A stretch of DNA of 64,000 bases, from assembly GCA_017548045.1 (NCBI GenBank), contig JAFYNR010000033.1, forward strand, positions 1 to 64,000. Direction: 5' to 3'. Below, one piece after another: positions 1 to 64,000 of the stretch (position 1 is the first letter of the stretch; each line of letters begins with the position of its first letter). The notes under the pieces are model-generated. The model was given only the letters and a program-made list of their open reading frames with translations, was not told where the DNA came from and did not search any database. The translations under genes were made by a program, and so were the position numbers. Source of the DNA: Clostridia bacterium (lineage in GTDB: Bacteria > Bacillota > Clostridia > Oscillospirales > Acutalibacteraceae).

Positions 1-1
1 A

Positions 2-931
2 ACAACGGTATGGGGCAAGCTCCTCATCTGTGAATGCGGTCACAAGTTCAACACAAGAAACTGGTACAGAACGGCAACGCAGGCGAACACGGGTTATCAG
101 TGCTACGATTCAGTTCGGACAGGCTCTTATGAAAGCAGAAAGAGAAAGGGTTTACCGCTTGACGGAATATGCCGAACTCCGATGATACCCGAGTGGAAGC
201 TGCAGCTGATGGCAAACCACATCTTCCGCAGTTATCTGTTGCAAAGGGATAAGGTGCTTGAGCTTGCAAATTCAATGCTCGAAGCGCATATTGGCGACAC
301 GGGTGAAACCGTAGATTACGAGGAGATTATCGAACAGAAAAAACGTCAGGTTGAAAAGCTCAACCGAAAGCTCGATAACTATATCGAAATGAGAGCGGAA
401 GGCGATATTGACAAGGAATCGTTCGCCAAGAAAACCTCGGAAATCAGAGCAGACATAACAAGGCTGACCAACGAGATTGATGAGCTTGAGGACGAGCAGA
501 ACGATGAACCCGTAATTGTGGACTACAAAGAGAAACTGACGGTGCTTCAATACGCCCTTGCTCAATACACCAATGCCGATGAAAACGATGTGCCCGAAAG
601 CGTCATTGAAGCCTTTGTCGAGAAGATAGTTGCCAAAAGAGACGGCTTTGATTGGTACCTGCGTTTTGACGGCGACCCAAACGACCCGCTTCACCTGAAA
701 ACTGAGGGAAGAAGGCGCACAAACAGCACTGTTTCAACGGTTGGGGGGCACGTCCCAACCACTCCCTTTTGCGACTCAGGCAGCTATCAAAGGTTGATGG
801 AGAAAGGTTCTTTGAAGATTGCCGAGTTAACAATCGGGTATGAGTATGCATTGCGGTTTGTCATGATGCATTACCCGAAAAAACGCCGTGTTAACCACTG
901 GCATAATGTCAAAATAAACCTTTATATCTAA
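2..931 (+). CDS. Large serine recombinase, C-terminal part (5' end outside window)
   Basis: An open frame runs from base 2 with no start codon inside the window, so this is the 3' part of a longer gene. The first residues read LICECGHKF, followed by GYQCYD and a later C, as in the zinc beta-ribbon domain of large serine recombinases. A charged coiled-coil segment (roughly residues 95-170 of the fragment, EEIIEQKKRQVEKLNRKL onward) and a C-terminal region ending VNHWHNVKINLYI follow. Such enzymes catalyse site-specific integration or excision of conjugative elements and phages. The catalytic serine domain is not visible. A terminator follows directly. It is probably one end of a mobile element lying upstream. 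The family call is fairly safe; the element type is inference. Confidence 0.82.
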   Translation, partial: TTVWGKLLICECGHKFNTRNWYRTATQANTGYQCYDSVRTGSYESRKRKGLPLDGICRTPMIPEWKLQLMANHIFRSYLLQRDKVLELANSMLEAHIGDTGETVDYEEIIEQKKRQVEKLNRKLDNYIEMRAEGDIDKESFAKKTSEIRADITRLTNEIDELEDEQNDEPVIVDYKEKLTVLQYALAQYTNADENDVPESVIEAFVEKIVAKRDGFDWYLRFDGDPNDPLHLKTEGRRRTNSTVSTVGGHVPTTPFCDSGSYQRLMEKGSLKIAELTIGYEYALRFVMMHYPKKRRVNHWHNVKINLYI

Positions 932-938
932 AAAAATG

Positions 939-968
939 ACTCCCTCTGTCGGAAACGGCAGAGGGAGT
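939..968. terminator. Bidirectional intrinsic terminator
   Basis: A 12-bp stem, ACTCCCTCTGTC pairing with GGCAGAGGGAGT (one G-T pair), has a GGAAAC loop. A T-run follows on the plus strand and an A-run precedes it, so it can stop both the recombinase gene and the convergent membrane-protein gene. Confidence 0.85.
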
Positions 969-1004
969 TTTTGCGTTTATGTGTAAGCTAATTCTCCGAA
1001 GTTT

Positions 1005-2465
1005 TTAAGAGTTTTCTTGCTTTGCAGCCATTTTCATTCTGAGCGGTATATAAATCACCGCAATCAGAGCAGAGGCGGCGAGCATAATCGGTACGGTGAT
1101 ATCTGTTTTTATGTACTGAATCCATACCATATCAAGGAAGAAATACACCGTGAAGCACATTGCAAGATATGCAGGAAGTGCGGTTTTTGCAAACCTTACG
1201 GGTAACATATCAAACGCATTTGAGTCTTTTTGCAGGATGTTGCGGCTCATAATTTTAATCATAAACACACCGAATATTACCGATAACACAACCGTCAGAA
1301 TTGTGCCGAGAGGCTCGTCATCACCGAGCACTTGCGTATTGACGAGCAGGCGTGCAAAGCGGATACCGATTGCTCTTGCAGGTGTGACACCGAGTATGAA
1401 TACGGTCAGCAGGAAGTTGAAGCCGAAGCTCAGCTTTTTATTCTCAAAAACGGGTGAAATGTCATAGCTGTCGGCTTCTTTATTTTTAATGGTAAGGGCA
1501 AGGAATGCCATAATAAACAGACCGACGAAGAAGCCAGTAACGAATTCCCAAGTACCCCATGTTGCAAACTTTTTAACCGTATCGGAAATCTCAACTCCCT
1601 TGAAAAAGCCCGAATCAAAGCCGCAGGAAACAAGCGAAGTGAATACGGTTGTTGTAACCGCCGTGAGAAGATTCAGCACAAGTGAGCCGAAGCAGGTGTA
1701 TTTATCCTTGCGGAAAATGAGTGCATAGAGTGAAAGCGCAACAACGGCAAGAGCATCGGAAACATGCTCAATGCTCATATAGTAATTCTCGAAAAACGGA
1801 ATATCCTGCGCCCAGCCTCTGTCGAGGAAATGGCTCATATATGCTGCCATCGGGCTTGAATAATCCTGACCGTAAGCTTCAAGACCGAGCATGGCATAGC
1901 TCACCTGGTCGGGATTGATAAGCTGAAGAATAAAATGAGAAACCGTAGCCTTGAACATGAGCGATGATATCATATACACCGCTATGGCTATTATGTAATG
2001 TCTGATTTTATATTCCTTGCCTGAGAAAAGAGAAGTAACGAAGAAAGCAAAAAGCGGAATCAGCGTGAACGCCATAAGGAAGATTATGACCGCACCGCTT
2101 ATATGGTCTATGGGAGCATAAACATCGCCGTACTGACCGACAACCACAGGCTCAAGTCCGCCCAGCATTTCGCCTGCATAAGGCAGGTCACTCCACACAA
2201 CACCTGCAAGCTGGATAATAACCGTAGCGTATCCCGTAACGCTGAGTCCGAGCATAAGCGCACCGAGAGGTATCATTTCGTATTTCATACCCTTGCGGTT
2301 ACCGTAAAAATGATAAATGAGCAGCATCAGCACAAGACCGACGCTGTAAAGTCCCCACGATGAACCGAAACCGCCGTCACCCCGACAGCGCCACATAAAT
2401 CCGCCAATTATTGCGCCCAGTATAACAGAGATTATTTTTGTTCCTTTGCCGTATTTTGCTTTCAT
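1005..2465 (-). CDS. Polytopic membrane protein of unknown function
   Basis: A 486-residue protein with about twelve hydrophobic segments spread along its whole length and few long loops, so an integral inner-membrane protein. I do not recognise the family. A distinctive short motif near residues 23-37 (GFMWRCRGDGGFGSS) lies at the end of the first membrane segment and would be a good search seed. The start is supported by AAGGAGG seven bases upstream of the ATG. It is transcribed toward the recombinase fragment and ends at the shared terminator. It may belong to the accessory region at the left edge, but its composition does not stand out from its neighbours. Transporter or glycan-assembly function is possible but unsupported. 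Confidence 0.7.
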   Translation of the reverse strand: MKAKYGKGTKIISVILGAIIGGFMWRCRGDGGFGSSWGLYSVGLVLMLLIYHFYGNRKGMKYEMIPLGALMLGLSVTGYATVIIQLAGVVWSDLPYAGEMLGGLEPVVVGQYGDVYAPIDHISGAVIIFLMAFTLIPLFAFFVTSLFSGKEYKIRHYIIAIAVYMISSLMFKATVSHFILQLINPDQVSYAMLGLEAYGQDYSSPMAAYMSHFLDRGWAQDIPFFENYYMSIEHVSDALAVVALSLYALIFRKDKYTCFGSLVLNLLTAVTTTVFTSLVSCGFDSGFFKGVEISDTVKKFATWGTWEFVTGFFVGLFIMAFLALTIKNKEADSYDISPVFENKKLSFGFNFLLTVFILGVTPARAIGIRFARLLVNTQVLGDDEPLGTILTVVLSVIFGVFMIKIMSRNILQKDSNAFDMLPVRFAKTALPAYLAMCFTVYFFLDMVWIQYIKTDITVPIMLAASALIAVIYIPLRMKMAAKQENS

Positions 2466-2516
2466 TACAGAAACCTCCTTGGCACTTCAAAAATCATGCT
2501 TCAGATAAGAATGTGG

Positions 2517-2804
2517 TTATATCAATATTCCGTCACAATGGTCAACTTCATGCTGAATTATCTGTGCAGGGAAGCCTGTGAATGTTTTGATTCGGGTCTG
2601 AAATTCAGCCGTCTGCCACTGTACTTTTATATTCTGATAACGCTTGCACCTTCGGGGACCTCCGAGCAGAGAAAGACAACCTTCTTCTGCATCGTAGGTG
2701 CCCGATTTCTTTATGATTTCGGGGTTGAACATAACCATATATGTGCCGTCCTTATCAAAAGCGATAAAATTTTTGAAACTGCTATTGTATAAACAACGAC
2801 TCAT
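2517..2804 (-). pseudogene. Peptide deformylase, N-terminally truncated
   Basis: The 95-codon frame carries two of the three deformylase motifs: EEGCLSL (metal-ligand Cys) and HEVDHCDGIL (HExxH metal and catalytic site). The first motif, the glycine-rich GxxxxAxxxIG strand normally found about 45 residues from the N terminus, is absent. The ATG at 2804 has a good AGAGGAGA site, so the truncated frame could still be translated. The open frame continues upstream, but its sequence there is hydrophobic and unlike a deformylase. The simplest reading is a deletion that joined the original start signals to codon ~50. Deformylase removes the formyl group from nascent proteins; a main copy is presumably elsewhere. 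Without motif 1 the product is unlikely to be active. Confidence 0.75.
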
Positions 2805-3016
2805 AAAAATTCTCCTCTGATTATTCAGTGTCAGCTTGTCATTTACAATAAAATAATTATATAACAAAAAAATTATTCTCACAATAGATTTTAATATAAA
2901 TATTTTCCTACATATCAGAAACAGAAGCAACCAAATAAACTTATCACTTCCCACACATTCGACAAAACACTTAACCTCCTTGTAAAATGGTATTACCAAA
3001 TACAAGGAGGTCATTT

Positions 3017-3105
3017 TTGTTCAATAAGAAAACCAAACTGAAGCTCACGGATTTTGAGTGTAATCTTTTAATGGGCGGAATAAACAAATTCCGCAATCTC
3101 CACGT
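3017..3105 (+). pseudogene. Possible 5' remnant of a mobile-element ORF
   Basis: AAGGAGG at 3004-3010 is followed by a TTG codon at 3017 and a short frame beginning FNKKTKLKLTDFECNLL and continuing toward NKFRN. This resembles the start of small ORFs often carried by Clostridial conjugative transposons (pattern LTDFEYNLL...LNEFRN), from memory only. The similarity stops near 3105, inside the 3' end of the rhamnosidase gene on the other strand. If real, it is a broken leftover of an element. The match is short and could be chance. Confidence 0.3.
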
Positions 3106-5410
3106 CGCCGGGGCTATTGCCGTTGACATATTCGCCGTTTCTGTAATAAAGCTCAGAGTTGATATTCACAACGGCACCGTCGGGTACGTACAAAACAGCC
3201 TTCATTCCCTGCGGCACGGTAAGGTCAACGGTGCAGCCGCCTGATACAATTTTATAATCAAGAGTAATCAGCCCTTTTACGCTGGGAACGGTGCAGCTCA
3301 TACTGTCCGACAAAGTATATTGCGGCTCGATTTTAACCTTTTCATAGCCTGCCTCTGCAGGTGTGATGCCTGCAAAATGCTTGCTCATTATAACAAGAGG
3401 GCCTCCGCTCCACGCGTGATTTTTTGTGCCGCGCCACGAATCCCAGAATTCCCAGAGGGTAGAGTAATCCTCACCCATCATATCCTCGTACCTGTTCTTG
3501 ATTCTGTCTTTTGCGGCTTCATATTCTCCCATTTTGCAAAGTGCTTCAAGAACATAATATTCCATATACGGGCTTGAATTTTCGGTAGAAGTGAGCACCC
3601 TTGTAACGGTGCCGTACTGCTCCTTTTCTGCAAGGCCCGATAAAACCGCAAGGGCATTGGCTCTGTCATCGGGCTTTCTTACGTCATTACTTCTGAATCC
3701 GTCTTCTGTCCAAAGGGCTTTATATCCTTTTTCAATTATACCCTTTCTTTCGGTGATAAACGGAATATCTCCGTCTTTACCGAGAAGCTCCGCCATTTCT
3801 CCGACGGCGGAAAGAGCGTAATAAACCCAGGCATTCTCAATGGCAGTCATATCCGCCTTACTGCCCCAATCAGCCCAATCCCAGGAGCCTTCTCTGTGAA
3901 CAACAAGATTATCCTCGCCCGTTTCCCAAAGCTTCAGATAATCAAGCGATGCGTCATAGACTTTTTCAATAAACGCTCTGTCGCCCGTATATTCATAGTA
4001 AGTAAGGAAGCCGACGATGCCTGCAAGCTGCTGAACTGGCAGTTCAAAATAATCACCGCTTATGGGCACAACGGTCTGAAGCACCTTTGTGCCGTCAACG
4101 TGAGAAAGCATCGCCTCAACACCCTTCTGATACAGCAGGTATGAATTGCTGTCCATAGAGTACATCGTCATAAACATTTCGCTTGTAACATCGCCCCACC
4201 ACTGGGCTCTTTCTCTGTCGGGGCAATCCATAAAATTATCACGCATTGTAACATACAGTGTACGCAGTGATTTTTGCCACAGAGAATTCAGGAACTCATC
4301 GTCACATTCAAAATTGCCGCAGAATGAGCTGTCGTACCCCGTTTCACGGTACTGCAACGAAACAACGGTAACGCCTCTGGGTATTTTATAGGTAATATGC
4401 TCCCCGTTTATCCAGCCCAAAGCCTCAAACTCCTGCAATCCTTCTTTGGTTTTGTAGGTGGCTGAAACCGCACCCGTTAAAGTATTCTCCGTTGTTATGC
4501 GAATCTTTTTCCCGGCAGGTGCTATAACCTTAAGGTAAGGGGTAAGCTGAGCATTATACGGTACGTCTACGGTGATTTTTTCACCGAAAAGCTTTTTTAC
4601 AGTGTAGTTTTCGTAATCCTCTGAATTCTCATAATCCTTAAGACCGTAATCCTTCAGAAAAGGGATTCCGCGGGGATAAAGTCTGCCGTATACACCTTCG
4701 CCGCCTGCGGCATATTCAGTTGCATTCTCCCATTCGGAAAAATCATAGGCTTCATTTATCCAGTCACCCATATCTTTTCTTGCGTCGTAATAAACACTGT
4801 ATTCGGCAAGCCTGTAATTGGGCGGATAAAGTGCACTGTCGATATACGCGCTGTTTCTTTTCACTTTCCAGCTTTTATCCGAAACTACGGTAACACCCTC
4901 ACCGACAGCCTCAAAAAGGAAGCCTCCCTGACCGCTGCTGCAATAGGAGTAGCTTGTTTCGTCATCCCAGAACCACACCAGAGCGCATATTGAGTTTTTA
5001 CCCGTTTTGAGATAAGGTGCAATATCGATACTGTCATAATATCCGCTGTTTTCATCGGGTCCTCGCTTGACACTTCCCTCAAACACAACGGTTTCTCCGT
5101 TGATATAAAGCCAATATTTCGAATCTGCCGAAATGTGGGCGGTAAGGGCTTCGGGAGCTTTATCAAGAATCACCTTTTTGTTAAAGCACATCCATACGTT
5201 TTTCTCGGCAAGGTTTTCTTTATCCCATATCCATTTTGCCTGCCAATCGTTTTTTTCTTCCGTGGAAATCACAGAGTACCCGGGAATGCTTTCGGGAATC
5301 TCATAATCATTTGTATAGGGAATGAGCGTCGGTTCACCGAAGGAAAAAATTGAAGATATAAAAGCCGCCGCTATTGCGAGATAAGAAATGATTGTCTGTA
5401 TAATCTGCAT
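3068..5410 (-). CDS. Secreted alpha-L-rhamnosidase, GH78-like
   Basis: A 780-residue protein with an N-terminal hydrophobic segment (residues 1-24) suggesting export. A beta-sandwich region around residues 55-170 (QAKWIW..., ADSKYWLYING) is followed by an (alpha/alpha)6 barrel that carries the GH78 signature DCPDRERAQWWGD near residue 395, with further acidic motifs such as WDWADWG near residue 510 and HAWSGGP near residue 665. GH78 enzymes remove terminal alpha-L-rhamnose from rhamnogalacturonan, flavonoid glycosides or bacterial polysaccharides by an inverting mechanism. The start has GGGGGA upstream of the ATG. It lies 36 bases downstream of the beta-helix gene and is probably co-transcribed with it. 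The substrate cannot be told from sequence alone. Confidence 0.85.
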   Translation of the reverse strand: MQIIQTIISYLAIAAAFISSIFSFGEPTLIPYTNDYEIPESIPGYSVISTEEKNDWQAKWIWDKENLAEKNVWMCFNKKVILDKAPEALTAHISADSKYWLYINGETVVFEGSVKRGPDENSGYYDSIDIAPYLKTGKNSICALVWFWDDETSYSYCSSGQGGFLFEAVGEGVTVVSDKSWKVKRNSAYIDSALYPPNYRLAEYSVYYDARKDMGDWINEAYDFSEWENATEYAAGGEGVYGRLYPRGIPFLKDYGLKDYENSEDYENYTVKKLFGEKITVDVPYNAQLTPYLKVIAPAGKKIRITTENTLTGAVSATYKTKEGLQEFEALGWINGEHITYKIPRGVTVVSLQYRETGYDSSFCGNFECDDEFLNSLWQKSLRTLYVTMRDNFMDCPDRERAQWWGDVTSEMFMTMYSMDSNSYLLYQKGVEAMLSHVDGTKVLQTVVPISGDYFELPVQQLAGIVGFLTYYEYTGDRAFIEKVYDASLDYLKLWETGEDNLVVHREGSWDWADWGSKADMTAIENAWVYYALSAVGEMAELLGKDGDIPFITERKGIIEKGYKALWTEDGFRSNDVRKPDDRANALAVLSGLAEKEQYGTVTRVLTSTENSSPYMEYYVLEALCKMGEYEAAKDRIKNRYEDMMGEDYSTLWEFWDSWRGTKNHAWSGGPLVIMSKHFAGITPAEAGYEKVKIEPQYTLSDSMSCTVPSVKGLITLDYKIVSGGCTVDLTVPQGMKAVLYVPDGAVVNINSELYYRNGEYVNGNSPGDVEIAEFVYSAH

Positions 5411-5446
5411 ATAAGTCCCCCTGAATGAACTTCTTCATTTCGCCTT

Positions 5447-7366
5447 TTATTCCGCAATTTCAACCTTGAATATTGCTTTGTTTTTGGAAACGGAAAGACT
5501 GCCGAAAAGCAGGCAGTTAAAATCCTTTACGGTAATTTCCTTCGGAGGAACAACTGGATATTCCGCATTATACGAATCTGAAGTATGCTTTGAGTTAACC
5601 TTATTAAAAAGATAATTGATACCCGTTCTGTGAACGTATAAGCCGTCAATTTCTATTTTTTCGGGCAAATAGCAGGTATAGCCGAAATCGTGATCCTCGG
5701 AATTTTCCGCATTGATGATATGGCTTGAAACACCTGTGGGATAAAACTTACAATTACGGATAATAAGTTCACCGTTCCAGGTTGAACCGTAATCCTCACG
5801 CAAGTCGACGAAATCCTCGGCTAAAACGGTGGTATTTTCAATTAATGCAGTGCCGCTGCCAATAAGCTTTATTCCGTGGTGACCGAGAACAGAATTTATA
5901 ACCGTTGCATTAAGCACACCCTGATGAGCGTCAAAGCGTGAAAGTGCACAGCCGTCATATACAAGATTTTTGCAGTAATTGGTGCCTGCGATTCCCCAAT
6001 AATCGATATCGGTTATATCGTTTGTCTGATTGCAGTTTATGAATTTTGCATTCACCGCCGTTGCGGCACCTATATCATAAGTACCCATTGTAACGGATGT
6101 TCCTGCCGAACCGGTTGTTACATACTTCTTATGCCCCGTGAAGGTGCTGTTTTTTACAGTTACGTCGGCACAGCACGAAAGGCTGACGAATGCCGAATAG
6201 GGCGCGCCCGTTTTGCCTTCGTTTTCAATGTCATGATATAATCCGTCAATAACCGTGTTTGACCGTCTTACAAGAATACCTCTTGTATAATAGTTATATT
6301 CTGAGGGTGCATTGTTTGCAAGGGTTGTAAATCTGCCGCCCTTTACGGTGAGTATCTCCGTATCAACGGGATACGCCACGGCAGAGGTGATTGAATCAAA
6401 ATCCCAGATAAGGGGAGTTTCGGGTGAAATCCTTCCGTTTCCGTCAACAAGAATAACATCCGTCTGATTGCTGCCCGAATTCTGATTCGCACCCTTACGG
6501 ATATATCTCTTAACGTTGGAATCCGTAAGCACAACAAGGCTTTTGCCCTCAAGGACAGTGCCGATATTTTCTGCATCAATTTTAAGAGGAGAAACCTTTT
6601 CGGTTATATTCACCGTACCCTTTGACGGAGCAATATTGAACACCCAGGCGCTTCTGTTTTCAACGTTGGTATCGTCAATTATAAAGCGTGCGGTTGACCA
6701 GTCGGTATCCGTCATAACAACGGCGGTTTTGTTCGCACCGCCGATATAATAGGTTGCGGTTTCATTTGCAAAAACGCTGAGACCATTGGCGTTTGCATAT
6801 TCGTGGGCTTTCACAACGGCTTCAAGGTCATCTGCTTTACCGTCACCGACGGCACCGAAATCTTCGTACGTCACGTAATCGGAAAAGGTTTTTATATACT
6901 CATAGCCGTTTTTGAAGTCATAAACACCCTCTGAATTCAGCAACACTTCATCTGCAAAGGCTGTTATTCCTCTTGAAATTCCCGCATTCTTACTGCCCGT
7001 AATATAAACCTTTCCGTGTTCAACCTTAAGGCTGAAGGTATCGGTATCATTCAGTGCTTCGCTGATTATGAAGGCTTTTTCGCCGTCTGCGCCTGCACTG
7101 ATTTTTCTGCCGCAAGCCTTGTATATTTCATTGCAAAGGGTATCTGCCGCGTTTGAATACAGCTTACCGTCTGCACATATAACAGAATATTCCTCAACGG
7201 AAATTCCGTTTACCGTTATTCCGTCAAGAGGTCTTACAATATACGGGCTTTCGAAGCTTCCCTTTGCAAGCTCATTTTTCAGCTCTGTTTTCATTTGAAT
7301 CTGCGAAAACGGCACCGTAAACACAGAAATAACAGATAATATGAACGCCGCTATTTTCGAAATCAT
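5447..7366 (-). CDS. Secreted right-handed beta-helix protein, pectate-lyase-like
   Basis: A 639-residue protein with an N-terminal membrane/signal segment (residues 4-22). The motif YEDFGAVGDGKADD near residue 170 is the classic opening of the pectate-lyase-3/GH28-like superfamily. Repeated strand-turn units rich in N, V and G follow to about residue 560. Members include pectin-active lyases, glycosidases and tail-spike-like binding proteins; I see no residue set that picks one. Its neighbour is a secreted GH78 enzyme, so a role on rhamnogalacturonan or a similar rhamnose polymer is the natural inference. AAGGGTGAT precedes the ATG. It is the first gene of the two-gene unit, with a promoter at 7405-7434. 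Confidence 0.75.
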   Translation of the reverse strand: MISKIAAFILSVISVFTVPFSQIQMKTELKNELAKGSFESPYIVRPLDGITVNGISVEEYSVICADGKLYSNAADTLCNEIYKACGRKISAGADGEKAFIISEALNDTDTFSLKVEHGKVYITGSKNAGISRGITAFADEVLLNSEGVYDFKNGYEYIKTFSDYVTYEDFGAVGDGKADDLEAVVKAHEYANANGLSVFANETATYYIGGANKTAVVMTDTDWSTARFIIDDTNVENRSAWVFNIAPSKGTVNITEKVSPLKIDAENIGTVLEGKSLVVLTDSNVKRYIRKGANQNSGSNQTDVILVDGNGRISPETPLIWDFDSITSAVAYPVDTEILTVKGGRFTTLANNAPSEYNYYTRGILVRRSNTVIDGLYHDIENEGKTGAPYSAFVSLSCCADVTVKNSTFTGHKKYVTTGSAGTSVTMGTYDIGAATAVNAKFINCNQTNDITDIDYWGIAGTNYCKNLVYDGCALSRFDAHQGVLNATVINSVLGHHGIKLIGSGTALIENTTVLAEDFVDLREDYGSTWNGELIIRNCKFYPTGVSSHIINAENSEDHDFGYTCYLPEKIEIDGLYVHRTGINYLFNKVNSKHTSDSYNAEYPVVPPKEITVKDFNCLLFGSLSVSKNKAIFKVEIAE

Positions 7367-7404
7367 TTTATCACCCTTTTGCTTTTACAAAATTCTCCGC
7401 TTCA

Positions 7405-7434
7405 AGTATATCACAACCGCCTTTACAAAGGCAA
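7405..7434 (-). promoter_or_regulatory. Promoter with palindrome upstream of the beta-helix/GH78 unit
   Basis: On the minus strand TTGCCT and TATACT are separated by 18 bases. The perfect dyad GCCTTT-AC-AAAGGC (7419-7432) overlaps the -35 side and could be an operator. Confidence 0.5.
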
Positions 7435-7441
7435 TAAAAAA

Positions 7442-7473
7442 GAGTTGTAAAAAACCTGCGTTTTTTACAACTC
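7442..7473 (-). terminator. Intrinsic terminator of the two-component operon
   Basis: A 13-bp stem (GAGTTGTAAAAAA and its complement) with a six-base loop lies just after the kinase stop codon. The minus strand then carries a run of T. Confidence 0.85.
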
Positions 7474-7480
7474 CGTAAAT

Positions 7481-10168
7481 TTATGCTATGGGAAGTGCTA
7501 CAACAGCCTTGAACAGGTCGCCGTCAATCTGCAGACCAAGTTTACCGTTCTGAAGTTCGCACAAATCCTTTGCTATTGAAAGACCGAGACCGCTTCCCTC
7601 ACCCGAGCGTGAAGCATCGCCTCTGACAAATCTGCGTGTCAGTTCTTCCGGTGAAATATCCAGAGGATTTTTTGAAACGTTCTTGAAAATCACAGAGCCG
7701 TATTCCGCACCTGCGGCAACGTCAATATAAACTCTTGTGCCTTCGAGAGCGTATTTGCGGATATTGGAGAAAAGATTTTCGATAACTCTTGAAATCTTCT
7801 GTGCATCCGCCATAACCATAACGGGCTCATCGGGCATTTTAAGCACAAGCTCAATGCCGTATTTTTTCAGCTCATCCTCGTGCTCCCCTGCCGACTGAGC
7901 CGCAAGCTCGCAAAGGTTAAGCCTGACGGAATGAATTTCCATTGCACCCGAGGATGCTTTTGAAGCCTCAACCAAATCCTCAATGAGTTTTTTCATCTTA
8001 TGTGCTTTTTCGTCAAGGACGGAAACATATTTAAGCGCGGTTTCATCCTGAATGTCACACTTTTTAAGCAGGTCAACGTAATTGACGATTGAGGTGAGGG
8101 GTGTTTTAAGGTCGTGAGAAACGTTTGTTATAAGCTCCGCCTTCATACGCTGATCTTTAACCGCACTGTCAACCGCATTCTGCAAGCCTTCCTGCATACA
8201 GAGAACATCCTCGGCAAAGCGCTTCATAAAGGGAGGCATATATTTCGTATCAATTCCCTTACCCATTTCACCCTTGCGGATATCGGAAACCGCCGCCATA
8301 ATTCTGTCAAGCGACACAATAAGCAGAACAACAAAAACCATTATTGCGGTATCGCCCATAATGCCCAGGATGAAAAGCACAAAACCGAACAATTCATCCC
8401 AACTGTATACCATTACTCCTGCAACAGTATAATAAATACCCGTCACTATTATAAACGCCGCCGTGATTATGCAGGCAAGCACCTTGAATTTTGTGCTCTG
8501 ACCCTTTGAATAGTCGCAGTTGAAGGCGTATTTTATTTTATCAACAATTCTCTTTACCCAATTCCAAAGCTTTCTGAAAATCCAGCCCACGGGCTTTAAG
8601 ATGACGCATATAAGAGAGTGCTTACGGAAGGTTTTGTTGCGGATGTTTCGGATAAGGCTTGCGGTAAGCCCCGTCCATACCGTGAAGAAAATTGCAACAA
8701 CCGCACCCGTCAGCAGGTTTGAATAAGGTGCCGCAGTGCAGATAAACGGAGTCAGCACGCCGCCGAGACCGTAATCGTCTGAAAGCATAAGCGGCTCAAA
8801 ATCGCAGCAGGCAATCATTACCGCACCGAAAACACAAAGCGCCATAACTCCGAGACCAAGCACGGAATTTATTTCAACGGGAACTTTATCGAAAAATTTG
8901 ATTTTAACGCTTCCGTCGGCAGACTTGCCTGCAACGGAAAGCAGGTAAATGCACAGCGCACAGGCAACCGCAAGGCAGATAAGCATTGCAAAAAGCAAGC
9001 CCGTCAGGGATGCATCCTTGTTGTAAACGGTAAACGAATATGAAATTGCCTGAAACGGGTCTGATTCAAAAGGCACATCAATGGCGAAATATGCGGATTT
9101 GTAGGTTTTGTTTTGAGTGTAGGTTTCCCATGAAAGGATTCCGCTGTCATACCATTTACCAAAAAGCCACTCGTGAATGGTTGCGAAGATACCCGTTGCG
9201 GCCTTGTTTTCAACGTCAACAAGGCTGTATTTGCCGTCGTTTACCCATTCAGCCCATATCCATCCGTTTTCGCCCTGCAATTTTGCAAGAATCATATTAT
9301 GGCTGTCATCGGCTTCAACACCGCAGTTTGTGAAAACCTTGCCGTTTTCGGCAATAACCGCATAGTTGACGCTCTTTACATTATCAAGCACATAGCTTGA
9401 ACGGATTGAATAATTCAAAGGAAAATCATATTCACCTTGGAGAGCATCCTGCCGCTGAGCCTCAATAATGGAAAGCACCGTTTCAAGAGTACATTCACCG
9501 TAGCAGGTGTAATCGCTGTAGCTGTTGAGAAGGCGAAGCGCTTCTGAAATCCGTGCCACATAATCGGGCGTATTGCCCGTTTCATAAGGGTCATAATAAA
9601 CAATGCCCCTCTCGGTTTCGGGAACTTCAATGGGTACGGAAATACTGCCGTCAATGCCTGTCGTTTCAACCGCCGTTACTTCCTCCTCATAGGAATGAAC
9701 AAACTCGTGATCCGAAAACTGGCTGTAGCTGATGAATTCGCCGTTGAACGTCATAAAATAACGGACTCCGTTATAATCCAGCATATAGCGGTAACGGTTC
9801 TGCGCATCAACAAAAACCTTTATGCCCGAATTATCAAGCAGGGTCATTGCATCGGTCACTTTCTTGACATCATCATCATATTCTGCGGAAATTTCCTTTG
9901 CCCTTCCGGTCAGCAGCCATTCCTCAAAGGTGCCTCTGTTGTTTTTCTCCGCCACGTTCAGCACATCAATGATGTATCTGTTCATCTGATTGCGGAAGGA
10001 TGCCGTGTTTGTGAAATCCTCGGGATGAGCGAAGATGTTGAAATTTGCAAAGCCTTTGATGAATAGCCCTGCAAAGTTGCCTGCAAGGAAGAACGTCAAA
10101 ACCGCAAGCAGGAAGGCAACGGTTTTGGTTGCCTTGTTGTACTTAATATTTTTCCATTTTGTATCCAA
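7481..10168 (-). CDS. Membrane sensor histidine kinase
   Basis: About 895 residues. One membrane segment near the N terminus is followed by an extracytoplasmic domain of about 330 residues, then five to six more membrane segments (roughly residues 400-660), a HisKA region with NVSHDLKTPLTS (phospho-accepting His) and an ATPase domain with NLFSNIRKYA (N box) and GSGLGLSIAKDL (G2 box). It autophosphorylates and passes phosphate to the response regulator encoded directly upstream. Start choice: a GTG at 10225 would overlap the regulator gene by 83 bases with a poor site. TTG at 10168 has AGGTGG about nine bases upstream and gives a 26-base overlap, so I prefer it, with reservation. The ligand is unknown. 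The multi-pass sensor module is unusually large for a class I kinase. Confidence 0.85.
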   Translation of the reverse strand: MDTKWKNIKYNKATKTVAFLLAVLTFFLAGNFAGLFIKGFANFNIFAHPEDFTNTASFRNQMNRYIIDVLNVAEKNNRGTFEEWLLTGRAKEISAEYDDDVKKVTDAMTLLDNSGIKVFVDAQNRYRYMLDYNGVRYFMTFNGEFISYSQFSDHEFVHSYEEEVTAVETTGIDGSISVPIEVPETERGIVYYDPYETGNTPDYVARISEALRLLNSYSDYTCYGECTLETVLSIIEAQRQDALQGEYDFPLNYSIRSSYVLDNVKSVNYAVIAENGKVFTNCGVEADDSHNMILAKLQGENGWIWAEWVNDGKYSLVDVENKAATGIFATIHEWLFGKWYDSGILSWETYTQNKTYKSAYFAIDVPFESDPFQAISYSFTVYNKDASLTGLLFAMLICLAVACALCIYLLSVAGKSADGSVKIKFFDKVPVEINSVLGLGVMALCVFGAVMIACCDFEPLMLSDDYGLGGVLTPFICTAAPYSNLLTGAVVAIFFTVWTGLTASLIRNIRNKTFRKHSLICVILKPVGWIFRKLWNWVKRIVDKIKYAFNCDYSKGQSTKFKVLACIITAAFIIVTGIYYTVAGVMVYSWDELFGFVLFILGIMGDTAIMVFVVLLIVSLDRIMAAVSDIRKGEMGKGIDTKYMPPFMKRFAEDVLCMQEGLQNAVDSAVKDQRMKAELITNVSHDLKTPLTSIVNYVDLLKKCDIQDETALKYVSVLDEKAHKMKKLIEDLVEASKASSGAMEIHSVRLNLCELAAQSAGEHEDELKKYGIELVLKMPDEPVMVMADAQKISRVIENLFSNIRKYALEGTRVYIDVAAGAEYGSVIFKNVSKNPLDISPEELTRRFVRGDASRSGEGSGLGLSIAKDLCELQNGKLGLQIDGDLFKAVVALPIA

Positions 10169-10832
10169 TGCCCCACACCACCTGTAAATATTTTGGCTCC
10201 TTGGGATTGATTTCAATTTTTTCACGGATCCTGTTGATATGTACCGTCACCGTTTTTTCAGAGTAGCCCGCAGGCTCATTCCATACCGCCTCGTAAATCT
10301 GTCCCGTTGAAAAAACTCTTCCCAGATTTTCCATAAAGAAGTTGACAATTTTATATTCCGTTGCGGTAAGCTTCACCTTTTCACCGTCAACGGTCAGCTC
10401 CTTTGCAAGAGTATCAAGAGAAAGTCCCCCCGTTGTTATAACTCCCTCCTTCTTCTCCATTGCACCAAGTGAGGTGTAGCGTCTTATCTGTGACTTGACC
10501 CTTGCCATAAGTTCAAGAGGATTAAAGGGCTTTGTCACATAATCATCCGCACCGAAGGACAGACCGGTTATCTTATCGGTATCCTCACTTTTTGCAGAAA
10601 GAAGAATGATGGGAATATTAAGCTTTTCACGCATCCTGACAGTTGCACGAAGGCCATCCATCCCCGGCATCATGATATCAAGAATAACACAATGAACCTC
10701 GTTATTCTTAACCTGTTCAAGAGCCTGAACGCCGTTTTCGGCTTTGAGAACATTATATCCCTCTAATTTCAGATAAATTTCAACGGATTCAAGAATTGCA
10801 ACGTCATCGTCGCAAACGAGTACGGTATACAT
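10143..10832 (-). CDS. OmpR/PhoB-family response regulator
   Basis: A 229-residue protein of standard length. The receiver domain (residues 1-120) has the acidic pair in VCDDD, phospho-acceptor Asp52 in ILDIMMPG, and Lys101 in VTKPF. The winged-helix DNA-binding domain (about residues 130-229) ends with the usual VWGIGYKME. It is phosphorylated by the kinase gene that starts inside its 3' end; the overlap implies translational coupling. The target genes cannot be read from the sequence. The pair is separated from the pectin genes downstream by a strong terminator, so control of those genes would have to be in trans. Confidence 0.93.
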   Translation of the reverse strand: MYTVLVCDDDVAILESVEIYLKLEGYNVLKAENGVQALEQVKNNEVHCVILDIMMPGMDGLRATVRMREKLNIPIILLSAKSEDTDKITGLSFGADDYVTKPFNPLELMARVKSQIRRYTSLGAMEKKEGVITTGGLSLDTLAKELTVDGEKVKLTATEYKIVNFFMENLGRVFSTGQIYEAVWNEPAGYSEKTVTVHINRIREKIEINPKEPKYLQVVWGIGYKMEKY

Positions 10833-10923
10833 TTTTTCACCTCTGAAAATTCAATCCCACGGAACAATTATGATTATAGGGGATGTAAATTACAAATAAA
10901 CAACCAAAAAAGTAACAAATTTA

Positions 10924-11532
10924 TTAAGGTTTCAGAATTCCTGCTTTGATTGAGGTATTTATGATACCTTCAACAATGTGCCACAGCTCGGGAGTTGCGG
11001 TGCGGATTATATCCATACGCTTGTAAATCTTATCCGATGTCACATCCCCCATTTTCCAGGTATGACCATCCGTAAGATAATTGAGAATAAGAGGCTGAAT
11101 GCGGTCTATGGCATTTGCATATTTGCTTTCTGCCGTCTCCATAGCCTCAAATTCATCCCAGAGTTCACGGATTTCTCCGCCCTGAACGGGGGCAAGCATA
11201 CCGAAAAGCTTCTCCGCCGCCTGAATTTCTCTCTCGTGCTTATCCTCATTGCCTTTGACGTCATAGGCAAAAGTATCCCCTGCATAAACCTCAATAAGGT
11301 CGTGGATAAGTGCGATTTTCAGCACTCGCTCAATATCAATTTTCTCTGCACTGTATTCTTCAAGCAGCATTGCAAGCATTGCCAGATGCCAGGAATGCTC
11401 CGCATCGTTCTCACGCCTTGAGCCGTCGGCAAGCAGGTTGCGGCGGAAAATGTTTTTCATTTCATCTATGGTTATTGCAAATTTAATCTGATTGTGGATT
11501 TTCTCGTTTTTTATAAATGTGAAATCTGTCAC
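10924..11532 (-). CDS. HD-domain hydrolase, 5'-deoxynucleotidase-like
   Basis: About 202 residues with the HD metal-binding pattern: H in AEHSWHLA (near residue 47), HD in ALIHDLIE (near residue 77) and a distal D in NAIDRIQP (near residue 140). This layout matches the YfbR/HDDC2 group, which removes phosphate from deoxynucleoside monophosphates. The start is taken as GTG at 11532 because TGAGGTGAT lies at a normal distance; a GTG three codons upstream would overlap that site. It is transcribed divergently from the Nudix gene across about 90 bases. A nucleotide-pool role fits both genes, but the exact substrate is inference. Confidence 0.78.
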   Translation of the reverse strand: MTDFTFIKNEKIHNQIKFAITIDEMKNIFRRNLLADGSRRENDAEHSWHLAMLAMLLEEYSAEKIDIERVLKIALIHDLIEVYAGDTFAYDVKGNEDKHEREIQAAEKLFGMLAPVQGGEIRELWDEFEAMETAESKYANAIDRIQPLILNYLTDGHTWKMGDVTSDKIYKRMDIIRTATPELWHIVEGIINTSIKAGILKP

Positions 11533-11622
11533 AAAAATCACCTCAGATTCATTATATCACACAGTTGCAACATATTCAATTTTATGTTAGTATTTCATTA
11601 CATTATATATAGGGGTATTTAT

Positions 11623-12090
11623 ATGAGAACAGAAAAAGGTACTGTTGAGTTTACCAATATGATTATGGTTGAAGATAAAGAAACAGGCAGGGTGCTCGTG
11701 CAGGAAAGAAGAAAAAGCTGGACGGGTCTTTCCTTCCCCGGAGGTCACGTTGAGCCTTTTGAAAGCATTGTTGACTCCGCAAAACGTGAAGTGAAGGAAG
11801 AAACAGGGCTTGACGTTGAAAATCTGCATCAGTGCGGCGTTATTCACTGGGTACACAAAACCCGTGGCGACAGATATATAGTTTTTCTTTTCAGAACCTC
11901 AGATTTCAGCGGTGAACTCCTTTCCGAAACCGACGAAGGCAGGGTTTTCTGGATTGATATTGATGAACTGAAAAATGAAAAGCTTTCAAAGAATTTCGGA
12001 AATTATATTCCGATGTTCTTAAACGATGACTTAAACGAAGCCTACGGCTTATGGCACGAGGATGATGAAGATATTCTGATTTATAAATAA
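11623..12090 (+). CDS. Nudix hydrolase, MutT-like
   Basis: A 155-residue protein with a complete Nudix box, beginning GGHVEPFES and continuing to REVKEETGL (residues about 40-62). The substrate pocket residues and the tail (WHEDDEDILIYK) resemble 8-oxo-dGTP diphosphatases of Firmicutes. It would hydrolyse a nucleoside diphosphate-X compound to the monophosphate, most likely cleaning oxidised nucleotides. Start at 11623, with AGGGG six bases upstream; the open frame extends further 5' but without a site. It ends at a terminator shared with rpsU. Family certain, substrate inferred. Confidence 0.85.
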   Translation: MRTEKGTVEFTNMIMVEDKETGRVLVQERRKSWTGLSFPGGHVEPFESIVDSAKREVKEETGLDVENLHQCGVIHWVHKTRGDRYIVFLFRTSDFSGELLSETDEGRVFWIDIDELKNEKLSKNFGNYIPMFLNDDLNEAYGLWHEDDEDILIYK

Positions 12091-12100
12091 AAACAAAAAA

Positions 12101-12122
12101 GCCCACCGAAAATTCGGTGGGC
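12101..12122. terminator. Bidirectional terminator between the Nudix gene and rpsU
   Basis: GCCCACCGAA pairs with TTCGGTGGGC. An A-run precedes the stem and T-rich sequence follows it, so it serves both convergent genes. Confidence 0.85.
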
Positions 12123-12141
12123 TTCAGTTTTGCGTTTTCAA

Positions 12142-12318
12142 TTACTTGAACTTACGCTTACGAGCTGCCTCTGACTTCTTCTTTCTCTTAACAGAAGGCT
12201 TCTCATAGTGCTCTCTTTTGCGAACCTCCTGAATAACGCCGTCTCTTGAAGTCTGTCTCTTAAATCTTCTGAGTGCGTTTTCGAGTGACTCGCCTTCCTT
12301 AACTTTTACCTGACTCAA
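12142..12318 (-). CDS. rpsU: 30S ribosomal protein S21
   Basis: A 58-residue basic protein starting [18 protein letters not shown], the standard S21 opening, and ending with a lysine/arginine-rich tail ([15 protein letters not shown]). S21 sits on the small-subunit platform and helps initiation. The start is TTG at 12318: GGGGAGGG lies six bases upstream. The in-frame ATG at 12336 would place that site inside the coding region and add six residues not seen in S21. It is a single-gene unit with its own promoter and terminator. Confidence 0.95.
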
Positions 12319-12370
12319 TGTATTCCCTCCCCTCATTTAATTAGGGACTAATTTTCATAGCTTGAAGGAC

Positions 12371-12400
12371 ATTATACTATATATTCACCCTGCTTGTCAA
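12371..12400 (-). promoter_or_regulatory. rpsU promoter
   Basis: On the minus strand TTGACA and TATAAT are separated by 18 bases, about 50 bases upstream of the TTG start. Confidence 0.7.
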
Positions 12401-12427
12401 CCTAAAATTATTAATTTTTTGTGTCAA

Positions 12428-14851
12428 TCAGGGACGAACAACGATGTTGACAAGTCTGCCCTTTACGTAAAGCTCTTTAACGATTGTCATACCGCTGATT
12501 GCCTCTGCAATCTTTTCAAGGCTCTTTGCGGCGGCAATGGCTTCGTCAGCACTTGCTTCTGCGGCGATAACGAGCTTTTCTCTTACCTTGCCGTTAATCT
12601 GAACAGCAATCTCGATTTCGTTGTCAACACACTTTGTTTCGTCGTAGGTGGGCCAGCTTTCAAATGCGATTGTTTCGCTGTGACCAAGCATTTCCCAGAT
12701 TTCCTCGCAGATATGGGGTGCAATGGGGCTGAGTGCCCTGATAAAGCCCTCTGCAAATTCCTTGGGACAGCTGTCTGCTTTATAAACCGCATTAACAAAA
12801 ATCATCATCTGGCTGATTGCCGTATTGAAGGCAAGATTTTCAAAGTCATTTGTAACCTTGCGGATTGTAACATTATAGATTTTTTCAAGCTCGGCATATT
12901 TGCTGTCGTTTATCTTTGATTCTTCGGTGAAGAAATTCCAGACTCTTGAAAGAAAACGCTTTGCGCCCTCAACACCCTGATTGCTCCAAGGCTTTGAAGC
13001 TTCAAGGGGACCCATAAACATTTCGTAAAGGCGGAGTGTATCTGCACCGTAATCACGGACAATATCTGACGGATTAACTACAAATTCGGGGAATCTCTTG
13101 CCCATCTTGATGCCGTTTGAGCCCAGAATCATACCCTGATGAACAAGCTTCTTGAAAGGCTCTTTAACAGGCGAAACACCCTCGTTATATAAAAATCTGT
13201 TCCAGATTCTTGAATACATAAGATGACCTACCGCGTGCTCGGGGCCGCCCACATAAAGGTCAACGGGAAGCCAATGTTTAAGAAGCTCGGGGTCACAGAT
13301 TTCTTTGTCGTTATTCGGGTCAATGTATCTCATAAAATACCAGCTTGAACCTGCCGAGCCGGGCATTGTTGAGGTTTCGCGCTTGCCCTTGACACCGTTC
13401 TTCTCAACAAGCTTCCATTCCTCTGCATTTTCAAGAGGTGCCTGACCGTTCTTGCCCTTGTATTCCTCCAGCTCGGGAAGAACAAGGGGAAGCTCATCAT
13501 CATCAAGAACATGGATTTCGCCGTCGTCGGTATAGTAAACGGGAACGGGTTCTCCCCAATAACGCTGTCTTGCAAAAATCCACTCACGGAAATGATAGTT
13601 GACCTTTCTCTTGGCAACACCCATTTTCTCAAGCTTCTGAGTGATTGCTTCCTTTGCTTCCTCAACGGTAAGACCTGTAAATTCCTCGGAATTGATAAGC
13701 TTGCAGCCCTTGCCGAGATAGCTGCCCTTTTCAAAAGCACATTCTGAAACATCCGCGCCTTCAATAACCTGAATCATGGGAATGTTATGTACCTGTGCAT
13801 ATTCAAAGTCGCGCTGATCGTGGCTGGGAACCGCCATAACAGCACCCGTACCGTAGCTTGCAAGAACAAAGTCACCGATATAAACGGGAACTTCCTTGCC
13901 GTTTACGGGATTTATGGCATATATGCCTTTAAGCGGACAGCCCGATTTTGTTTTGTTGAGATCGGTACGGTCCATATCGGACTTTTTAACAGTTTCCTGA
14001 ATATAGGCATTAACCTCATCTTTGTTTTCGATTCTGGGCATAAGCTCCTTTACAAGGTCGCCGTCGGGAGCCATAACCATAAAGGTTATGCCGTATATGG
14101 TTTCGATACAGGTTGTGAAAATTGAGAACTTGCCGCCGCCCACAAGATTGAATTCAACCTCAACGCCGGTGCTTTTGCCAATCCAATGGCGCTGCATATC
14201 CTTTGTTGACTCAGGCCAATCTATTTCATTAAGACCGTCAAGAAGCTCCTCGGCAAATGCAACCTGATCAATAACCCACTGCTTCATATTCTTACGGATT
14301 ACGGGGTAACCGCCGCGCTCACTCTTGCCGTCAATAACTTCATCGTTGGCAAGAACCGTGCCGAGCTCCTCGCACCAATTAACGGGGATATCAACAAGCT
14401 TTGCATAGCCTTTAAGATAAAGCTGCTTGAAAATCCACTGTGTCCACTTATAGTATGAGGGGTCTGATGTGGCAATCATCTTTGACCAATCATAGTCAAA
14501 TCCAAGCTCTTTGAGCTGCTTTGAGAAGGTCTGAATGTTTTCCTGAGTAAATCCGTTGGGATGATTGCCTGTTTTAACAGCATACTGTTCGGCAGGCAGA
14601 CCGAAAGAATCGTAGCCCATAGGATGAAGAACATTGTAGCCCTGCATTCTTTTCATTCTTGAAACGATATCCGTAGCTGTATAGCCTTCGGGATGACCCG
14701 CATGAAGACCTACACCCGAGGGATAGGGGAACATATCAAGAACATAATATTTGGGCTTTGAGAAATCCCACACATCTGTTTTGAATGTGCCGTGATCCTC
14801 CCAATATTTCTGCCACTTTTTTTCTATATTAGCGTAATCATAATAAGCCAT
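12428..14851 (-). CDS. leuS: Leucyl-tRNA synthetase
   Basis: An 807-residue class Ia synthetase of normal length that charges tRNA-Leu in the cytoplasm. The HIGH motif is HAGH (residues 50-53, within FPYPSGVGLHAGHPEG). The editing domain occupies roughly residues 220-420. The KMSKS loop reads KMGKR near residue 582, a variant common in low-GC bacteria by my recollection, and is followed by a tRNA-binding helical domain. AGAGG lies upstream of the ATG. It is the last gene of the ABC, nadD-yqeK, rsfS, leuS series, 20 bases after rsfS. No T-box leader fits in that gap, so it depends on the operon's promoter or on read-through. Confidence 0.97.
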   Translation of the reverse strand: MAYYDYANIEKKWQKYWEDHGTFKTDVWDFSKPKYYVLDMFPYPSGVGLHAGHPEGYTATDIVSRMKRMQGYNVLHPMGYDSFGLPAEQYAVKTGNHPNGFTQENIQTFSKQLKELGFDYDWSKMIATSDPSYYKWTQWIFKQLYLKGYAKLVDIPVNWCEELGTVLANDEVIDGKSERGGYPVIRKNMKQWVIDQVAFAEELLDGLNEIDWPESTKDMQRHWIGKSTGVEVEFNLVGGGKFSIFTTCIETIYGITFMVMAPDGDLVKELMPRIENKDEVNAYIQETVKKSDMDRTDLNKTKSGCPLKGIYAINPVNGKEVPVYIGDFVLASYGTGAVMAVPSHDQRDFEYAQVHNIPMIQVIEGADVSECAFEKGSYLGKGCKLINSEEFTGLTVEEAKEAITQKLEKMGVAKRKVNYHFREWIFARQRYWGEPVPVYYTDDGEIHVLDDDELPLVLPELEEYKGKNGQAPLENAEEWKLVEKNGVKGKRETSTMPGSAGSSWYFMRYIDPNNDKEICDPELLKHWLPVDLYVGGPEHAVGHLMYSRIWNRFLYNEGVSPVKEPFKKLVHQGMILGSNGIKMGKRFPEFVVNPSDIVRDYGADTLRLYEMFMGPLEASKPWSNQGVEGAKRFLSRVWNFFTEESKINDSKYAELEKIYNVTIRKVTNDFENLAFNTAISQMMIFVNAVYKADSCPKEFAEGFIRALSPIAPHICEEIWEMLGHSETIAFESWPTYDETKCVDNEIEIAVQINGKVREKLVIAAEASADEAIAAAKSLEKIAEAISGMTIVKELYVKGRLVNIVVRP

Positions 14852-14871
14852 TTCAATTCAACCTCTTTAAA

Positions 14872-15234
14872 TTAATCTTCTGTAATTACATCGCTTAAAT
14901 CAATAACGCTTGCATCTGCCCAGAGGCGTTCAAGGTTATAATAATTTCTGTCTTCGTGCTGGAATACGTGAACGATAACCGTACCGTAGTCAATAAGAAT
15001 CCAGCCTGTTGCTCTGCCTTCGATGTGTTCGGGGTCAATACCCAGACGCTGCTTGATTTCGTATTCAACGTCATCTGCAAGAGCCTTTACATGGGTGTTT
15101 GAAGTACCGGAAGCAATAACAAAATAATCTGAAACGATTGTTACCTCCTCGGTTTTGATTGCCACGATATCCATGGCCTTTTTCTCGTCAAGAACCTTTG
15201 CTATTTCTTTGACAAGAACTGCGGGATCTGTCAT
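14872..15234 (-). CDS. rsfS: Ribosomal silencing factor RsfS
   Basis: About 120 residues with the RsfS/Iojap pattern: DIVAIKTEEVTIVSDYFVIASG followed by GWILIDYGTVIVHVF and YYNLERLW. RsfS binds uL14 on the 50S subunit and blocks subunit joining when nutrients are low. The upstream nadD-yqeK stop codon overlaps an ATG at 15240 (TAATG), but AAAGG is better spaced for the ATG two codons downstream at 15234, which I use. The order nadD, yqeK, rsfS is a widespread Firmicutes arrangement, here followed by leuS. Confidence 0.93.
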   Translation of the reverse strand: MTDPAVLVKEIAKVLDEKKAMDIVAIKTEEVTIVSDYFVIASGTSNTHVKALADDVEYEIKQRLGIDPEHIEGRATGWILIDYGTVIVHVFQHEDRNYYNLERLWADASVIDLSDVITED

Positions 15235-15239
15235 ATACA

Positions 15240-16391
15240 TTATCCTTTCAAGTGTAAAATCATATCGTTATAGCAATCAACGGTTGCCGGGTGAACGGGC
15301 AAATCCGCTGAAACCAATTTTTTTATTGTGTAGCGTGCAGTATAAAGTATCGCTTCCTCAAGGCTTGTCTGAGCAAGCTTACGGACAACGCCCACATCGG
15401 GGTAGCTTCTGTCCACAGAAATGAAATCCGCAATATATACCACCTTTTCAAGCAGGGTCATATCTGCCCTACCCGTGGTGTGCCATCTGACGGCGCCGAG
15501 AATTTCTTCATCGTCGGTGATTCCTTCCGATTTCAGAAATGCCGCACCCGTTATCTGATGCCAGACCTTCGGGTTTGTAAGTTCAAGCTTTGAAAAACAT
15601 TCTCCCGATTTTTCAAGCACTGCAAAATGCTCATCGGCGGAAGCGTTTTTCATAACATCGTGAAGCAGACCTGCCAGCCTTGCCTTTTCGGTATCCGCAC
15701 CGTAACGCTGCGCAAGGGTTGCCGCACATTCGCTGACGCACTCGCTGTGGTTTATTCTGTATCCGTCAAGCTTCGGGTAAAGAATTTTTCTGTATTCCGA
15801 AAGTCCGTCGTCGTAAAGGTCGTTATCTTCGATATACCGACACACCTTTTCATCAAGCAAATCCGTTTCTCCCTCGCCTGCAATTATGCGGCGAAGCTGA
15901 GTTGAGCTGACTTCAAAAGGCTCAATGTCAAGAATAACAAATCTTTCTTTCTGCTCCTGCGTATATGCCGAAAGGTCGGGCACAAAGCCTTTTTCCCTTG
16001 AAGCGGCACAGATATGAGCAAGTGTCAGAATTTCTTCCCAGCAATACCACTGATTAAACGTTGAAAGCATATCCGAGCCAATTATGAAATAAAACTCATC
16101 GTCGGGATAAAGCTTTTTAAGTTCACGCAGAGTTTCGACGGTGTAGCTTTTATCGCCTCTGTCAAGCTCCATTGAGGAAATTTCATAAAAATCTCCCTCA
16201 AATGCAAGACGGCACATTTCCATACGGTCATTTCCACTTGCAAGTTTGCCCGGAATTTTATGGGGCGGTATGCAGGAAGGAATAATCAGCATTCTGTCAA
16301 GCCCCAGAAATTCAGCCGCCTTTTCCGCAAGCCGTGTATGTCCTTTGTGGGGAGGATTGAAGGTGCCTCCGAAAATTCCTGTTTTCATCAT
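15240..16391 (-). CDS. nadD: NadD-YqeK fusion: nicotinate-nucleotide adenylyltransferase plus HD phosphohydrolase
   Basis: A 383-residue two-domain protein. Residues 1-195 are NadD: GIFGGTFNPPHKGH carries the nucleotidyltransferase HxxH, and the SSTQLRR motif is near residue 165. It makes deamido-NAD from nicotinate mononucleotide and ATP. Residues 200-383 are YqeK: HSECVSECA, GLLHDVMK (HD pair) and VRWHTTGR match the family that hydrolyses diadenosine tetraphosphate. The two are usually adjacent separate genes, and here they are one frame without an internal stop. The start overlaps the permease stop (ATGA). nadE at 29420 is another NAD-synthesis gene in the same window. Confidence 0.93.
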   Translation of the reverse strand: MMKTGIFGGTFNPPHKGHTRLAEKAAEFLGLDRMLIIPSCIPPHKIPGKLASGNDRMEMCRLAFEGDFYEISSMELDRGDKSYTVETLRELKKLYPDDEFYFIIGSDMLSTFNQWYCWEEILTLAHICAASREKGFVPDLSAYTQEQKERFVILDIEPFEVSSTQLRRIIAGEGETDLLDEKVCRYIEDNDLYDDGLSEYRKILYPKLDGYRINHSECVSECAATLAQRYGADTEKARLAGLLHDVMKNASADEHFAVLEKSGECFSKLELTNPKVWHQITGAAFLKSEGITDDEEILGAVRWHTTGRADMTLLEKVVYIADFISVDRSYPDVGVVRKLAQTSLEEAILYTARYTIKKLVSADLPVHPATVDCYNDMILHLKG

Positions 16392-17275
16392 TTCAGATTA
16401 ACCTTTTTATGCATAATGTAAGAGGTAAGGAAGAACATTCCCACATCAAGAAGAATAAACACAAAAATGGGAGTAATCTTCATACCTGCATACTGGCTTG
16501 TGACGATGTATCCGCTTTCAAGCAAGCCGAAGCTGAGCGTGTAATCGTCATTGAAAATCATAACGAAGTTTACAACATCCGACATCTTGAATGCAACTGC
16601 AATAAACACCAATGCGGTAGCAATGAAAATAGGAATTGATGCAAGAAGGGAATGCTTCTGAAGAATTCTTACGTGGGAAAGTGTGATTGCAAAATAAATG
16701 ATGGATACGAAGCTGAGAATCATAACGAAAAACAGCACCGTAACATAAACCGCATAGGCAATAAGCTGAGTCATCGAGGGGAAGTCACCCAAAAGACCCA
16801 TAAGGCTTTCAACAAAGGATATTTTTTCTTCACCGATAACAACGTCAGCCGTGTAGTTAAGCAGGAAGCCGCCCGTAAACATAAACACGATATAACTGAG
16901 AACAAGCCATCCGCCGTAGACAATAACCTTTGAGCCGAGAAGCTGATTGCTTGAAACAGGCAGCGTAAAGCTGAGATATCCCTGCGGCCCGAAAAGAGAC
17001 TTGAAGAAATCGTAAACAACAAAGAAGAAGGTTACGAAAATAAGCAGGAACGAAACGACAATGGTGATTGCGATGGTTGCGTTGTGAAGGCTTGAAACCT
17101 TTGAAAGCATTTCAGCACTGAGGAAATCTCCTTTCTGGAGAAAAACGCATATACCAAACAAACCGAGAAGAAGAACCAGCGCAATATAGAAAAGACTTAT
17201 GACTCTTGCACTTGCAAAAAAATCATTTTTGAGAAGCATAAGAAACTTGCTTTTGGGTTTAGAAACTCCAGTCAA
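16388..17275 (-). CDS. ABC-2-type transporter permease
   Basis: A 295-residue protein with six hydrophobic segments and a cytoplasmic N terminus (LLKNDFFASARVISLF), typical of ABC-2 permeases partnered with a separate ATPase. I start it at TTG 17275 because AAGGAGG lies nine bases upstream, inside the end of the ATPase gene; an ATG at 17239 has no site. The 17-base overlap implies coupled translation. Such pairs export peptides, antibiotics or lipids, or manage envelope stress. The cargo is unknown. Confidence 0.83.
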   Translation of the reverse strand: MTGVSKPKSKFLMLLKNDFFASARVISLFYIALVLLLGLFGICVFLQKGDFLSAEMLSKVSSLHNATIAITIVVSFLLIFVTFFFVVYDFFKSLFGPQGYLSFTLPVSSNQLLGSKVIVYGGWLVLSYIVFMFTGGFLLNYTADVVIGEEKISFVESLMGLLGDFPSMTQLIAYAVYVTVLFFVMILSFVSIIYFAITLSHVRILQKHSLLASIPIFIATALVFIAVAFKMSDVVNFVMIFNDDYTLSFGLLESGYIVTSQYAGMKITPIFVFILLDVGMFFLTSYIMHKKVNLK

Positions 17276-17966
17276 CGCTGAACACCTCCTTGAACACGTC
17301 ATTAATGGATTTGCCGCTTCCTGTGATGTTGGCAACGGTATCCTGCATAAGCACGGTGCCTCTGCCGATCATAAGAATCGAATCGAATATTTCTTCAACA
17401 TCCTGAATAAGGTGGGTTGACATAAGAATCGTTGAGCCTTCAGGTCTGTTTTTGAGAATGGTTGTGAGAATGAAATCTCTTGCCGCAGGGTCAACGCCGC
17501 CCATAGGCTCGTCAAGAATGTAAAGCTTTGCGTTACGGCACATTACGAGTATAAGCTGCAACTTTTCCTGCATACCCTTTGACATTGTTTTTGCCTTCTG
17601 CTTATGAGGAAGCTGAAAAACATCGAGCATATGCATTGCCTTCGCCTTATCGAAATCGTCATAGAAATCCGCAATGTAGTTAACGGCATCGTCAGCCGTC
17701 ATCCAGCTTGCAAGATATGTTTTTTCAGGCAGAAACGCAACCTGAGCCTTACTGATTTTGCCGGGCTTATTGCCATTGATAAGCACTTCACCCGTGTAAT
17801 CGTTGATAAGACCTGTAAGTATTTTAATGAGCGAAGTTTTACCGCTGCCGTTAGGACCCAGCAGACCGATAATCTGACCTGCCTCAAAGCCGAAGGAAAC
17901 GTTTGAAAGTACCTTCTGACTGCCGTAAGACTTGCTGAGATTTTTTACGGAAATTATTTCAGACAT
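17259..17966 (-). CDS. ABC transporter ATP-binding protein
   Basis: A 235-residue ATPase with Walker A GPNGSGKTS (near residue 40), a degenerate signature MSKGMQEKL in place of LSGGQ, and Walker B LYILDEPMGGVD. The signature form is the one seen in YtrB-like exporters. It powers the permease encoded immediately downstream. GGGAGG precedes the ATG at 17966; sequence further upstream in frame is not family-like. First gene of the series that runs to leuS. Confidence 0.9.
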   Translation of the reverse strand: MSEIISVKNLSKSYGSQKVLSNVSFGFEAGQIIGLLGPNGSGKTSLIKILTGLINDYTGEVLINGNKPGKISKAQVAFLPEKTYLASWMTADDAVNYIADFYDDFDKAKAMHMLDVFQLPHKQKAKTMSKGMQEKLQLILVMCRNAKLYILDEPMGGVDPAARDFILTTILKNRPEGSTILMSTHLIQDVEEIFDSILMIGRGTVLMQDTVANITGSGKSINDVFKEVFSVDWSF

Positions 17967-18154
17967 TTTATCCTCCCGATAACGGATTTCAGCCAACACC
18001 ACGCTAAAATCCATAATTAGGTTTATTATAACACCTTTATATATAAAATAAAAGACTATTTTTACTATTTTTTAGTTATAAATTAAACAAATTGTAAACT
18101 GACGTATGAAAACACCCGTGTTAAACCTTCATTTCATAATTTTTCAAAAAAGTA

Positions 18155-18183
18155 TTGACAGAAGCAAAATGTTGTGATAATAT
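18155..18183 (+). promoter_or_regulatory. Promoter of the tRNA-Ser pair
   Basis: TTGACA and TAATAT are separated by 17 bases and end 15 bases before the first tRNA. Confidence 0.75.
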
Positions 18184-18198
18184 ATTAAAGCATTTTAC

Positions 18199-18289
<91 letters not shown>

Positions 18290-18328
18290 CTTAAAATTTA
18301 ATTCCTTTTATATATAAGTTACTGATTT

Positions 18329-18419
18329 GGAGAAGTACTCAAGTTGGTGACGAGGCGCCCCTGCTAAGGGCGTAGGTCGGGAAACCGGCGCGGGAGTTCG
18401 AGTCTCCCCTTCTCCGCCA
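18329..18419 (+). tRNA. tRNA-Ser (GCU)
   Basis: A class II tRNA with acceptor GGAGAAG/CTTCTCC, anticodon loop CTGCTAA (GCU), a long variable arm and encoded CCA. It lies 39 bases after the first tRNA-Ser on the same likely transcript. Confidence 0.97.
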
Positions 18420-18421
18420 CG

Positions 18422-18450
18422 AACAGAACTGATGCATCGCATTGGTTCTG
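18422..18450 (+). terminator. Terminator of the tRNA-Ser unit
   Basis: AACAGAAC pairs with GTTCTGTT, with further partial pairing inside, followed by TTTTTTT. Confidence 0.85.
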
Positions 18451-18469
18451 TTTTTTTATTTATGCAAAA

Positions 18470-18493
18470 ACGGACAGCTTTGGTGCTGTCCGT
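18470..18493 (-). terminator. Terminator of the acyltransferase gene
   Basis: ACGGACAGC pairs with GCTGTCCGT. The T-run follows on the minus strand, and the hairpin sits directly after the stop codon. Confidence 0.85.
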
Positions 18494-18497
18494 TTTG

Positions 18498-19568
18498 TTA
18501 CATTATATACTTGTTTACGAGAGGAATCTTGCTCAGCAGCCATACCACCGCAAAACTTATTACAAACACAAGCACCGTGTTGCAGAATACGGATAAAACC
18601 GGATTATAGAGCAAGGTTGTGAATCCCCATTCCTTGAATGCAATATTCACAAAATCGTGGAAAAGGTACATTCCGAAGCTCAGTGCCGAAAGCTTTGATA
18701 TTACCTTTATATATTTTTCGCTGTGATTTATCTTTGAAACTCCGTATTTGAATGCCACAAACACCGCTACGGATTCAGCCCATACATTAGGCATAAAATT
18801 CTGATAAAGAACAGTTGTCGCACTGCCCTTGTTCAGCGACCATATTGATGTGCCGATTACGGTTGTCAATACACCCACTGCACCAAAAATGTAGATAAGC
18901 CGCCTGATTTTCACGGTAAGCTCCGTGCTGTTAAGATAGTAACCAAGCACAAAATACCCCGAATAACCCACAACAATATTCATACCCATATCGTTGGTTA
19001 TTTCCGTAACCGTGGGAGCAATAGGCTTTATGGCTTTGAGAAGCTTAATAACAGAGGTAAATATAACTGCAAGAATAATAAAATATTCCGTCGTTTTCTT
19101 ATCTGCGGTAATTTTCCTTAAAATCGGGGTTGCAAGGTACAATGAAAAAATCGCAAACAAATACCAGAGATGATATCTTCCGCAGATGAATTCCTTGAAC
19201 CACACTCCGAAGGTATAACTGTCTTTATTCGGACTGATGAAATAAAGCACCAGCGAATAGCAGAACGACCAGAAGAAAAACGCTGCCGCAATTCTTGAAA
19301 TATTCTTTCTGAAAAGCTTTTTTACCGTCAATTCTCTTGAATTGTCAAGAAAAAAGCTGCCCGATATCATTACAAATACAGGTACGCAAAACCTGACAAG
19401 CCCGTCATATACGTTAAAAACCTGCCACTCGAAGGTGTCAACCGACACCTTGTTCCAGCAGCTTGCCGCAACGTGAAGCACCATCATACAGAATATGCTG
19501 AAAATTCTCAGCTCATCTATCCACAGTATTCTTCGTGTTGCAGGTTTATTTTTCAACTCGGTTTTCAT
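18498..19568 (-). CDS. Acyltransferase 3 family membrane protein
   Basis: A 356-residue protein with about ten membrane segments. The opening WIDELRIFSIFCMMVLHVAA carries the H of the acyltransferase-3 family, and RFCVPVFVMISG and the GRYHLWYLFAIF region match it too. Such proteins O-acylate surface sugars or lipids. The ATG at 19568 has GGAGAG five bases upstream and overlaps the lipid-kinase gene by 23 bases, so translation is probably coupled. The substrate is unknown; a cell-surface glycan or glycolipid is likely. Confidence 0.85.
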   Translation of the reverse strand: MKTELKNKPATRRILWIDELRIFSIFCMMVLHVAASCWNKVSVDTFEWQVFNVYDGLVRFCVPVFVMISGSFFLDNSRELTVKKLFRKNISRIAAAFFFWSFCYSLVLYFISPNKDSYTFGVWFKEFICGRYHLWYLFAIFSLYLATPILRKITADKKTTEYFIILAVIFTSVIKLLKAIKPIAPTVTEITNDMGMNIVVGYSGYFVLGYYLNSTELTVKIRRLIYIFGAVGVLTTVIGTSIWSLNKGSATTVLYQNFMPNVWAESVAVFVAFKYGVSKINHSEKYIKVISKLSALSFGMYLFHDFVNIAFKEWGFTTLLYNPVLSVFCNTVLVFVISFAVVWLLSKIPLVNKYIM

Positions 19569-20487
19569 CGGCACTCTCCATTTCGTGAAGCAGAGGAGGT
19601 CTGTACATATTGAATGCGTGCTTGCAGATGTCAAGCGTTACCTTGCTTACATCGCCTGCAAATTCGCCGTCGATTGTCCAGGGGATTTTTGAACCGTCAA
19701 GTGTTTCAATCTCGATATGTGTACCCTGAACAAAGCGAAGGCTTCTGTGCTCAAATTTCTTTTTAAGAACACACTCAGCAAGCTCTGCCCAGCCTTTTAC
19801 CGTGCCGGGATTCTCTGCAAAAAGAACCTCAAACTTACCGTCGTTAAGGCAAACAACATCCTCACTCAGATGAATGATTTTGCCCACTGTATACGAATTT
19901 GAAATCGAACCGAAAATAAAATTACCTTCGTAAACGGTGCCGTCAACAACACAGCGCATAGGCACGGGCTTTATATCCTTCACTTCCTTGGCAGCCTCAT
20001 AGAAATATGCTGTTCTGCCGATTCTGTTTTTAAGCTTCTGAGACGTTGCGTATGAGCATTTCGTGAACGCACCGAAGGATGCAACGTATGTAAAATATCT
20101 GCCGTTGAACATACCCAGATCGCTGGGTCTTGAGGATTCCTTCATAATAAGCTGAGCCGCTTTTTTGCCGTCTGACGGCAGACCGAGGGTATTGGCAAGG
20201 TCATTTGTCGTGCCTGCGGGAACAAAACCGATCTGAGGCTTATTCTCAAGAGTCATAATACCGTTCATCATTTCGCAGAAGGTACCGTCACCGCCTCTGC
20301 ATACCACAAGGTCATAATCCTTGCCGTATTTTTTCGCGTATTCGGTTGCATCGCCCGATTTTGTTGTATTCATAACCGTTACGCCGTATCCGTGAGCACT
20401 GAAAACCTCCAACGCTTCGGAAATTTCGTCGTTACGCTTGTTTCGACCCGAACGTGGGTTGATAATCATAAGAAGCTTCTTTTCCAT
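19546..20487 (-). CDS. Diacylglycerol kinase-like lipid kinase
   Basis: A 313-residue protein of the YegS/BmrU/DgkB family. INPRSGR near the N terminus, the nucleotide loop CRGGDGTF (near residue 65) and PAGTTNDLAN (near residue 92) are intact. It would phosphorylate diacylglycerol or a related lipid at the membrane surface. It is the first gene of a two-gene unit with the acyltransferase, suggesting lipid or envelope metabolism. The Shine-Dalgarno sequence is weak (CAGGTG). Confidence 0.88.
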   Translation of the reverse strand: MEKKLLMIINPRSGRNKRNDEISEALEVFSAHGYGVTVMNTTKSGDATEYAKKYGKDYDLVVCRGGDGTFCEMMNGIMTLENKPQIGFVPAGTTNDLANTLGLPSDGKKAAQLIMKESSRPSDLGMFNGRYFTYVASFGAFTKCSYATSQKLKNRIGRTAYFYEAAKEVKDIKPVPMRCVVDGTVYEGNFIFGSISNSYTVGKIIHLSEDVVCLNDGKFEVLFAENPGTVKGWAELAECVLKKKFEHRSLRFVQGTHIEIETLDGSKIPWTIDGEFAGDVSKVTLDICKHAFNMYRPPLLHEMESADENRVEK

Positions 20488-20633
20488 TACGCACCTGCAC
20501 TTTACCGCAATTTTTCGTTTTTGTAATTATATCACCTAATTATTCCTTTATCAAGACGGCAATTTTTTTTGGTTTGATTTCAACAAAGAAGTTAAAAACT
20601 TTATCAAAAAGTGCACTGTTTTAACGGATTTTA

Positions 20634-20662
20634 TTGACACGCACATTAAAAAGATATATAAT
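20634..20662 (+). promoter_or_regulatory. tRNA-Ala promoter
   Basis: TTGACA and TATAAT are separated by 17 bases and end 12 bases before the tRNA. Confidence 0.85.
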
Positions 20663-20674
20663 TCTTGTGCAAAC

Positions 20675-20750
20675 GGGCCTGTAGCTCAGTTGGGAGAGTG
20701 CTACATTCGCATTGTAGAAGTCGTGGGTTCGACTCCCATCAGGTCCACCA
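20675..20750 (+). tRNA. tRNA-Ala (CGC)
   Basis: A 76-base cloverleaf: acceptor GGGCCTG/CAGGTCC with a G3-U70 pair, the alanine identity element. The anticodon stem CTACA/TGTAG encloses TTCGCAT (anticodon CGC). The T arm is GTGGGTTCGACTCCCAT and CCA is encoded. Its last 22 bases are duplicated downstream. Confidence 0.95.
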
Positions 20751-20790
20751 AGAAAAGGTTTGCACCGTCAGGTGTGAACCTTTTGTTTTT
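20729..20790 (+). repeat. Direct repeat copy 1: tRNA-Ala 3' end plus terminator
   Basis: 62 bases covering the last 22 bases of tRNA-Ala (from TCGACTCCC), CCA and the terminator hairpin. They recur at 20880-20941 with one difference (T versus C in the T-run). The period is 151 bases. Confidence 0.95.
20753..20784 (+). terminator. tRNA-Ala terminator
   Basis: AAAAGGTTTGCACC pairs with GGTGTGAACCTTTT (two G-T or mismatched positions) around GTCA, followed by TTTTGTTTTT. Confidence 0.85.
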
Positions 20791-20879
20791 CAGATGGGAG
20801 GCGAAGGACGAGCGGCACAGAGCAACAGTCCGGTGGACTGTTGTGACCGCGAGCGACCAAGCCGACGCAGCGGCGCGAA
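20791..20879. other. GC-rich 89-base spacer between the tRNA repeats
   Basis: More GC-rich than its surroundings. It holds a perfect hairpin, AACAGTCC-GGT-GGACTGTT (20824-20842), and starts with GATGGGAG, the complement of CTCCCATC inside both repeat copies. No coding frame is credible. The layout suggests an inserted short element rather than simple slippage. Confidence 0.7.
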
Positions 20880-20941
20880 TCGACTCCCATCAGGTCCACC
20901 AAGAAAAGGTTTGCACCGTCAGGTGTGAACCTTTCGTTTTT
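20880..20941 (+). repeat. Direct repeat copy 2: orphan tRNA 3' end plus terminator
   Basis: The second copy of the 62-base unit. It has no tRNA 5' half in front, so it is not a tRNA gene. It resembles the attachment-site duplication left when an element inserts at a tRNA 3' end, although only 89 bases separate the copies. Confidence 0.95.
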
Positions 20942-20975
20942 ATTGCTTATGCATACCGTTTTACACACATCAAAA

Positions 20976-21002
20976 AGAACCTCCGGCTAAGCCGAAGGTT
21001 CT
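20976..21002 (-). terminator. Terminator of the inositol-monophosphatase gene
   Basis: AGAACCT-CGGC pairs with GCCG-AGGTTCT around TAA. The minus strand continues TTTTTG. Confidence 0.8.
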
Positions 21003-21006
21003 GATT

Positions 21007-21777
21007 TTATTTCTGCGAATATTTATCAATGGTTTCCATAAGGAAGGCGTATGCCTTGGGTGTGCCGCACACATAGCTTGACTGGTGCTCATACTGGGTG
21101 GGATTGCCGTCCCAATCCGAGCTGATTGCTCCGCATTCTTCAAGCATAAGCGTAGCCGCGGCATAATCCCAGGGCTTGATGTTACGTTCAAAATAGCCGT
21201 TGATTTTTCCCGCCGCAACGTATGCTATGGCAAGCGCGGATGAACAAATTCGTCTGATATCAAGGCAGTTTCTGAACACTTCCCTGCCCAATGTAAAGCT
21301 TTCATCGGTAAACTGTTTTTTTGTGGAGCCTGCACCGAATTCGATAAGACAATTCTGAAGCTCACGGTCTTCGGCTTTTTTCAGCTTTTCGCCGTTATAG
21401 TAAACTCCTTCACCTCGTTTGCAGGTGAAAAGATCGCCGTTATAAGGGTTGAAAATAACGCCGAATTCAACCTCCTTGCCGTTAAAATAAGCAAGGGATA
21501 CAGAGCTCATATTGTAGCCGTAAACAAGATTTGTAGTGCCGTCAATGGGGTCAAGAATCCACCTTTTTTCAGCAATTTCGCCTTCTTCCTCCTCGCTCAT
21601 AAAACCGATTTCGGGAGTCAGCTCGTTTAATTTTTCCTTTATAAAATTGCTGATTTTCAGGTCAACAGCCGTAACGTAGTCGGCCGCACCCTTCATATTA
21701 ATATCTGAGCGCAAAGAGTCGTCAAACACAAACTGCGCCGCCTCTTTAACCAAATCCGTAATTACCTGATAATTCAT
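21007..21777 (-). CDS. Inositol monophosphatase family protein
   Basis: A 256-residue protein with the metal site SEEEEGE (about 61-67), DPIDGTTNL (76-84) and WDYAAATLMLEE (near 203), so all Mg-binding residues are present. The family dephosphorylates inositol-1-phosphate, NADP-related or sugar phosphates (SuhB-like). AGGAGG overlaps the end of the DUF4062 gene, and only 12 bases separate the two, so they share a transcript. Substrate undetermined. Confidence 0.9.
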   Translation of the reverse strand: MNYQVITDLVKEAAQFVFDDSLRSDINMKGAADYVTAVDLKISNFIKEKLNELTPEIGFMSEEEEGEIAEKRWILDPIDGTTNLVYGYNMSSVSLAYFNGKEVEFGVIFNPYNGDLFTCKRGEGVYYNGEKLKKAEDRELQNCLIEFGAGSTKKQFTDESFTLGREVFRNCLDIRRICSSALAIAYVAAGKINGYFERNIKPWDYAAATLMLEECGAISSDWDGNPTQYEHQSSYVCGTPKAYAFLMETIDKYSQK

Positions 21778-21789
21778 AACCGGGGCCTC

Positions 21790-22821
21790 CTACCTTCTTT
21801 CTATTACGTCTGATCGAATGTCAAGCAAAAATTCATCACGGTCACTAATATTGCGGAAAACAAAAATTCTTCCGAATTTCGGCGACGGTGCTTCATCGTG
21901 GAATTCACCTTCAAGACAGTCCGTCTGCGAACCGAAAACATCAAAGGTAAAATCATGAATACCTCTTGTGGTACCCTTGTTGACTTCGTGAGAGTTAAAA
22001 GAACCGTTGAACATACGCTTTGCATTAAAAATTCCGAAAATTTCTCCGTTGTCCTGAAGGGTATATTCTCCGACAAACTTCGAGTATTTCAGCTTGTTTT
22101 CGGAGAAAGCTCCTTTTTGAGTGTCGTAATACATAATATTGTAATTCAGGCCTTCCATATGAAGCGACTTGTATTCATTGGGAGAAAAATCCTGCTCAAT
22201 TTTTATGGTGCCTACACGTATGTACGTTTCGTCATCTTCGCTCAGATGAACGTGATACCAACTGCCGCCCAGGTCATAAGCTCTGTGCTCATCACGCCAT
22301 TTTTCAAGCTGTTCGGCGGTCATCTGTGTGTTTTCAATTCTTGTCCATCCGATACATTTTGCGAAATTGTGGGTATTAAAAAACTGACCTATAATTGTTT
22401 TGATGGGAAATTCGTCAGATACATTGCGTGCACCGAAGGATATTTTCTTGCTGAATTCTATCTGACGTTTCTCATCATCCGAAAGAAGATTTTCATCCTT
22501 TCCGAGATTTTCAACAAGCTCTTTGCAACGTATAACAACTGCAGGCTTGCCTTTTTCTATGGCATATTCATATTCACGCTCGGTCCACGATATTCCTTTT
22601 TCGTCACACGAGCCGTAACACTTACCCATAAGCATTATAAAGAAATCCGATTCGTCGATAAGCTCCTGAATATCAGAAAACTCGCCGTTGGTGGAAACGG
22701 TAAAATGCTCCATTCCGATGGGAAGAATACGAAAATCCAGCAATGAATCAATAACCATATTCCGTTCATTGCGAAGAGATTCAAACGCAGAAGAGATAAA
22801 CGCGGTGTATATCTTGTTCAT
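21790..22821 (-). CDS. DUF4062 (TIR-like) protein with a C-terminal beta-rich domain
   Basis: A 343-residue protein. Residues 1-110 match the DUF4062 pattern: YTAFISSAFESLRNERN, then LPIGMEHF, then SDFFIMLMGKCYGS and EYEYAIEKGKP. This domain has a TIR-like Rossmann fold and occurs in NLR-type and WD-repeat signalling proteins. From about residue 185 the protein is predicted beta-rich (GGSWYHVHLSEDDE, then VGTIKIEQDF), perhaps a small barrel acting as a ligand sensor. No signal peptide. A strong AGGAGG precedes the ATG. It is first in a two-gene unit with the inositol-monophosphatase gene. A defence or nucleotide-signalling role is possible; there is no direct evidence. Confidence 0.72.
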   Translation of the reverse strand: MNKIYTAFISSAFESLRNERNMVIDSLLDFRILPIGMEHFTVSTNGEFSDIQELIDESDFFIMLMGKCYGSCDEKGISWTEREYEYAIEKGKPAVVIRCKELVENLGKDENLLSDDEKRQIEFSKKISFGARNVSDEFPIKTIIGQFFNTHNFAKCIGWTRIENTQMTAEQLEKWRDEHRAYDLGGSWYHVHLSEDDETYIRVGTIKIEQDFSPNEYKSLHMEGLNYNIMYYDTQKGAFSENKLKYSKFVGEYTLQDNGEIFGIFNAKRMFNGSFNSHEVNKGTTRGIHDFTFDVFGSQTDCLEGEFHDEAPSPKFGRIFVFRNISDRDEFLLDIRSDVIERR

Positions 22822-22937
22822 TGACAGTCCTCCTGTAAATTCACATAGAAAACATCTGCTTTTATAATATAAAAAAACTTAAATTATGTCAACATAATAT
22901 TCGGTCAGCCAACACTTTTTAGCCGGATACGACAAAA

Positions 22938-22960
22938 GCCGCAGGCTTTGAACCTACGGC
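22938..22960 (-). terminator. Terminator of the dehydrogenase/symporter operon
   Basis: GCCGCAGG pairs with CCTACGGC (one mismatch). On the minus strand TTTT follows. It sits eight bases after the symporter stop. Confidence 0.8.
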
Positions 22961-22968
22961 TTATATTA

Positions 22969-24360
22969 TCAGGAATTACTGCTTACCGCATCAAGTACTT
23001 CACGCTTGAAATCGCCGTGAATCTTATATTTCTTTGAGAAGATAATCAGAGAAACAATCATCATAACGGGAGGCACAATGAACATAAGGAATGAAATTGC
23101 GCTCTTTGCGGCGGGAGTCTGCACTGCAGCTTCGCCGTTGTAGCCCGTCAGAGTAAACGATGCGTACATAATAACCGCCTGTATTGTGTATGCCATTTTC
23201 TGCAAAAAGCCCTTCATTGAGAAGGTGAGGCTCTGATTACGGTTGCCTGTTTTGTATTCGCCGTAGTCAACGCAGTCTGCAAGCATAACCGTCTGGTTAA
23301 CAAACATACTTCCGGTACCCAGAGATGTGAGAATATAGAAAACGCCCAGTGCGGTTACGCTGACACCTTCACCGAAGGCGTAACCCATAATTGCCATACC
23401 GATATAGCCTGCAGCCGCCATCGAAAGGGACATTTTATATATTGAACGGTTGTTCATAAACTTTGAGCATACGGGCACAACGAGAATAGCAAGCACGGAG
23501 CCTACCGTACCCATAAGATTGAACTTTGACTGCAGGGTAAGGTCGCCGAGCACCGACGTAAAATAATAGCTGCTGATGCCCGAGGTCATATAGAAGCCTG
23601 CGTTTGAAATCATTGCAAAAAGCATAAAAACAAGAAGCTGGTCATTGCTCTTTATAACGTTGATTGCCGCCTTGAACGAAAATTTTTCGTTGTTGACAAC
23701 AACACGTCTTTCTTTGGTTGAAAGCACGCTGATAAGAGCAAAGAAAATCAGACCTGCCGCCGTTATAAATGACCATTTGCCGAAGCCCTTGCTGAGTGTA
23801 TCCGAGGTCATTGAATCAAGCTTACTGCCTGCAACGCCGCCCAGTGCCGCAACGGCAATGGGTGTGAAAATGGAGATAATTCCCTGACCGAGACCCGAAA
23901 AGGCTCTTGCAATGGTGGAAACAAGGTTTCTGTCCTTTTCTTCGCTTGCAAAGGAGGGCACCATTGACCAGAAAGGAATATCCGCCAGAGTATTTGTCAT
24001 ACCCCAGAAAACGTAAAGCACTGCGGCATAGACGTAAAGACCGATTGAACCTGCACCGAAGCCGGGATTATTGAAAAGCAGGCAAAGCACAACGGCGTTG
24101 AGCATTGCACCTGTAAAAATCCAGGGGCGGTATTTGCCCATCTTTGTTTTGGTTTTGTCAACAATCATACCCATCATAGGGTCGTTAAAGCCATCCCAGA
24201 GTCTTGCAAGGGGCGTTATGATAAGCAGAAAAGCGGGCGAAATTCCCAAAGCATTGGTAAGGTAAATTGACAGATAGGAATAGAACATTCCGTAGCTCAG
24301 GTCAAGACCTATGGCACCTACGCCGTAGCCCAGCTTTTCTCTGAGTGAAACTTTATTCAT
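22969..24360 (-). CDS. GPH-family sugar:cation symporter
   Basis: A 463-residue protein with about twelve membrane segments. The N terminus REKLGYGVGAIGLDLSYG and the loop DGFNDPMMGMIVDKTKTKMGKYRPWI are hallmarks of the glycoside-pentoside-hexuronide:cation symporters (MelB, XynB-like). It would bring a glycoside or uronide into the cell. The start at 24360 has AGGTG upstream; longer in-frame starts overlap the preceding gene. It is the last gene of the five-gene operon, placed to supply its substrate. Family sure, substrate unknown. Confidence 0.9.
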   Translation of the reverse strand: MNKVSLREKLGYGVGAIGLDLSYGMFYSYLSIYLTNALGISPAFLLIITPLARLWDGFNDPMMGMIVDKTKTKMGKYRPWIFTGAMLNAVVLCLLFNNPGFGAGSIGLYVYAAVLYVFWGMTNTLADIPFWSMVPSFASEEKDRNLVSTIARAFSGLGQGIISIFTPIAVAALGGVAGSKLDSMTSDTLSKGFGKWSFITAAGLIFFALISVLSTKERRVVVNNEKFSFKAAINVIKSNDQLLVFMLFAMISNAGFYMTSGISSYYFTSVLGDLTLQSKFNLMGTVGSVLAILVVPVCSKFMNNRSIYKMSLSMAAAGYIGMAIMGYAFGEGVSVTALGVFYILTSLGTGSMFVNQTVMLADCVDYGEYKTGNRNQSLTFSMKGFLQKMAYTIQAVIMYASFTLTGYNGEAAVQTPAAKSAISFLMFIVPPVMMIVSLIIFSKKYKIHGDFKREVLDAVSSNS

Positions 24361-24376
24361 AAAATTCACCTGTAAA

Positions 24377-25447
24377 TTAAACGATATCCTCAAACTCTAC
24401 TACCCTGTTGGTTTTGCCCGATTCAAAAATGGCTTCAACAAGGCGCATAAGTCTGCGCTGCTGATTGTGGGTAACGATGATATTTTCCTCGCCTCTGAGG
24501 TGAGCAAAAATATTCTTGTAGTATTCGCCCCAGTCAGCCTTCTGAACGTCAAGAGGATATGTCTGAATGGTGTCATCGGTACGGGGTGCCATGGTCTTTG
24601 TTATACCTGCACCTGCAACGATGGGTACTGCATCCCTGTTTTCCCAATCGGAAACCATAACGATTTTACCGTCGGGCTTCCAGCTGTCAACAACGGCAGT
24701 ACCGTTTTCACCCAGCATATACCACAAAGGAAGCTCGATAAAGTTGCTTGTTGTAACTTCAACATAGAATGAAAGTCCGTCGTCAAAAATAAGGGTAGTG
24801 CGGAAACCGTCATCACAGTTTTCGTTTGTGACGTTGGTAAGCTCCGCATAGACGGTTTTAAGCTTTCTGGGCAGGGTCATCATAAGCGCCTGGTCAAGAA
24901 GGTGGATACCCCAGTCATAAACCATACCGCCGCCGTGCTGAGGCTGATTGCGCCAGTCGCCGGGCACGCCTCTTGAACCCTGAACACGGGATTCAATGCG
25001 GAAAACGTTGCCCAATGTGTTCTCGTCAAAAAGCTTTTTCATTGTGAGGTAATCCTCATCCCATCGTCTGTTCTGATGAACGGTGAAAAGCTTGCCTGTT
25101 TCTTCTGCGCAGGCAATCATCTCTTCAAGATCTGCCGAACAGATGGTAACAGGCTTTTCGCTGATAACGTTTTTGCCGTGACGCATTGCATCAATGGCAA
25201 TTTCCTTATGAACGTCGTTGGGAGTTGCGATTGTTACAAGGTCGATACGCTCATCATTCAGCAATTCTTCACGGGAATTGAAGAAATAAAAGCCCTTTTC
25301 ATCCGCAACCTTTTTTCTTTCGGGATTAATGTCAAATACACCTACAACCTCGGCATATTCGCCCATTTCTTCCTTGATTTTACGGGCGTGCCATCCGCCC
25401 ATTCCGCCGTAGCCGATAACGGCACAGCCAATTTTATTATTTACCAT
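24377..25447 (-). CDS. Gfo/Idh/MocA-family oxidoreductase (first)
   Basis: A 356-residue NAD(P)-dependent dehydrogenase. The Rossmann opening reads AVIGYGGMGGWHARK, the EKP motif (ISEKPV, near residue 95) has the catalytic-loop lysine, and the C-terminal half is the alpha/beta dimer domain with HGGGMVYDWGIHLLDQ. The family oxidises a sugar or cyclitol hydroxyl, often at C3 of a glycoside. It lies 33 bases after the epimerase-like gene in the operon. It is distinct in sequence from the oxidoreductase at 27195, so the two probably act at different steps. Confidence 0.9.
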   Translation of the reverse strand: MVNNKIGCAVIGYGGMGGWHARKIKEEMGEYAEVVGVFDINPERKKVADEKGFYFFNSREELLNDERIDLVTIATPNDVHKEIAIDAMRHGKNVISEKPVTICSADLEEMIACAEETGKLFTVHQNRRWDEDYLTMKKLFDENTLGNVFRIESRVQGSRGVPGDWRNQPQHGGGMVYDWGIHLLDQALMMTLPRKLKTVYAELTNVTNENCDDGFRTTLIFDDGLSFYVEVTTSNFIELPLWYMLGENGTAVVDSWKPDGKIVMVSDWENRDAVPIVAGAGITKTMAPRTDDTIQTYPLDVQKADWGEYYKNIFAHLRGEENIIVTHNQQRRLMRLVEAIFESGKTNRVVEFEDIV

Positions 25448-25480
25448 AGTATCGCCTTCTTGTGTTTTTGATAAGTGGAA

Positions 25481-26446
25481 TCAAACCCACCACATTTCAC
25501 CTGTTGACTCTGTGAGAATAATATTTTTGAGGAACGAAACAGCCTTTGAAAGACCTTCGTTCTGACTCATAAGCGAATCCTCGTGCTCAATGCTGATGGC
25601 ATAGTCATAGCCAACCATACGAAGGTTTGAAATTATATCCTTCCAATAAGCATTGTCGTTGCCGTAGCCTATTGTACGGAAAATCCAGGAACGGTTGATT
25701 TCATCGCCGTAGGGCTTATTGTCAAGCACACCGTTAACGGCTGTGTTGTATTTATCAATCTTTGTATCCTTTGCGTGAAAGTGGAAAATTGCATCACCCA
25801 GCTTGCGTATGCAGGCAACGGGATCCATACCCTGCCAGATAAGATGGCTGGGGTCAAAGTTTGCACCGATTTCGGGACCTACCGCCTCACGGAGCTTAAG
25901 CAGAGTTTCCGTGTTATAAACGCAGAAGCCGGGATGAAGCTCTAGTGCAATCTTGTTAACGCCGTGAGCCTTTGCAAACTCAACAAGGTCCTTCCAATAG
26001 GGAATAAGAACCTCGTTCCACTGCCATTCAAGGATTTCGCCGAAATCATTGGGCCAGGGGCAGGTTACCCAGTTGGGATATTTTGCGGTTTCGCAGTCAC
26101 CGGGGCAGCCCGAGAAGGTGTTGATCTGGCTCAGACCAAGCTTTTCGGCAAGAAGAATGGTGTTTCTGATTGTCTTGTCGTAATCGGCGGCAATTTCCTT
26201 GTTGGGATGCACGGGATTACCGTGGCAGGAAAGTGCACTGATCTGAACATCATATTTTTTGAGCAGAGCTTTGAATTCTTCAAGCTTTGCTTCGTCATTA
26301 AGCAGAACTTCGGGGTCTGCGTGAGCGTTGCCGGGATATCCGCCGCAGCCGATTTCAACCATTTCAATGCCCAGTGATTTGAAATATTTAAGTGCCTCTT
26401 CAAGCGAGAGGTTTGAAAGTAATGTTGTGAATACGCCGAGTTTCAT
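25481..26446 (-). CDS. Sugar phosphate isomerase/epimerase-like TIM-barrel protein (first)
   Basis: A 321-residue AP-endonuclease-2/xylose-isomerase-like barrel. Likely metal ligands are in ALELHPGF (Glu), NFDPSHL (Asp, His), HFHAKD (His) and SIEHED (Glu). Members isomerise or epimerise sugars and keto-sugars, or eliminate the aglycone of 3-keto-glycosides. At 321 residues it is longer than its 241-residue partner downstream in coordinate, with an insertion around WVTCPWPNDFGE. Strong AAGGAGA before the ATG. Third gene of the operon. Confidence 0.87.
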   Translation of the reverse strand: MKLGVFTTLLSNLSLEEALKYFKSLGIEMVEIGCGGYPGNAHADPEVLLNDEAKLEEFKALLKKYDVQISALSCHGNPVHPNKEIAADYDKTIRNTILLAEKLGLSQINTFSGCPGDCETAKYPNWVTCPWPNDFGEILEWQWNEVLIPYWKDLVEFAKAHGVNKIALELHPGFCVYNTETLLKLREAVGPEIGANFDPSHLIWQGMDPVACIRKLGDAIFHFHAKDTKIDKYNTAVNGVLDNKPYGDEINRSWIFRTIGYGNDNAYWKDIISNLRMVGYDYAISIEHEDSLMSQNEGLSKAVSFLKNIILTESTGEMWWV

Positions 26447-26457
26447 AGTATTTCTCC

Positions 26458-27183
26458 TTAAATAATGCTCTTTAAATACTTAAGGCTTCTTGTGATATCC
26501 TCAAAGCCTGTAGGTACGGGGTCATCGTTTTCGACGATAAGCCATTCCATACCGATATCCTTTGCCGCTTTAACAACTGCAGGAATATCGCAGTTGCCTT
26601 CGCCCAATGCCTTGGGCTTGCCGTCGATACCGTCTTTGACGTGAAGGTGAACAATGTTATCCTTCTTTTCGGTAATCAGCTTATAATTATCTTCGCCTGC
26701 GTGGAAGCTCCAGTAGGTATCGATTTCAAGGGAGCAGAGGCTGCCGATGATATCAATAGGAAGCTTGCCGCTTTCGGTGGGCTTGAATTCTTCGCAGTGG
26801 TTGTGGTAATAAACCTTCATACCGTATTTGTCCATAGCGTACTTCTGAGCATCACCAAGAACTTTTCCTGTGTTTTCAGCTTCTGCATCGGTGTTGTGCG
26901 GTGCACCGCCTACACCCACAGCTTTAACACCGAGGGTATTCTGGAATTCAATGGTTTCTTCAAGCTTACCTGCCTTGAAATCATCAAGACCTATATGGCC
27001 GCCTACGGCAACCAGACCGATTTCGTCAAGCTTTGCCTTTATTGTTGCGGCATCCGTGCCGAAATAGCCTGCAAATTCAACACCGTCATAACCGATTTTT
27101 TTGATTTCTTCAAGTGCGGCAAGCAAGGTTTCTGTGTTATTTATATGTTCTCTTACGGAATAAACCTGAACTGCTATTTTCAT
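26458..27183 (-). CDS. Sugar phosphate isomerase/epimerase-like TIM-barrel protein (second)
   Basis: A 241-residue compact member of the same barrel superfamily. Metal-ligand candidates lie in YYHNHCEEF, LEIDTYW, HLHVKDG and IVENDD. The length and HNHxxEF pattern resemble IolE/hydroxypyruvate-isomerase-like and 3-keto-sugar enzymes. It is the second gene of the operon, 11 bases from each neighbour. Two barrel proteins in one operon suggest either successive steps or two halves of one reaction. Confidence 0.87.
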   Translation of the reverse strand: MKIAVQVYSVREHINNTETLLAALEEIKKIGYDGVEFAGYFGTDAATIKAKLDEIGLVAVGGHIGLDDFKAGKLEETIEFQNTLGVKAVGVGGAPHNTDAEAENTGKVLGDAQKYAMDKYGMKVYYHNHCEEFKPTESGKLPIDIIGSLCSLEIDTYWSFHAGEDNYKLITEKKDNIVHLHVKDGIDGKPKALGEGNCDIPAVVKAAKDIGMEWLIVENDDPVPTGFEDITRSLKYLKSII

Positions 27184-27194
27184 TGCTTTTCTCC

Positions 27195-28286
27195 TCAGTC
27201 GTTATTGATATATACGGGCTTACCTGTCTTTGCAGACTCATAGATTGCTTCAAGAATCTGTGTAACAACCATTGCCTGCTCGGGCTTTGTGCGAAGCTCT
27301 GCACCGTTAAGCACTGCATCATAGAATGCACGGCACTCAAGCTCTTCGGGCTTGTCGCTTGCACCGTCATAGAATGCTACGCCGCCTGCATCAAAGTTGG
27401 GTGTTTCGATAACCTGTCTGCCGTTTTTTACGTAGTTGATACGAAGGTCGTCGCCAAGCATATCTGCGCCGCCCTTGACACCTGCAATAAGAGTTGATGC
27501 CTCACAGGGGTCTGCAATATTGAGTGCCCAAGCGGATTCAACGCTGATTGTTGCGCCGTTTTCCATAACAACAAAGCCGAATGCGGAATCTTCAACGGTA
27601 TACTTTTCGGGATCCCAGTCGCCCCATGCATTTGCGGTTCTCTTCTGATCGCCAAGCTTCTTGAAGGTTGTACCTACAACCATCTTGGGCTTATAGTTGT
27701 TCATCATCCAGAGGGTAAGGTCAAGTGCGTGAGTACCGATATCGATAAGGGGTCCGCCGCCCTGCTCTTCTTCATTAAGGAAAACACCCCAGGTGGGAAC
27801 GGCACGTCTGCGCAGTGCAAGTGCTCTTGCATAGTAGATTTCACCGAATTCATCATTCTCACAGCACTCTTTAAGATAGAGGGAATCGCCTCTCCAGCGT
27901 GACTGATAGCCGATTGAAAGAACCTTGCCCGTTCTTACGGAAGCCTCGTACATAGCCTTTGCCTCTGCATAGGTCTTAGCCATGGGCTTTTCGCAAAGAA
28001 CGTGCTTACCTGCTTCAAGTGCATCGATGGTGATAAAGCTGTGTGACTTGTTGGGGGTACAAACGTGAACAGCAACAATGCTTTCATCCTTCAGAAGCTC
28101 CTTGTAGTCCGTGTAAACCTTTGCGTCTGCCGAACCGAATTTCTTTGCGGTTTCGATTGCTCTTTCTTCAATAATGTCGCAGAATGCAACGGGCTCGAGG
28201 AAATCAATGTTTGAGATTGCGCGAAGATGCTTTCCGTTTGCGATGCCGCCGCATCCGATTATACCGATTCTTACTTTTTCAGCCAT
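27195..28286 (-). CDS. Gfo/Idh/MocA-family oxidoreductase (second)
   Basis: A 363-residue dehydrogenase. GIIGCGGIANGKHL binds the dinucleotide, HVLCEKPMA (near residue 95) holds the EKP motif, and GGGPLIDIGTHALDLTLW (near residue 185) is the family's substrate-domain signature with the catalytic Asp and His. It is the first gene of the operon, with AAGGAG before the ATG and a promoter/operator upstream. Expected role: NAD-dependent oxidation of a sugar ring hydroxyl. Substrate unknown. Confidence 0.9.
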   Translation of the reverse strand: MAEKVRIGIIGCGGIANGKHLRAISNIDFLEPVAFCDIIEERAIETAKKFGSADAKVYTDYKELLKDESIVAVHVCTPNKSHSFITIDALEAGKHVLCEKPMAKTYAEAKAMYEASVRTGKVLSIGYQSRWRGDSLYLKECCENDEFGEIYYARALALRRRAVPTWGVFLNEEEQGGGPLIDIGTHALDLTLWMMNNYKPKMVVGTTFKKLGDQKRTANAWGDWDPEKYTVEDSAFGFVVMENGATISVESAWALNIADPCEASTLIAGVKGGADMLGDDLRINYVKNGRQVIETPNFDAGGVAFYDGASDKPEELECRAFYDAVLNGAELRTKPEQAMVVTQILEAIYESAKTGKPVYINND

Positions 28287-28337
28287 ATTAATTTCTCCTT
28301 GATTTCAGATTGCGGAAAATTCCGCCCATTCACCTTT

Positions 28338-28365
28338 ATTATAATACTTTACCAAAGTAAATCAA
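28338..28365 (-). promoter_or_regulatory. Operon promoter with operator TACTTT-N3-AAAGTA
   Basis: On the minus strand TTGATT and TATAAT are separated by 16 bases. The whole spacer is filled by the perfect 6+6 dyad at 28345-28359 (TACTTTACCAAAGTA on the plus strand). The same half-sites and spacing occur at the melA start of transcription (32953-32971). Confidence 0.75.
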
Positions 28366-28428
28366 GAAAAAACAAAAATTACGGGTGTAGATTTTGAAGG
28401 GCAAAATTTAGTTAAAATAAACAAAAAC

Positions 28429-28457
28429 TTGACGGATATAACATGGGTTGATATAAT
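28429..28457 (+). promoter_or_regulatory. cysK promoter
   Basis: TTGACG and TATAAT are separated by 17 bases, 22 bases before the TTG start. Confidence 0.75.
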
Positions 28458-28479
28458 CGAGATGAAATGAGGCGATATT

Positions 28480-29406
28480 TTGAAAATCTATAAAAACGCC
28501 GCCGGAACCATCGGCAATACTCCTCTTGTCAGATTTTCCGCATACGCAAGCGCCGCAGGTGCAGATGCCGAAATTCTTGCAAAGCTCGAATACAGAAACC
28601 CCGCAGGCAGTTCAAAGGACCGCGTAGGCTTTGAAATGCTCCGTGCGGCAATGGCAGAGGGTAAAATAAATAAAAACTCTGTTATCATAGAACCTACAAG
28701 CGGTAACACGGGCATAGGAATTGCATCTGTTGCGGCACAGATGGGTCTGAAGGTTATAATCACAATGCCCGAAACAATGAGCCTTGAACGCAGAAAGCTT
28801 CTTGCCGCCTATGGTGCAGAGCTTGTTCTCACCGAAGGCGCAAAGGGTATGGCAGGCGCAATTCAGAAAGCAAACGAGCTTGCCTCACAGATTGAAGGCG
28901 GCTTTATTCCCGCCCAGTTTGATAATCCGTCAAATGCCGACGCACACTATAAAACCACAGGCCCCGAAATATGGAACGATACTGACGGAAACGTTGATAT
29001 TTTTGTTGCAGGCGTAGGCACCGGCGGTACGATAACAGGTGTCGGAAGATACCTCAAAGAAAAAAATCCCGATGTGAAAATCATTGCGGTTGAACCTGAG
29101 GACTCACCTTTCCTTTCGCAAGGCAGAGCAGGTGCACACGGCTTGCAGGGTATCGGCGCTGGCTTTATCCCCAAGGTGCTTGACACGGATATTTACGACG
29201 AAATAATTACCGTCACCACCGAGCAGGCGTATGCCGCCGCAAGGCTGACGGTTAAAACCGAGGGTATTCTTATCGGAATTTCTTCGGGTGCGGCACTTTA
29301 CGCCGCAACGGAAATCGCAAAAAGGCCCGAAAATGCAGATAAAAAAATCGTTGTGCTTCTGCCCGACGGCGGTGAAAGATATCTTTCCACAACGATGTTT
29401 GAATAA
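28480..29406 (+). CDS. cysK: Cysteine synthase (O-acetylserine sulfhydrylase)
   Basis: A 308-residue PLP enzyme that makes cysteine from O-acetylserine and sulfide. Schiff-base Lys46 lies in NPAGSSKDR. The substrate loop PTSGNTGIG, the phosphate-binding GTGGTITG and the late SSGAAL are all in place. The start is TTG at 28480 with GAGGC upstream; there is no nearby in-frame ATG. nadE follows within 14 bases, so cysK, nadE and the M24 peptidase form one operon. Confidence 0.95.
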   Translation: MKIYKNAAGTIGNTPLVRFSAYASAAGADAEILAKLEYRNPAGSSKDRVGFEMLRAAMAEGKINKNSVIIEPTSGNTGIGIASVAAQMGLKVIITMPETMSLERRKLLAAYGAELVLTEGAKGMAGAIQKANELASQIEGGFIPAQFDNPSNADAHYKTTGPEIWNDTDGNVDIFVAGVGTGGTITGVGRYLKEKNPDVKIIAVEPEDSPFLSQGRAGAHGLQGIGAGFIPKVLDTDIYDEIITVTTEQAYAAARLTVKTEGILIGISSGAALYAATEIAKRPENADKKIVVLLPDGGERYLSTTMFE

Positions 29407-29419
29407 GGATGGTAGTATT

Positions 29420-30154
29420 ATGTTTGATGCTCTCAAAGTAAAAAATCAATGTGTTGAATGGATAAAGAATTTTTTTGAAGAAAACGGCAAAGGCTGTAAT
29501 GCGGTAATCGGTATTTCAGGCGGTAAGGACAGCTCTGTTGCGGCAGCTCTCTGCGTCGAAGCCCTTGGCAAGTACAGGGTTATCGGCGTGCTTATGCCTC
29601 AGGGTGTTCAGCACGATATTGATGCGGCTTACAAGCTCGTCAATCATCTCGGAATCAGACATTATGAAATCAATGTCAAAGCCGCCATTGACGGTATTCT
29701 CGGCGCTTTTCCCGAGGATCTGCCCATTTCTGAGCAGTCAAAGGTCAACCTGCCTCCCCGTATCAGAATGAGCACTCTTTATGCGGTCAGCCAGTCCCTT
29801 AACGGCAGAGTTGTCAATACCTGCAACCTTTCCGAAGATTGGGTAGGTTATTCCACACGCTACGGCGATGCGGCAGGCGATTTTTCGCCTATGTGCAATC
29901 TGACGGTTACAGAGGTAAAGGAAATCGGCCATCTTTTGGGTCTGCCCTATGAGTTGGTTGAAAAGGTTCCTATTGACGGTCTCTGCGGCAAAACGGACGA
30001 AGAAAATCTGGGCTTCACATATGCAGAGCTTGACGTTTATATCCGCACAGGCAAAATCAACGACCCCGAAAAGAAAGAGCTTATTGACAGAAAGCATAAG
30101 GCAAATCTTTTCAAATTACAGCTTATGCCTATGTTTAAGCCCGATGAGGTATGA
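29420..30154 (+). CDS. nadE: NAD+ synthase, ammonia-dependent
   Basis: A 244-residue protein with the PP-loop SGGKDSS (residues 33-39) and NLSEDWVGYSTRYGDAAGDF, the NaAD-binding segment. It amidates deamido-NAD to NAD. No glutaminase domain is attached, so ammonia is used directly or supplied by a partner. AAGGATGG precedes the ATG at 29420. The last codons overlap the next start (ATGA). It acts one step after NadD, encoded at 15240. Confidence 0.94.
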   Translation: MFDALKVKNQCVEWIKNFFEENGKGCNAVIGISGGKDSSVAAALCVEALGKYRVIGVLMPQGVQHDIDAAYKLVNHLGIRHYEINVKAAIDGILGAFPEDLPISEQSKVNLPPRIRMSTLYAVSQSLNGRVVNTCNLSEDWVGYSTRYGDAAGDFSPMCNLTVTEVKEIGHLLGLPYELVEKVPIDGLCGKTDEENLGFTYAELDVYIRTGKINDPEKKELIDRKHKANLFKLQLMPMFKPDEV

Positions 30155-31212
30155 AAATGAATATAAAAAATCTTCAGTTATCCCTTGAAAACGGCGGTGC
30201 ATATCTGATTGTATCCCCCGAAAACAGACGCTGGCTTACGGGCTTTGCATCCTCCGACGGATACCTGCTTGTTACAAAAACCGAGGCGGTTTTTCTTGTT
30301 GACAGCCGATATATCGAAGCGGCTCAGAAGCAGATTGCCGTTTGCGAATCCGTTCTGCTCACTTCACTTTCCGCACAGCTTCCCGAATACATCAAAAATT
30401 TTGGCATTACCGCGCTTTACACCGAAGCACAGCGGCTGAGTGTTGCGGATTTTGAAGAAATAAAAAGCATATCCTCCTGCCCCTGTGTTGCAGACAAGGC
30501 AGACGGTGTTATCGATTCTCTCCGCCGCATTAAAACCGAAATTGAAAAATCGAAAATTCTCAAGGCTCAGGCTATTGCGGAAAGAGCTTTTGACCGTATT
30601 CTGGATTTTATAAAAATCGGTGTAACCGAGCGTGAAATTGCCCTTGAACTTGACTTTTTCATGCTGAAAAACGGTGCGGAATGCGTTTCGTTTGAAACCA
30701 TTGCAGTCAGCGGCAAAAATTCCTCAATGCCCCACGGAGTGCCCTGCGACAAAAAGATTGAAAAAGGCGATTTCATCACCCTGGATTTCGGTGCGGTTGT
30801 TGACGGATATCACAGCGATATGACACGCACCGTTGCGGTTGGCGAAGTATCCTCAAAGCAGGCAGAGGTTTATGAAACCGTACTCAGCGCTCAGCTTAAA
30901 AGCCTTGAAGCCCTTAAGGCAGGCGTTCCCTGCTTCGACGCTGATGCCGCTGCAAGAAACATTATCAGCAATGCAGGCTACGGCAAATATTTCGGCCACG
31001 GCACGGGTCACGGTGTGGGTATTGAAATTCACGAAGCGCCCAGACTTTCACCCAAAAGCGATGCAATTCTCAAGGCGGGCGATATCGTAACCGTTGAGCC
31101 CGGTATTTATCTGCCCGACGAATTCGGTGTACGCATCGAAGATATGGCATTTATAACCGAAAACGGCTTTGAAAACCTTACAAAAAGCCCGAAAAGCCTT
31201 ATAATTCTGTAA
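30151..31212 (+). CDS. M24-family aminopeptidase (Xaa-Pro-type)
   Basis: A 353-residue protein with a creatinase-like N-terminal domain (residues 1-125) and a pita-bread metallopeptidase domain. Metal ligands are visible in LDFGAVVDGYHSDMTRT (two Asp), GHGTGHGVG (His), VEPGIY (Glu) and GVRIEDM (Glu). It would cleave N-terminal residues next to proline. It overlaps nadE by four bases; the ATG at 30157 is an equally possible start. Cytosolic, since there is no signal peptide. Confidence 0.92.
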   Translation: MKMNIKNLQLSLENGGAYLIVSPENRRWLTGFASSDGYLLVTKTEAVFLVDSRYIEAAQKQIAVCESVLLTSLSAQLPEYIKNFGITALYTEAQRLSVADFEEIKSISSCPCVADKADGVIDSLRRIKTEIEKSKILKAQAIAERAFDRILDFIKIGVTEREIALELDFFMLKNGAECVSFETIAVSGKNSSMPHGVPCDKKIEKGDFITLDFGAVVDGYHSDMTRTVAVGEVSSKQAEVYETVLSAQLKSLEALKAGVPCFDADAAARNIISNAGYGKYFGHGTGHGVGIEIHEAPRLSPKSDAILKAGDIVTVEPGIYLPDEFGVRIEDMAFITENGFENLTKSPKSLIIL

Positions 31213-31239
31213 AGAGGGCAGATAATTCACAAAAAAGAC

Positions 31240-31268
31240 TTGAAAAATATAAGTGAATAGTATAAAAT
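31240..31268 (+). promoter_or_regulatory. efp promoter
   Basis: TTGAAA and TAAAAT are separated by 17 bases, 36 bases before the start codon. Confidence 0.6.
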
Positions 31269-31303
31269 AATTGCGAAAACATATATATAAGGAGAAATAA
31301 CTT

Positions 31304-31861
31304 ATGGTATCAGCAGGCGATTTCAGAAACGGCGTAACCTTTGAAATGGAAGGTCAGGTCTATCAGATTATCGAATTCCAGCACGTTAAGCCCGGCAAAG
31401 GTGCGGCTTTCGTAAGAACAAAAATCAGAAACGTTATCGGCGGCGCAGTTGTTGAGCGTACCTTCAACCCCACCGACAAGTTCCCCACCGCTTACATTGA
31501 GCGTAAGGAAATGGAATATTCATACGAGGACGGCGGCCTTTACTACTTCATGGACCCCGAAACCTACGATATGGTTCCCATCGGTGCAGACACTCTTCCC
31601 GAAAACTTCAAGTTTGTTAAGGAAAATGAAACCTGCCGTGTTCTTTCATACAAGGGCAGCGTTTTCGGCGTAGAACCCCCCAACTCAGTTACTCTTCAGG
31701 TAACAAAGACAGACCCCGGCTTTGCAGGCAACACTGCAACCAACGCAACAAAGCCCGCTACTCTTGAAACAGGTGCAGAGGTTAAGGTTCCCCTGTTCAT
31801 CGACGAGGGTGAAATGATTGTTGTTGACACTCGCACAGGCGAATATCTCAGCCGTGCATAA
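31304..31861 (+). CDS. efp: Elongation factor P
   Basis: A 185-residue protein of exact family length with a KOW-like N domain and two OB domains. The tip loop HVKPGKGAAF places a lysine at residue 32, the site modified in many bacteria. EF-P relieves ribosomes stalled on polyproline. AAGGAG lies upstream of the ATG. The gene for a modifying enzyme is not visible in the window. It is followed by the CD1247-like gene, a recurrent pairing in Clostridia. Confidence 0.97.
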   Translation: MVSAGDFRNGVTFEMEGQVYQIIEFQHVKPGKGAAFVRTKIRNVIGGAVVERTFNPTDKFPTAYIERKEMEYSYEDGGLYYFMDPETYDMVPIGADTLPENFKFVKENETCRVLSYKGSVFGVEPPNSVTLQVTKTDPGFAGNTATNATKPATLETGAEVKVPLFIDEGEMIVVDTRTGEYLSRA

Positions 31862-31885
31862 TTATATTTAACGGAGGAAACAAAA

Positions 31886-32311
31886 ATGACTGTTACTGAA
31901 AAGGTTGCATACCTTAAAGGTCTTGCAGAAGGTCTTGCACTTGATGAAAGCAAGCCCGAAGCAAAGCTCATTAAGGCTATGATTGATGTTCTTGACGACA
32001 TCGCTCTCTCAGTAAGCGATCTTGAAGACGGCCTTGACCTCATCAGCGAGCAGCTTGACGCTGTTGACGAGGACCTTGACGAGCTTGAAGGCTTTGTTTA
32101 CGAAGACCTTGACGATTGCTGCTGCGATGATTGCTGCGACGAAGACGAGGAAGAATATTACGACGTTGAATGCCCCAGCTGCGGCGAGGTTATCTGCGTT
32201 GACGGTGACATCCTTGAGGAAGGCAGCATCAACTGCCCCAACTGCAACGAGCTTCTCGAGTTCGAGATTGACTACGATTGCGATTGCGGCTGTGAGGACT
32301 GCGACGAATAA
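31886..32311 (+). CDS. CD1247-like acidic zinc-ribbon protein
   Basis: A 141-residue protein. Residues 1-65 form the conserved N-terminal domain (VTEKVAYLKGLAEGLALD and onward) found next to efp in Clostridia. A very acidic, cysteine-dense stretch with DCCCDDCCDEDEEE (residues 77-90) comes next, then a two-knuckle zinc ribbon (CPSC, then CPNC) and a tail with CDCGCEDC. Function unknown. The ribbon resembles those of RNA-polymerase or ribosome-associated proteins. Twenty-five bases after efp, with GGAGG. The cysteine clusters could bind more metal than one zinc. Confidence 0.8.
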   Translation: MTVTEKVAYLKGLAEGLALDESKPEAKLIKAMIDVLDDIALSVSDLEDGLDLISEQLDAVDEDLDELEGFVYEDLDDCCCDDCCDEDEEEYYDVECPSCGEVICVDGDILEEGSINCPNCNELLEFEIDYDCDCGCEDCDE

Positions 32312-32322
32312 TCAAAACAGAA

Positions 32323-32347
32323 GACGGGTGTGCAAATGCACACCCGT
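32323..32347. terminator. Terminator after the efp unit
   Basis: ACGGGTGTGCA pairs with TGCACACCCGT, followed by TATTTTTTT. The first base of the convergent regulator gene's stop codon lies at the end of the stem. Confidence 0.88.
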
Positions 32348-32553
32348 TATTTTTTTATTCCGAGAATATAATCCGTTGACACCCCGTAACATTCTGATAG
32401 TTTTATAAGCACGCTGCAAGGCAATTCCCTGCTGCCGGTTTCATATCTCGTGTAAGTGGTGCGGTCTATTCCGCAACCGATTTTTTCAAGCTCCTGACAA
32501 AGTTTTTTCTGTGAATGCCCCTTTTCAAGTCTGATTTTTTTCAGATTATACAT
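32347..32553 (-). CDS. Small XRE-family regulator
   Basis: A 68-residue single-domain helix-turn-helix protein: LKKIRLEKGHSQKKLCQEL opens, the recognition helix follows, and it ends GVSTDYILG like many Cro/C1-type proteins. Start at 32553 with GAGGAG seven bases upstream. It is divergent from another small XRE gene, with a dyad-rich gap between. Its own promoter (32601-32629) is covered by repeats, so autoregulation is likely. Confidence 0.85.
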   Translation of the reverse strand: MYNLKKIRLEKGHSQKKLCQELEKIGCGIDRTTYTRYETGSRELPCSVLIKLSECYGVSTDYILGIKK

Positions 32554-32580
32554 AAAATCACTCCTCTCTTTCTTTATGCA

Positions 32581-32629
32581 ATAGGCAACGCATTGCCTAT
32601 ATAGTATCACGCATCGCCTATAATTACAA
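32581..32629. promoter_or_regulatory. Divergent operator/promoter region between the XRE genes
   Basis: The perfect dyad ATAGGCAA-CGCA-TTGCCTAT lies at 32581-32600. ACGCATTGCCTATA (32588-32601) recurs as ACGCATCGCCTATA (32609-32622). On the minus strand TTGTAA (32624-32629) and TACTAT (32601-32606) are 17 bases apart and form the promoter of the 32347 gene. TATAAT at 32619-32624 may serve the plus-strand gene. Confidence 0.65.
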
Positions 32630-32667
32630 CATAAATTTCATATTCTATAACCAAAGGATGTGAATTT

Positions 32668-32910
32668 ATGGACACAATAAATGCAGTTAAAAACAGAATT
32701 TTACAGCTTTGCGGTGAAAGAAATATTACAATCAACAAGCTCGCAAATATATGTGCTCTTCCGCCGTCATCGTTAAAAGCTATTTTATACGGAAGAAGTC
32801 AGAATCCCAAGCTTCTGACAATCAAAATCATCTGCGACGGATTGGGAATTACCCTTTCTCAGTTTTTTGATACCGATGAATTTAACTCACTTGAACAGGA
32901 AATAAAATGA
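32668..32910 (+). CDS. Small XRE-family regulator
   Basis: An 80-residue helix-turn-helix protein (NRILQLCGERNITINKLA, then PPSSLKAILYG, ending ITLSQFFDTDEF). This form is common in Firmicutes as a stand-alone DNA-binding protein. ATG with AAGGATGTG upstream. It ends just before the melA promoter, so it could also influence melA; the melA dyad differs from the operator between the two XRE genes. Confidence 0.83.
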   Translation: MDTINAVKNRILQLCGERNITINKLANICALPPSSLKAILYGRSQNPKLLTIKIICDGLGITLSQFFDTDEFNSLEQEIK

Positions 32911-32918
32911 TTTCTGTA

Positions 32919-32971
32919 TTGTCAAAACTTTAACGGTGTGATATAGTAAAGTTATACTTTCTGAAAGTATA
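32919..32971 (+). promoter_or_regulatory. melA promoter and operator
   Basis: TTGTCA (32919-32924) and TATAGT (32942-32947) are 17 bases apart. The perfect dyad TATACTTTC-T-GAAAGTATA (32953-32971) covers the expected start of transcription, so a bound protein would block initiation. Its core TACTTT-N3-AAAGTA equals the dyad in the 28345 promoter. Confidence 0.8.
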
Positions 32972-32992
32972 AATTCCGAAAGGAGATTGCTT

Positions 32993-34315
32993 ATGGTTAA
33001 AATCACTTTTATGGGTGCAGGAAGCACCGTTTTTGCAAGAAACGTTTTGGGTGACTGTATGTGCACACCCGCACTGCGCGACAGCGTTATTGCTCTTTAC
33101 GATATTGACGAGGAACGTCTTGAGGACAGCTACATTATTCTCTCGGCAATGAACAAAAACGTTAACGAGGGCAGAGCCAAAATCGAAAAATACTGCGGCG
33201 TTGAAAACAGAAAGGATGCGCTCCGAGGTGCAACCTTCGTTGTGAACGCTATTCAGGTCGGTCTTTATGACCCCTGCACAATCATCGACTTTGAAGTTCC
33301 CAAAAAGTACGGCCTGCGCCAGACGATTGCCGACACCCTCGGCATCGGCGGTATTATGAGAGGTCTGCGTACAATTCCCGTGCTCAAGGATTTTGCAGAC
33401 GATATGGAAGAGGTCTGCCCCGATGCATGGTTCCTTAATTATACAAACCCCATGGCAATTCTTTCGGGCTATATGCAGAGATACACAAAAATCAAAACCA
33501 TCGGTCTTTGCCACAGTGTTCAGAGCTGCACAAAGGATTTATTCAATCATCTGGGTATGGAGGATAAGCTTGAAGGCAGAAAAGAGCTTATCGCAGGTAT
33601 CAACCATATGGGCTGGCTTCTTGAGGTTGAAGATAAGGACGGCAACGACCTTTACCCCGAAATCCGCCGCCGTGCCGCCGAAAAGAATGCATCAGAAAAA
33701 CACGGCGATATGGTAAGATTCGAATACATAAAGAATTTCGGCTATTACTGCACCGAATCCAGCGAGCACAATGCCGAATACAACTGCTTCTACATCAAAT
33801 CAAAGTATCCCGAGCTTATCGAAAAATATAACATTCCTCTTGACGAATACCCCAGACGCTGTGTCAATCAGATTGCAGGCTGGAAGGCTGAGAAGGAAAG
33901 AATTCTCGATAACGGTCAGATTACCCACGAGCGTTCGGGTGAATATGCTTCATACATTATGGAATCAATCGTCACGGGCAACCCCTATAAAATCGGCGGT
34001 AACGTGCTGAACACAGGTCTTATTGACAACCTGCCTGCCGATGCCTGCGTTGAAGTTCCCTGCCTCATTGACGGCAAAGGTATTCATCCCTGCCACGTAG
34101 GCAAGCTTCCCGTTCAGCTTGCGGCAATGAATATGACCAACATCAACGCTCAGCTTCTTACAATTCAGGCGGCAGTCACGAAAAAACGTGAGGATATTTA
34201 TATGGCGGCTATGCTTGAGCCCCACACCGCCGCAGAGCTTTCCATTGACGATATCAAGGCAATGGTTGATGAGCTTATCGAAGCCCACGGCGAATATATG
34301 AAGGATTATAACTGA
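32993..34315 (+). CDS. melA: GH4 alpha-galactosidase, NAD- and metal-dependent
   Basis: A 440-residue GH4 enzyme very close along its length to the MelA type. The NAD loop is ITFMGAGSTVFA near the N terminus. GLCHSVQ (near residue 171) supplies the metal-binding Cys/His, and AGINHMGW (near residue 202) the next metal and catalytic residues. GH4 enzymes oxidise C3 with bound NAD, then eliminate the aglycone. Cytosolic, so it depends on an importer such as the GPH symporter at 22969. The ATG at 32993 has AAGGAG; an in-frame TTG two codons earlier is not needed. The exact sugar is inferred from similarity recalled, not tested. Confidence 0.9.
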   Translation: MVKITFMGAGSTVFARNVLGDCMCTPALRDSVIALYDIDEERLEDSYIILSAMNKNVNEGRAKIEKYCGVENRKDALRGATFVVNAIQVGLYDPCTIIDFEVPKKYGLRQTIADTLGIGGIMRGLRTIPVLKDFADDMEEVCPDAWFLNYTNPMAILSGYMQRYTKIKTIGLCHSVQSCTKDLFNHLGMEDKLEGRKELIAGINHMGWLLEVEDKDGNDLYPEIRRRAAEKNASEKHGDMVRFEYIKNFGYYCTESSEHNAEYNCFYIKSKYPELIEKYNIPLDEYPRRCVNQIAGWKAEKERILDNGQITHERSGEYASYIMESIVTGNPYKIGGNVLNTGLIDNLPADACVEVPCLIDGKGIHPCHVGKLPVQLAAMNMTNINAQLLTIQAAVTKKREDIYMAAMLEPHTAAELSIDDIKAMVDELIEAHGEYMKDYN

Positions 34316-34323
34316 TACAAAAA

Positions 34324-34351
34324 ACTCCCCGCTGAAAAATCAGCGGGGAGT
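34324..34351. terminator. Bidirectional terminator after melA
   Basis: ACTCCCCGCTGA pairs with TCAGCGGGGAGT around AAAA. A-run before, T-rich after. Shared with the convergent lipoprotein gene. Confidence 0.88.
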
Positions 34352-34363
34352 TAATCTTTTTTA

Positions 34364-35251
34364 TTATTCAGCTGCTGCTTCTGTTTCGGGAGCTGTTCTG
34401 TCCAGAGTATATGTTACTGTGTTGCTGTAACGGAACTGAACGGGAACGGTACCCATTGCTTCGATTGAGCCGAGACCTGTAACCTCTGTTGCAACGTCAA
34501 TGTTCTTTACGTACTTGATGGTGTGAACCTCGTCGGTTTCAACGTTGGCAATAATGATAATCTGGCAATCCTTATATGTAAGGGTAGGCTCTGCAACTGA
34601 AAGATACTTGTCAGCCTTCTTGAACTCTGTCATAACATCGGCAACGTTGCCCATATCATAAGCCTTTTCAAGAGTTGCGGGAAGGTTGGGAGTATTCTTG
34701 AGAGTAACGGTGATTGTTCTCTGTGTGCCGTCGTCAACGCAGGTTGCACTTTCAACCTCGTCAAGAGTGATTGCGCTTACGTAAGCGGCACCCTTAACGG
34801 GAAGGAAGGGAACAAGGTCTTCGCCGTATTCTGCAGTTGCCCCGTCGTTGTGGAGCATATAGCTGTCAAGGCTTGTGATCGCGGAGTTAACGTAAGCGTT
34901 TTCGCTCATTGCAACATCGTTGCCCTCTGCGTCCTTAACCTTGCCGATGCTCTTATCCTGGCTCATTTCAACCTTTGCCTTAACGCCCTTAAGCTCGTTG
35001 ATGTGAAGGTTGAAATATTCAAAGATGGTTACGGTGTTTGCCGCAAGTGCTTCGGGTGAATAGGTTGTGTCTGTAATAACCTGGCTTTCCTCGTCAACAG
35101 ATGTTGTAATGTCTGTGGGCAGAGGAGTTTTAACGTTGATTGTTGTGGTTGTTGTTTCATCCTCACTGCCTGTGCTGTCACAGCCGGCAAAAACAAAAAG
35201 GAATGAAAATACGAGAATCATACTGATTGCTGCCATTAATTTTTTGCTCAT
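34364..35251 (-). CDS. Lipoprotein, member of a local paralogous family
   Basis: A 295-residue protein with a lipoprotein signal ending FVFAGC (Cys24), then a threonine/serine-rich linker (residues 25-70) and a beta-rich domain of about 210 residues. The domain contains GEDLVPFLPVKG, a stretch beginning RTITVTLK, and TYKDCQIIIIAN. The same order appears in the proteins at 50574 and 61808, though identity is low. Anchored to the outer face of the membrane. Function unknown; possibly lipid or ligand binding. AAAGGAGAT precedes the ATG, with an extended TGTTATAAT promoter element about 70 bases further up. Confidence 0.75.
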   Translation of the reverse strand: MSKKLMAAISMILVFSFLFVFAGCDSTGSEDETTTTTINVKTPLPTDITTSVDEESQVITDTTYSPEALAANTVTIFEYFNLHINELKGVKAKVEMSQDKSIGKVKDAEGNDVAMSENAYVNSAITSLDSYMLHNDGATAEYGEDLVPFLPVKGAAYVSAITLDEVESATCVDDGTQRTITVTLKNTPNLPATLEKAYDMGNVADVMTEFKKADKYLSVAEPTLTYKDCQIIIIANVETDEVHTIKYVKNIDVATEVTGLGSIEAMGTVPVQFRYSNTVTYTLDRTAPETEAAAE

Positions 35252-35426
35252 TTGGTAAATCTCCTTTCACAGGCGGTTTTCACCGCTTGCATTAAGCAAA
35301 TTCTGTGTATTAATAAGGGTATTATAACATATTATCAAACAAAGTACATCCAAATTTTATGAAATAAAAATTTTTGTGGAAAGTGAAAAAATTCGGTTGT
35401 TCCCGTTTGTGTAATTTGCATAAGAA

Positions 35427-36698
35427 TTAAATGTCAAGTCCCTTTTCGTCATAAAGGAAAAGAGTGTTAAGGCAGATGTCGAGACTTGCCTCTATGGTTT
35501 TGAGGTCAAGGTTTTCGTGCGTATCAAGTCTTGTATGATAGTAGCGTGCGGGAGCAGGATCCATTGCGGCAAACGAAGCTGCCTTTATGCCGCTTTTACT
35601 CTTTGTAATCGCGGCGGCATCGGTTGCACCGAGAGACACCGTCTTATAGGGCACGTCATAGCCTGCCAGCTTAGCACCTTCTTTAACAAGCTTACAGGCA
35701 TCGGGATCATTGGTAACAAGACCGGTCATATCCTTGTTGTAGATAGCCATAAAATCATAATCACGGAGAGTATCAAGTGCAACAAAAACAGTTTCAACGT
35801 CACTGAATTCCTTGCCGTGATTTTCCGCAAAATACTTTGAGCCTCTCAGGCCGATTTCTTCCGAGCCTGCACAAAGTGCAACAACCTCGGTGTTTTCAAG
35901 GCTGATGTGGTTATCCTGCAGATATTTGAGAATTGCTATTGAAGTGAAACAGCCCGTAAGGTCATCGTTTGCACCTTCAACAATGCGGTTTTTATCGTAG
36001 AAAAGAGATGCAACAAGGAAAATAACGATAAAGCCGAGAAGAATATAACTGAAAACGTCCGTTGCGGTTGACGTAATGAAATCGGGGTTAACAAAGCTCA
36101 TTACAACGGAAATAATGTTGAACACAAGCGAAGCAACAATACCGACCATACTGCCGCCGATAACGGGAATAACAAGCTTTGGTCCGCCCCAATAGGTGAA
36201 ACGCCACTCCATTGCCGAGTCGGCATGGCCGCAGAAAATAATGCGGCGCTTAACCTCACCCGATGGCTTTCTTATGCCGTAGGCATTATGCGAAGTCTTT
36301 TTGGGAAGAAACGGATCGAGAGTTTCTCTATAAAAAAGAAATTCAGTGACAATAAAGAAAAGGCAGATAACTGTAAGAACCAATGATACATAAAAGAGAG
36401 GTGCGATTACAAAAAACTGTGCCAAAAAGAAAACAACACTTGCTATTGTCATCGCCACAACCGAAAAAGGAATCCAACCCATAAATGCCTTGGGATGCAC
36501 GGGATAGGATTCGGTTTTAACCTCATCACAGCAGGACTTTAAGTCCTCCGCCATATACTCAATGCTCCTTTTCTCCTCATCGGAGCCTGCGAATCTGGGA
36601 CCGATTTCCTTGCAAACCTTCTTGATGCTTCTTGCGGCATAGTTTGCATACATACGGCGCGTTGATTCATAATTGCTTACGCTTTCGTTTGCTTTCAC
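35427..36698 (-). CDS. M28-family membrane metallopeptidase
   Basis: A 423-residue protein. The peptidase parts are split: an N-terminal helical region (residues 1-60), membrane segments (about 75-130 and again about 190-255), then the zinc-site motifs CGHADSA (near 155), GANDDLTGC (near 265) and AGSEEIGL (near 295), a late Asp and YYHTRLDT near 390. Such enzymes are aminopeptidases. I start at GTG 36698: AAAGGAGAG lies six bases upstream, whereas the frame-extending GTG at 36716 contains that site. Active-site side and substrate are unclear because of the membrane insertions. Confidence 0.82.
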   Translation of the reverse strand: MKANESVSNYESTRRMYANYAARSIKKVCKEIGPRFAGSDEEKRSIEYMAEDLKSCCDEVKTESYPVHPKAFMGWIPFSVVAMTIASVVFFLAQFFVIAPLFYVSLVLTVICLFFIVTEFLFYRETLDPFLPKKTSHNAYGIRKPSGEVKRRIIFCGHADSAMEWRFTYWGGPKLVIPVIGGSMVGIVASLVFNIISVVMSFVNPDFITSTATDVFSYILLGFIVIFLVASLFYDKNRIVEGANDDLTGCFTSIAILKYLQDNHISLENTEVVALCAGSEEIGLRGSKYFAENHGKEFSDVETVFVALDTLRDYDFMAIYNKDMTGLVTNDPDACKLVKEGAKLAGYDVPYKTVSLGATDAAAITKSKSGIKAASFAAMDPAPARYYHTRLDTHENLDLKTIEASLDICLNTLFLYDEKGLDI

Positions 36699-36761
36699 AA
36701 CAAACTCTCCTTTCACGGGCTTTCCCCTTTTTGAATTTTATATAAACAAATTCGTATTTAT

Positions 36762-36790
36762 TTGACATCTCTGCGATTTTAGACTAAAAT
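36762..36790 (+). promoter_or_regulatory. Promoter of the VanY-like gene
   Basis: TTGACA and TAAAAT are separated by 17 bases, about 40 bases before the start codon. Confidence 0.75.
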
Positions 36791-36828
36791 GTACTGTGCG
36801 AATAACTCTCCCTCGGAGGATTGATTAT

Positions 36829-37644
36829 ATGAAAAAGAATCTTACCCTTATTTTACTGGGCATCCTTGCCGTTGTGCTTCTGGGCTACGGAATTTCCTGC
36901 CTTACGGATAAACCCGACCCTGCCATTGACAGCAATTCTGACTTTCCCACTGACGGTCAGACAAACAGCGTTGATTCGGATTTCACCGAAACAACATCAC
37001 GGATTGCACAGACAACAATGAACATTATTGAAGATTATGACTACGCTTACGCAGGATTTATGCCTGCATATGCGGATATGGATGTGGCTGACTGGAAAAT
37101 GATTCTCGTAAACCGAGATTATATTCTGCCTGATAACTACAAGCCCACTCTTGCACCCTGCATTACCGATGATGAGGACAGCCTTAAGCTTGATTACCGT
37201 GTTGCTCCTCACTACAACGAAATGTATCTCGCCGCACTTGAAGACGGAATTGAGCTGACTCCCGTTTCGGGCTACCGTTCCGTTGAGAGACAGAAGAACA
37301 ATTTCGAAAATAAAATTCAGAAATACGTGGGTGAGGGATACGGAAGAACCGAAGCCACTCAGATGGCGGCAACCATTATCCTTCCTCCCGGCACAAGCGA
37401 GCACAACGCAGGCCTCGCAATGGATATATGCAGCCTTTATGAAAGCTTCGAAGATACCGACGAATTCAAGTGGCTCAGCGAAAATGCCGCCGATTACGGC
37501 TTCATACTCCGCTATCCCGAGGATAAGCAGGATATCACAAAAATCATTTATGAGCCCTGGCATTGGAGATATGTAGGTGTTGATGCCGCCAAGGCTATGA
37601 AGGCAAGCGGTCAGTGCCTTGAAGAATACTTAGGAGTTGCCTGA
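36829..37644 (+). CDS. D-alanyl-D-alanine carboxypeptidase, M15B/VanY-like
   Basis: A 271-residue protein with one N-terminal membrane anchor (residues 5-24), a linker rich in T, S and D, then the M15B domain: SGYRSVERQ, the zinc motif SEHNAGLAMDI (His and Asp) and EPWHWRYVG (catalytic Glu, zinc His). It trims the terminal D-Ala from peptidoglycan stems outside the cell. The ATG at 36829 follows GGAGG; upstream frame has no site. Its stop overlaps the convergent sugar-transferase gene by 15 bases. No vanA/H/X neighbours, so a routine wall-maturation role is more likely than resistance. Confidence 0.9.
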   Translation: MKKNLTLILLGILAVVLLGYGISCLTDKPDPAIDSNSDFPTDGQTNSVDSDFTETTSRIAQTTMNIIEDYDYAYAGFMPAYADMDVADWKMILVNRDYILPDNYKPTLAPCITDDEDSLKLDYRVAPHYNEMYLAALEDGIELTPVSGYRSVERQKNNFENKIQKYVGEGYGRTEATQMAATIILPPGTSEHNAGLAMDICSLYESFEDTDEFKWLSENAADYGFILRYPEDKQDITKIIYEPWHWRYVGVDAAKAMKASGQCLEEYLGVA

Positions 37645-38229
37645 GTTATATTTGTTGTCAGGCTCTCCGCCTTCGGATATATTTTCTCTTTTGAGCACTA
37701 CCATAACGGTTTTAATCATAATTTTAATATCGAAAATAAGGCTCTGTTTGTCAATGTATTCCTTGTCAAACAGGGCTTTTTCTTCGTCACCCAGCATATC
37801 TCTGCCGTTGACCTGTGCCCAACCGGTAATGCCGGGTCTGACGGAATATATTCCGTAACCCTTGCGAAGCTGCCTTATCTCTTTTTCTTCCGGAATAAGA
37901 GGTCTGGGCCCCACAAAGCTCATATCGCCCTTCAGCACATTGAAAAGCTGAGGCAATTCATCAAGACTTGTCTTGCGGAGAAATCTGCCGCTTTTGGTGA
38001 TAACACTGTCAGCCTCTGTCAGATCCTTTGTGGCGGCAAGTCTTGTATTATTTTTCATTGTCCTGAACTTATAAATGTAGAAAAGCTTATTATCCTTTCC
38101 TACGCGGTATTGCTTATAGATGACGGGATTCCCCGCATCAACGGCAATGATGATGCCGATTATCAGGAATACGGGAAGCAGTGCCAGAATTACCAGCAGG
38201 CTTACCGTGAAATCGAAAAACCGTTTCAT
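37630..38229 (-). CDS. Undecaprenyl-phosphate sugar phosphotransferase
   Basis: A 199-residue short-form initiating sugar transferase. One N-terminal membrane segment is followed by YKQYRVGKDNKLFYIYKFRTM, the SGRFLRKTSLDELPQL stretch (catalytic DE), and GDMSFVGPRPL, the standard signature set. It transfers a sugar phosphate to undecaprenyl phosphate to start a polysaccharide or glycoprotein glycan. It overlaps the cyclase-family gene by ATGA, an unexpected partner, and there are no glycosyltransferase neighbours. Its last codons overlap the 3' end of the VanY-like gene. Confidence 0.9.
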   Translation of the reverse strand: MKRFFDFTVSLLVILALLPVFLIIGIIIAVDAGNPVIYKQYRVGKDNKLFYIYKFRTMKNNTRLAATKDLTEADSVITKSGRFLRKTSLDELPQLFNVLKGDMSFVGPRPLIPEEKEIRQLRKGYGIYSVRPGITGWAQVNGRDMLGDEEKALFDKEYIDKQSLIFDIKIMIKTVMVVLKRENISEGGEPDNKYNSGNS

Positions 38230-38843
38230 TTTACACCTCTTTTTGACCCTGACCAGAAAATATAATCCTCAATCAGCACCGCCCTTGCAGGCGCACCCTC
38301 CAGACCGTTATAGCAAACGGGAGGAGCAAAGAGGAAATATTCACCGGGCTGTACCCGAGAAAGGTCAAGCCCTTCGAGCACCGCAACGTTATTTTGCAGA
38401 AATGCTTTGTGCGGCCCCGTCTGGTTACCCTTGCAGCCTACCGAAAGCGAATCCGTACCGATAAGTATGAGTCCTCTTTCCGCAAGCTCCTGGGCAGATG
38501 AATCCATAAAAAACGCTTTGCCGCCGCCTTTTATCAGCAGACGTCCGCATTTTTTCGGAAAACAGCGGTCTACATAATCGCCCGTTATAACTCCCTCAGG
38601 CACCTGCATAACCGTACAGGGACCTATGAAGCTTTCGATGGGCAGGTTTTCTATTGCATCCCCGTCACTGATAAAATGAAGGGGGGCATCAACGTGGGTT
38701 GCGTTGTGTACGCAGGCGTGAATAACCGAAAGATTGCATCCGGAGGCTTCACCGATTTCGCAAATCTGCTCCGCTTCGGGCAATGGGTCGCCGGGATAAA
38801 CCTCGCCGCCGAAGAATTTTCTTGAAATATCAATCAGTTTCAC
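38226..38843 (-). CDS. Cyclase-family metal hydrolase (kynurenine-formamidase-like)
   Basis: A 205-residue protein with the family motif HNATHVDAPLHF (residues 46-57; consensus HxGTHxDxPxH, with A for G) and an upstream GDP in VYPGDP. Metal-dependent amidohydrolases of this fold open formylkynurenine, isatin or similar rings. GTG start with GGAAGGCGG upstream, 24 bases after prfB. The physiological substrate is not deducible. Confidence 0.83.
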   Translation of the reverse strand: MKLIDISRKFFGGEVYPGDPLPEAEQICEIGEASGCNLSVIHACVHNATHVDAPLHFISDGDAIENLPIESFIGPCTVMQVPEGVITGDYVDRCFPKKCGRLLIKGGGKAFFMDSSAQELAERGLILIGTDSLSVGCKGNQTGPHKAFLQNNVAVLEGLDLSRVQPGEYFLFAPPVCYNGLEGAPARAVLIEDYIFWSGSKRGVK

Positions 38844-38867
38844 GGTTATCCCGCCTTCCTTCTTTGA

Positions 38868-39986
38868 TTAATTTCCGCTGTCTTTAAGTGACTCCATTTT
38901 AAGGTAAGCATTGATAAAGCCGTCAATATCGCCGTCCATAACAGCGTTGATATTACCTGCTTCAAAGCCTGTTCTGTGGTCCTTTGCAAGGGTGTAGGGC
39001 ATAAATACGTATGAACGTATCTGGCTTCCCCAGGCAATTTCTCTCTGCTCGCCCTTGATATCGTCAATCTTGTCAAGATGCTCTCTTTCCTTGATTTCAA
39101 TAAGCTTTGACTTGAGCATTTTCATTGCAACGTCTCTGTTCTGGTGCTGGCTTCTTTCAACCTGGCAGGCACACACGATACCCGTGGGGATATGTGTAAT
39201 ACGAACCGCAGACGATGTTTTGTTAACCTTCTGACCGCCTGCACCGCTTGAACGGTAGTAGTCGATTCTCAGGTCGTCGGGATTGATTTCAACCTCAACG
39301 GTATCGTCAATTTCAGGCATAACCTCAAGCGAAGCAAACGATGTGTGGCGTCTGCCCGAAGCATCAAAGGGTGAAACGCGGACAAGTCTGTGAACACCCA
39401 TTTCGCCTTTGAGGTAACCGTAAGCATTTTCGCCCTCAACAAGCACAACCGCAGATTTCAGACCTGCTTCGTCACCGTCAAGAAAGTCAAGCATACTAAT
39501 CTTAAATCCGTGCTTTTCACCCCAGTGCTGATACATTCTTACAAGCATCTGGTTCCAATCCTGCGCCTCCGTGCCGCCTGCACCTGCGTGGAAGGTGAGA
39601 ATTGCATTCTTTGAATCGTATTCGCCCGAAAGCAGAGTGCTGAGGGTCATTGCATCAAGCTTTGAAACAAAGCTTTCAACGCCTGCCTTACACTCATCAA
39701 GCATATCAAGGTCTTCTTCTTCGTTTGAGAGTTCGATAAGAACAAGAGTATCGTTGAACTCATTTTCAAGCGAACTGTAAGCGCCAACCTTATTTTTAAG
39801 CTGGCTTATTCTCTGCTGAACCTTCTGCGAATTTGCAAGGTCATTCCAGAAGCCTTCCTCCGCGGTCTGTGCTTCAAGGGTTTCGATTTCCTTGACCATA
39901 TCGTCGAGACCGAGAGCCTCACGAAGCTGGTTCAGCTTTTCTTCGTATTCGAGAAGTGAAAGTCTTAATTCTTCAAACTGAATCAT
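38868..39986 (-). CDS. prfB: Peptide chain release factor 2
   Basis: A 372-residue release factor. The codon-recognition motif SPFDASGRRHTS identifies RF2 (UGA/UAA), and GAGGQKVNK near residue 250 is the peptidyl-hydrolysis loop. The usual programmed +1 frameshift site (CUU-UGA-C near codon 25) is missing: the frame reads REALGLDDM straight through. So this gene is not self-regulated by its own UGA. TAGGAGAT precedes the ATG. It is first in a transcript with the cyclase and sugar-transferase genes. Confidence 0.96.
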   Translation of the reverse strand: MIQFEELRLSLLEYEEKLNQLREALGLDDMVKEIETLEAQTAEEGFWNDLANSQKVQQRISQLKNKVGAYSSLENEFNDTLVLIELSNEEEDLDMLDECKAGVESFVSKLDAMTLSTLLSGEYDSKNAILTFHAGAGGTEAQDWNQMLVRMYQHWGEKHGFKISMLDFLDGDEAGLKSAVVLVEGENAYGYLKGEMGVHRLVRVSPFDASGRRHTSFASLEVMPEIDDTVEVEINPDDLRIDYYRSSGAGGQKVNKTSSAVRITHIPTGIVCACQVERSQHQNRDVAMKMLKSKLIEIKEREHLDKIDDIKGEQREIAWGSQIRSYVFMPYTLAKDHRTGFEAGNINAVMDGDIDGFINAYLKMESLKDSGN

Positions 39987-40076
39987 AGTAATCTCCTAAT
40001 GCGTATTTTTTCATATTATATTATAACTATAAAAGTATGAAAAGTAAAGAAGTTCCATATAAATTTTAATTAATAA

Positions 40077-40105
40077 TTGCTTTTTTCGTAACAATCAGGT
40101 AAAAT
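40077..40105 (+). promoter_or_regulatory. Promoter of the RING-like gene
   Basis: TTGCTT and TAAAAT are separated by 17 bases, about 40 bases before the GTG start. Confidence 0.65.
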
Positions 40106-40147
40106 ATAGGATGTATTGTTATGTTCTGATGAAAGAGGTGATTGCCC

Positions 40148-41221
40148 GTGAACTATGAAAACGCACCCTGCCCTGTATGCGGAAGGCCGCTGTCAGAGGG
40201 TGATGACATTGTTGTGTGCCCCGTTTGTGCAACTCCCCAGCACAGAGAATGCTGGATGGAAAACGGAAGATGTGCCAATGACGACCTGCACGCTTCGGGC
40301 TATATATGGAATAAAAACAGCTCGGCAAATTACGAAGAACCTGCCGTAACCGAAGAACTGTCGGATGTGAAAGCGTGCCACGTCTGTAACAGTGAAAATC
40401 CTGCCGATGCCCTTCACTGCGGCAACTGCGGTGCGCTTTTCGGTCAGACTCAGGAACCTGTAAGCAAAAAATGTGCCTTCTGCGGCAAAGAAAATTCCGA
40501 TGATGCGCTTCACTGCAATCAGTGCGGTGCGCCGCTGAATATAGCACAGGGAAACGCAGGCTACATCGCAGGCACGGATATCCCCGCAGACGAAAAGATA
40601 GGTGAAAACGCCGCAGGCGACCTTGCCACCTACGTTCAGGCAAGCGCACACAGATATATAAGGAAATTCAAAAAATTTGAATCGGGCAAAAAAATCAGCT
40701 TCAACTTTGCCGCATTTTTCTTTGCACCCTACTGGTTCTTTTACAGAAAACTTTATAAAGCCGGAGCATTCTTTCTTGTAGCATTTGTGACGGCATCCAT
40801 TCTTCTTTCGGGTCTTACGGGTCAAATTACCGCCGCCGTCGAAGAATACAGCGTCAACGTCACCGAGCTCGGCATTTATGAAGAGATGACGGATGAGCAG
40901 CTTGAAGAAATTGCTCCTCAGATGGAAAAATATGCTTCTGAGATGATTGCAAAAACAAAAAATCCCCTGCTCATAACCGCCGCCGTTGCACTGGTTCTCC
41001 GCCTTATCTGTGCACTTGCGGCAAACCGTCTTTACTACAAGAAGATTCTTGATGACCTGAAGCTTATAAACGAAACCGTTCAGGCAAGCCACATGAGAAG
41101 AATGATGATTGCTCACAAGGGCGGTCTGGCACCGTTGGCATTTGCCGCAAGCCTTCTCGGCGAAACGATGCTCATAAATATACTTTACTACACAGCGGAT
41201 TTCATAAGAGAATTTATTTAA
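40148..41221 (+). CDS. Prokaryotic RING-like/zinc-ribbon membrane protein
   Basis: A 357-residue protein with four parts: a RING-like treble clef (CPVCGRPL, then VVCPVCATPQHRECW, then GRC; residues 7-42), two zinc ribbons (CHVCNSEN...CGNCGA and CAFCGKEN...CNQCGA; about 78-135), a linker, and a DUF2628-like membrane domain with FNFAAFFFAPYWFFYRK and about three more hydrophobic segments. Prokaryotic RING proteins are mostly uncharacterised; ubiquitin-like ligation is not implied here. GTG at 40148 is preferred because AGGTG is seven bases upstream. galU follows by 18 bases. Confidence 0.82.
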   Translation: MNYENAPCPVCGRPLSEGDDIVVCPVCATPQHRECWMENGRCANDDLHASGYIWNKNSSANYEEPAVTEELSDVKACHVCNSENPADALHCGNCGALFGQTQEPVSKKCAFCGKENSDDALHCNQCGAPLNIAQGNAGYIAGTDIPADEKIGENAAGDLATYVQASAHRYIRKFKKFESGKKISFNFAAFFFAPYWFFYRKLYKAGAFFLVAFVTASILLSGLTGQITAAVEEYSVNVTELGIYEEMTDEQLEEIAPQMEKYASEMIAKTKNPLLITAAVALVLRLICALAANRLYYKKILDDLKLINETVQASHMRRMMIAHKGGLAPLAFAASLLGETMLINILYYTADFIREFI

Positions 41222-41239
41222 TCTTTGGAGGAAATTGAT

Positions 41240-42124
41240 ATGAAAGTCAGAAAAGCAATTATTCCCGCCGCAGGTCTGGGCACAAGAGTTCTTCCTGCAT
41301 CAAAATCGGTACCCAAGGAAATGCTCAATATCGTTGACAAGCCCGCAATTCAGTATATCGTTGAAGAGGCTGTTGCCGCAGGTATCGAGGATATCCTTAT
41401 CATCACAAACAGAGGCAAGGGCGCAATCGAGGACCATTTCGACCATTCCTTTGAGCTTGAAGCAGGTCTTAAGGGTGTTCCTTCAAAGGAAAAGCTTTAT
41501 GAGGACGTTAAAGCTGTTGCAAACCTTGCAAACATATATTTCATCCGTCAGAAAGAAACAAAGGGGCTTGCCCATGCGCTTCTCTGCGGTAAATCCTTTG
41601 TAGGCGACGAGCCCTTTGCAGTGCTTTACGGCGACGACGTTATCGTTTCCGAAGACCCCGTTACCGCACAGCTTACCCGTTGCTATGAAAAATACGGCAA
41701 AGGTGTTGTAGGCGTGAACGAGGTTCCCGAAGAACTTATCCGCCTTTACTGCACTCTTGATGTTTCACCCATTGAGGGCGAGGACAGAGCAATGAACTGC
41801 ACAAGAATTATCGAAAAACCCACGCCCGACCAGATTCTTTCACTCTATGCTATTCTCGGAAGAATCGTTATGCCTCCCGAAACCTTCGACCTTATTGAAA
41901 AAGGTCTTGCCGCTACTCCCGAAGGCAAGGAATTCTACCTCACCGACGTTTTCACCGAACTCGGTATGGCAGGCAAGCTTCTTGCTTATGACTTTGACGG
42001 CAAGCGTTACGATATGGGTAACAAGCTGGGCATTATGAAGGCAAACTGTGAGGTTGCTCTCGATCACCCCGAAATCGGCGACGATTTCAAGGCTTACCTC
42101 AAGGAGCTTGTAAAAACCTTTTAA
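41240..42124 (+). CDS. galU: UTP-glucose-1-phosphate uridylyltransferase
   Basis: A 294-residue nucleotidyltransferase. IIPAAGLGTRVLPASKSVPKEM holds the UTP-binding GxGTR and catalytic lysine, and FAVLYGDDVI the metal-binding Asp pair. It makes UDP-glucose for surface glycans, glycolipid anchors and galactose use. GGAGG precedes the ATG at 41240. Product would feed the sugar-transferase type pathways nearby and also the galactose released by MelA, if a Leloir pathway exists elsewhere. Confidence 0.95.
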   Translation: MKVRKAIIPAAGLGTRVLPASKSVPKEMLNIVDKPAIQYIVEEAVAAGIEDILIITNRGKGAIEDHFDHSFELEAGLKGVPSKEKLYEDVKAVANLANIYFIRQKETKGLAHALLCGKSFVGDEPFAVLYGDDVIVSEDPVTAQLTRCYEKYGKGVVGVNEVPEELIRLYCTLDVSPIEGEDRAMNCTRIIEKPTPDQILSLYAILGRIVMPPETFDLIEKGLAATPEGKEFYLTDVFTELGMAGKLLAYDFDGKRYDMGNKLGIMKANCEVALDHPEIGDDFKAYLKELVKTF

Positions 42125-42134
42125 GCAACATAAA

Positions 42135-42161
42135 ACCCCGTGTTTTTTGTGAACACGGGGT
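42135..42161. terminator. Terminator after galU
   Basis: ACCCCGTGTT pairs with AACACGGGGT, with a T-rich tail on the plus strand. Also usable by the convergent gene. Confidence 0.83.
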
Positions 42162-42166
42162 AATTT

Positions 42167-43303
42167 TTATCTCTTTCTTATTGTTTTGAGATTGCCGAAT
42201 GATACTATATAGCTGTCTGCCGTTGAATCTGTTCTGGGCGGATAATCCGTTGAAATTATCTGCGCTTCGCTTTCAAATGCCTGTTCACGGCGTTCCTGCG
42301 AAACAGAATCAAACTTATCCGCACGGGTGCGTGCAATCACCTTTTTATCGTCAAGTTCTTCACGGATTTCAAGCAGATCTTCAGGTGCATTGCAAAGAAT
42401 GAAGGATGTGCAGTCACGGTCAATATCCGCTTCCCTGAGCATAGGGAACATGGCCTGTGTTTTTATTGACGGATCAATATTAATATACTTTTCGGTAACA
42501 CTTCCTTCGTGAAGAAGAACAAGTATTTTACCCCGCATATCACTGATTTTGCACCAGTCATCTGCCGCCCTCATCTCGCCAAAGGATGAATAGTCACGAA
42601 GCATATCCGCAGGTGTGAAAAGCTTTTCACCAAGAGTTTCTCTCAGCACTTTGTCAAGCTCAACGGCATAATCGACACTGAACGATTTCATGTTTTTCAT
42701 AGGCAGAAAGGAGCTTTTGGGTTCAATGATAATCGTTACGGGCAGATGACCCGGGTTATTATCGGACCACATGGCAATTTCTTTCATACCCAGCGCAAAA
42801 TCACTGCAATATGTTGACATTTCAAAATAAGGGCTGTGCATACAGGTGAAAGAAACCTGACCGTCGCAGTCAAAGGTTTCAATGTCAATTTCAAGGCTGC
42901 GGATACCACTGTTAAGCTGGTCGGTAGGTGTTTCACTCCAGAAATCGGCTTTCTTGCCGTTATAAATACCGAAGCTTATGCCCGAAAGACTGCTGAAAAG
43001 CTTTTTTGTTTCGTCAAAAGCCGGCGCCTGATAGCTGTTATGGGTTGCAAGGAAGCTTACTTCGTTAAACTTCATTCCCGATTTCAGCTCATCTTCAAGA
43101 TTTCCGTCAAAAAATGTTGCTTCGTCAACCGGCATAATTTCACCGTTTGCATATGCCTTTTCAAGGGCTTCGATACGGCTTATCTGATTGCTTCTGTCAA
43201 TTTCAAACAGCTCCGTATTCACCGAAAGCATTGTAAAAAACACTGTTATCAACGATATGAGTGACGGAAAAAATTCTACAATACGGCGGATAACTTCAAT
43301 CAT
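42167..43303 (-). CDS. PI-PLC-like phosphodiesterase (Ca2+-dependent type), exported
   Basis: A 378-residue protein. An N-terminal hydrophobic segment (residues 9-29) suggests export or anchoring. LATHNSYQAP (near residue 85) carries the first catalytic His. SGIRSLEIDIE (near 130) carries acidic metal ligands, and CMHSPY and VTIIIEPKSS follow. This set fits the PI-PLC-C1 group within the TIM-barrel phosphodiesterases. It may act on phosphoinositides or glycerophosphodiesters outside the cell. Start at 43303 with AAGGAGAG. Monocistronic between two terminators. Confidence 0.78.
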   Translation of the reverse strand: MIEVIRRIVEFFPSLISLITVFFTMLSVNTELFEIDRSNQISRIEALEKAYANGEIMPVDEATFFDGNLEDELKSGMKFNEVSFLATHNSYQAPAFDETKKLFSSLSGISFGIYNGKKADFWSETPTDQLNSGIRSLEIDIETFDCDGQVSFTCMHSPYFEMSTYCSDFALGMKEIAMWSDNNPGHLPVTIIIEPKSSFLPMKNMKSFSVDYAVELDKVLRETLGEKLFTPADMLRDYSSFGEMRAADDWCKISDMRGKILVLLHEGSVTEKYINIDPSIKTQAMFPMLREADIDRDCTSFILCNAPEDLLEIREELDDKKVIARTRADKFDSVSQERREQAFESEAQIISTDYPPRTDSTADSYIVSFGNLKTIRKR

Positions 43304-43372
43304 TTTTATTCTCTCCTTTTTCCAAATCGGAATAATTATATCATTTCTCCATAAAAAATCAAGGAAAAAAAT

Positions 43373-43400
43373 GACCTGCACGGTTCGTTCCGTGCAGGTC
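43373..43400. terminator. Terminator of the fucose operon
   Basis: GACCTGCACGG pairs with CCGTGCAGGTC. The A-rich flank (minus-strand T-run) lies on the operon's downstream side. Confidence 0.87.
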
Positions 43401-43412
43401 TTATTATTTTGA

Positions 43413-45209
43413 TTATTTGTAGAGAGGACCGTAGGTTTCGCAAGCTCTGAAGTCTGCGCCTTCAAGATCCTTTGTGCCGAATGCACCCCAGCAAGCGGGA
43501 CGGAAGATTTTCTCTTCGGGAACGTTGTGGAGGGCAACGGGGATACGGAGCATTGATGCCATTGTGATGATATCCGCACCGATGTGACCGTATGAAATAG
43601 CGCCGTGGTTTGCGCCCCAGTTATTCATAAGGTCATAGGCGCTCTTGAAGGGACCTTCGCCTGTGCATCTGGGAGCGAACCATGTGCAGGGCCATGTGTA
43701 GTCTGTTCTCTTCCAGATTGTATCTGAAACTTCGTCGGGAAGCTCAACGGTCCAGCCTTCAACAATCTGAAGAACGGGGCCGAGACCCTTAACAAGGTTA
43801 AGACGAATCATTGTTGCAGGCATTTCAGCTCGTGTAAGGAAGCGTGATGAATATCCGCCGCCTCTGAAGTAACCGTTATCTGCCGCATTCCAGGTTGTTG
43901 CGTTGATAATCTTTTCTGCATCTTCTTCGGTAACGTTGTACCATTCTTTCATAATGCCGTTGCCGTTTTCGTCCTTAACCTCACCGCAAGCGTCAAGGCA
44001 GCAGGCACCTGAGTTGATAAGGTGGATAAATCCGCCTGCATCCTTAGCCTTGCCTTCGATATCATAGCCCGTAACTCTCTTGACAGCGTCTGCACTCCAA
44101 TGAGTACGAACGTCGGCAAACATCTGAGGTCTGTTTGTAAGTAATTTCATAAAGAGCATACCGATGCCGTTGAGAACGTCGTTTTCGGTTGCAAGGATAT
44201 AGGGCTCTCTTACGCCTTCCCAGTCAAATGAAGTGTTGAGAAGTGCTTCTGCAAAGTCAGCGTTGGGATAGAAGTCTGTCCACTGTCTCTGACCCTGGAA
44301 GCCTGCGGCAATAGCGTTGTGGCCGACTGCTTCTTCTTCACAGCCTTCGGGAAGATTTTCGTTGCCGTTCATAAGGTCCTTGATGATACACATCATCTTA
44401 ACAACGAATTCCCAATCCTTTTCCTTCTCTTCGTCGCTCTTCTTTACAAAATCGGGGTTCTTATCGAAGCCTTCCTTACACTTTGCCTTTGTCCATGCAA
44501 GAGCCTTCTGATATTCTTCTTCGTTGTAGATGCCCTCGGACATTCGGCGGATAATTTCAACCTCATCAACGGATTCAACACGGAGACCGAGATATTCTTC
44601 AAGGAAATCGGGGTCGATAACCGAGCCTGCAATACCCATACAGGTTGAACCGATCTGGAGATAGCTCTTGCCTCTCATTGTTGCGGCGGCAACAGCTGAA
44701 CGGCCGAAGCGGAGAAGCTTTTCCTGAACATCGGCGGGGATTGTTGTGTCGTCAGCATCCTGAACGTCCTTGCCGTAGATACCGAATGCAGGGAGACCCT
44801 TCTGAGCATGAGCTGCAAGAACCGATGCAAGATAAACAGCACCGGGTCTTTCGGTAGCATTGAAGCCCCATACACCTTTGATTGTCATGGGATCCATATC
44901 CATTGTTTCTGAGCCGTAGCACCAGCAGGGAGTAACTGAAAGAGTGATGTCAACACCCTCTTTCTTGAACTTTGCTGCGCAGGCTGCTGCCTCTGCAACA
45001 CGGCCGATTGTTGTGTCAGCGATAACAACCTTTACGGGTTCGCCGTTTGAATAGCGGAGATTTTCCTCAAAAAGAGCCTTGGCAGCCTTTGCCATATTCA
45101 TTGTCTGCTCTTCGAGTGAACCTCTTACGTTAAGAGGACCTCTTCTTCCGTCGATAGTGGGGCGAATACCGATAACGGGATAATCGCCGATAAGTCTGCT
45201 TTTTGCCAT
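43413..45209 (-). CDS. fucI: L-fucose isomerase
   Basis: A 598-residue enzyme of standard FucI length. It starts with [17 protein letters not shown], contains [12 protein letters not shown] and [15 protein letters not shown], and ends with [12 protein letters not shown], so the whole three-domain fold is present. It converts L-fucose (and D-arabinose) to the ketose with Mn2+. AAGGAAG precedes the ATG. It is the last gene of the operon, after the kinase and mutarotase, and ends at a terminator. Confidence 0.96.
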
Positions 45210-45245
45210 TGTAATCTTCCTTTCTATGTTTGGTGAATTTAAATT

Positions 45246-46712
45246 TTATTTAATTACCGCCTTGAATCTCTCGTATGCCTCTGCCCAGGCTTCTGCGTTT
45301 TCGGGAGAATACTCTACTGTTTTTTCGCTTGCCTTAACAACTTTTCTTGCCTGCTCAATGCTTTCCAGCGCACCGCAGGAGAGAAGCTGAACTGCAATGT
45401 TGCCCAGAACGGTTGCTTCAATGGGGCCTGCCACTACTTTACGGTTACAGGATGAAGCGGTCATCTGACAGAGGAGCGTATCCTTTGTTCCGCCACCGAT
45501 AACGTGAATTGCAGGGTAGGTCTTACCTGTGCAGTCTTCAAGGTTTTCAAGTGTCAGGCGGTATTTCATTGCAAGGCTTTCGTAAATGCAACGCATAACC
45601 TCGCCGACACCCTCGGGAACGGGCTGACCCGTCTTTTTGCAGTAATCACGGACACGCTGAGGAATGTTGCCGTGTGCCACAAACTCAGGTGCATCGGGAT
45701 CAATAAAGCACTTGAAGGGCTCTGCCGCAAGGGCAAGCTTTTCGAGGTCGGCATAGGAATAGTCGCTGCCGTGTCTGTTCCAGTGACGGCGGCTTTCCTG
45801 AATAAGCCACAGTCCGATAATATTTTTAAGGAAGCCTACGGTTGCACCGTAGCCGCCTTCGTTGGTAACGTTCATTGCAACGGATTTTTCGTTGACGATG
45901 GGTTCGTCAAGCTCTGTTCCGAAAAGCGACCAGGTACCGCTTGAAAGGAAGGCAAAATCCTTGCTTTCCGCAGGAACGGCAGTCAGCGCGCTTTGCGTAT
46001 CGTGACCGCATACGCTGATAACGTCAACCTCGTCAATGCCGCATTCCTCGCAGATATCCTTGCGTACCTTGCCCAGAATACTGCCCGAAGGCTTGATTTC
46101 GCCAAGCAGACGGGAAGGGATTCCCAGTCTGTCAAGAATACCCGTTGCCCAGCCCTTTGTTTTGATATCAACCATCTGTGAGGTGGTTGCGATTGAATAT
46201 TCGGTAGTCATTTTACCCGTCAGCATATAACCGAAAAGGTCGGGCATAAAGAGAAGTCTGTCAGCTCTTTCGAGAATATGGGGACGGTATTTTTTCAGTG
46301 CATAAAGCTGATATACGGTGTTAAGCTCCATAAACTGAATGCCCGTTGCACCGTAAAACTCTTCGTTGGGAACGGTTTTTGCACATTCCTCAATAAGACC
46401 AACCGTTCTTTCGTCACGGTAATGAACGGGGTTCTCAAGCAGACAGCCGAATTCATCAATCAGACCGAAGTCAACACCCCAGGTATCAATACCGATGCTG
46501 TCAAATCCGCCTGCAAGCTTTGCCTTGACGATGCCCTGCTTGATATCGTAAAAAAGACGCAGAACATCCCAATACATTGTATCCCCCACCTTGACGGGGT
46601 CGTTGGAGAAACGGTGAACCTCTTCAAGGCTGATTTTTTCGCCGTCAAAGCTACCGATAATGGCTCTGCCGCTTGAAGCACCGAAGTCAATGGCTAATAC
46701 TCTTTTTTCCAT
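45246..46712 (-). CDS. FGGY-family kinase, rhamnulokinase-like (probable fuculokinase)
   Basis: A 488-residue sugar kinase. AIDFGASSGRAIIG is the phosphate-1 motif in the form typical of RhaB, GIDTWGVDFGLID gives the catalytic Asp region, and the second FGGY motif is near residue 380 (IHVIGGGTKDTLLCQ). By sequence it resembles L-rhamnulokinase more than E. coli FucK, but it lies between fucU and fucI, so L-fuculose is the expected substrate. Its ATG overlaps the fucU stop (TAATG). Confidence 0.88.
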   Translation of the reverse strand: MEKRVLAIDFGASSGRAIIGSFDGEKISLEEVHRFSNDPVKVGDTMYWDVLRLFYDIKQGIVKAKLAGGFDSIGIDTWGVDFGLIDEFGCLLENPVHYRDERTVGLIEECAKTVPNEEFYGATGIQFMELNTVYQLYALKKYRPHILERADRLLFMPDLFGYMLTGKMTTEYSIATTSQMVDIKTKGWATGILDRLGIPSRLLGEIKPSGSILGKVRKDICEECGIDEVDVISVCGHDTQSALTAVPAESKDFAFLSSGTWSLFGTELDEPIVNEKSVAMNVTNEGGYGATVGFLKNIIGLWLIQESRRHWNRHGSDYSYADLEKLALAAEPFKCFIDPDAPEFVAHGNIPQRVRDYCKKTGQPVPEGVGEVMRCIYESLAMKYRLTLENLEDCTGKTYPAIHVIGGGTKDTLLCQMTASSCNRKVVAGPIEATVLGNIAVQLLSCGALESIEQARKVVKASEKTVEYSPENAEAWAEAYERFKAVIK

Positions 46713-47137
46713 TACTGAATTACAACACCTTTTTTGAGAATAATGTTTGCATAGATTGCTGTTTCACCTGTTGCGATAACCGCATATGCTTTCTTTGCTC
46801 TGTCATAGAAAGCAAAACGCTCAACAAGTTCGATATTCTTTTCGCCTTCTTCGGCAATAATAGTCTTTTTATAGTCACTCCAGATGGGAGGAGGATTTGA
46901 AGCATCGCCGTTGTCCATAAGTGCAACGGGAGCATCAACATAAGTGTCAAGGGGCATAAGTTTAAGAATGGCGGCAAGAATTTCGTCAACACCGTGACCG
47001 TCAAGGCGTACAAGACGCTGAGCTATTGATGCTGAAGGGAAGTTACCGTCGCCGATAACGATTTCGTCGCCGTGGCCCATTTCCATAAGAATTTTAAGAA
47101 GCTCGGGTGAGATGATGGGAGAGATGTTTTTAAGCAT
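46712..47137 (-). CDS. fucU: L-fucose mutarotase
   Basis: A 141-residue RbsD/FucU protein: ISPELLKILMEMGHGDEIVIGDGNFP with the catalytic His at about 22, and GDASNPPPIWSDY. It interconverts alpha- and beta-L-fucose so that FucI receives the right anomer. AAAGGAT before the ATG. Twenty bases after the ABC exporter gene and overlapping the kinase start. FucU rather than RbsD is chosen from the neighbours and the length. Confidence 0.93.
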   Translation of the reverse strand: MLKNISPIISPELLKILMEMGHGDEIVIGDGNFPSASIAQRLVRLDGHGVDEILAAILKLMPLDTYVDAPVALMDNGDASNPPPIWSDYKKTIIAEEGEKNIELVERFAFYDRAKKAYAVIATGETAIYANIILKKGVVIQ

Positions 47138-47157
47138 AGTGATTTATCCTTTCTTTA

Positions 47158-48927
47158 TTACATAGTTGCATACATACTGTACATATTGCTGTATATTCCG
47201 CCCTTTGCCATAAGCTCCGAATGGCTTCCCTGCTCTGCAATGCCATCCTCCGTGAGAACAACAATTTCATCTGCGTTGCGGATTGTGGTAAGTCTGTGGG
47301 CAATGGTAAGGGTTGTTCTTCCTTTTGCAAGGCGTTCAAGGGATTCCTGAACAAGCTTTTCGCTTTCGTTATCCAGTGCGGAGGTTGCTTCGTCAAGCAG
47401 CAGCACGGGAGGATTTTTGAGGAATACACGGGCAATCGAAATTCTCTGCTTCTGACCGCCCGAAAGCTTTACGCCTCTTTCACCTACGTAGGTATCGTAG
47501 CCGTTGGGCAGTGCACTTATGAAATCGTGAGCACCCGCTTTTTTTGCGGCTTCGACGATTTCTTCGTCGGTAGCATCGGATTTGCCGTAGATAAGGTTAT
47601 CACGGATTGTACCCGAGAAAAGATATACGTCCTGAGCAACAACACCGATATTCGAGCGCAGTGAACGCAGGGTGATATCCTTTATATTTTTACCGTCAAG
47701 AAGAATTTCGCCGCTTTCAGCTTCATAGAAACGGGGAATAAGGTTGCAAAGCGTTGTCTTGCCGCCGCCGCTGGGACCTACAAGGGCAACGTTGCCGCCC
47801 TTTCTGATGTGAAGATTAAGGTTGTTGAGGATTTCTCTTTCGCCCTTAACGTAGCTAAAGGATACGTCTCTGAATTCAATTTCACCCTGAACCTCACCGA
47901 TATCAACGGCATTCTCATCATCCTTGATATCGGGAACTTCATCCATAATTTCAACAAAGCGTTCAACGCCTGTTATGCCGCGGCTGAACTGCTCGCTGAA
48001 ATCAACGATTGTACGGATTGAGCCTAAAAGTGTTGAAATAAGCAAAAGGCTTGCCGCAAAATCACCCGTTGAAACCTTGCCGTCCTTCATAAGCAAAGCA
48101 CCGACTGCGATAACGCATATGTAGGTTATGCCGTCAAGAAGCTTGACCGTTGCGTGGAACTGCGACATATACTGATGGCTCTTGTTCCTTATTTCGGTAT
48201 ATTTTACATTGCCCTTGGCGAATTTTTCTTTCTCAACCTTTTCGTTGGTGAAGGAGCGCACAACTCTTACGCCGAGCAGGCTGTCCTCAAGCCTTGCGTT
48301 GATTTCGCCGACCTGATGGCGACCTTCCTTGAAGGTATCACGCATTTTTGTTCTCGATTTTTTCGTGAACACCACCATAAACGGAATAAGAATAAACACC
48401 GTGACGGCAAATCGGATATCCATTGATGCAAAAATATAGAAGCTTGCAAAGAATTTAACCAGCGTCATAAGCAGCATTTCGGGGAAATGATGCGCCCATT
48501 CTGCAACGTCGAAAAGGTCCGACGTCATTCTGCTCATGAGCTGACCCACTTTGGTGTTGTCAAAAAACGTGAACGAGAGGGTCTGCAGGTGGTCAAACAT
48601 ATCTTCACGCATTGAATTTTCGATTTTTGTGCCCATCTTGTGACCCAGATATGACTGGCAGTAGCTTGCAAGGCTGTCCAGCGCTCTGAGCGCAATATAG
48701 GCGGCGGCAATCATAAGAATAAGATTGGTCGTAAGATTTGCAGGGTCGTTAACCTCGGTGTCCGTTATCCTTCTCACTATCAGGGGAAGTGCAATTTCGC
48801 ACGCGGCAGAAACCGATGCACAGAGAAGCACAACAAGCTCTGTTCCGAGGTGCTTTTTAAGGTACGGAAAAAATCTTTTCATCAGCCTGAGATTTTTCCC
48901 TTTCTCCTTTTTCATTTTCTTCTCCAT
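47158..48927 (-). CDS. ABC exporter, fused permease and ATPase (MsbA/LmrA-like)
   Basis: A 589-residue half-transporter. Six membrane segments (residues about 20-310) precede the ATPase, with GPSGGGKTTL (Walker A), LSGGQKQRI and PVLLLDEATSALD (Walker B). It works as a homodimer in multidrug, lipid or peptide export. The ATG at 48927 has GGGTGA upstream; the ATG at 48915 has GGAG six bases upstream and is a realistic alternative. Its position 20 bases before fucU makes it part of the fucose transcript, although exporters are not expected there. Confidence 0.92.
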   Translation of the reverse strand: MEKKMKKEKGKNLRLMKRFFPYLKKHLGTELVVLLCASVSAACEIALPLIVRRITDTEVNDPANLTTNLILMIAAAYIALRALDSLASYCQSYLGHKMGTKIENSMREDMFDHLQTLSFTFFDNTKVGQLMSRMTSDLFDVAEWAHHFPEMLLMTLVKFFASFYIFASMDIRFAVTVFILIPFMVVFTKKSRTKMRDTFKEGRHQVGEINARLEDSLLGVRVVRSFTNEKVEKEKFAKGNVKYTEIRNKSHQYMSQFHATVKLLDGITYICVIAVGALLMKDGKVSTGDFAASLLLISTLLGSIRTIVDFSEQFSRGITGVERFVEIMDEVPDIKDDENAVDIGEVQGEIEFRDVSFSYVKGEREILNNLNLHIRKGGNVALVGPSGGGKTTLCNLIPRFYEAESGEILLDGKNIKDITLRSLRSNIGVVAQDVYLFSGTIRDNLIYGKSDATDEEIVEAAKKAGAHDFISALPNGYDTYVGERGVKLSGGQKQRISIARVFLKNPPVLLLDEATSALDNESEKLVQESLERLAKGRTTLTIAHRLTTIRNADEIVVLTEDGIAEQGSHSELMAKGGIYSNMYSMYATM

Positions 48928-49020
48928 ATCTCTTTCACCCTTTTATCTGCTAAAGTGCTATTATATATTATGTAACAAATTTTGGTTTTTGTAAAGTGTT
49001 TTCACAAGAAAAAATGAGGT

Positions 49021-49049
49021 TTGACATTTGTTTTTTTCTTTGTTAGAAT
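49021..49049 (+). promoter_or_regulatory. Promoter of the phosphoesterase gene
   Basis: TTGACA and TAGAAT are separated by 17 bases. The predicted transcript starts near 49056, right at the ribosome binding site AAGGAGGAG, giving a 5' untranslated region of only about 16 bases. Confidence 0.75.
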
Positions 49050-49071
49050 GAAAACCAAGGAGGAGATACTT

Positions 49072-50493
49072 ATGAAAAAAATCATTGCTTTTTTGCTTGC
49101 CGCCGCAATGCTTTTAAGCTGCGGAAGCACCTCTTTTGCCTTTGATGATAAGTCAATGACAGAGGATGAATGGAAAGAGGTTTACGCAGATCTTCGTGAC
49201 GAAAACACTCTGCCCATACTCTGTGTAGGTGCGGACGAAACTCAGCTCAACATCTGCTGGCACGCAGCAAAAGACAAGGCTCAGCCCAAGGTAAGGCTTG
49301 CAAAAAATCTGTCGATGTCGGATTATGTTGAATTTACGGGTGAAACCACTCCTGCAGAAAACGATGAACAGCTTGTATGCCGTGTCACAATGACAGGCAT
49401 TGAAGAGAACACAACGTACTATTATCAGTGGCTTGCCGAGGACGGATGGAGCGAGGCTTGTAAATACGAATCAAAGGGCTTTGAAAGCTACAAAATGATG
49501 CTTATCGGAGATATTCAGATAGGCGGTCAGTCAACGGATAACCCCGAAGAACAGTCACGAATCGGGTACGTATGGCAAAGTGTTCTTGATGAGGCACTTT
49601 CAAAGAACCCCGATATAAGCTTTTTGCTTTCACCCGGCGACAACACCTCAACGGGCAAAGCCGCCGATGAGTGGCAGACCCTTCTTATGCCTGAATATAC
49701 GAGAAGCCTGCCTATGGCTCTTGCAATCGGCAACCACGATAAAAAGGGTATGATGTACGATTATTACACACATATGCCCAACGAGTATTTCGGCAAATAT
49801 TTCACGGGACTTGACCGTGATTTCTGGTTCCGCTACGGCGACGTGCTTTATCTTGTGTTCGATGCCTGCTCAGGCTCGGCGGCAGACCACAGAGCTATGG
49901 TGGAAGAAGCCGTAAAGGCGAATCCCGACGCAAAATGGCGTATCGGCGTTATGCATCAGGGTCTTTATGCGCCCGGAATTGCAGCCCTTGAGCCCGAAAC
50001 GGGAATACTCCTCAATGCCGTATTCCAGCCCATATTCTCAATGTATGACCTTGATATGGTATTCACGGGCCACACCCATATGCAGGGCAGAAGCCACTTT
50101 ATAAAAGACGGCATTGTTGTAGGCAAGGCTGAAAGCGGCAAGACCTACGCCGACCCCAGCGGCATTGTTTACCTTAACACAAATGCCTGCTGCGATCAGG
50201 GCTCAATCGAAGGCTCATATAAATGGCCTCACACCGCATATTCATTTGAAAACGCAGATGTAACAACATATTCAACCATCGAATTCACCGAATCAACTAT
50301 GTCGGTAAAAACTTTCAGAGGCGATAACAGCGAGCTTCTTGACAGCATCACAATCGAGAAAACCGAGAATTTCAAGGCAAGACCCGTAAGCACATTCATC
50401 CGCACCGCACTTTACAAAGCGGTTGAAGTTCTGGGACTTGTATATATGAGAATAGACGAGGTTGTTGTTGCAATCAGAGGCGGACATTTTTAA
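49072..50493 (+). CDS. Exported metallophosphoesterase, purple-acid-phosphatase-like
   Basis: A 473-residue protein. The signal segment (residues 1-24) holds LLSCGS and AFA, so it may be a lipoprotein or a cleaved secreted protein. A fibronectin-type N-terminal domain (about 40-145) precedes the phosphoesterase core with GDIQIGGQ, SPGDNTS, IGNHDKK, MHQG and FTGHTHM, giving all metal ligands. Such enzymes release phosphate from extracellular esters. Monocistronic: its own promoter upstream, terminator at 50542. Start chosen at 49072 because AAGGAGG is correctly spaced. Confidence 0.88.
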   Translation: MKKIIAFLLAAAMLLSCGSTSFAFDDKSMTEDEWKEVYADLRDENTLPILCVGADETQLNICWHAAKDKAQPKVRLAKNLSMSDYVEFTGETTPAENDEQLVCRVTMTGIEENTTYYYQWLAEDGWSEACKYESKGFESYKMMLIGDIQIGGQSTDNPEEQSRIGYVWQSVLDEALSKNPDISFLLSPGDNTSTGKAADEWQTLLMPEYTRSLPMALAIGNHDKKGMMYDYYTHMPNEYFGKYFTGLDRDFWFRYGDVLYLVFDACSGSAADHRAMVEEAVKANPDAKWRIGVMHQGLYAPGIAALEPETGILLNAVFQPIFSMYDLDMVFTGHTHMQGRSHFIKDGIVVGKAESGKTYADPSGIVYLNTNACCDQGSIEGSYKWPHTAYSFENADVTTYSTIEFTESTMSVKTFRGDNSELLDSITIEKTENFKARPVSTFIRTALYKAVEVLGLVYMRIDEVVVAIRGGHF

Positions 50494-50541
50494 GTTCAAA
50501 GTGCAGAGTGCAAAGAGTAATGTAATACGGTATAAACATCA

Positions 50542-50572
50542 AAAAACCGCTCCGAAAAATCGGAGCGGTTTT
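50542..50572. terminator. Bidirectional terminator, copy 1 of an identical pair
   Basis: CCGCTCCGA pairs with TCGGAGCGG around AAAA, flanked by A- and T-runs. The 31-base sequence is identical to the one at 51705-51735. Confidence 0.9.
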
Positions 50573-50573
50573 C

Positions 50574-51293
50574 TTATATGTCCGTATTAACTGCCATAGT
50601 AAAATCAAATGAACCCATTGACACTTCATAATCTTTGATGCTTACGGAAAAATCTTCGGCAGAGGTGACGCAGTTAACATCCCAGTCACCGTAAATGATT
50701 TTTCCGTTATCATCTATTACGCAGGAAATAACGCAGTCCGTATAGTTGAATTCAAGTTTTCCTCCGTTTATCGTCATTCCTGTTGCGGAAAAGACAGAAG
50801 ATGTATCCGTAGAATATCCGAATGCATTTACGATTGGATTGTTATTGCTTTTGTCTTCCAGACCGTGCGAATAATCTTTTACTTTTATGATAACCGTTCT
50901 TTTTCCGTCTTCAACAGACATTTTTGCACATTTGACATCGGATTTTGTAAGCTTTCCTTCTCCCGGAACGGCAAAAACAGCGGTTGAGGTTGCCTCCATA
51001 CTGTCAAAGTAGGTTTTTAACAGTTGATTTGTTTTGACGTTGTCTGTATCAAAATCAGTTTCCGAGAAATCATAACTGTATGTTCCGAGAACAAAGCCTG
51101 TTTTCTTAACGGCATTGTTATAGGCTTCAAGCACATCGTCAACATCGCTCGTAACATTGCTTCCGAGAGAAATCTCGGTTCTTTCCGGATTGTAAGGGAT
51201 AACCACCACTCCGAATATGCCGCCGATAGCGTTAAGGCAAACTGCAAGGGCAGTTATCACGGGGACAAGGTATTGAAGAATAACATTTGACAT
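50574..51293 (-). CDS. Membrane-anchored protein, member of a local paralogous family
   Basis: A 239-residue protein with a long N-terminal hydrophobic segment (residues 5-32) and a beta-rich outer domain. Recognisable steps are VPGEGKLT, KRTVIIKVKDY, NPIVNAFGY and LEFNYTDCVISCVID. They follow the same order as the lipoproteins at 34364 and 61808. Function unknown. It is divergent from a small XRE gene and ends at a terminator; the two together sit between identical hairpins. AAAGGAGGAG precedes the ATG. Confidence 0.72.
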   Translation of the reverse strand: MSNVILQYLVPVITALAVCLNAIGGIFGVVVIPYNPERTEISLGSNVTSDVDDVLEAYNNAVKKTGFVLGTYSYDFSETDFDTDNVKTNQLLKTYFDSMEATSTAVFAVPGEGKLTKSDVKCAKMSVEDGKRTVIIKVKDYSHGLEDKSNNNPIVNAFGYSTDTSSVFSATGMTINGGKLEFNYTDCVISCVIDDNGKIIYGDWDVNCVTSAEDFSVSIKDYEVSMGSFDFTMAVNTDI

Positions 51294-51316
51294 AAAAACT
51301 CCTCCTTTGTGTTTAA

Positions 51317-51346
51317 ATTATATCGCACAATAACATTTTTTGTCAA
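51317..51346 (-). promoter_or_regulatory. Promoter of the membrane-anchored paralogue
   Basis: On the minus strand TTGACA and TATAAT are separated by 18 bases, about 24 bases before the start codon. Confidence 0.75.
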
Positions 51347-51418
51347 CACAGTTTATATGAAAACTGAGCCGAATATTCTTATCTTTAACACAATTATAAT
51401 AAAAAAATATGTTAAAGT

Positions 51419-51433
51419 CAAGAAAAATTCTTG
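51419..51433. promoter_or_regulatory. Dyad before the XRE gene
   Basis: CAAGAA-AAA-TTCTTG, a perfect 6+6 inverted repeat in the divergent gap, 23 bases before the XRE start. Possible autoregulatory operator. Confidence 0.4.
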
Positions 51434-51456
51434 TTTTTAGCATATTGAGGTATAAT

Positions 51457-51699
51457 ATGAAGATATACGACTATCAGGGGAGAAAAAATATTTGCGGGGA
51501 AAGGGTTCATGAAGCACGTTGCAAAAACAGACTGTCACAGGCAGATTTAGCTGCCCGTTTGCAGATTAAAGGCATAACGATTGAACGTGACAGTGTTTCC
51601 CGCATTGAGATAGGAACAAGATTTGTTGCAGATTATGAGCTTATGGTTCTTTCTGAAATTCTTGGCGTTTCGGTTGCATGGCTTTTGGGAAAAGAATAA
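51457..51699 (+). CDS. Small XRE-family regulator
   Basis: An 80-residue helix-turn-helix protein. ERVHEARCKNRLSQADLAARL opens the domain, RDSVSRIEIGTR is the recognition region, and GVSVAWLLGKE the end. The ATG at 51457 has TGAGGT just upstream. Divergent from the membrane-anchored protein gene, which it may control. Ends nine bases before the second copy of the terminator. Confidence 0.85.
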   Translation: MKIYDYQGRKNICGERVHEARCKNRLSQADLAARLQIKGITIERDSVSRIEIGTRFVADYELMVLSEILGVSVAWLLGKE

Positions 51700-51704
51700 A
51701 ATTT

Positions 51705-51735
51705 AAAAACCGCTCCGAAAAATCGGAGCGGTTTT
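51705..51735. terminator. Bidirectional terminator, copy 2 of an identical pair
   Basis: Identical over 31 bases to 50542-50572. Serves the XRE gene and, on the other strand, pnp. Confidence 0.9.
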
Positions 51736-51743
51736 GTTTTGTA

Positions 51744-53945
51744 TTAGTCGTTGTTGTTATCTCTTCTCTGTCTGCCGCCTCTGTCGCCGCGGAAATCTCT
51801 TCTGGGCTTTCTGGGAGCATCTGAAACAGTGTTTTCGGGAACAAGACCCTCAACCTCGATAAGTGCCTCACGGCGTGAGAAATTGAGTCTGCCCTGGTCA
51901 TCCTTGGGAAGAACCTTTACGATAACTTCATCGCCAACGTTAACTGCATCTTCAACCTTTTCTGTTCTCTTAACGTCAAGCTGGCTGATGTGAACCATAC
52001 CCTCTTTACCGGGTGCGATTTCAACAAATGCGCCGAAGCTCATAAGACGGGTAACAACACCCTTGTATATTGCACCGACCTCGGGGTCATTTGCAATAGT
52101 TTCAACAATGAAGATAGCTCTGCGTGCATCGTCGATATCTGTTGATGAAACGAAGATGTTGCCGTCTTCCTGAACGTCGATCTTACAGTTGCACTCTGCA
52201 CAGATCTTCTGGATAACCTTGCCCTGCTTACCGATAACATCACCGATCTTTTCGGGGTCAATCTTTGTTGTAAGCATCTTGGGAGCCCACTTTGAAAGCT
52301 CTGCTCTGGGCTCTGCAATAACGGGAAGCATAATTTCGTCAAGGATGTAGCATCTTGCGGTGTAAGTCTTATCAAGAGCTTCTCTGATGATTGCGGGAGT
52401 AAGACCGTGTACTTTAAGGTCCATCTGGATTGATGTGATACCCTTCTTTGTACCTGCAACCTTGAAGTCCATATCGCCGAAGAAATCTTCAAGACCCTGG
52501 ATATCAACCATTGTCATGAAACGGTCGCCTTCTGTGATAAGACCGCAGGAAATACCTGCAACGGGTGCCTTGATGGGAACACCTGCTGCCATAAGTGAAA
52601 GTGTTGAACCGCAAACCGAGCCCTGTGATGTTGAGCCGTTTGATGAAAGAACCTCGGAAACAACACGGATTGTGTAGGGGAATTCTTCAACTGAGGGAAG
52701 AACGGGGATAAGTGAACGCTCTGCAAGTGCACCGTGACCGATTTCTCTTCTGCCGGGGCCTCTTGAGGGCTTTGTTTCGCCAACTGAGTATGAGGGGAAG
52801 TTGTAGTGGTGCATATATCTCTTTGATTCTTCCTCATCAAGACCGTCAAGAAGCTGAGCATCGCTCATGGGTCCGAGGGTTGTGATTGAAAGAACCTGAG
52901 TCTGACCTCTGGTGAACATACCTGAGCCGTGAACTCTGTCGAGAAGGTCTACTTCTGCGTTAAGAGGACGGATTTCATTGATGCCTCTGCCGTCAACACG
53001 CTTGCCGTCATCAAGAAGCCAGCGGCGTACAACGTACTTCTGAACCTTGTAAAGGCATTCTTCAATCTTAACCTCCATATCGGGGTAGATTTCATCGAAC
53101 TTCTCGTGAACCTTTTCATAAACGGGTTTAAGACGCTCGTCACGGATTCTCTTATCGTCTGTATCAAGAGCATAGCGGATATCTTCGATTGCGAAATCCT
53201 TGATTGCTTCGTACATTTCGGGATCGGGATCGTTTGAGGGGAAGTCAACCTTCTCCTTGCCGCATTCAGCCTTGATCTGATTGATGAATTCAACGATTCT
53301 CTGATTTTCCTTATGAGCAAACATAATGCCGTCATACATATCATCGTTTGATACTTCGTTTGCGCCTGCTTCAATCATAGCAACAAGCTCGCTTGTTGAA
53401 GCAACCGTAACGTACATTTCGCTCTTTGCTCTTTCTTCAAGAGTGGGGTTGATAACGTATTTACCGTCAACAAGACCTACAACACAGCTTGAAACGGGGC
53501 CTTCCCAGGGAATTTCCGAAATTGAAATAGCGATTGAAACACCCAGCATTGCAGCGATTTCAGGCTGGCAGTCGGGGTCAACTGACATAACCGTTGCAAC
53601 AACGCCTACGTCGTTTCTCATATCCTTGGGGAAAAGAGGTCTGATGGGTCTGTCGATAACACGTGAAGCAAGGGTTGCCTTCTCGCTTGCCTTGCCTTCA
53701 CGGCGCTGGAATGAGCCGGGGATTCTGCCTACTGAATAGAGTTTCTCTTCGTAGTCAACCGAAAGGGGGAAGAAGTCAACGCCCTCTCTGGGTTTTGCTG
53801 CCATTGTGGCTGTGCAGAGCACGTTTGTTTCGCCGTAACGGACAAGACATGCGCCGCCTGCAAGCTGAGCCATTTTGCCTACTTCAACAACAAAAGGTCT
53901 GCCTGCGATTTCTGTTTCGTACTTCTTGAAAGCTTCAAAAAACAT
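51744..53945 (-). CDS. pnp: Polyribonucleotide nucleotidyltransferase
   Basis: A 733-residue PNPase. Two RNase-PH domains (about 1-215 and 310-540) are joined by a helical domain, then KH (IGDVIGKQGKVIQKI) and S1 (GVVTRLMSFGAFVEI) RNA-binding domains and a short RG-rich tail (RRDFRGDRGGRQRRDNN). It degrades RNA 3' to 5' with phosphate. Start at 53945 with AGAGAGGT; earlier in-frame codons lie in the structured leader. Downstream of rpsO, the common rpsO-pnp order, with a large hairpin between. Confidence 0.97.
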   Translation of the reverse strand: MFFEAFKKYETEIAGRPFVVEVGKMAQLAGGACLVRYGETNVLCTATMAAKPREGVDFFPLSVDYEEKLYSVGRIPGSFQRREGKASEKATLASRVIDRPIRPLFPKDMRNDVGVVATVMSVDPDCQPEIAAMLGVSIAISISEIPWEGPVSSCVVGLVDGKYVINPTLEERAKSEMYVTVASTSELVAMIEAGANEVSNDDMYDGIMFAHKENQRIVEFINQIKAECGKEKVDFPSNDPDPEMYEAIKDFAIEDIRYALDTDDKRIRDERLKPVYEKVHEKFDEIYPDMEVKIEECLYKVQKYVVRRWLLDDGKRVDGRGINEIRPLNAEVDLLDRVHGSGMFTRGQTQVLSITTLGPMSDAQLLDGLDEEESKRYMHHYNFPSYSVGETKPSRGPGRREIGHGALAERSLIPVLPSVEEFPYTIRVVSEVLSSNGSTSQGSVCGSTLSLMAAGVPIKAPVAGISCGLITEGDRFMTMVDIQGLEDFFGDMDFKVAGTKKGITSIQMDLKVHGLTPAIIREALDKTYTARCYILDEIMLPVIAEPRAELSKWAPKMLTTKIDPEKIGDVIGKQGKVIQKICAECNCKIDVQEDGNIFVSSTDIDDARRAIFIVETIANDPEVGAIYKGVVTRLMSFGAFVEIAPGKEGMVHISQLDVKRTEKVEDAVNVGDEVIVKVLPKDDQGRLNFSRREALIEVEGLVPENTVSDAPRKPRRDFRGDRGGRQRRDNNND

Positions 53946-53977
53946 TTCTTTTACCTCTCTGTAAAATTTTATTTCCA

Positions 53978-54068
53978 CAGGCGGCAGATTTGGGTTTAGC
54001 AATAAATCCAACAATCGGGTGCTCCGATTACTCGATTTACCGCTAAAACCGGAGAAAGCAGCCGCCTG
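53978..54068 (-). promoter_or_regulatory. Long hairpin in the pnp leader
   Basis: CAGGCGGC at one end pairs with GCCGCCTG at the other. Inside, further arms pair in register: GGGTTTAGC with GCTAAAACC, TAAATC with GATTTA, AATCGG with CCGATT. About 30 base pairs over 91 bases form one extended stem, 32 bases before the pnp start. In other bacteria RNase III cuts such a stem ahead of pnp and PNPase then represses itself. Confidence 0.75.
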
Positions 54069-54148
54069 AAAGATGCGTTTTTGTGCGCCGATTTAAAGCG
54101 GTAGCAGGCTAATACTTTAACATATTAACCCGACCGTTAAAACGACAC

Positions 54149-54179
54149 AAAGCAGGCAAGATGAGTTCCTGCCTGCTTT
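54149..54179 (-). terminator. Hairpin after rpsO
   Basis: AAAGCAGGCA pairs with TGCCTGCTTT around 11 bases. No strong T-run follows on the minus strand, so it may be a partial terminator or a processing/stability hairpin letting transcription continue into pnp. Confidence 0.5.
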
Positions 54180-54188
54180 ATTGACGAA

Positions 54189-54452
54189 TTATTTACGGAT
54201 ACCGAGTCTTGCAATGATTGAACGGTAACGCTCAATGTCAACCTTCTGAAGGTATGCAAGAAGGTTTCTTCTGTGACCAACCATCATAAGGAGGCCACGT
54301 CTTGAGTGGTGGTCCTTCTTGTGCACCTTAAGATGCTCGGTAAGGTCGTTGATTCTCTTTGTAAGAACTGCGATCTGAACTTCGGGTGAACCTGTATCAC
54401 CTTCGTGGAGAGCGTATTCCTGCATGATTGCGGTCTTTTCTGCCTGTGTCAT
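54189..54452 (-). CDS. rpsO: 30S ribosomal protein S15
   Basis: An 87-residue protein of standard length: [19 protein letters not shown], then [24 protein letters not shown]15 binds the central domain of 16S rRNA early in assembly. GAGGTG precedes the ATG. Its leader of about 100 bases is GC-rich and can fold, as expected if S15 represses its own translation. Precedes pnp. Confidence 0.97.
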
Positions 54453-54558
54453 TGTTTTTCACCTCATTAAATTATTTGCCTCGGCTCCCAGGTTACGGCA
54501 GGTGAATACCTCGTTGAGGTTTACTCCGAAATCCGAGAAACGGGCATGTGCAAATGGG

Positions 54559-54587
54559 ATTATATCACAAAGGTCTGCAAAAGTAAA
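54559..54587 (-). promoter_or_regulatory. rpsO promoter (extended -10)
   Basis: The minus strand reads TTTACT, 17 bases, then TGATATAAT, an extended -10. The predicted leader is about 100 bases long and contains ACCTCAACGAGGT and other small hairpins. Confidence 0.65.
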
Positions 54588-54667
54588 GCGTTTTTTAAAA
54601 TTTATTCATAATGCCCAATTCAGGCACTCGGGCATAGAATGAATTGAGGATGTTTCCTCAAAAATAA

Positions 54668-54730
54668 GGCGGCTGCGTTGACGGTGGCATAAATATGCCT
54701 ATGGGGAGCCTGACACACACTGCAGCCGCC
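54668..54730 (-). terminator. Branched hairpin after the M23 peptidase gene
   Basis: GGCGGCTGC pairs with GCAGCCGCC, enclosing an inner perfect hairpin GGCATA-TT-TATGCC. The minus strand then carries TTATTTTT. It sits 12 bases after the stop. The arm GGCGGCTGC also occurs in the pnp leader hairpin. Confidence 0.7.
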
Positions 54731-54742
54731 ATAATCATAGAT

Positions 54743-55432
54743 TCACTCGTCAGATCCTACTTTATTAAGAGCTTTCAGAGGGTCAACATATTCGCCGTCA
54801 ATAAGCACTTCAACGTGAAGGTGGTCTTCGTCGCTGATTTCAACGGGAATATGACCCAGCGAGCCGATTTTATCGTATTTTTTAACCTCCGTGCCTTCAG
54901 CCACACAGCTTCCCTCCTTCATACCGCAATAGCGCACAGTCATACCGTTGCCGTGGTCGATTTCAACAACCGTACCCCAGAAAATATCATCGGTAACGGA
55001 TATAACCTTACCCTTTGATACGGCAACAACCTCGTTGCCCGCACTGCCGCCGAAATCAACGCCGTTGTGCACACGCCAATCCCCCATCGTTTTTGATTCA
55101 ACCATTTCACCGTTGCTGAAATCCTTGATGATATCTGTACCCATAGGCAATGCAAAATTCCCCGAATAGGGCTTGTTGCCTGCAGCCGTTTCCTCTTCCG
55201 TAACGGAATAAATTCTCTCATCCGCAATGCCGCTGATACCGACGTTTGCCTCCTCGGTCAGCGGCTCTGTTTCTTCAATGCTCCACTGCACGGTGATTCT
55301 GCTGAAGGTTTCGGTATCCGTTGTTTTTCCGGGTGATTTCACAAAGCCGATTGCCGTGCCGATTGCAACCGCAACAAGGCACACCGCAAGTGCAACATAA
55401 ATGTTGGGATACTTCTTTATACTTTTTTTCAT
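54743..55432 (-). CDS. M23-family peptidase, membrane-anchored (SpoIIQ-like)
   Basis: A 229-residue protein with one N-terminal membrane segment (residues 11-28), a linker, and a LytM/M23 domain. The zinc ligands HNGVDFG (near 122) and HLHVE (near 205) are both present, so it may be an active endopeptidase cutting cross-links in peptidoglycan. Size and topology fit SpoIIQ, the forespore channel protein, but other M23 proteins share them. The upstream gap to gltX is about 190 bases and divergent. Confidence 0.83.
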   Translation of the reverse strand: MKKSIKKYPNIYVALAVCLVAVAIGTAIGFVKSPGKTTDTETFSRITVQWSIEETEPLTEEANVGISGIADERIYSVTEEETAAGNKPYSGNFALPMGTDIIKDFSNGEMVESKTMGDWRVHNGVDFGGSAGNEVVAVSKGKVISVTDDIFWGTVVEIDHGNGMTVRYCGMKEGSCVAEGTEVKKYDKIGSLGHIPVEISDEDHLHVEVLIDGEYVDPLKALNKVGSDE

Positions 55433-55627
55433 TGATTTTACCTCTTTTCGTTTTTATTGCCGGTTTTCTTTACATATTTTCGGCCGGAAACGGTTTTTTT
55501 ATTCCTGCAAACCGCCGAATTCAAAAAAAGAGGCGATATCTCAAAAAAATTTGAAATTTGTACTTGATACTTGGGAAATTTTCTGTAATAATAATAGGGT
55601 ATAAGTAAAATTATAGGAGTGTGTATT

Positions 55628-57286
55628 TTGGATAATAAAAAACTTGCCGGGCTTCTCTTCCCTCATATCGACAAAACCCCCGATTATTATGAGGAGCTCT
55701 ATCCCGAAAGAGGTCTTGCGGAAGGCGCGAGAGTAACCCGCTTTGCACCCTCACCCACAGGCTATCTTCACATCGGCGGACTTTTCGGCGCTCTTGTTGA
55801 CGTTCTCACCGCACAGGCAACGAAAGGCGTTTCATACCTCAGAATTGAGGATACCGATAAAAAACGTGAGATTGACGACGGTGTTTCCGCCATCATCAAC
55901 GGCTTTGATTATTTCGGCGTTGAATTCACCGAAGGCGTAACAGGCTTCGGCACGGAAAAAGGCGCATACGGCCCCTACACCCAGAGTCAGCGTGCGGAAA
56001 TTTACCAGACAGTTGCAAAAAGCCTTGTTGAAAAAGGACTCGCGTACCCCTGCTTCTGCACTGCAGACGAGCTTGCAGATCTCCGCAAGGAGCAGGAAAA
56101 AGGAGATGCTCTTATCTGGGGCTATTTCGGCAAATGGGCAAAATGCCGTGATCTGACCCTTGAACAAATAGAAAGTAATCTTGCCGAGGGTAAGCCCTGG
56201 GTGCTTCGTCTGCGTTCGGGCGGCAGTGACGGAAAAATCATTTTCGACGACGTCATCAGAGGCAAAATTGAAATGCCCGAAAACATAATTGACGAGGTTC
56301 TTCTCAAATCAGACGGCATCCCCACATATCACTTTGCTCACGCCTGCGACGACCATTTTATGAGAACAACTCACGTTATCCGCGGTGAGGAATGGATTTC
56401 ATCCGTACCCAAGCACATCGAGCTTTTCAAGGCTTGCGGATATAAGGTTCCCAAATATGCTCATACACCCCAGGTTCTTAAAATCGATGAGGAAACAGGC
56501 GACAAGCGCAAGCTTTCAAAAAGAAAGGACCCCGAAGCGGCTGTCGGATATTTCGTTGAGGGTGGCTTTCCCAAGGAAAGCGTGCTGGAATATCTGCTGA
56601 CTCTCATCAACTCCAACTTTGAGGATTGGCGCAGAGCAAACCCCAGGGCGGATATTTCCGAATTTCCCTTCAACCTCAAAAAGATGAGCTCAAGCGGCTG
56701 CCTGTTTGATCTTGTAAAGCTCAACGACGTAAGCAAAAACGTTATTTCGGTTATGAGCGCGGCGCAGGTTTATGAAAACGTTGCCGAATGGGCAAAGGTT
56801 TATGACCCCGAATTCTGTGCCCTCTTTACTGCAGATCCCGTATTCTCCACTGCGGCAGTTAATATTGACAGAGAAAATCCCAAGCCCCGTAAGGACATTG
56901 CAAAGTGGAGCGAGGTCAAGGATTATTTCTCGTATCTCTACAAGGAGCTTTACACCGCGGATTACACCCTGCCCGAAAACATTTCAAAGGCAGATGCCGC
57001 CGCAATAGCAGAAAAATACATCGGCGAATTCTCTCTTGCAGACGACAAAGACCAATGGTTTGCAAGAATCAAGGATATGTGTGAGCCTCTGGGCTTTACA
57101 CCTAACGTAAAGGAATACAAGAAAAACCCCGACGCTTTCAAAGGACACGTGGGCGACGTTTCAACGGTTATCCGCATCGCCCTCACGTCACGCAGAAATA
57201 CACCCGACCTTTACTCCATTATGAACCTTCTCGGTGAGAATGAAATAAAGGCAAGACTCAGCGAGGCTGTTGAAAGCTGGAAATAA
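55628..57286 (+). CDS. gltX: Glutamyl-tRNA synthetase
   Basis: A 552-residue class Ib synthetase. [15 protein letters not shown] is the HIGH region and KLSKRKD the KMSKS region. It is about 70 residues longer than common bacterial GluRS, with an N-terminal extension ([20 protein letters not shown]) before the catalytic core. I take TTG 55628 as the start because AGGAG lies eight bases upstream; the GTG at 55619 overlaps that site. It charges tRNA-Glu. First gene of the gltX-glnS unit. Confidence 0.93.
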
Positions 57287-57303
57287 GAAAGGACAGAAGC
57301 ACA

Positions 57304-58959
57304 ATGGAAGAAATGATTACCTCTTCAAATTTTATACACGACTTTATTGACGAAGATCTTGCGGCAGGTGTGAACACCAGAATTCAGACCCGTTTCCCGC
57401 CCGAGCCCAACGGCTACCTTCATATCGGCCACGCAAAGGCTATCTGCATTGATTTCAGCACCGCCGAAAAGTACGGCGGCGAATGTAACCTGCGTCTTGA
57501 CGACACAAACCCTTCAAAGGAAGACGTTGAATACGTTGATGCAATCAAAGCCGATATCGAGTGGCTGGGCTTCAAGTGGAACAAGGTTCTCTATGCATCA
57601 AGCTATTTTGACTTCATTTATGAATGTGCAATAAAGCTCATCAAGAAGGGCAAAGCATACGTATGCGACCTTTCGGCAGATGAAATCAGAGAATACAGAG
57701 GCACGCTTACCGAGCCGGGCAAGAACAGCCCCTACCGTGAGCGTTCGGTTGAAGAAAATCTTGACCTTTTCGAAAGAATGACAAAGGGTGAGTTTGCAAA
57801 CGGCGAAAAAACTCTCCGCGCGAAAATTGATATGGCATCACCCAACCTCAATATGCGCGACCCCGTTATGTACAGAATCGCACACGTTCCTCACCACCAG
57901 ACAGGCGACAAGTGGTGCATTTATCCCATGTACGACTTTGCACATCCCCTTTCAGACGCAAGAGAGCGCGTAACATATTCACTCTGCTCGCTTGAATTTG
58001 AAAATCACAGACCTCTCTATGACTGGTTCATCAACGAAGTAGGCTTTGAAGAGCCTCCCAGACAGATTGAGTTTGCACGTCTTAACCTTAACTACTGCGT
58101 AACAAGCAAAAGATACAACCTCGAAATGGTTCAGAAGGGTATTGTTGACGGTTGGGACGACCCCAGAATGATTACTCTCAGCGGTATGAGAAGAAGAGGC
58201 TACCCCGCAGCCGCAATCCGCGAATTCATCAACCGTATCGGCGTATCAAAGGCAGACAGCGTTGTTGACTACGGTCTGCTTGAAGCCTGCGTAAAGGATA
58301 ACCTCAATGAAAATTCACCCCGCGCAATGGCTGTTCTCCGTCCTCTCAAGGTTGTTATCGACAACTATCCCGAGGGTCAGAGTGAGGCTATCGAGGTTGA
58401 AATCAATCCCCTTAAGCCCGAGCTCGGCACAAGAACAGTTCACTTCTCAAGGGAGATTTTCGTTGAGCGTGACGACTTTATGATTGAGCCTCCCAAGAAA
58501 TATTTCAGACTTTACCCCGGCAACGAGGTTCGCCTCAAGAGTGCATATCTCGTAACCTGCAACAGCTGGGAAACAGACGAGGAAGGCAACGTTACCTGCC
58601 TCCACTGCACCTACGACCCCGAAACCAAGGGCGGCGATGCTCCCGACGGAAGAAAGGTCAAGGGCACAATCCACTGGGTAAGCGCATCTGACTGCGCTCC
58701 CTGCGAAATCCGTCTTTATGACCGTCTTTTCAATGCGGAAGATCCCATGGCAGACGGCAAAGAAAATTACCTCAATCACCTTAATCCCGATTCGCTTGAA
58801 ATTCTTGAAGGCTGTCTTGTTGAAGGCGGAATCAAGGATGCAAAATGCGGCGATACCTTCCAGTTTATGAGACAAGGCTACTTCTGCGTTGACAAAACCT
58901 CAACCGACGAAAAAATCGTATTCAACCGCACCGTTGCCCTTAATTCATCCTGGAAATAA
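57304..58959 (+). CDS. glnS: Glutaminyl-tRNA synthetase
   Basis: A 551-residue protein matching GlnRS length and order. [16 protein letters not shown] holds HIGH, and [10 protein letters not shown] holds the KMSKS loop as [31 protein letters not shown] is the GlnRS/eukaryotic-type GluRS signature, and two beta-barrel anticodon domains follow from about residue 340. It charges tRNA-Gln directly. Most Firmicutes instead use GatCAB, so the presence of glnS is notable. AAAGGAC precedes the ATG, 17 bases after gltX. Confidence 0.96.
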
Positions 58960-58980
58960 AACCGAAAGGAATCATAAAAA

Positions 58981-59607
58981 ATGAAAGCACTGTACAGAAT
59001 AGTAAACGCCCTTCTTGCGGCGACAGTTTTCCCCGTAGCCATTTTTGTTGATCTGGTTCTTTTCAAACTGTCAACATCATTCGCCAATGCAGGTCTTGAA
59101 GAAAGCATTTCCATTAAATTCATCATCGATGTTATAACCGGAAAAGAGGCAATGTGGCACGATCTGATATTCAGCGATTCTTCAAAAGGCTTTACCTGGC
59201 CTGCTGCCCTTGACCCCATAAAAGGCAGACTTATCACATGTCTGGTATGCTTTGTTCTTGTTATCCTTATTTCTCTTTTCATTATCATATGGTCATGTTG
59301 CAGCAACAAACGAATCCCCGTGCTTGCCGCAAGCGCAGGCGGTCTTGTCAGCACAATCGTTATGATTGCCTGTTTCAATTCAGCCGCAGCGCTTCTCATT
59401 GACGGCACAATCAACCTTTTCAGCGTATTCTCCGGCGGATGGCTTGTTTCTCTTGTAGGCAATTTTGTTTCTGTTGATAAGCTTATGCTTGGTGGAATTC
59501 AGAACGGATTTATCTTTATTTTCATCGGTCTGCTTGTGTGGACAGGTGCCTACTATCTTATCGAAATCGGCGATACAGAAGAGGAAAAGACAAAAGCAAG
59601 AAAATAA
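58981..59607 (+). CDS. Four-helix membrane protein, unknown
   Basis: A 208-residue protein with four clear hydrophobic segments (about residues 8-30, 85-105, 115-140 and 175-200) and a charged tail ending EEEKTKARK. I do not recognise it. AAAGGAAT lies before the ATG, and it sits 21 bases after glnS and 13 before the GH127 gene, so it is co-transcribed. Nothing in it suggests an enzyme. It may be a lineage-specific membrane protein. Confidence 0.65.
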   Translation: MKALYRIVNALLAATVFPVAIFVDLVLFKLSTSFANAGLEESISIKFIIDVITGKEAMWHDLIFSDSSKGFTWPAALDPIKGRLITCLVCFVLVILISLFIIIWSCCSNKRIPVLAASAGGLVSTIVMIACFNSAAALLIDGTINLFSVFSGGWLVSLVGNFVSVDKLMLGGIQNGFIFIFIGLLVWTGAYYLIEIGDTEEEKTKARK

Positions 59608-59620
59608 AAGAGGTGCTTTT

Positions 59621-61447
59621 ATGAAAGCTGTTACCTTTGACAAAATCACTCTCGGCGGTTTCTGGAAAAACCGTTTTGAGATTAACAAAACCGCTACGAT
59701 ACCTATGGTATATGACCGCTTTTCGGATACGGGCAGATTTGACGCCTTTAAGTTTGAATGGAAAGACGGCGACCCCAAGCAGCCCCACATTTTCTGGGAT
59801 TCGGACGTTGCAAAATGGATTGAAGCCGTGGCCTACACCATTCACCTGTGCCCCGACGAAAAGCTTGAAGCGGTGGTTGACGGTGTTATTGACCTGATTG
59901 AAAAAAACCGCGACGAAAACGGATATTTCAATATTTATTTCACCGTTTGCGAGCCTGACAACCGTTTCGTTAACCGTATGGCACACGAGCTTTACTGTGC
60001 AGGCCATCTGACCGAAGCGGCAGTTGCATATTATAAGGCCACGGGTAAAGATAAATTCCTTAACCTTATGTGTGACTATATGGATTACATTGAAAAGGTG
60101 TTTTTTGTTGAGGATTCTGCGGAATTCAACACCCCCGGCCACGAAGAAATCGAGCTTGCTCTCGTTAAACTTTACGACTGCACGGGCAACAAAAAATATC
60201 TTGATATGAGCAGTCGTTTTGTTGAAACAAGAGGCACCTCCGAAAAGGACGAAGAAAGCCCTTACTACATAAGCCACGCTTATGACCAGTCCCACAAGCC
60301 CGTGCGTGAGCAGGAAACGGCAACGGGCCACAGCGTAAGAGCAACCTACCTTTACTGTGCAATGGCAGACCTTGCTCTGCGTATGAAGGATGAGTCTCTC
60401 TTTGACGCTTGCAGAAAGCTTTTCCTCAGCATCGCACAAAAGCAGATGTATGTCACCGGCGGTATCGGTTCAACCAACTACGGCGAACGTTTCACCGAGG
60501 ATTACGACCTGCCCAACGACGTTGCATATTCCGAAACCTGCGCTTCAATCGGACTTGCTCTTTTCGCCAGAAGAATGAGCCTTATTGAACCTGATTCGCT
60601 TTATGCCGATATAGCGGAAACCGCAATTTATAACTGTGCGCTTGCAGGTGTTTCTCTCAACGGAAAGGCGTTTTTCTACGTCAATCCTCTTGAAATAAAT
60701 ATGGAAAGACGCCGCATAAACAAGGAATACTATCAATACCGTGACGGTATATACAACACACCTCAGCGCCTTGAGGTTTTTGATTGCTCCTGCTGCCCTC
60801 CCAACATTGCCAGAATGATTGCGTCAATAGGCGATATTCTTTACACATATAATGATGATACTGTTTTTGTTCATCATTATTTTGAATCCGAAGCAGAGTT
60901 TGGCGGCACAAAAATAACCCAGAATACGGAATACCCCAACAACGGTAAGATTAAGCTGACCGTCAAAGGTATGGCAGGCAAAACCCTTGCCGTCAGAATT
61001 CCGGGCTGGGCAGAAAACGTCTCCGTAAGCTGTGCATATAAAACGGAAAAAGGCTATGCGTACATCGGAATCGAAGATGCCGAAGCAGAAATCAATCTTG
61101 ATTTTGCAATGGAATGCCGCCTTGTATGTGCAAACCCTGCCGTTGAATCAGACTCAGGCAAGGTTGCCCTTTGCAGAGGACCCTTCGTCTACTGTGCTGA
61201 AAGAATCGATAACGGCACATCTCTCAACAGCCTGAGTATTTGCGAAAATCTCAACGCATCCCTTACCTTCAACGAAGAAATGCAGACATACACCGTTGAG
61301 GCAGACGGCTTTGAGGATGCGCCCTCAGACTTGCTTTACCGCACATACCGCAACGACAGTATCAGCCGCAGAATAAAGCTCATCCCCTATTTTGCATTTG
61401 CAAACAGAGGCATAAGCGATATGCTTGTATGGCTTAGAATAAAATAA
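59621..61447 (+). CDS. GH127 beta-L-arabinofuranosidase (DUF1680)
   Basis: A 608-residue protein. KITLGGFWKNRFEIN opens the family, HELYCAGHLTEAAVAYY is a core helix, and the zinc/catalytic set is present: YSETCASIGLALFARRM (Glu and Cys) and DCSCCPPNIARM (paired Cys, one the nucleophile). It removes beta-L-arabinofuranose, for example from hydroxyproline-rich plant proteins. No signal peptide, so it acts on imported oligosaccharides. AAGAGGTG precedes the ATG at 59621. Its place after tRNA-synthetase genes is unexpected and may reflect read-through rather than shared function. Confidence 0.9.
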   Translation: MKAVTFDKITLGGFWKNRFEINKTATIPMVYDRFSDTGRFDAFKFEWKDGDPKQPHIFWDSDVAKWIEAVAYTIHLCPDEKLEAVVDGVIDLIEKNRDENGYFNIYFTVCEPDNRFVNRMAHELYCAGHLTEAAVAYYKATGKDKFLNLMCDYMDYIEKVFFVEDSAEFNTPGHEEIELALVKLYDCTGNKKYLDMSSRFVETRGTSEKDEESPYYISHAYDQSHKPVREQETATGHSVRATYLYCAMADLALRMKDESLFDACRKLFLSIAQKQMYVTGGIGSTNYGERFTEDYDLPNDVAYSETCASIGLALFARRMSLIEPDSLYADIAETAIYNCALAGVSLNGKAFFYVNPLEINMERRRINKEYYQYRDGIYNTPQRLEVFDCSCCPPNIARMIASIGDILYTYNDDTVFVHHYFESEAEFGGTKITQNTEYPNNGKIKLTVKGMAGKTLAVRIPGWAENVSVSCAYKTEKGYAYIGIEDAEAEINLDFAMECRLVCANPAVESDSGKVALCRGPFVYCAERIDNGTSLNSLSICENLNASLTFNEEMQTYTVEADGFEDAPSDLLYRTYRNDSISRRIKLIPYFAFANRGISDMLVWLRIK

Positions 61448-61462
61448 ATTTCTGAATAAAAA

Positions 61463-61516
61463 ACTCCTTTACGGCAAAAATAATTCCAAACGGAAAGTTA
61501 TTTTGCGTAAAGGAGT
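61463..61516 (+). promoter_or_regulatory. Long hairpin covering the ribosome binding site of the next gene
   Basis: ACTCCTTTACG (61463-61473) pairs perfectly with CGTAAAGGAGT (61506-61516). The pairing continues inward through CAAAA/TTTTG, TAA/TTA and TTCC/GGAA with small bulges. The 3' arm contains AAAGGAG, the binding site for the ATG at 61524, and is followed by TAATTTTT. It can act as terminator of the upstream unit and as a lid on translation. Confidence 0.7.
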
Positions 61517-61523
61517 AATTTTT

Positions 61524-61760
61524 ATGAAAAAGATTTCATTTGCAGTTGTTGCCGCCGTGCTTTTAATTTCGGTGATTTTCGCCGCCTGCGGCGGTGCGGA
61601 TTCGGGCAAGGTTACAGACCCTGCTCACAACGACCCCATCCTTACAACCATTGAGGATATGATGACCGAAGCAAAAACCGATATGGAGAGTATGATGTCC
61701 GACGTTATGCCCGATTCATCATCGTCAACCTCGGATACTTCATTAACAACAGTTGCATAA
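61524..61760 (+). CDS. Small lipoprotein
   Basis: A 78-residue protein with a lipoprotein signal ending IFAACGG (Cys at about 22), then a short acidic region with M-rich helices (IEDMMTEAKTDMESMMSDVMPD) and a serine-rich tail. No recognised domain. Its start is fixed by AAAGGAG nine bases upstream, which lies inside a long hairpin, so translation may be regulated. Ends before a terminator shared with the 61808 lipoprotein gene. Confidence 0.75.
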   Translation: MKKISFAVVAAVLLISVIFAACGGADSGKVTDPAHNDPILTTIEDMMTEAKTDMESMMSDVMPDSSSSTSDTSLTTVA

Positions 61761-61766
61761 AAAAGC

Positions 61767-61792
61767 GCCTCCGTACATCGCTGTACGGAGGC
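61767..61792. terminator. Bidirectional terminator
   Basis: GCCTCCGTAC pairs with GTACGGAGGC around ATCGCT. A-run before, T-rich after. Used by both convergent lipoprotein genes. Confidence 0.87.
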
Positions 61793-61807
61793 ATTTTAAT
61801 TAATCAA

Positions 61808-62698
61808 TTAATATTTGATGTTTGAGAACTCAGCCTTTGTAACTGCAGCGCCGTTACCGTTGATTGTAACGATAGCCTTGAGAACAAGAGTTGCATCGAA
61901 AGCGTATGAGTAAGTCATATTTACGATCTTGCCGCCTTCAACAGTTACTGTAACCTTGATGTTCTTATAGTTAACGTTTGTTTCGTTAACCTTGATAAGG
62001 GTTGTGAAGCCTGCGATACCGTCAACAACTTCTTCGTGTGTGATGAAGTCATTTGTGAATTTTGAAAGAGGAGTAGCGTTTGTCTTCTTGGGGTTGGTAG
62101 CGTTAGCAAGTGTGAAGCTGTAAACGCCGTCTGCATAGCTGAAGTTCTGGAGATCAGCTTCTGTGAGCTTTGTAGCCTTGATCTGGTAATCGTCCTTAAG
62201 GCCGTCCTTAGGCATTGTGCCCTTCTTAACGCCGATACCGAGGAAGTCACCAACAACGGTGTCAAGGTTTGAGTTTTCGTCAATACCCTGGATAATCTTG
62301 TTGAGAGTGTCTGTTGCGTTACCAACATCGATGGGGCTTGTGTATGAGCAGTCTCTGTTGTAGTTGTATGAACCCTTTGCTGCCTTTGCTGTTTCAGCAT
62401 TAAGGAAAGCAACGAACTCAGCCTTTGTCATTTCAGCGTCTGCTGCGGGAGCTGATGTTTCTTCTGCTGAGGGGTCAGCTGTTGAAGGATCAGCTGTTGA
62501 GGGATCCTCTGCTGAGGGCTCTTCTGCCGATACGTCTGATGTATCAACTGCGGGAGCATCTGTTGATTCTTCAACGGGAGCATCTGTGATTTCTTCTGCT
62601 GCTGTTGTGGTTGTTGTTTCGCCTGTTGTGTCATCACCGCAAGCTGCAAAAGCAAAAAGCATTGCTGCTGCGAGGAGAATTGCGAGAAGCTTTTTCAT
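61808..62698 (-). CDS. Lipoprotein, member of a local paralogous family
   Basis: A 296-residue protein. The lipoprotein signal ends FAFAACG (Cys20). A low-complexity linker of E, D, S, T, P and A follows (residues 22-92) with repeats such as EDPSTADPSTADPSAEE, then a domain of about 200 residues starting TKAEFVAFLNAET and ending TKAEFSNIKY. Its strand pattern follows the proteins at 34364 and 50574. Surface-exposed, function unknown. AGGAGG precedes the ATG at 62698. The repeat linker is probably a wall-spanning spacer. Confidence 0.78.
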   Translation of the reverse strand: MKKLLAILLAAAMLFAFAACGDDTTGETTTTTAAEEITDAPVEESTDAPAVDTSDVSAEEPSAEDPSTADPSTADPSAEETSAPAADAEMTKAEFVAFLNAETAKAAKGSYNYNRDCSYTSPIDVGNATDTLNKIIQGIDENSNLDTVVGDFLGIGVKKGTMPKDGLKDDYQIKATKLTEADLQNFSYADGVYSFTLANATNPKKTNATPLSKFTNDFITHEEVVDGIAGFTTLIKVNETNVNYKNIKVTVTVEGGKIVNMTYSYAFDATLVLKAIVTINGNGAAVTKAEFSNIKY

Positions 62699-62757
62699 GG
62701 TTTTTCCTCCTGAAAATATGTTTTGTTTTGTGTGCAAACCGCACATTTCTTATTATA

Positions 62758-62786
62758 AAAATAACCCATAACGGCGGATTTGTCAA
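62758..62786 (-). promoter_or_regulatory. Promoter of the 61808 lipoprotein gene
   Basis: On the minus strand TTGACA and TATTTT are separated by 17 bases, about 60 bases upstream of the start codon. Confidence 0.6.
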
Positions 62787-62861
62787 GGGTGAAAGTGAAT
62801 TTCACCTGCCAAAATACGCAGGGCAATTTTATGAATATTTACATAATATTAATATTTATAG

Positions 62862-62890
62862 GTGACATAATCAATTTTTTATGTTATAAT
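62862..62890 (+). promoter_or_regulatory. Promoter of the exodeoxyribonuclease III gene
   Basis: GTGACA and TATAAT are separated by 17 bases, about 33 bases before the start codon. Confidence 0.75.
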
Positions 62891-62922
62891 ATGTTTCATT
62901 ATATAATGGAGGATTGTGCGGT

Positions 62923-63687
62923 ATGGCGGTCAAAAGATTTGTATCGTGGAACGTTAACGGAATAAGAGCCTGCCTTCAGAAGGATTTTTACGAAAGCTTC
63001 AAGACGCTGAATGCGGATATATTCTGCCTTCAGGAAACCAAAATGCAGGAGGGTCAGGCAGAGCTTCTTCTCGACGGATATCATCAGTTCTGGAATTATG
63101 CCGAGAAAAAAGGTTATTCGGGAACTGCTGTTTTCACAAAGAACGAACCGATTTCCGTGTCATACGGCATAGGCATTCCCGAGCACGATACGGAAGGCAG
63201 GGTAATTACCCTTGAATTTGAAAATTATTACTTTATAACCGTTTACGTCCCCAACGCCCGTGACGGTCTTGTGCGCCTTGATTACCGTATGGATTGGGAA
63301 AACGCTTTCAGAGAATATATATGTGCTCTTGACGAAAAGAAGCCCGTTATTTTCTGCGGTGACCTGAACGTTGCACACAATGAGATTGACCTTAAAAATC
63401 CCAAATCAAACCGACGCAACCCCGGTTTCACCGATGAGGAAAGAGGAAAATTGGGTGAAATGCTTGAAAGCGGTTTTGTTGATTCCTTCCGATATTTTTA
63501 CCCCGACCTCGAAGGGGCTTACAGCTGGTGGTCATACAGATTTTCCGCAAGAGCAAAGAATGCGGGATGGAGAATTGACTACTTCATCGTATCCGAAAAG
63601 CTGAAAGAAAAAATGAAGGATGCAAAAATACACAACGAAATTTTCGGCTCCGATCACTGCCCCGTTGAGCTTGAAATTGAACTGTAA
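62923..63687 (+). CDS. xth: Exodeoxyribonuclease III / AP endonuclease
   Basis: A 254-residue enzyme of the exonuclease-III family. FVSWNVNGIRA, FCLQETKMQ (metal Glu), VPNARDG, GDLNVAHNEIDL (Asp and Asn) and the final GSDHCPVEL (Asp-His pair) are all intact. It cuts at abasic sites in base-excision repair. The ATG at 62923 follows GGAGG with a ten-base gap, a little long. A downstream gene starts 13 bases later. Confidence 0.95.
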   Translation: MAVKRFVSWNVNGIRACLQKDFYESFKTLNADIFCLQETKMQEGQAELLLDGYHQFWNYAEKKGYSGTAVFTKNEPISVSYGIGIPEHDTEGRVITLEFENYYFITVYVPNARDGLVRLDYRMDWENAFREYICALDEKKPVIFCGDLNVAHNEIDLKNPKSNRRNPGFTDEERGKLGEMLESGFVDSFRYFYPDLEGAYSWWSYRFSARAKNAGWRIDYFIVSEKLKEKMKDAKIHNEIFGSDHCPVELEIEL

Positions 63688-63699
63688 AGGAGAATAAAA

Positions 63700-64000
63700 A
63701 TGAGCGATAAAATAACAAAAATTCTTTGTGCCGTCATGGCGGTTGTTATGGTTGCGGCAGGTATTGTTTTCTTTGTTTCAACCAAAAATTCAGGCGGTTC
63801 ACCTCAGATTGAAAATCCTGAACCCGTTGTGTTTTCATATGACGAAAGTGCCTATACCGCAAGCCTTTCCGTCAAAGGTGCAAACGGTGAAATTTATCTG
63901 CCCACCGATTTCAGCGGCATTTATTATACAGCCGACCTTAACGGCAGTGTGAAATTTTACGAATACGCAAACGGTCAGATGGTTGCAAGTACTCTTGCAG
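63700..64000 (+). CDS. Membrane-anchored protein, 3' end outside window
   Basis: The first 100 codons of a gene that runs off the window. An N-terminal membrane segment (ILCAVMAVVMVAAGIVFFV, residues 8-26) is followed by a linker and a beta-rich start of an outer domain (VFSYDESAYTASLSVKGANG). AAGGAGA lies before the ATG. It is 13 bases after the exonuclease III gene. Not recognised; the visible part is too short to place. Confidence 0.7.
   Translation, partial: MSDKITKILCAVMAVVMVAAGIVFFVSTKNSGGSPQIENPEPVVFSYDESAYTASLSVKGANGEIYLPTDFSGIYYTADLNGSVKFYEYANGQMVASTLA

Follow-up and report, generated by a model that had tools for sequence, protein, structure and literature searches.

A predicted four-step, non-hydrolytic glucoside-cleavage operon in an uncultured gut Clostridia bacterium

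Organization of the locus

Within the window, by which we mean the whole 64,000-nt stretch of DNA analysed, an operon of five open reading frames runs on the minus strand from 28286 to 22969, with spacers of 11, 11, 33 and 13 nt, in the order GFO1, eliminase-like barrel, hydratase-like barrel, GFO2 and GPH symporter; the tight same-strand spacing described in an earlier, sequence-only reading of this DNA was thus borne out. AGGAG motifs precede the second and third genes. Pfam places two of the five proteins in GFO_IDH_MocA, two among the AP_endonuc_2 (xylose-isomerase-like) barrels and one in MFS_2; against the NCBIfam models, all four enzymes stay under the cut-offs. The features are:

22932..22966, minus strand: terminator-like hairpin after the GPH gene (-19.3 kcal/mol, z -6.2; stability reached by none of 200 shuffles)
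22969..24363, minus strand: GPH-family sugar:cation symporter, predicted importer (TIGR00792)
24377..25447, minus strand: GFO2, a Gfo/Idh/MocA protein, predicted 3-keto-glucose reductase and the least certain step (PDB matches, conserved residues)
25481..26446, minus strand: HYD-like TIM barrel, predicted 2-hydroxy-3-keto-glucal hydratase, LgdB2-like (8ro4 and LgdB2-position matches)
26458..27183, minus strand: OGE-like TIM barrel, predicted metal-dependent 3-keto-glucoside beta-eliminase (AtOGE match, active-site residues)
27195..28286, minus strand: GFO1, predicted DgpA/YcjS-type glucoside C3 dehydrogenase, first step (PDB and YcjS matches, conserved residues)
28338..28365, minus strand: promoter-like match upstream of GFO1 (TTGATT-16-TATAAT, 10/12; weak evidence)

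The sequence-only reading had also given the operon one promoter and one terminator. The terminator is supported by the stability of the hairpin, which the consensus scan did not pick up. Evidence for the promoter is weak: the region holds 11 matches of this kind, not above the 8.9 +/- 2.9 expected from shuffles. The earlier statement that the operon holds no hydrolase proved correct; a search of the genome gave seven GH3 matches outside the operon, so that hydrolysis of glucosides may nonetheless be available to the host.

Family membership of the operon proteins

Homology calls for the operon enzymes were made from sequences and sequence profiles. GFO1 is closest to two solved structures, DgpA1 (PDB 9m3d; 434 bits, E 3e-129) and DgpA (7xr9; 384 bits, E 6e-114), and shares 37% identity with E. 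coli YcjS over 329 aa (E 8e-61); together these matches point to a glucoside C3 dehydrogenase. Its residues K100, D182 and H186 are invariant in 81/81 sequences. According to the sections of PMC11239390 drawn on here, D3dgpA accepts C-glucosides as well as O-glucosides for oxidation, galactosides, rhamnosides and glucuronides being unreactive, and DgpA-type enzymes are themselves able to reduce 3-oxo-glucose; GFO1 might perhaps also reduce 3-keto-glucose.

The nearest solved relatives of the second dehydrogenase, GFO2, are 3e18 (E 2e-95), labelled simply as an oxidoreductase, and DgpA2, crystallised with the C-glycoside isoorientin (9m37, E 2e-63), and GFO2 could therefore be a second glycoside dehydrogenase. 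K98, D178 and H182 are invariant in all 31 sequences compared.

The two barrels have low pairwise similarity to characterised enzymes (E 2e-12 and 2e-10), and their placement leans on profiles and conserved residues. For the OGE-like barrel, phmmer against AtOGE (8bvk) gave E 2e-12 and the family profile E 5e-43. All eight AtOGE active-site residues align in the barrel, namely H132, H134, D163, H189, E233, E39, H66 and E161 with H127, H129, D155, H181, E218, E36, H63 and E153, respectively (alignment read against the portion of PMC10628242 that was available). Seven of these are invariant in 55/55 homologues; the eighth, E153, is Glu in 45 and Gln in 10. When the profile was searched against PDB sequences, 8tcs, 8tcd and AtOGE came out on top, all at about 4e-43, the first two of which we take to be enzymes acting on 3-keto-glycosides; IolE (3cny, 1e-14) and the 3-keto-glucoside 4-epimerase 6wn6 (1.5e-5) lie far below AtOGE. 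The barrel, modelled by AlphaFold at a pLDDT of 98.0, is thus a predicted eliminase carrying the metal site and catalytic His of AtOGE, and its pairing with a DgpA-like GFO1 argues for the earlier proposal that a Gfo/Idh enzyme oxidises C3 and a TIM barrel then carries out the elimination.

That proposal had invoked oxidation-elimination to explain the presence of two dehydrogenases and two barrels. It appears to hold for the AtOGE-like barrel; the other looks more like a hydratase than like another eliminase. The best PDB match of this second barrel (AlphaFold pLDDT 94.5) is 2zds (E 4e-24), whose PDB record describes a putative DNA-binding protein, ahead of the 2-hydroxy-3-keto-glucal hydratase 8ro4 (E 2e-10; profile 4e-12), which is presumably AtHYD. 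It also matches, at 58% identity over 323 aa, the presumed LgdB2 (so assigned by size and position) of a levoglucosan cluster that was located by its LgdA, and, at 61% identity, the neighbour of an LgdA relative scoring under the cut-off in another locus (L160). We classify it by these likenesses as a probable 2-hydroxy-3-keto-glucal hydratase.

The GPH protein scores 319 bits against NCBIfam TIGR00792 (cut-off 231) and is a member of that family. Its start was taken as the ATG at 24363; the longest open reading frame begins with a TTG at 24393 and overlaps GFO2.

Recurrence and shared history of the four enzymes

Gene neighbourhoods were scored for the best 80 of at least 587 GFO1 relatives, on the same strand and from 5 kb before to 6 kb after the GFO1 relative. 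A gene was counted as present when its best BLAST match exceeded a set score (GFO1 400, eliminase 80, hydratase 300, GFO2 250 and GPH 150 bits) and more than half of the protein of this locus was aligned; no formal null was used, and 18/80 loci have less than 3.5 kb downstream. An eliminase-like gene was found in 54 of these best 80 loci, a hydratase-like gene in 52, GFO2 in 30 and all three in 19, and the four-enzyme set therefore recurs in gut Clostridia. GFO2 is not nearby in 50/80 loci; counting just the 62 loci that extend 3.5 kb or more downstream, it is missing from 36.

The symporter behaves differently from the four enzymes. It was found near the cassette in 0/80 of these loci, which rules out the five-gene set as a recurring unit, the outcome of the genome-context search that the sequence-only reading had proposed. 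Orthologues of the GPH protein occur in 23 of 33 genomes tested, the host genome included, and the cassette is absent from all 12 orthologue neighbourhoods read (12-14.5 kb each). Three of these neighbourhoods carry a GH3-type gene, a phosphoesterase and an aldose epimerase (genes called by Pfam in L138, by BLAST clustering in L135 and L137). Among the genomes seen, the symporter adjoins the cassette in the host genome only, and is a local addition.

In all 42 loci that hold both barrels, the hydratase is nearer to the copy of this locus than the eliminase is, as would be expected if the hydratase meets one fixed intermediate and the eliminase varied aglycones. Over 19 loci plus this one, the distance matrices of the two proteins correlate at 0.888, and the eliminase diverges 2.4 times as much as GFO1, whose conservation is biased upward because the loci were chosen by similarity to it. 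Eliminase and hydratase thus have a common history; swapping of the eliminase within the four-gene cassette, which we also considered, is unsupported given this correlation, and the eliminase just diverges faster. Some related loci also contain other barrels and ThuA-like genes.

Unexpectedly, the HYD-like gene is present in 119/295 sampled genomes of the host's order, and the OGE-like eliminase in only 23. Among 20 hydratase neighbourhoods, hand-picked from the 119 for spread over families and some of them cut by contig ends, eight showed the gene without any other marker, and the protein may therefore have other roles as well.

Proposed pathway and alternatives

Taken together, we suggest that the operon most probably encodes a non-hydrolytic, overall redox-neutral cleavage of glucosides that would proceed through oxidation, elimination, hydration and reduction. 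Following import of the substrate, the presumed task of the GPH symporter, GFO1 would use NAD+ to oxidise the 3-OH of the glucosyl unit. The OGE-like barrel would then hold a divalent metal on H127, D155, H181 and E218, with H129 acting as the base that takes the C2 proton, so that whatever C1 carries, aglycone or partner sugar, would be expelled by beta-elimination to leave 2-hydroxy-3-keto-D-glucal. Addition of water by the HYD-like barrel would yield 3-keto-D-glucose, which might finally be reduced to D-glucose by GFO2 with NADH, or by GFO1 itself in a ping-pong cycle. As substrates we infer O-glucosides, probably plant-derived.

Cleavage of C-glycosides was considered first, as GFO1 is DgpA-like. 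In a pathway of the DgpABC/DfgABE kind, GFO1 would oxidise a C-glucoside and one barrel would cleave the C-C bond, and the likeness of GFO2 to DgpA2 would fit such a substrate too. The lyase beta-subunit CGDB (PF19906), however, gave 0 matches in the host genome (85.7% complete), a search that is weak alone given that 0/14 control genomes held the family, and was found in just one of 50 genomes of related loci (covering 50 of the 80 loci), a search that thereby gave one positive. Nor is a C-glycoside lyase named among the 17 and 7 PDB matches (E<=0.001) of the two barrel profiles. We have thus set this route aside as improbable, and the failure to find CGDB is also why O-glucosides seem likelier substrates than C-glucosides.

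Breakdown of the anhydrosugar levoglucosan by lgdA-B1-B2-C has the four steps and the enzyme families in common with our proposal, as far as the consulted part of Kuritani 2020 (PMC7676230) describes them, and the operon's hydratase is of LgdB2 type by the matches given above. The resemblance does not extend to the other enzymes: against the LgdA equivalog LevoglcsnDh (NF052479, cut-off 650 bits), GFO1 scores 103 and GFO2 66 bits, and the LgdA-, LgdB1- and LgdC-position proteins of the cluster reach only 29-32% identity to the operon enzymes, over part of their length. A third cluster (L161) has no HYD-like gene in the 9.7 kb covered. We regard levoglucosan as a very unlikely substrate.

A barrel epimerase working between two dehydrogenases, as for C4 epimerisation of glucosides or gulosides in the style of E. 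coli YcjQRS, would account for the likeness of GFO1 to YcjS, and YcjR (6wn6) comes from the superfamily of the operon's barrels. Yet at a threshold of E<=1e-3 neither barrel is hit by E. coli YcjR and no protein of the window by YcjQ, the 4-epimerase ranks low in the OGE profile search, and the phosphorylase gene of the E. coli cluster has no counterpart in the operon, making this reading hardly plausible. A cyclitol (inositol) pathway with IolG/IolE/IolH-like enzymes, raised in the sequence-only reading, is just as implausible, its weak model matches (iolG 104 and 95 bits against a cut-off of 355; iolE 36 and 45 against 290) falling short of the curated cut-offs and IolE ranking far under AtOGE.

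Implications

On the glucoside-cleavage reading, four genes of uncultured gut bacteria that score under every named NCBIfam model acquire a concrete and testable predicted function, and one sees how such bacteria might free the aglycones of plant glucosides with no need of a glycoside hydrolase. Surveys of carbohydrate metabolism in the gut that look for hydrolases would overlook such a pathway. We further entertain, as a tentative and rather doubtful idea, that the hydratase serves widely as a hub in gut Clostridia, where, in many genomes of the order, several glucosides would be converted by varied dehydrogenase/eliminase pairs (OGE-like, third barrel, ThuA-like) to 2-hydroxy-3-keto-glucal and passed to one conserved hydratase, this operon handling a glucoside class as yet unassigned to such pathways. 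If so, non-hydrolytic deglucosylation would be a mainstream way, and not an exotic one, of processing plant glucosides in the herbivore gut. With the hydratase so widespread, the frequency of non-hydrolytic cleavage in the gut can be tested directly.

Comparison with known systems

With the E. coli ycjQRS cluster, the operon shares a first dehydrogenase related to YcjS, which is annotated as a D-glucoside 3-dehydrogenase, but neither YcjR nor YcjQ relatives nor a phosphorylase. A broad-specificity 3-keto-glycoside pathway using the same chemistry, with enzymes from other bacteria, was reportedly described by Nasseri and by Kastner in 2024, both cited in PMC13273386; we assume that 8tcs and 8tcd, which head the OGE profile search, belong to that work. 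GFO1 is in the DgpA family of the DgpABC systems of strain PUE and Dorea, going by the parts of PMC8563793 and PMC11239390 that we consulted, whereas the DgpB family (CGDB) was not found in the host genome, and the operon's eliminase-like barrel groups with AtOGE. O-glucosides of flavonoids can also be cleaved by a two-protein glucosidase, DfgCD, as described in extracts of PMC11170127 and PMC8398226.

Compared with the Agrobacterium enzymes of Bitter 2023 (PMC10628242, available in part), the operon's eliminase has the same metal and catalytic residues as AtOGE, and the HYD-like barrel falls in the same broad family as the putative hydratase AtHYD, though pairwise similarity is low and Agrobacterium is of another bacterial phylum. 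The levoglucosan pathway lgdA-lgdB1-lgdB2-lgdC of Bacillus smithii (Kuritani 2020, in the part seen) likewise combines two Gfo/Idh enzymes with two barrels for the same four steps, but the operon differs in having a DgpA-type first dehydrogenase instead of LgdA, an eliminase at only 31% identity to the LgdB1-position protein, and a GPH symporter in place of an ABC importer. The four-step logic itself is known from these two studies, and it is therefore the substrate alone that may be new.

Layout of the operon

The five tightly spaced, same-strand genes of the sequence-only reading are borne out, as are their gene families (Pfam and NCBIfam); they run on the minus strand from 28286 to 22969, with intergenic gaps, in transcription order, of 11, 11, 33 and 13 nt.

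Genes of the operon in transcription order
First: 27195..28286, minus, GFO1, DgpA/YcjS-type dehydrogenase, 363 aa
Second: 26458..27183, minus, OGE-like barrel, predicted eliminase, 241 aa
Third: 25481..26446, minus, HYD-like barrel, predicted 2-hydroxy-3-keto-glucal hydratase, 321 aa
Fourth: 24377..25447, minus, GFO2, second Gfo/Idh/MocA dehydrogenase, 356 aa
Fifth: 22969..24363, minus, GPH symporter, 464 aa counted from the ATG at 24363

The single promoter and terminator proposed for the operon held up in part: a hairpin follows the last gene (-19.3 kcal/mol, z -6.2), while the promoter-like match upstream of GFO1 shows no excess over chance. The 13-nt gap before the symporter gene and the hairpin 3' of it make it likely that the symporter is co-transcribed with the other four genes, here called the cassette. 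Past the hairpin, a 343-aa ORF on the operon strand (window 21790-22821) begins ~150 nt beyond the last gene. Further along, a 62-nt direct repeat (20729-20790 and 20880-20941, 98% identical, copies 151 nt apart) overlaps a tRNA-Ala gene (20675-20750), covering its 3' end and the adjoining downstream stretch; it may have arisen by partial duplication or be what is left of an integration site. The window comes from a draft assembly (2.38 Mb, 68 contigs, completeness 85.7%). Among the matches listed, GFO1 has its closest relatives (95% and 89% identical) in Clostridia MAGs recovered from gut samples of animals, namely water deer caecum and goat rectum.

Predicted functions of the enzymes

GFO1 matches DgpA1 (9m3d, E 3e-129) and DgpA (7xr9, E 6e-114), and E. 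coli YcjS, annotated as D-glucoside 3-dehydrogenase, is 37% identical to it across 329 aa. The catalytic positions usual for the superfamily, K100, D182 and H186, are conserved without exception (81 of 81 sequences).

For the OGE-like barrel, a family profile of 44 sequences places 8tcs, 8tcd and 8bvk at the top of the PDB (3e-43 to 5e-43), with IolE (1e-14) and a 3-keto-glucoside 4-epimerase (1.5e-5) far lower; its AlphaFold model has very high confidence (pLDDT 98.0). The match 8bvk is AtOGE, for which Bitter 2023 (PMC10628242) reports the metal ligands and the catalytic His. In an alignment read by eye, AtOGE H132, H134, D163, H189, E233, E39, H66 and E161, as taken from that paper, correspond to H127, H129, D155, H181, E218, E36, H63 and E153 of the OGE-like barrel; the first seven do not vary in any of the 55 sequences compared, and at the position of E153 45 sequences have E and 10 have Q. 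At one related locus the eliminase gene is split into two ORFs (L023:4668-5367), through either a frameshift or an error in the assembly.

In the PDB, the HYD-like barrel finds 8ro4, a deposited 2-hydroxy-3-keto-glucal hydratase (E 2e-10; profile 4e-12), behind a stronger match to 2zds (E 4e-24), which was entered as a putative DNA-binding protein. A further link comes from levoglucosan dehydrogenase (LgdA), which we sought in 398 genomes of the phylum and found above the curated cut-off of 650 bits in one (758 bits; cluster L159). The four proteins of this cluster (399, 274, 334 and 392 aa) agree in size with the masses given for LgdA, B1, B2 and C (44, 30, 36 and 43 kDa) in Kuritani 2020 (PMC7676230). 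By size and position the 334-aa protein would be LgdB2, and it is 58% identical to the window's HYD-like barrel across 323 aa; the remaining three reach 29-32% identity with window proteins over partial length. Two clusters have LgdA relatives below the cut-off: L160 carries a HYD-like protein (61% identical), and L161 has no HYD-like gene within the 9.7 kb examined.

The nearest matches of GFO2 are 3e18, deposited as an oxidoreductase (E 2e-95), and DgpA2 (9m37, E 2e-63); its predicted role as a 3-keto-glucose reductase is assigned from the logic of the gene set and not from these relatives. According to PMC11239390, DgpA-type enzymes can themselves reduce 3-oxo-glucose, so that GFO1 alone could close the redox loop.

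Recurrence of the cassette

We examined the best 80 of at least 587 GFO1 relatives, 62 of them with at least 3.5 kb downstream, counting a partner as linked when it lay on the same strand within -5/+6 kb of GFO1. By this criterion 54 of these 80 loci have a linked OGE-like gene, 52 a HYD-like gene and 30 a GFO2, and 19 have the three together (45, 43, 26 and 18 among the 62). GFO2 was thus not found nearby in 50 of the 80 (36 of the 62), and all three partners were missing in 10 of the 62.

The five-gene set itself did not prove to be a recurring unit. The GPH symporter accompanies the cassette in 0 of the best 80 loci (of at least 587), and the cassette was found in none of 12 neighbourhoods of GPH orthologues; the position of the symporter in the operon is therefore local. 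Of 32 further genomes tested, 22 carry a symporter orthologue (88% identical in that of L022); none was found in 1.3 Mb of the L021 genome. Three of the 12 neighbourhoods hold a GH3-type gene, a phosphoesterase and an aldose epimerase, a hint that the cargo is a glucoside.

Among the 19 four-gene loci, mean pairwise identity is highest for the hydratase and GFO1 (68%), followed by GFO2 (54%) and the eliminase (41%). Measured against the window's copies, the hydratase is closer than the eliminase in each of the 42 loci with both (among the best 80 of at least 587), and closer than GFO1 in 37 of 52, despite the loci having been selected by GFO1; the correlation between the distances of the two barrels is 0.888. 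A constant hydratase intermediate combined with variable aglycones at the eliminase would possibly account for this contrast, as might other explanations of rate.

Across 295 genomes of the order, own included, OGE-like proteins occur in 23 (E<=1e-30) and HYD-like proteins in 119 (E<=1e-80; one match each), counts that the unequal thresholds make not strictly comparable. In 20 HYD-like neighbourhoods hand-picked for spread, some ending at contig ends, a Gfo/Idh gene lies nearby in 12, including 8 with a GFO1 relative of at least 300 bits; 4 have an OGE-like gene and 3 a ThuA-like gene, and 8 show no pathway marker within 5 kb or the stretch examined, some being cut by contig ends. Since partners are varied or missing, the hydratase probably works with further eliminases beyond the OGE-like one.

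Other genes also lie near these relatives. ThuA-family genes share loci with GFO1 or HYD relatives at L043, L070, L073, L074, L086, L087, L094, L164, L171 and L177, perhaps as an alternative handling of 3-keto-glycosides. A third AP_endonuc_2 barrel (~272 aa, e.g. L079:10110-10925), missing from the window's operon, occurs in 17 of the best 80 loci (of at least 587) by BLAST and 20 by clustering; the window's own genome has 21 AP_endonuc_2 matches, 19 above the family cut-off. At L029, L032, L033 and L044 an alpha-L-rhamnosidase (identified by Pfam at L033 and by 61-85% identity to that protein at the other three) lies near a GFO1 relative, the other three cassette genes not being found in the stretch examined; these loci would fit rhamnosylated plant glucosides.

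Substrate

C-glucosides are unlikely: a search for CGDB, the family to which the beta-subunits of C-glycoside lyases belong, gave no match in the window's own genome (85.7% complete) and a match in 1 of 50 related genomes tested. Levoglucosan is likewise unlikely as the main substrate, since GFO1 scores 103 bits against the levoglucosan dehydrogenase model, below its cut-off of 650. D3dgpA takes a range of O-glucosides and gave no reaction on galactose, rhamnose and glucuronide glycosides (PMC11239390). Our best guess is that the operon acts on O-glucosides. The genome gave seven matches to GH3 and none to GH1; hydrolysis may thus be a second route, one for which the operon does not have to substitute.

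Comparison with known systems

We found no publication on the Clostridia cassette among open-licence papers. Its four-step logic is already known from other bacteria, the role of GFO2 and the substrate being tentative assignments. A 2026 paper (PMC13273386), with Nasseri 2024 and Kastner 2024 among its references, calls the four-step route known for C-glycosides. The proposed route has its elimination step in common with the Agrobacterium O-glucoside eliminase (Bitter 2023, PMC10628242), and the levoglucosan pathway (Kuritani 2020, PMC7676230; Kaur 2023, PMC10066097) shares the chemistry proposed for the operon and likewise has two dehydrogenases and two barrels.
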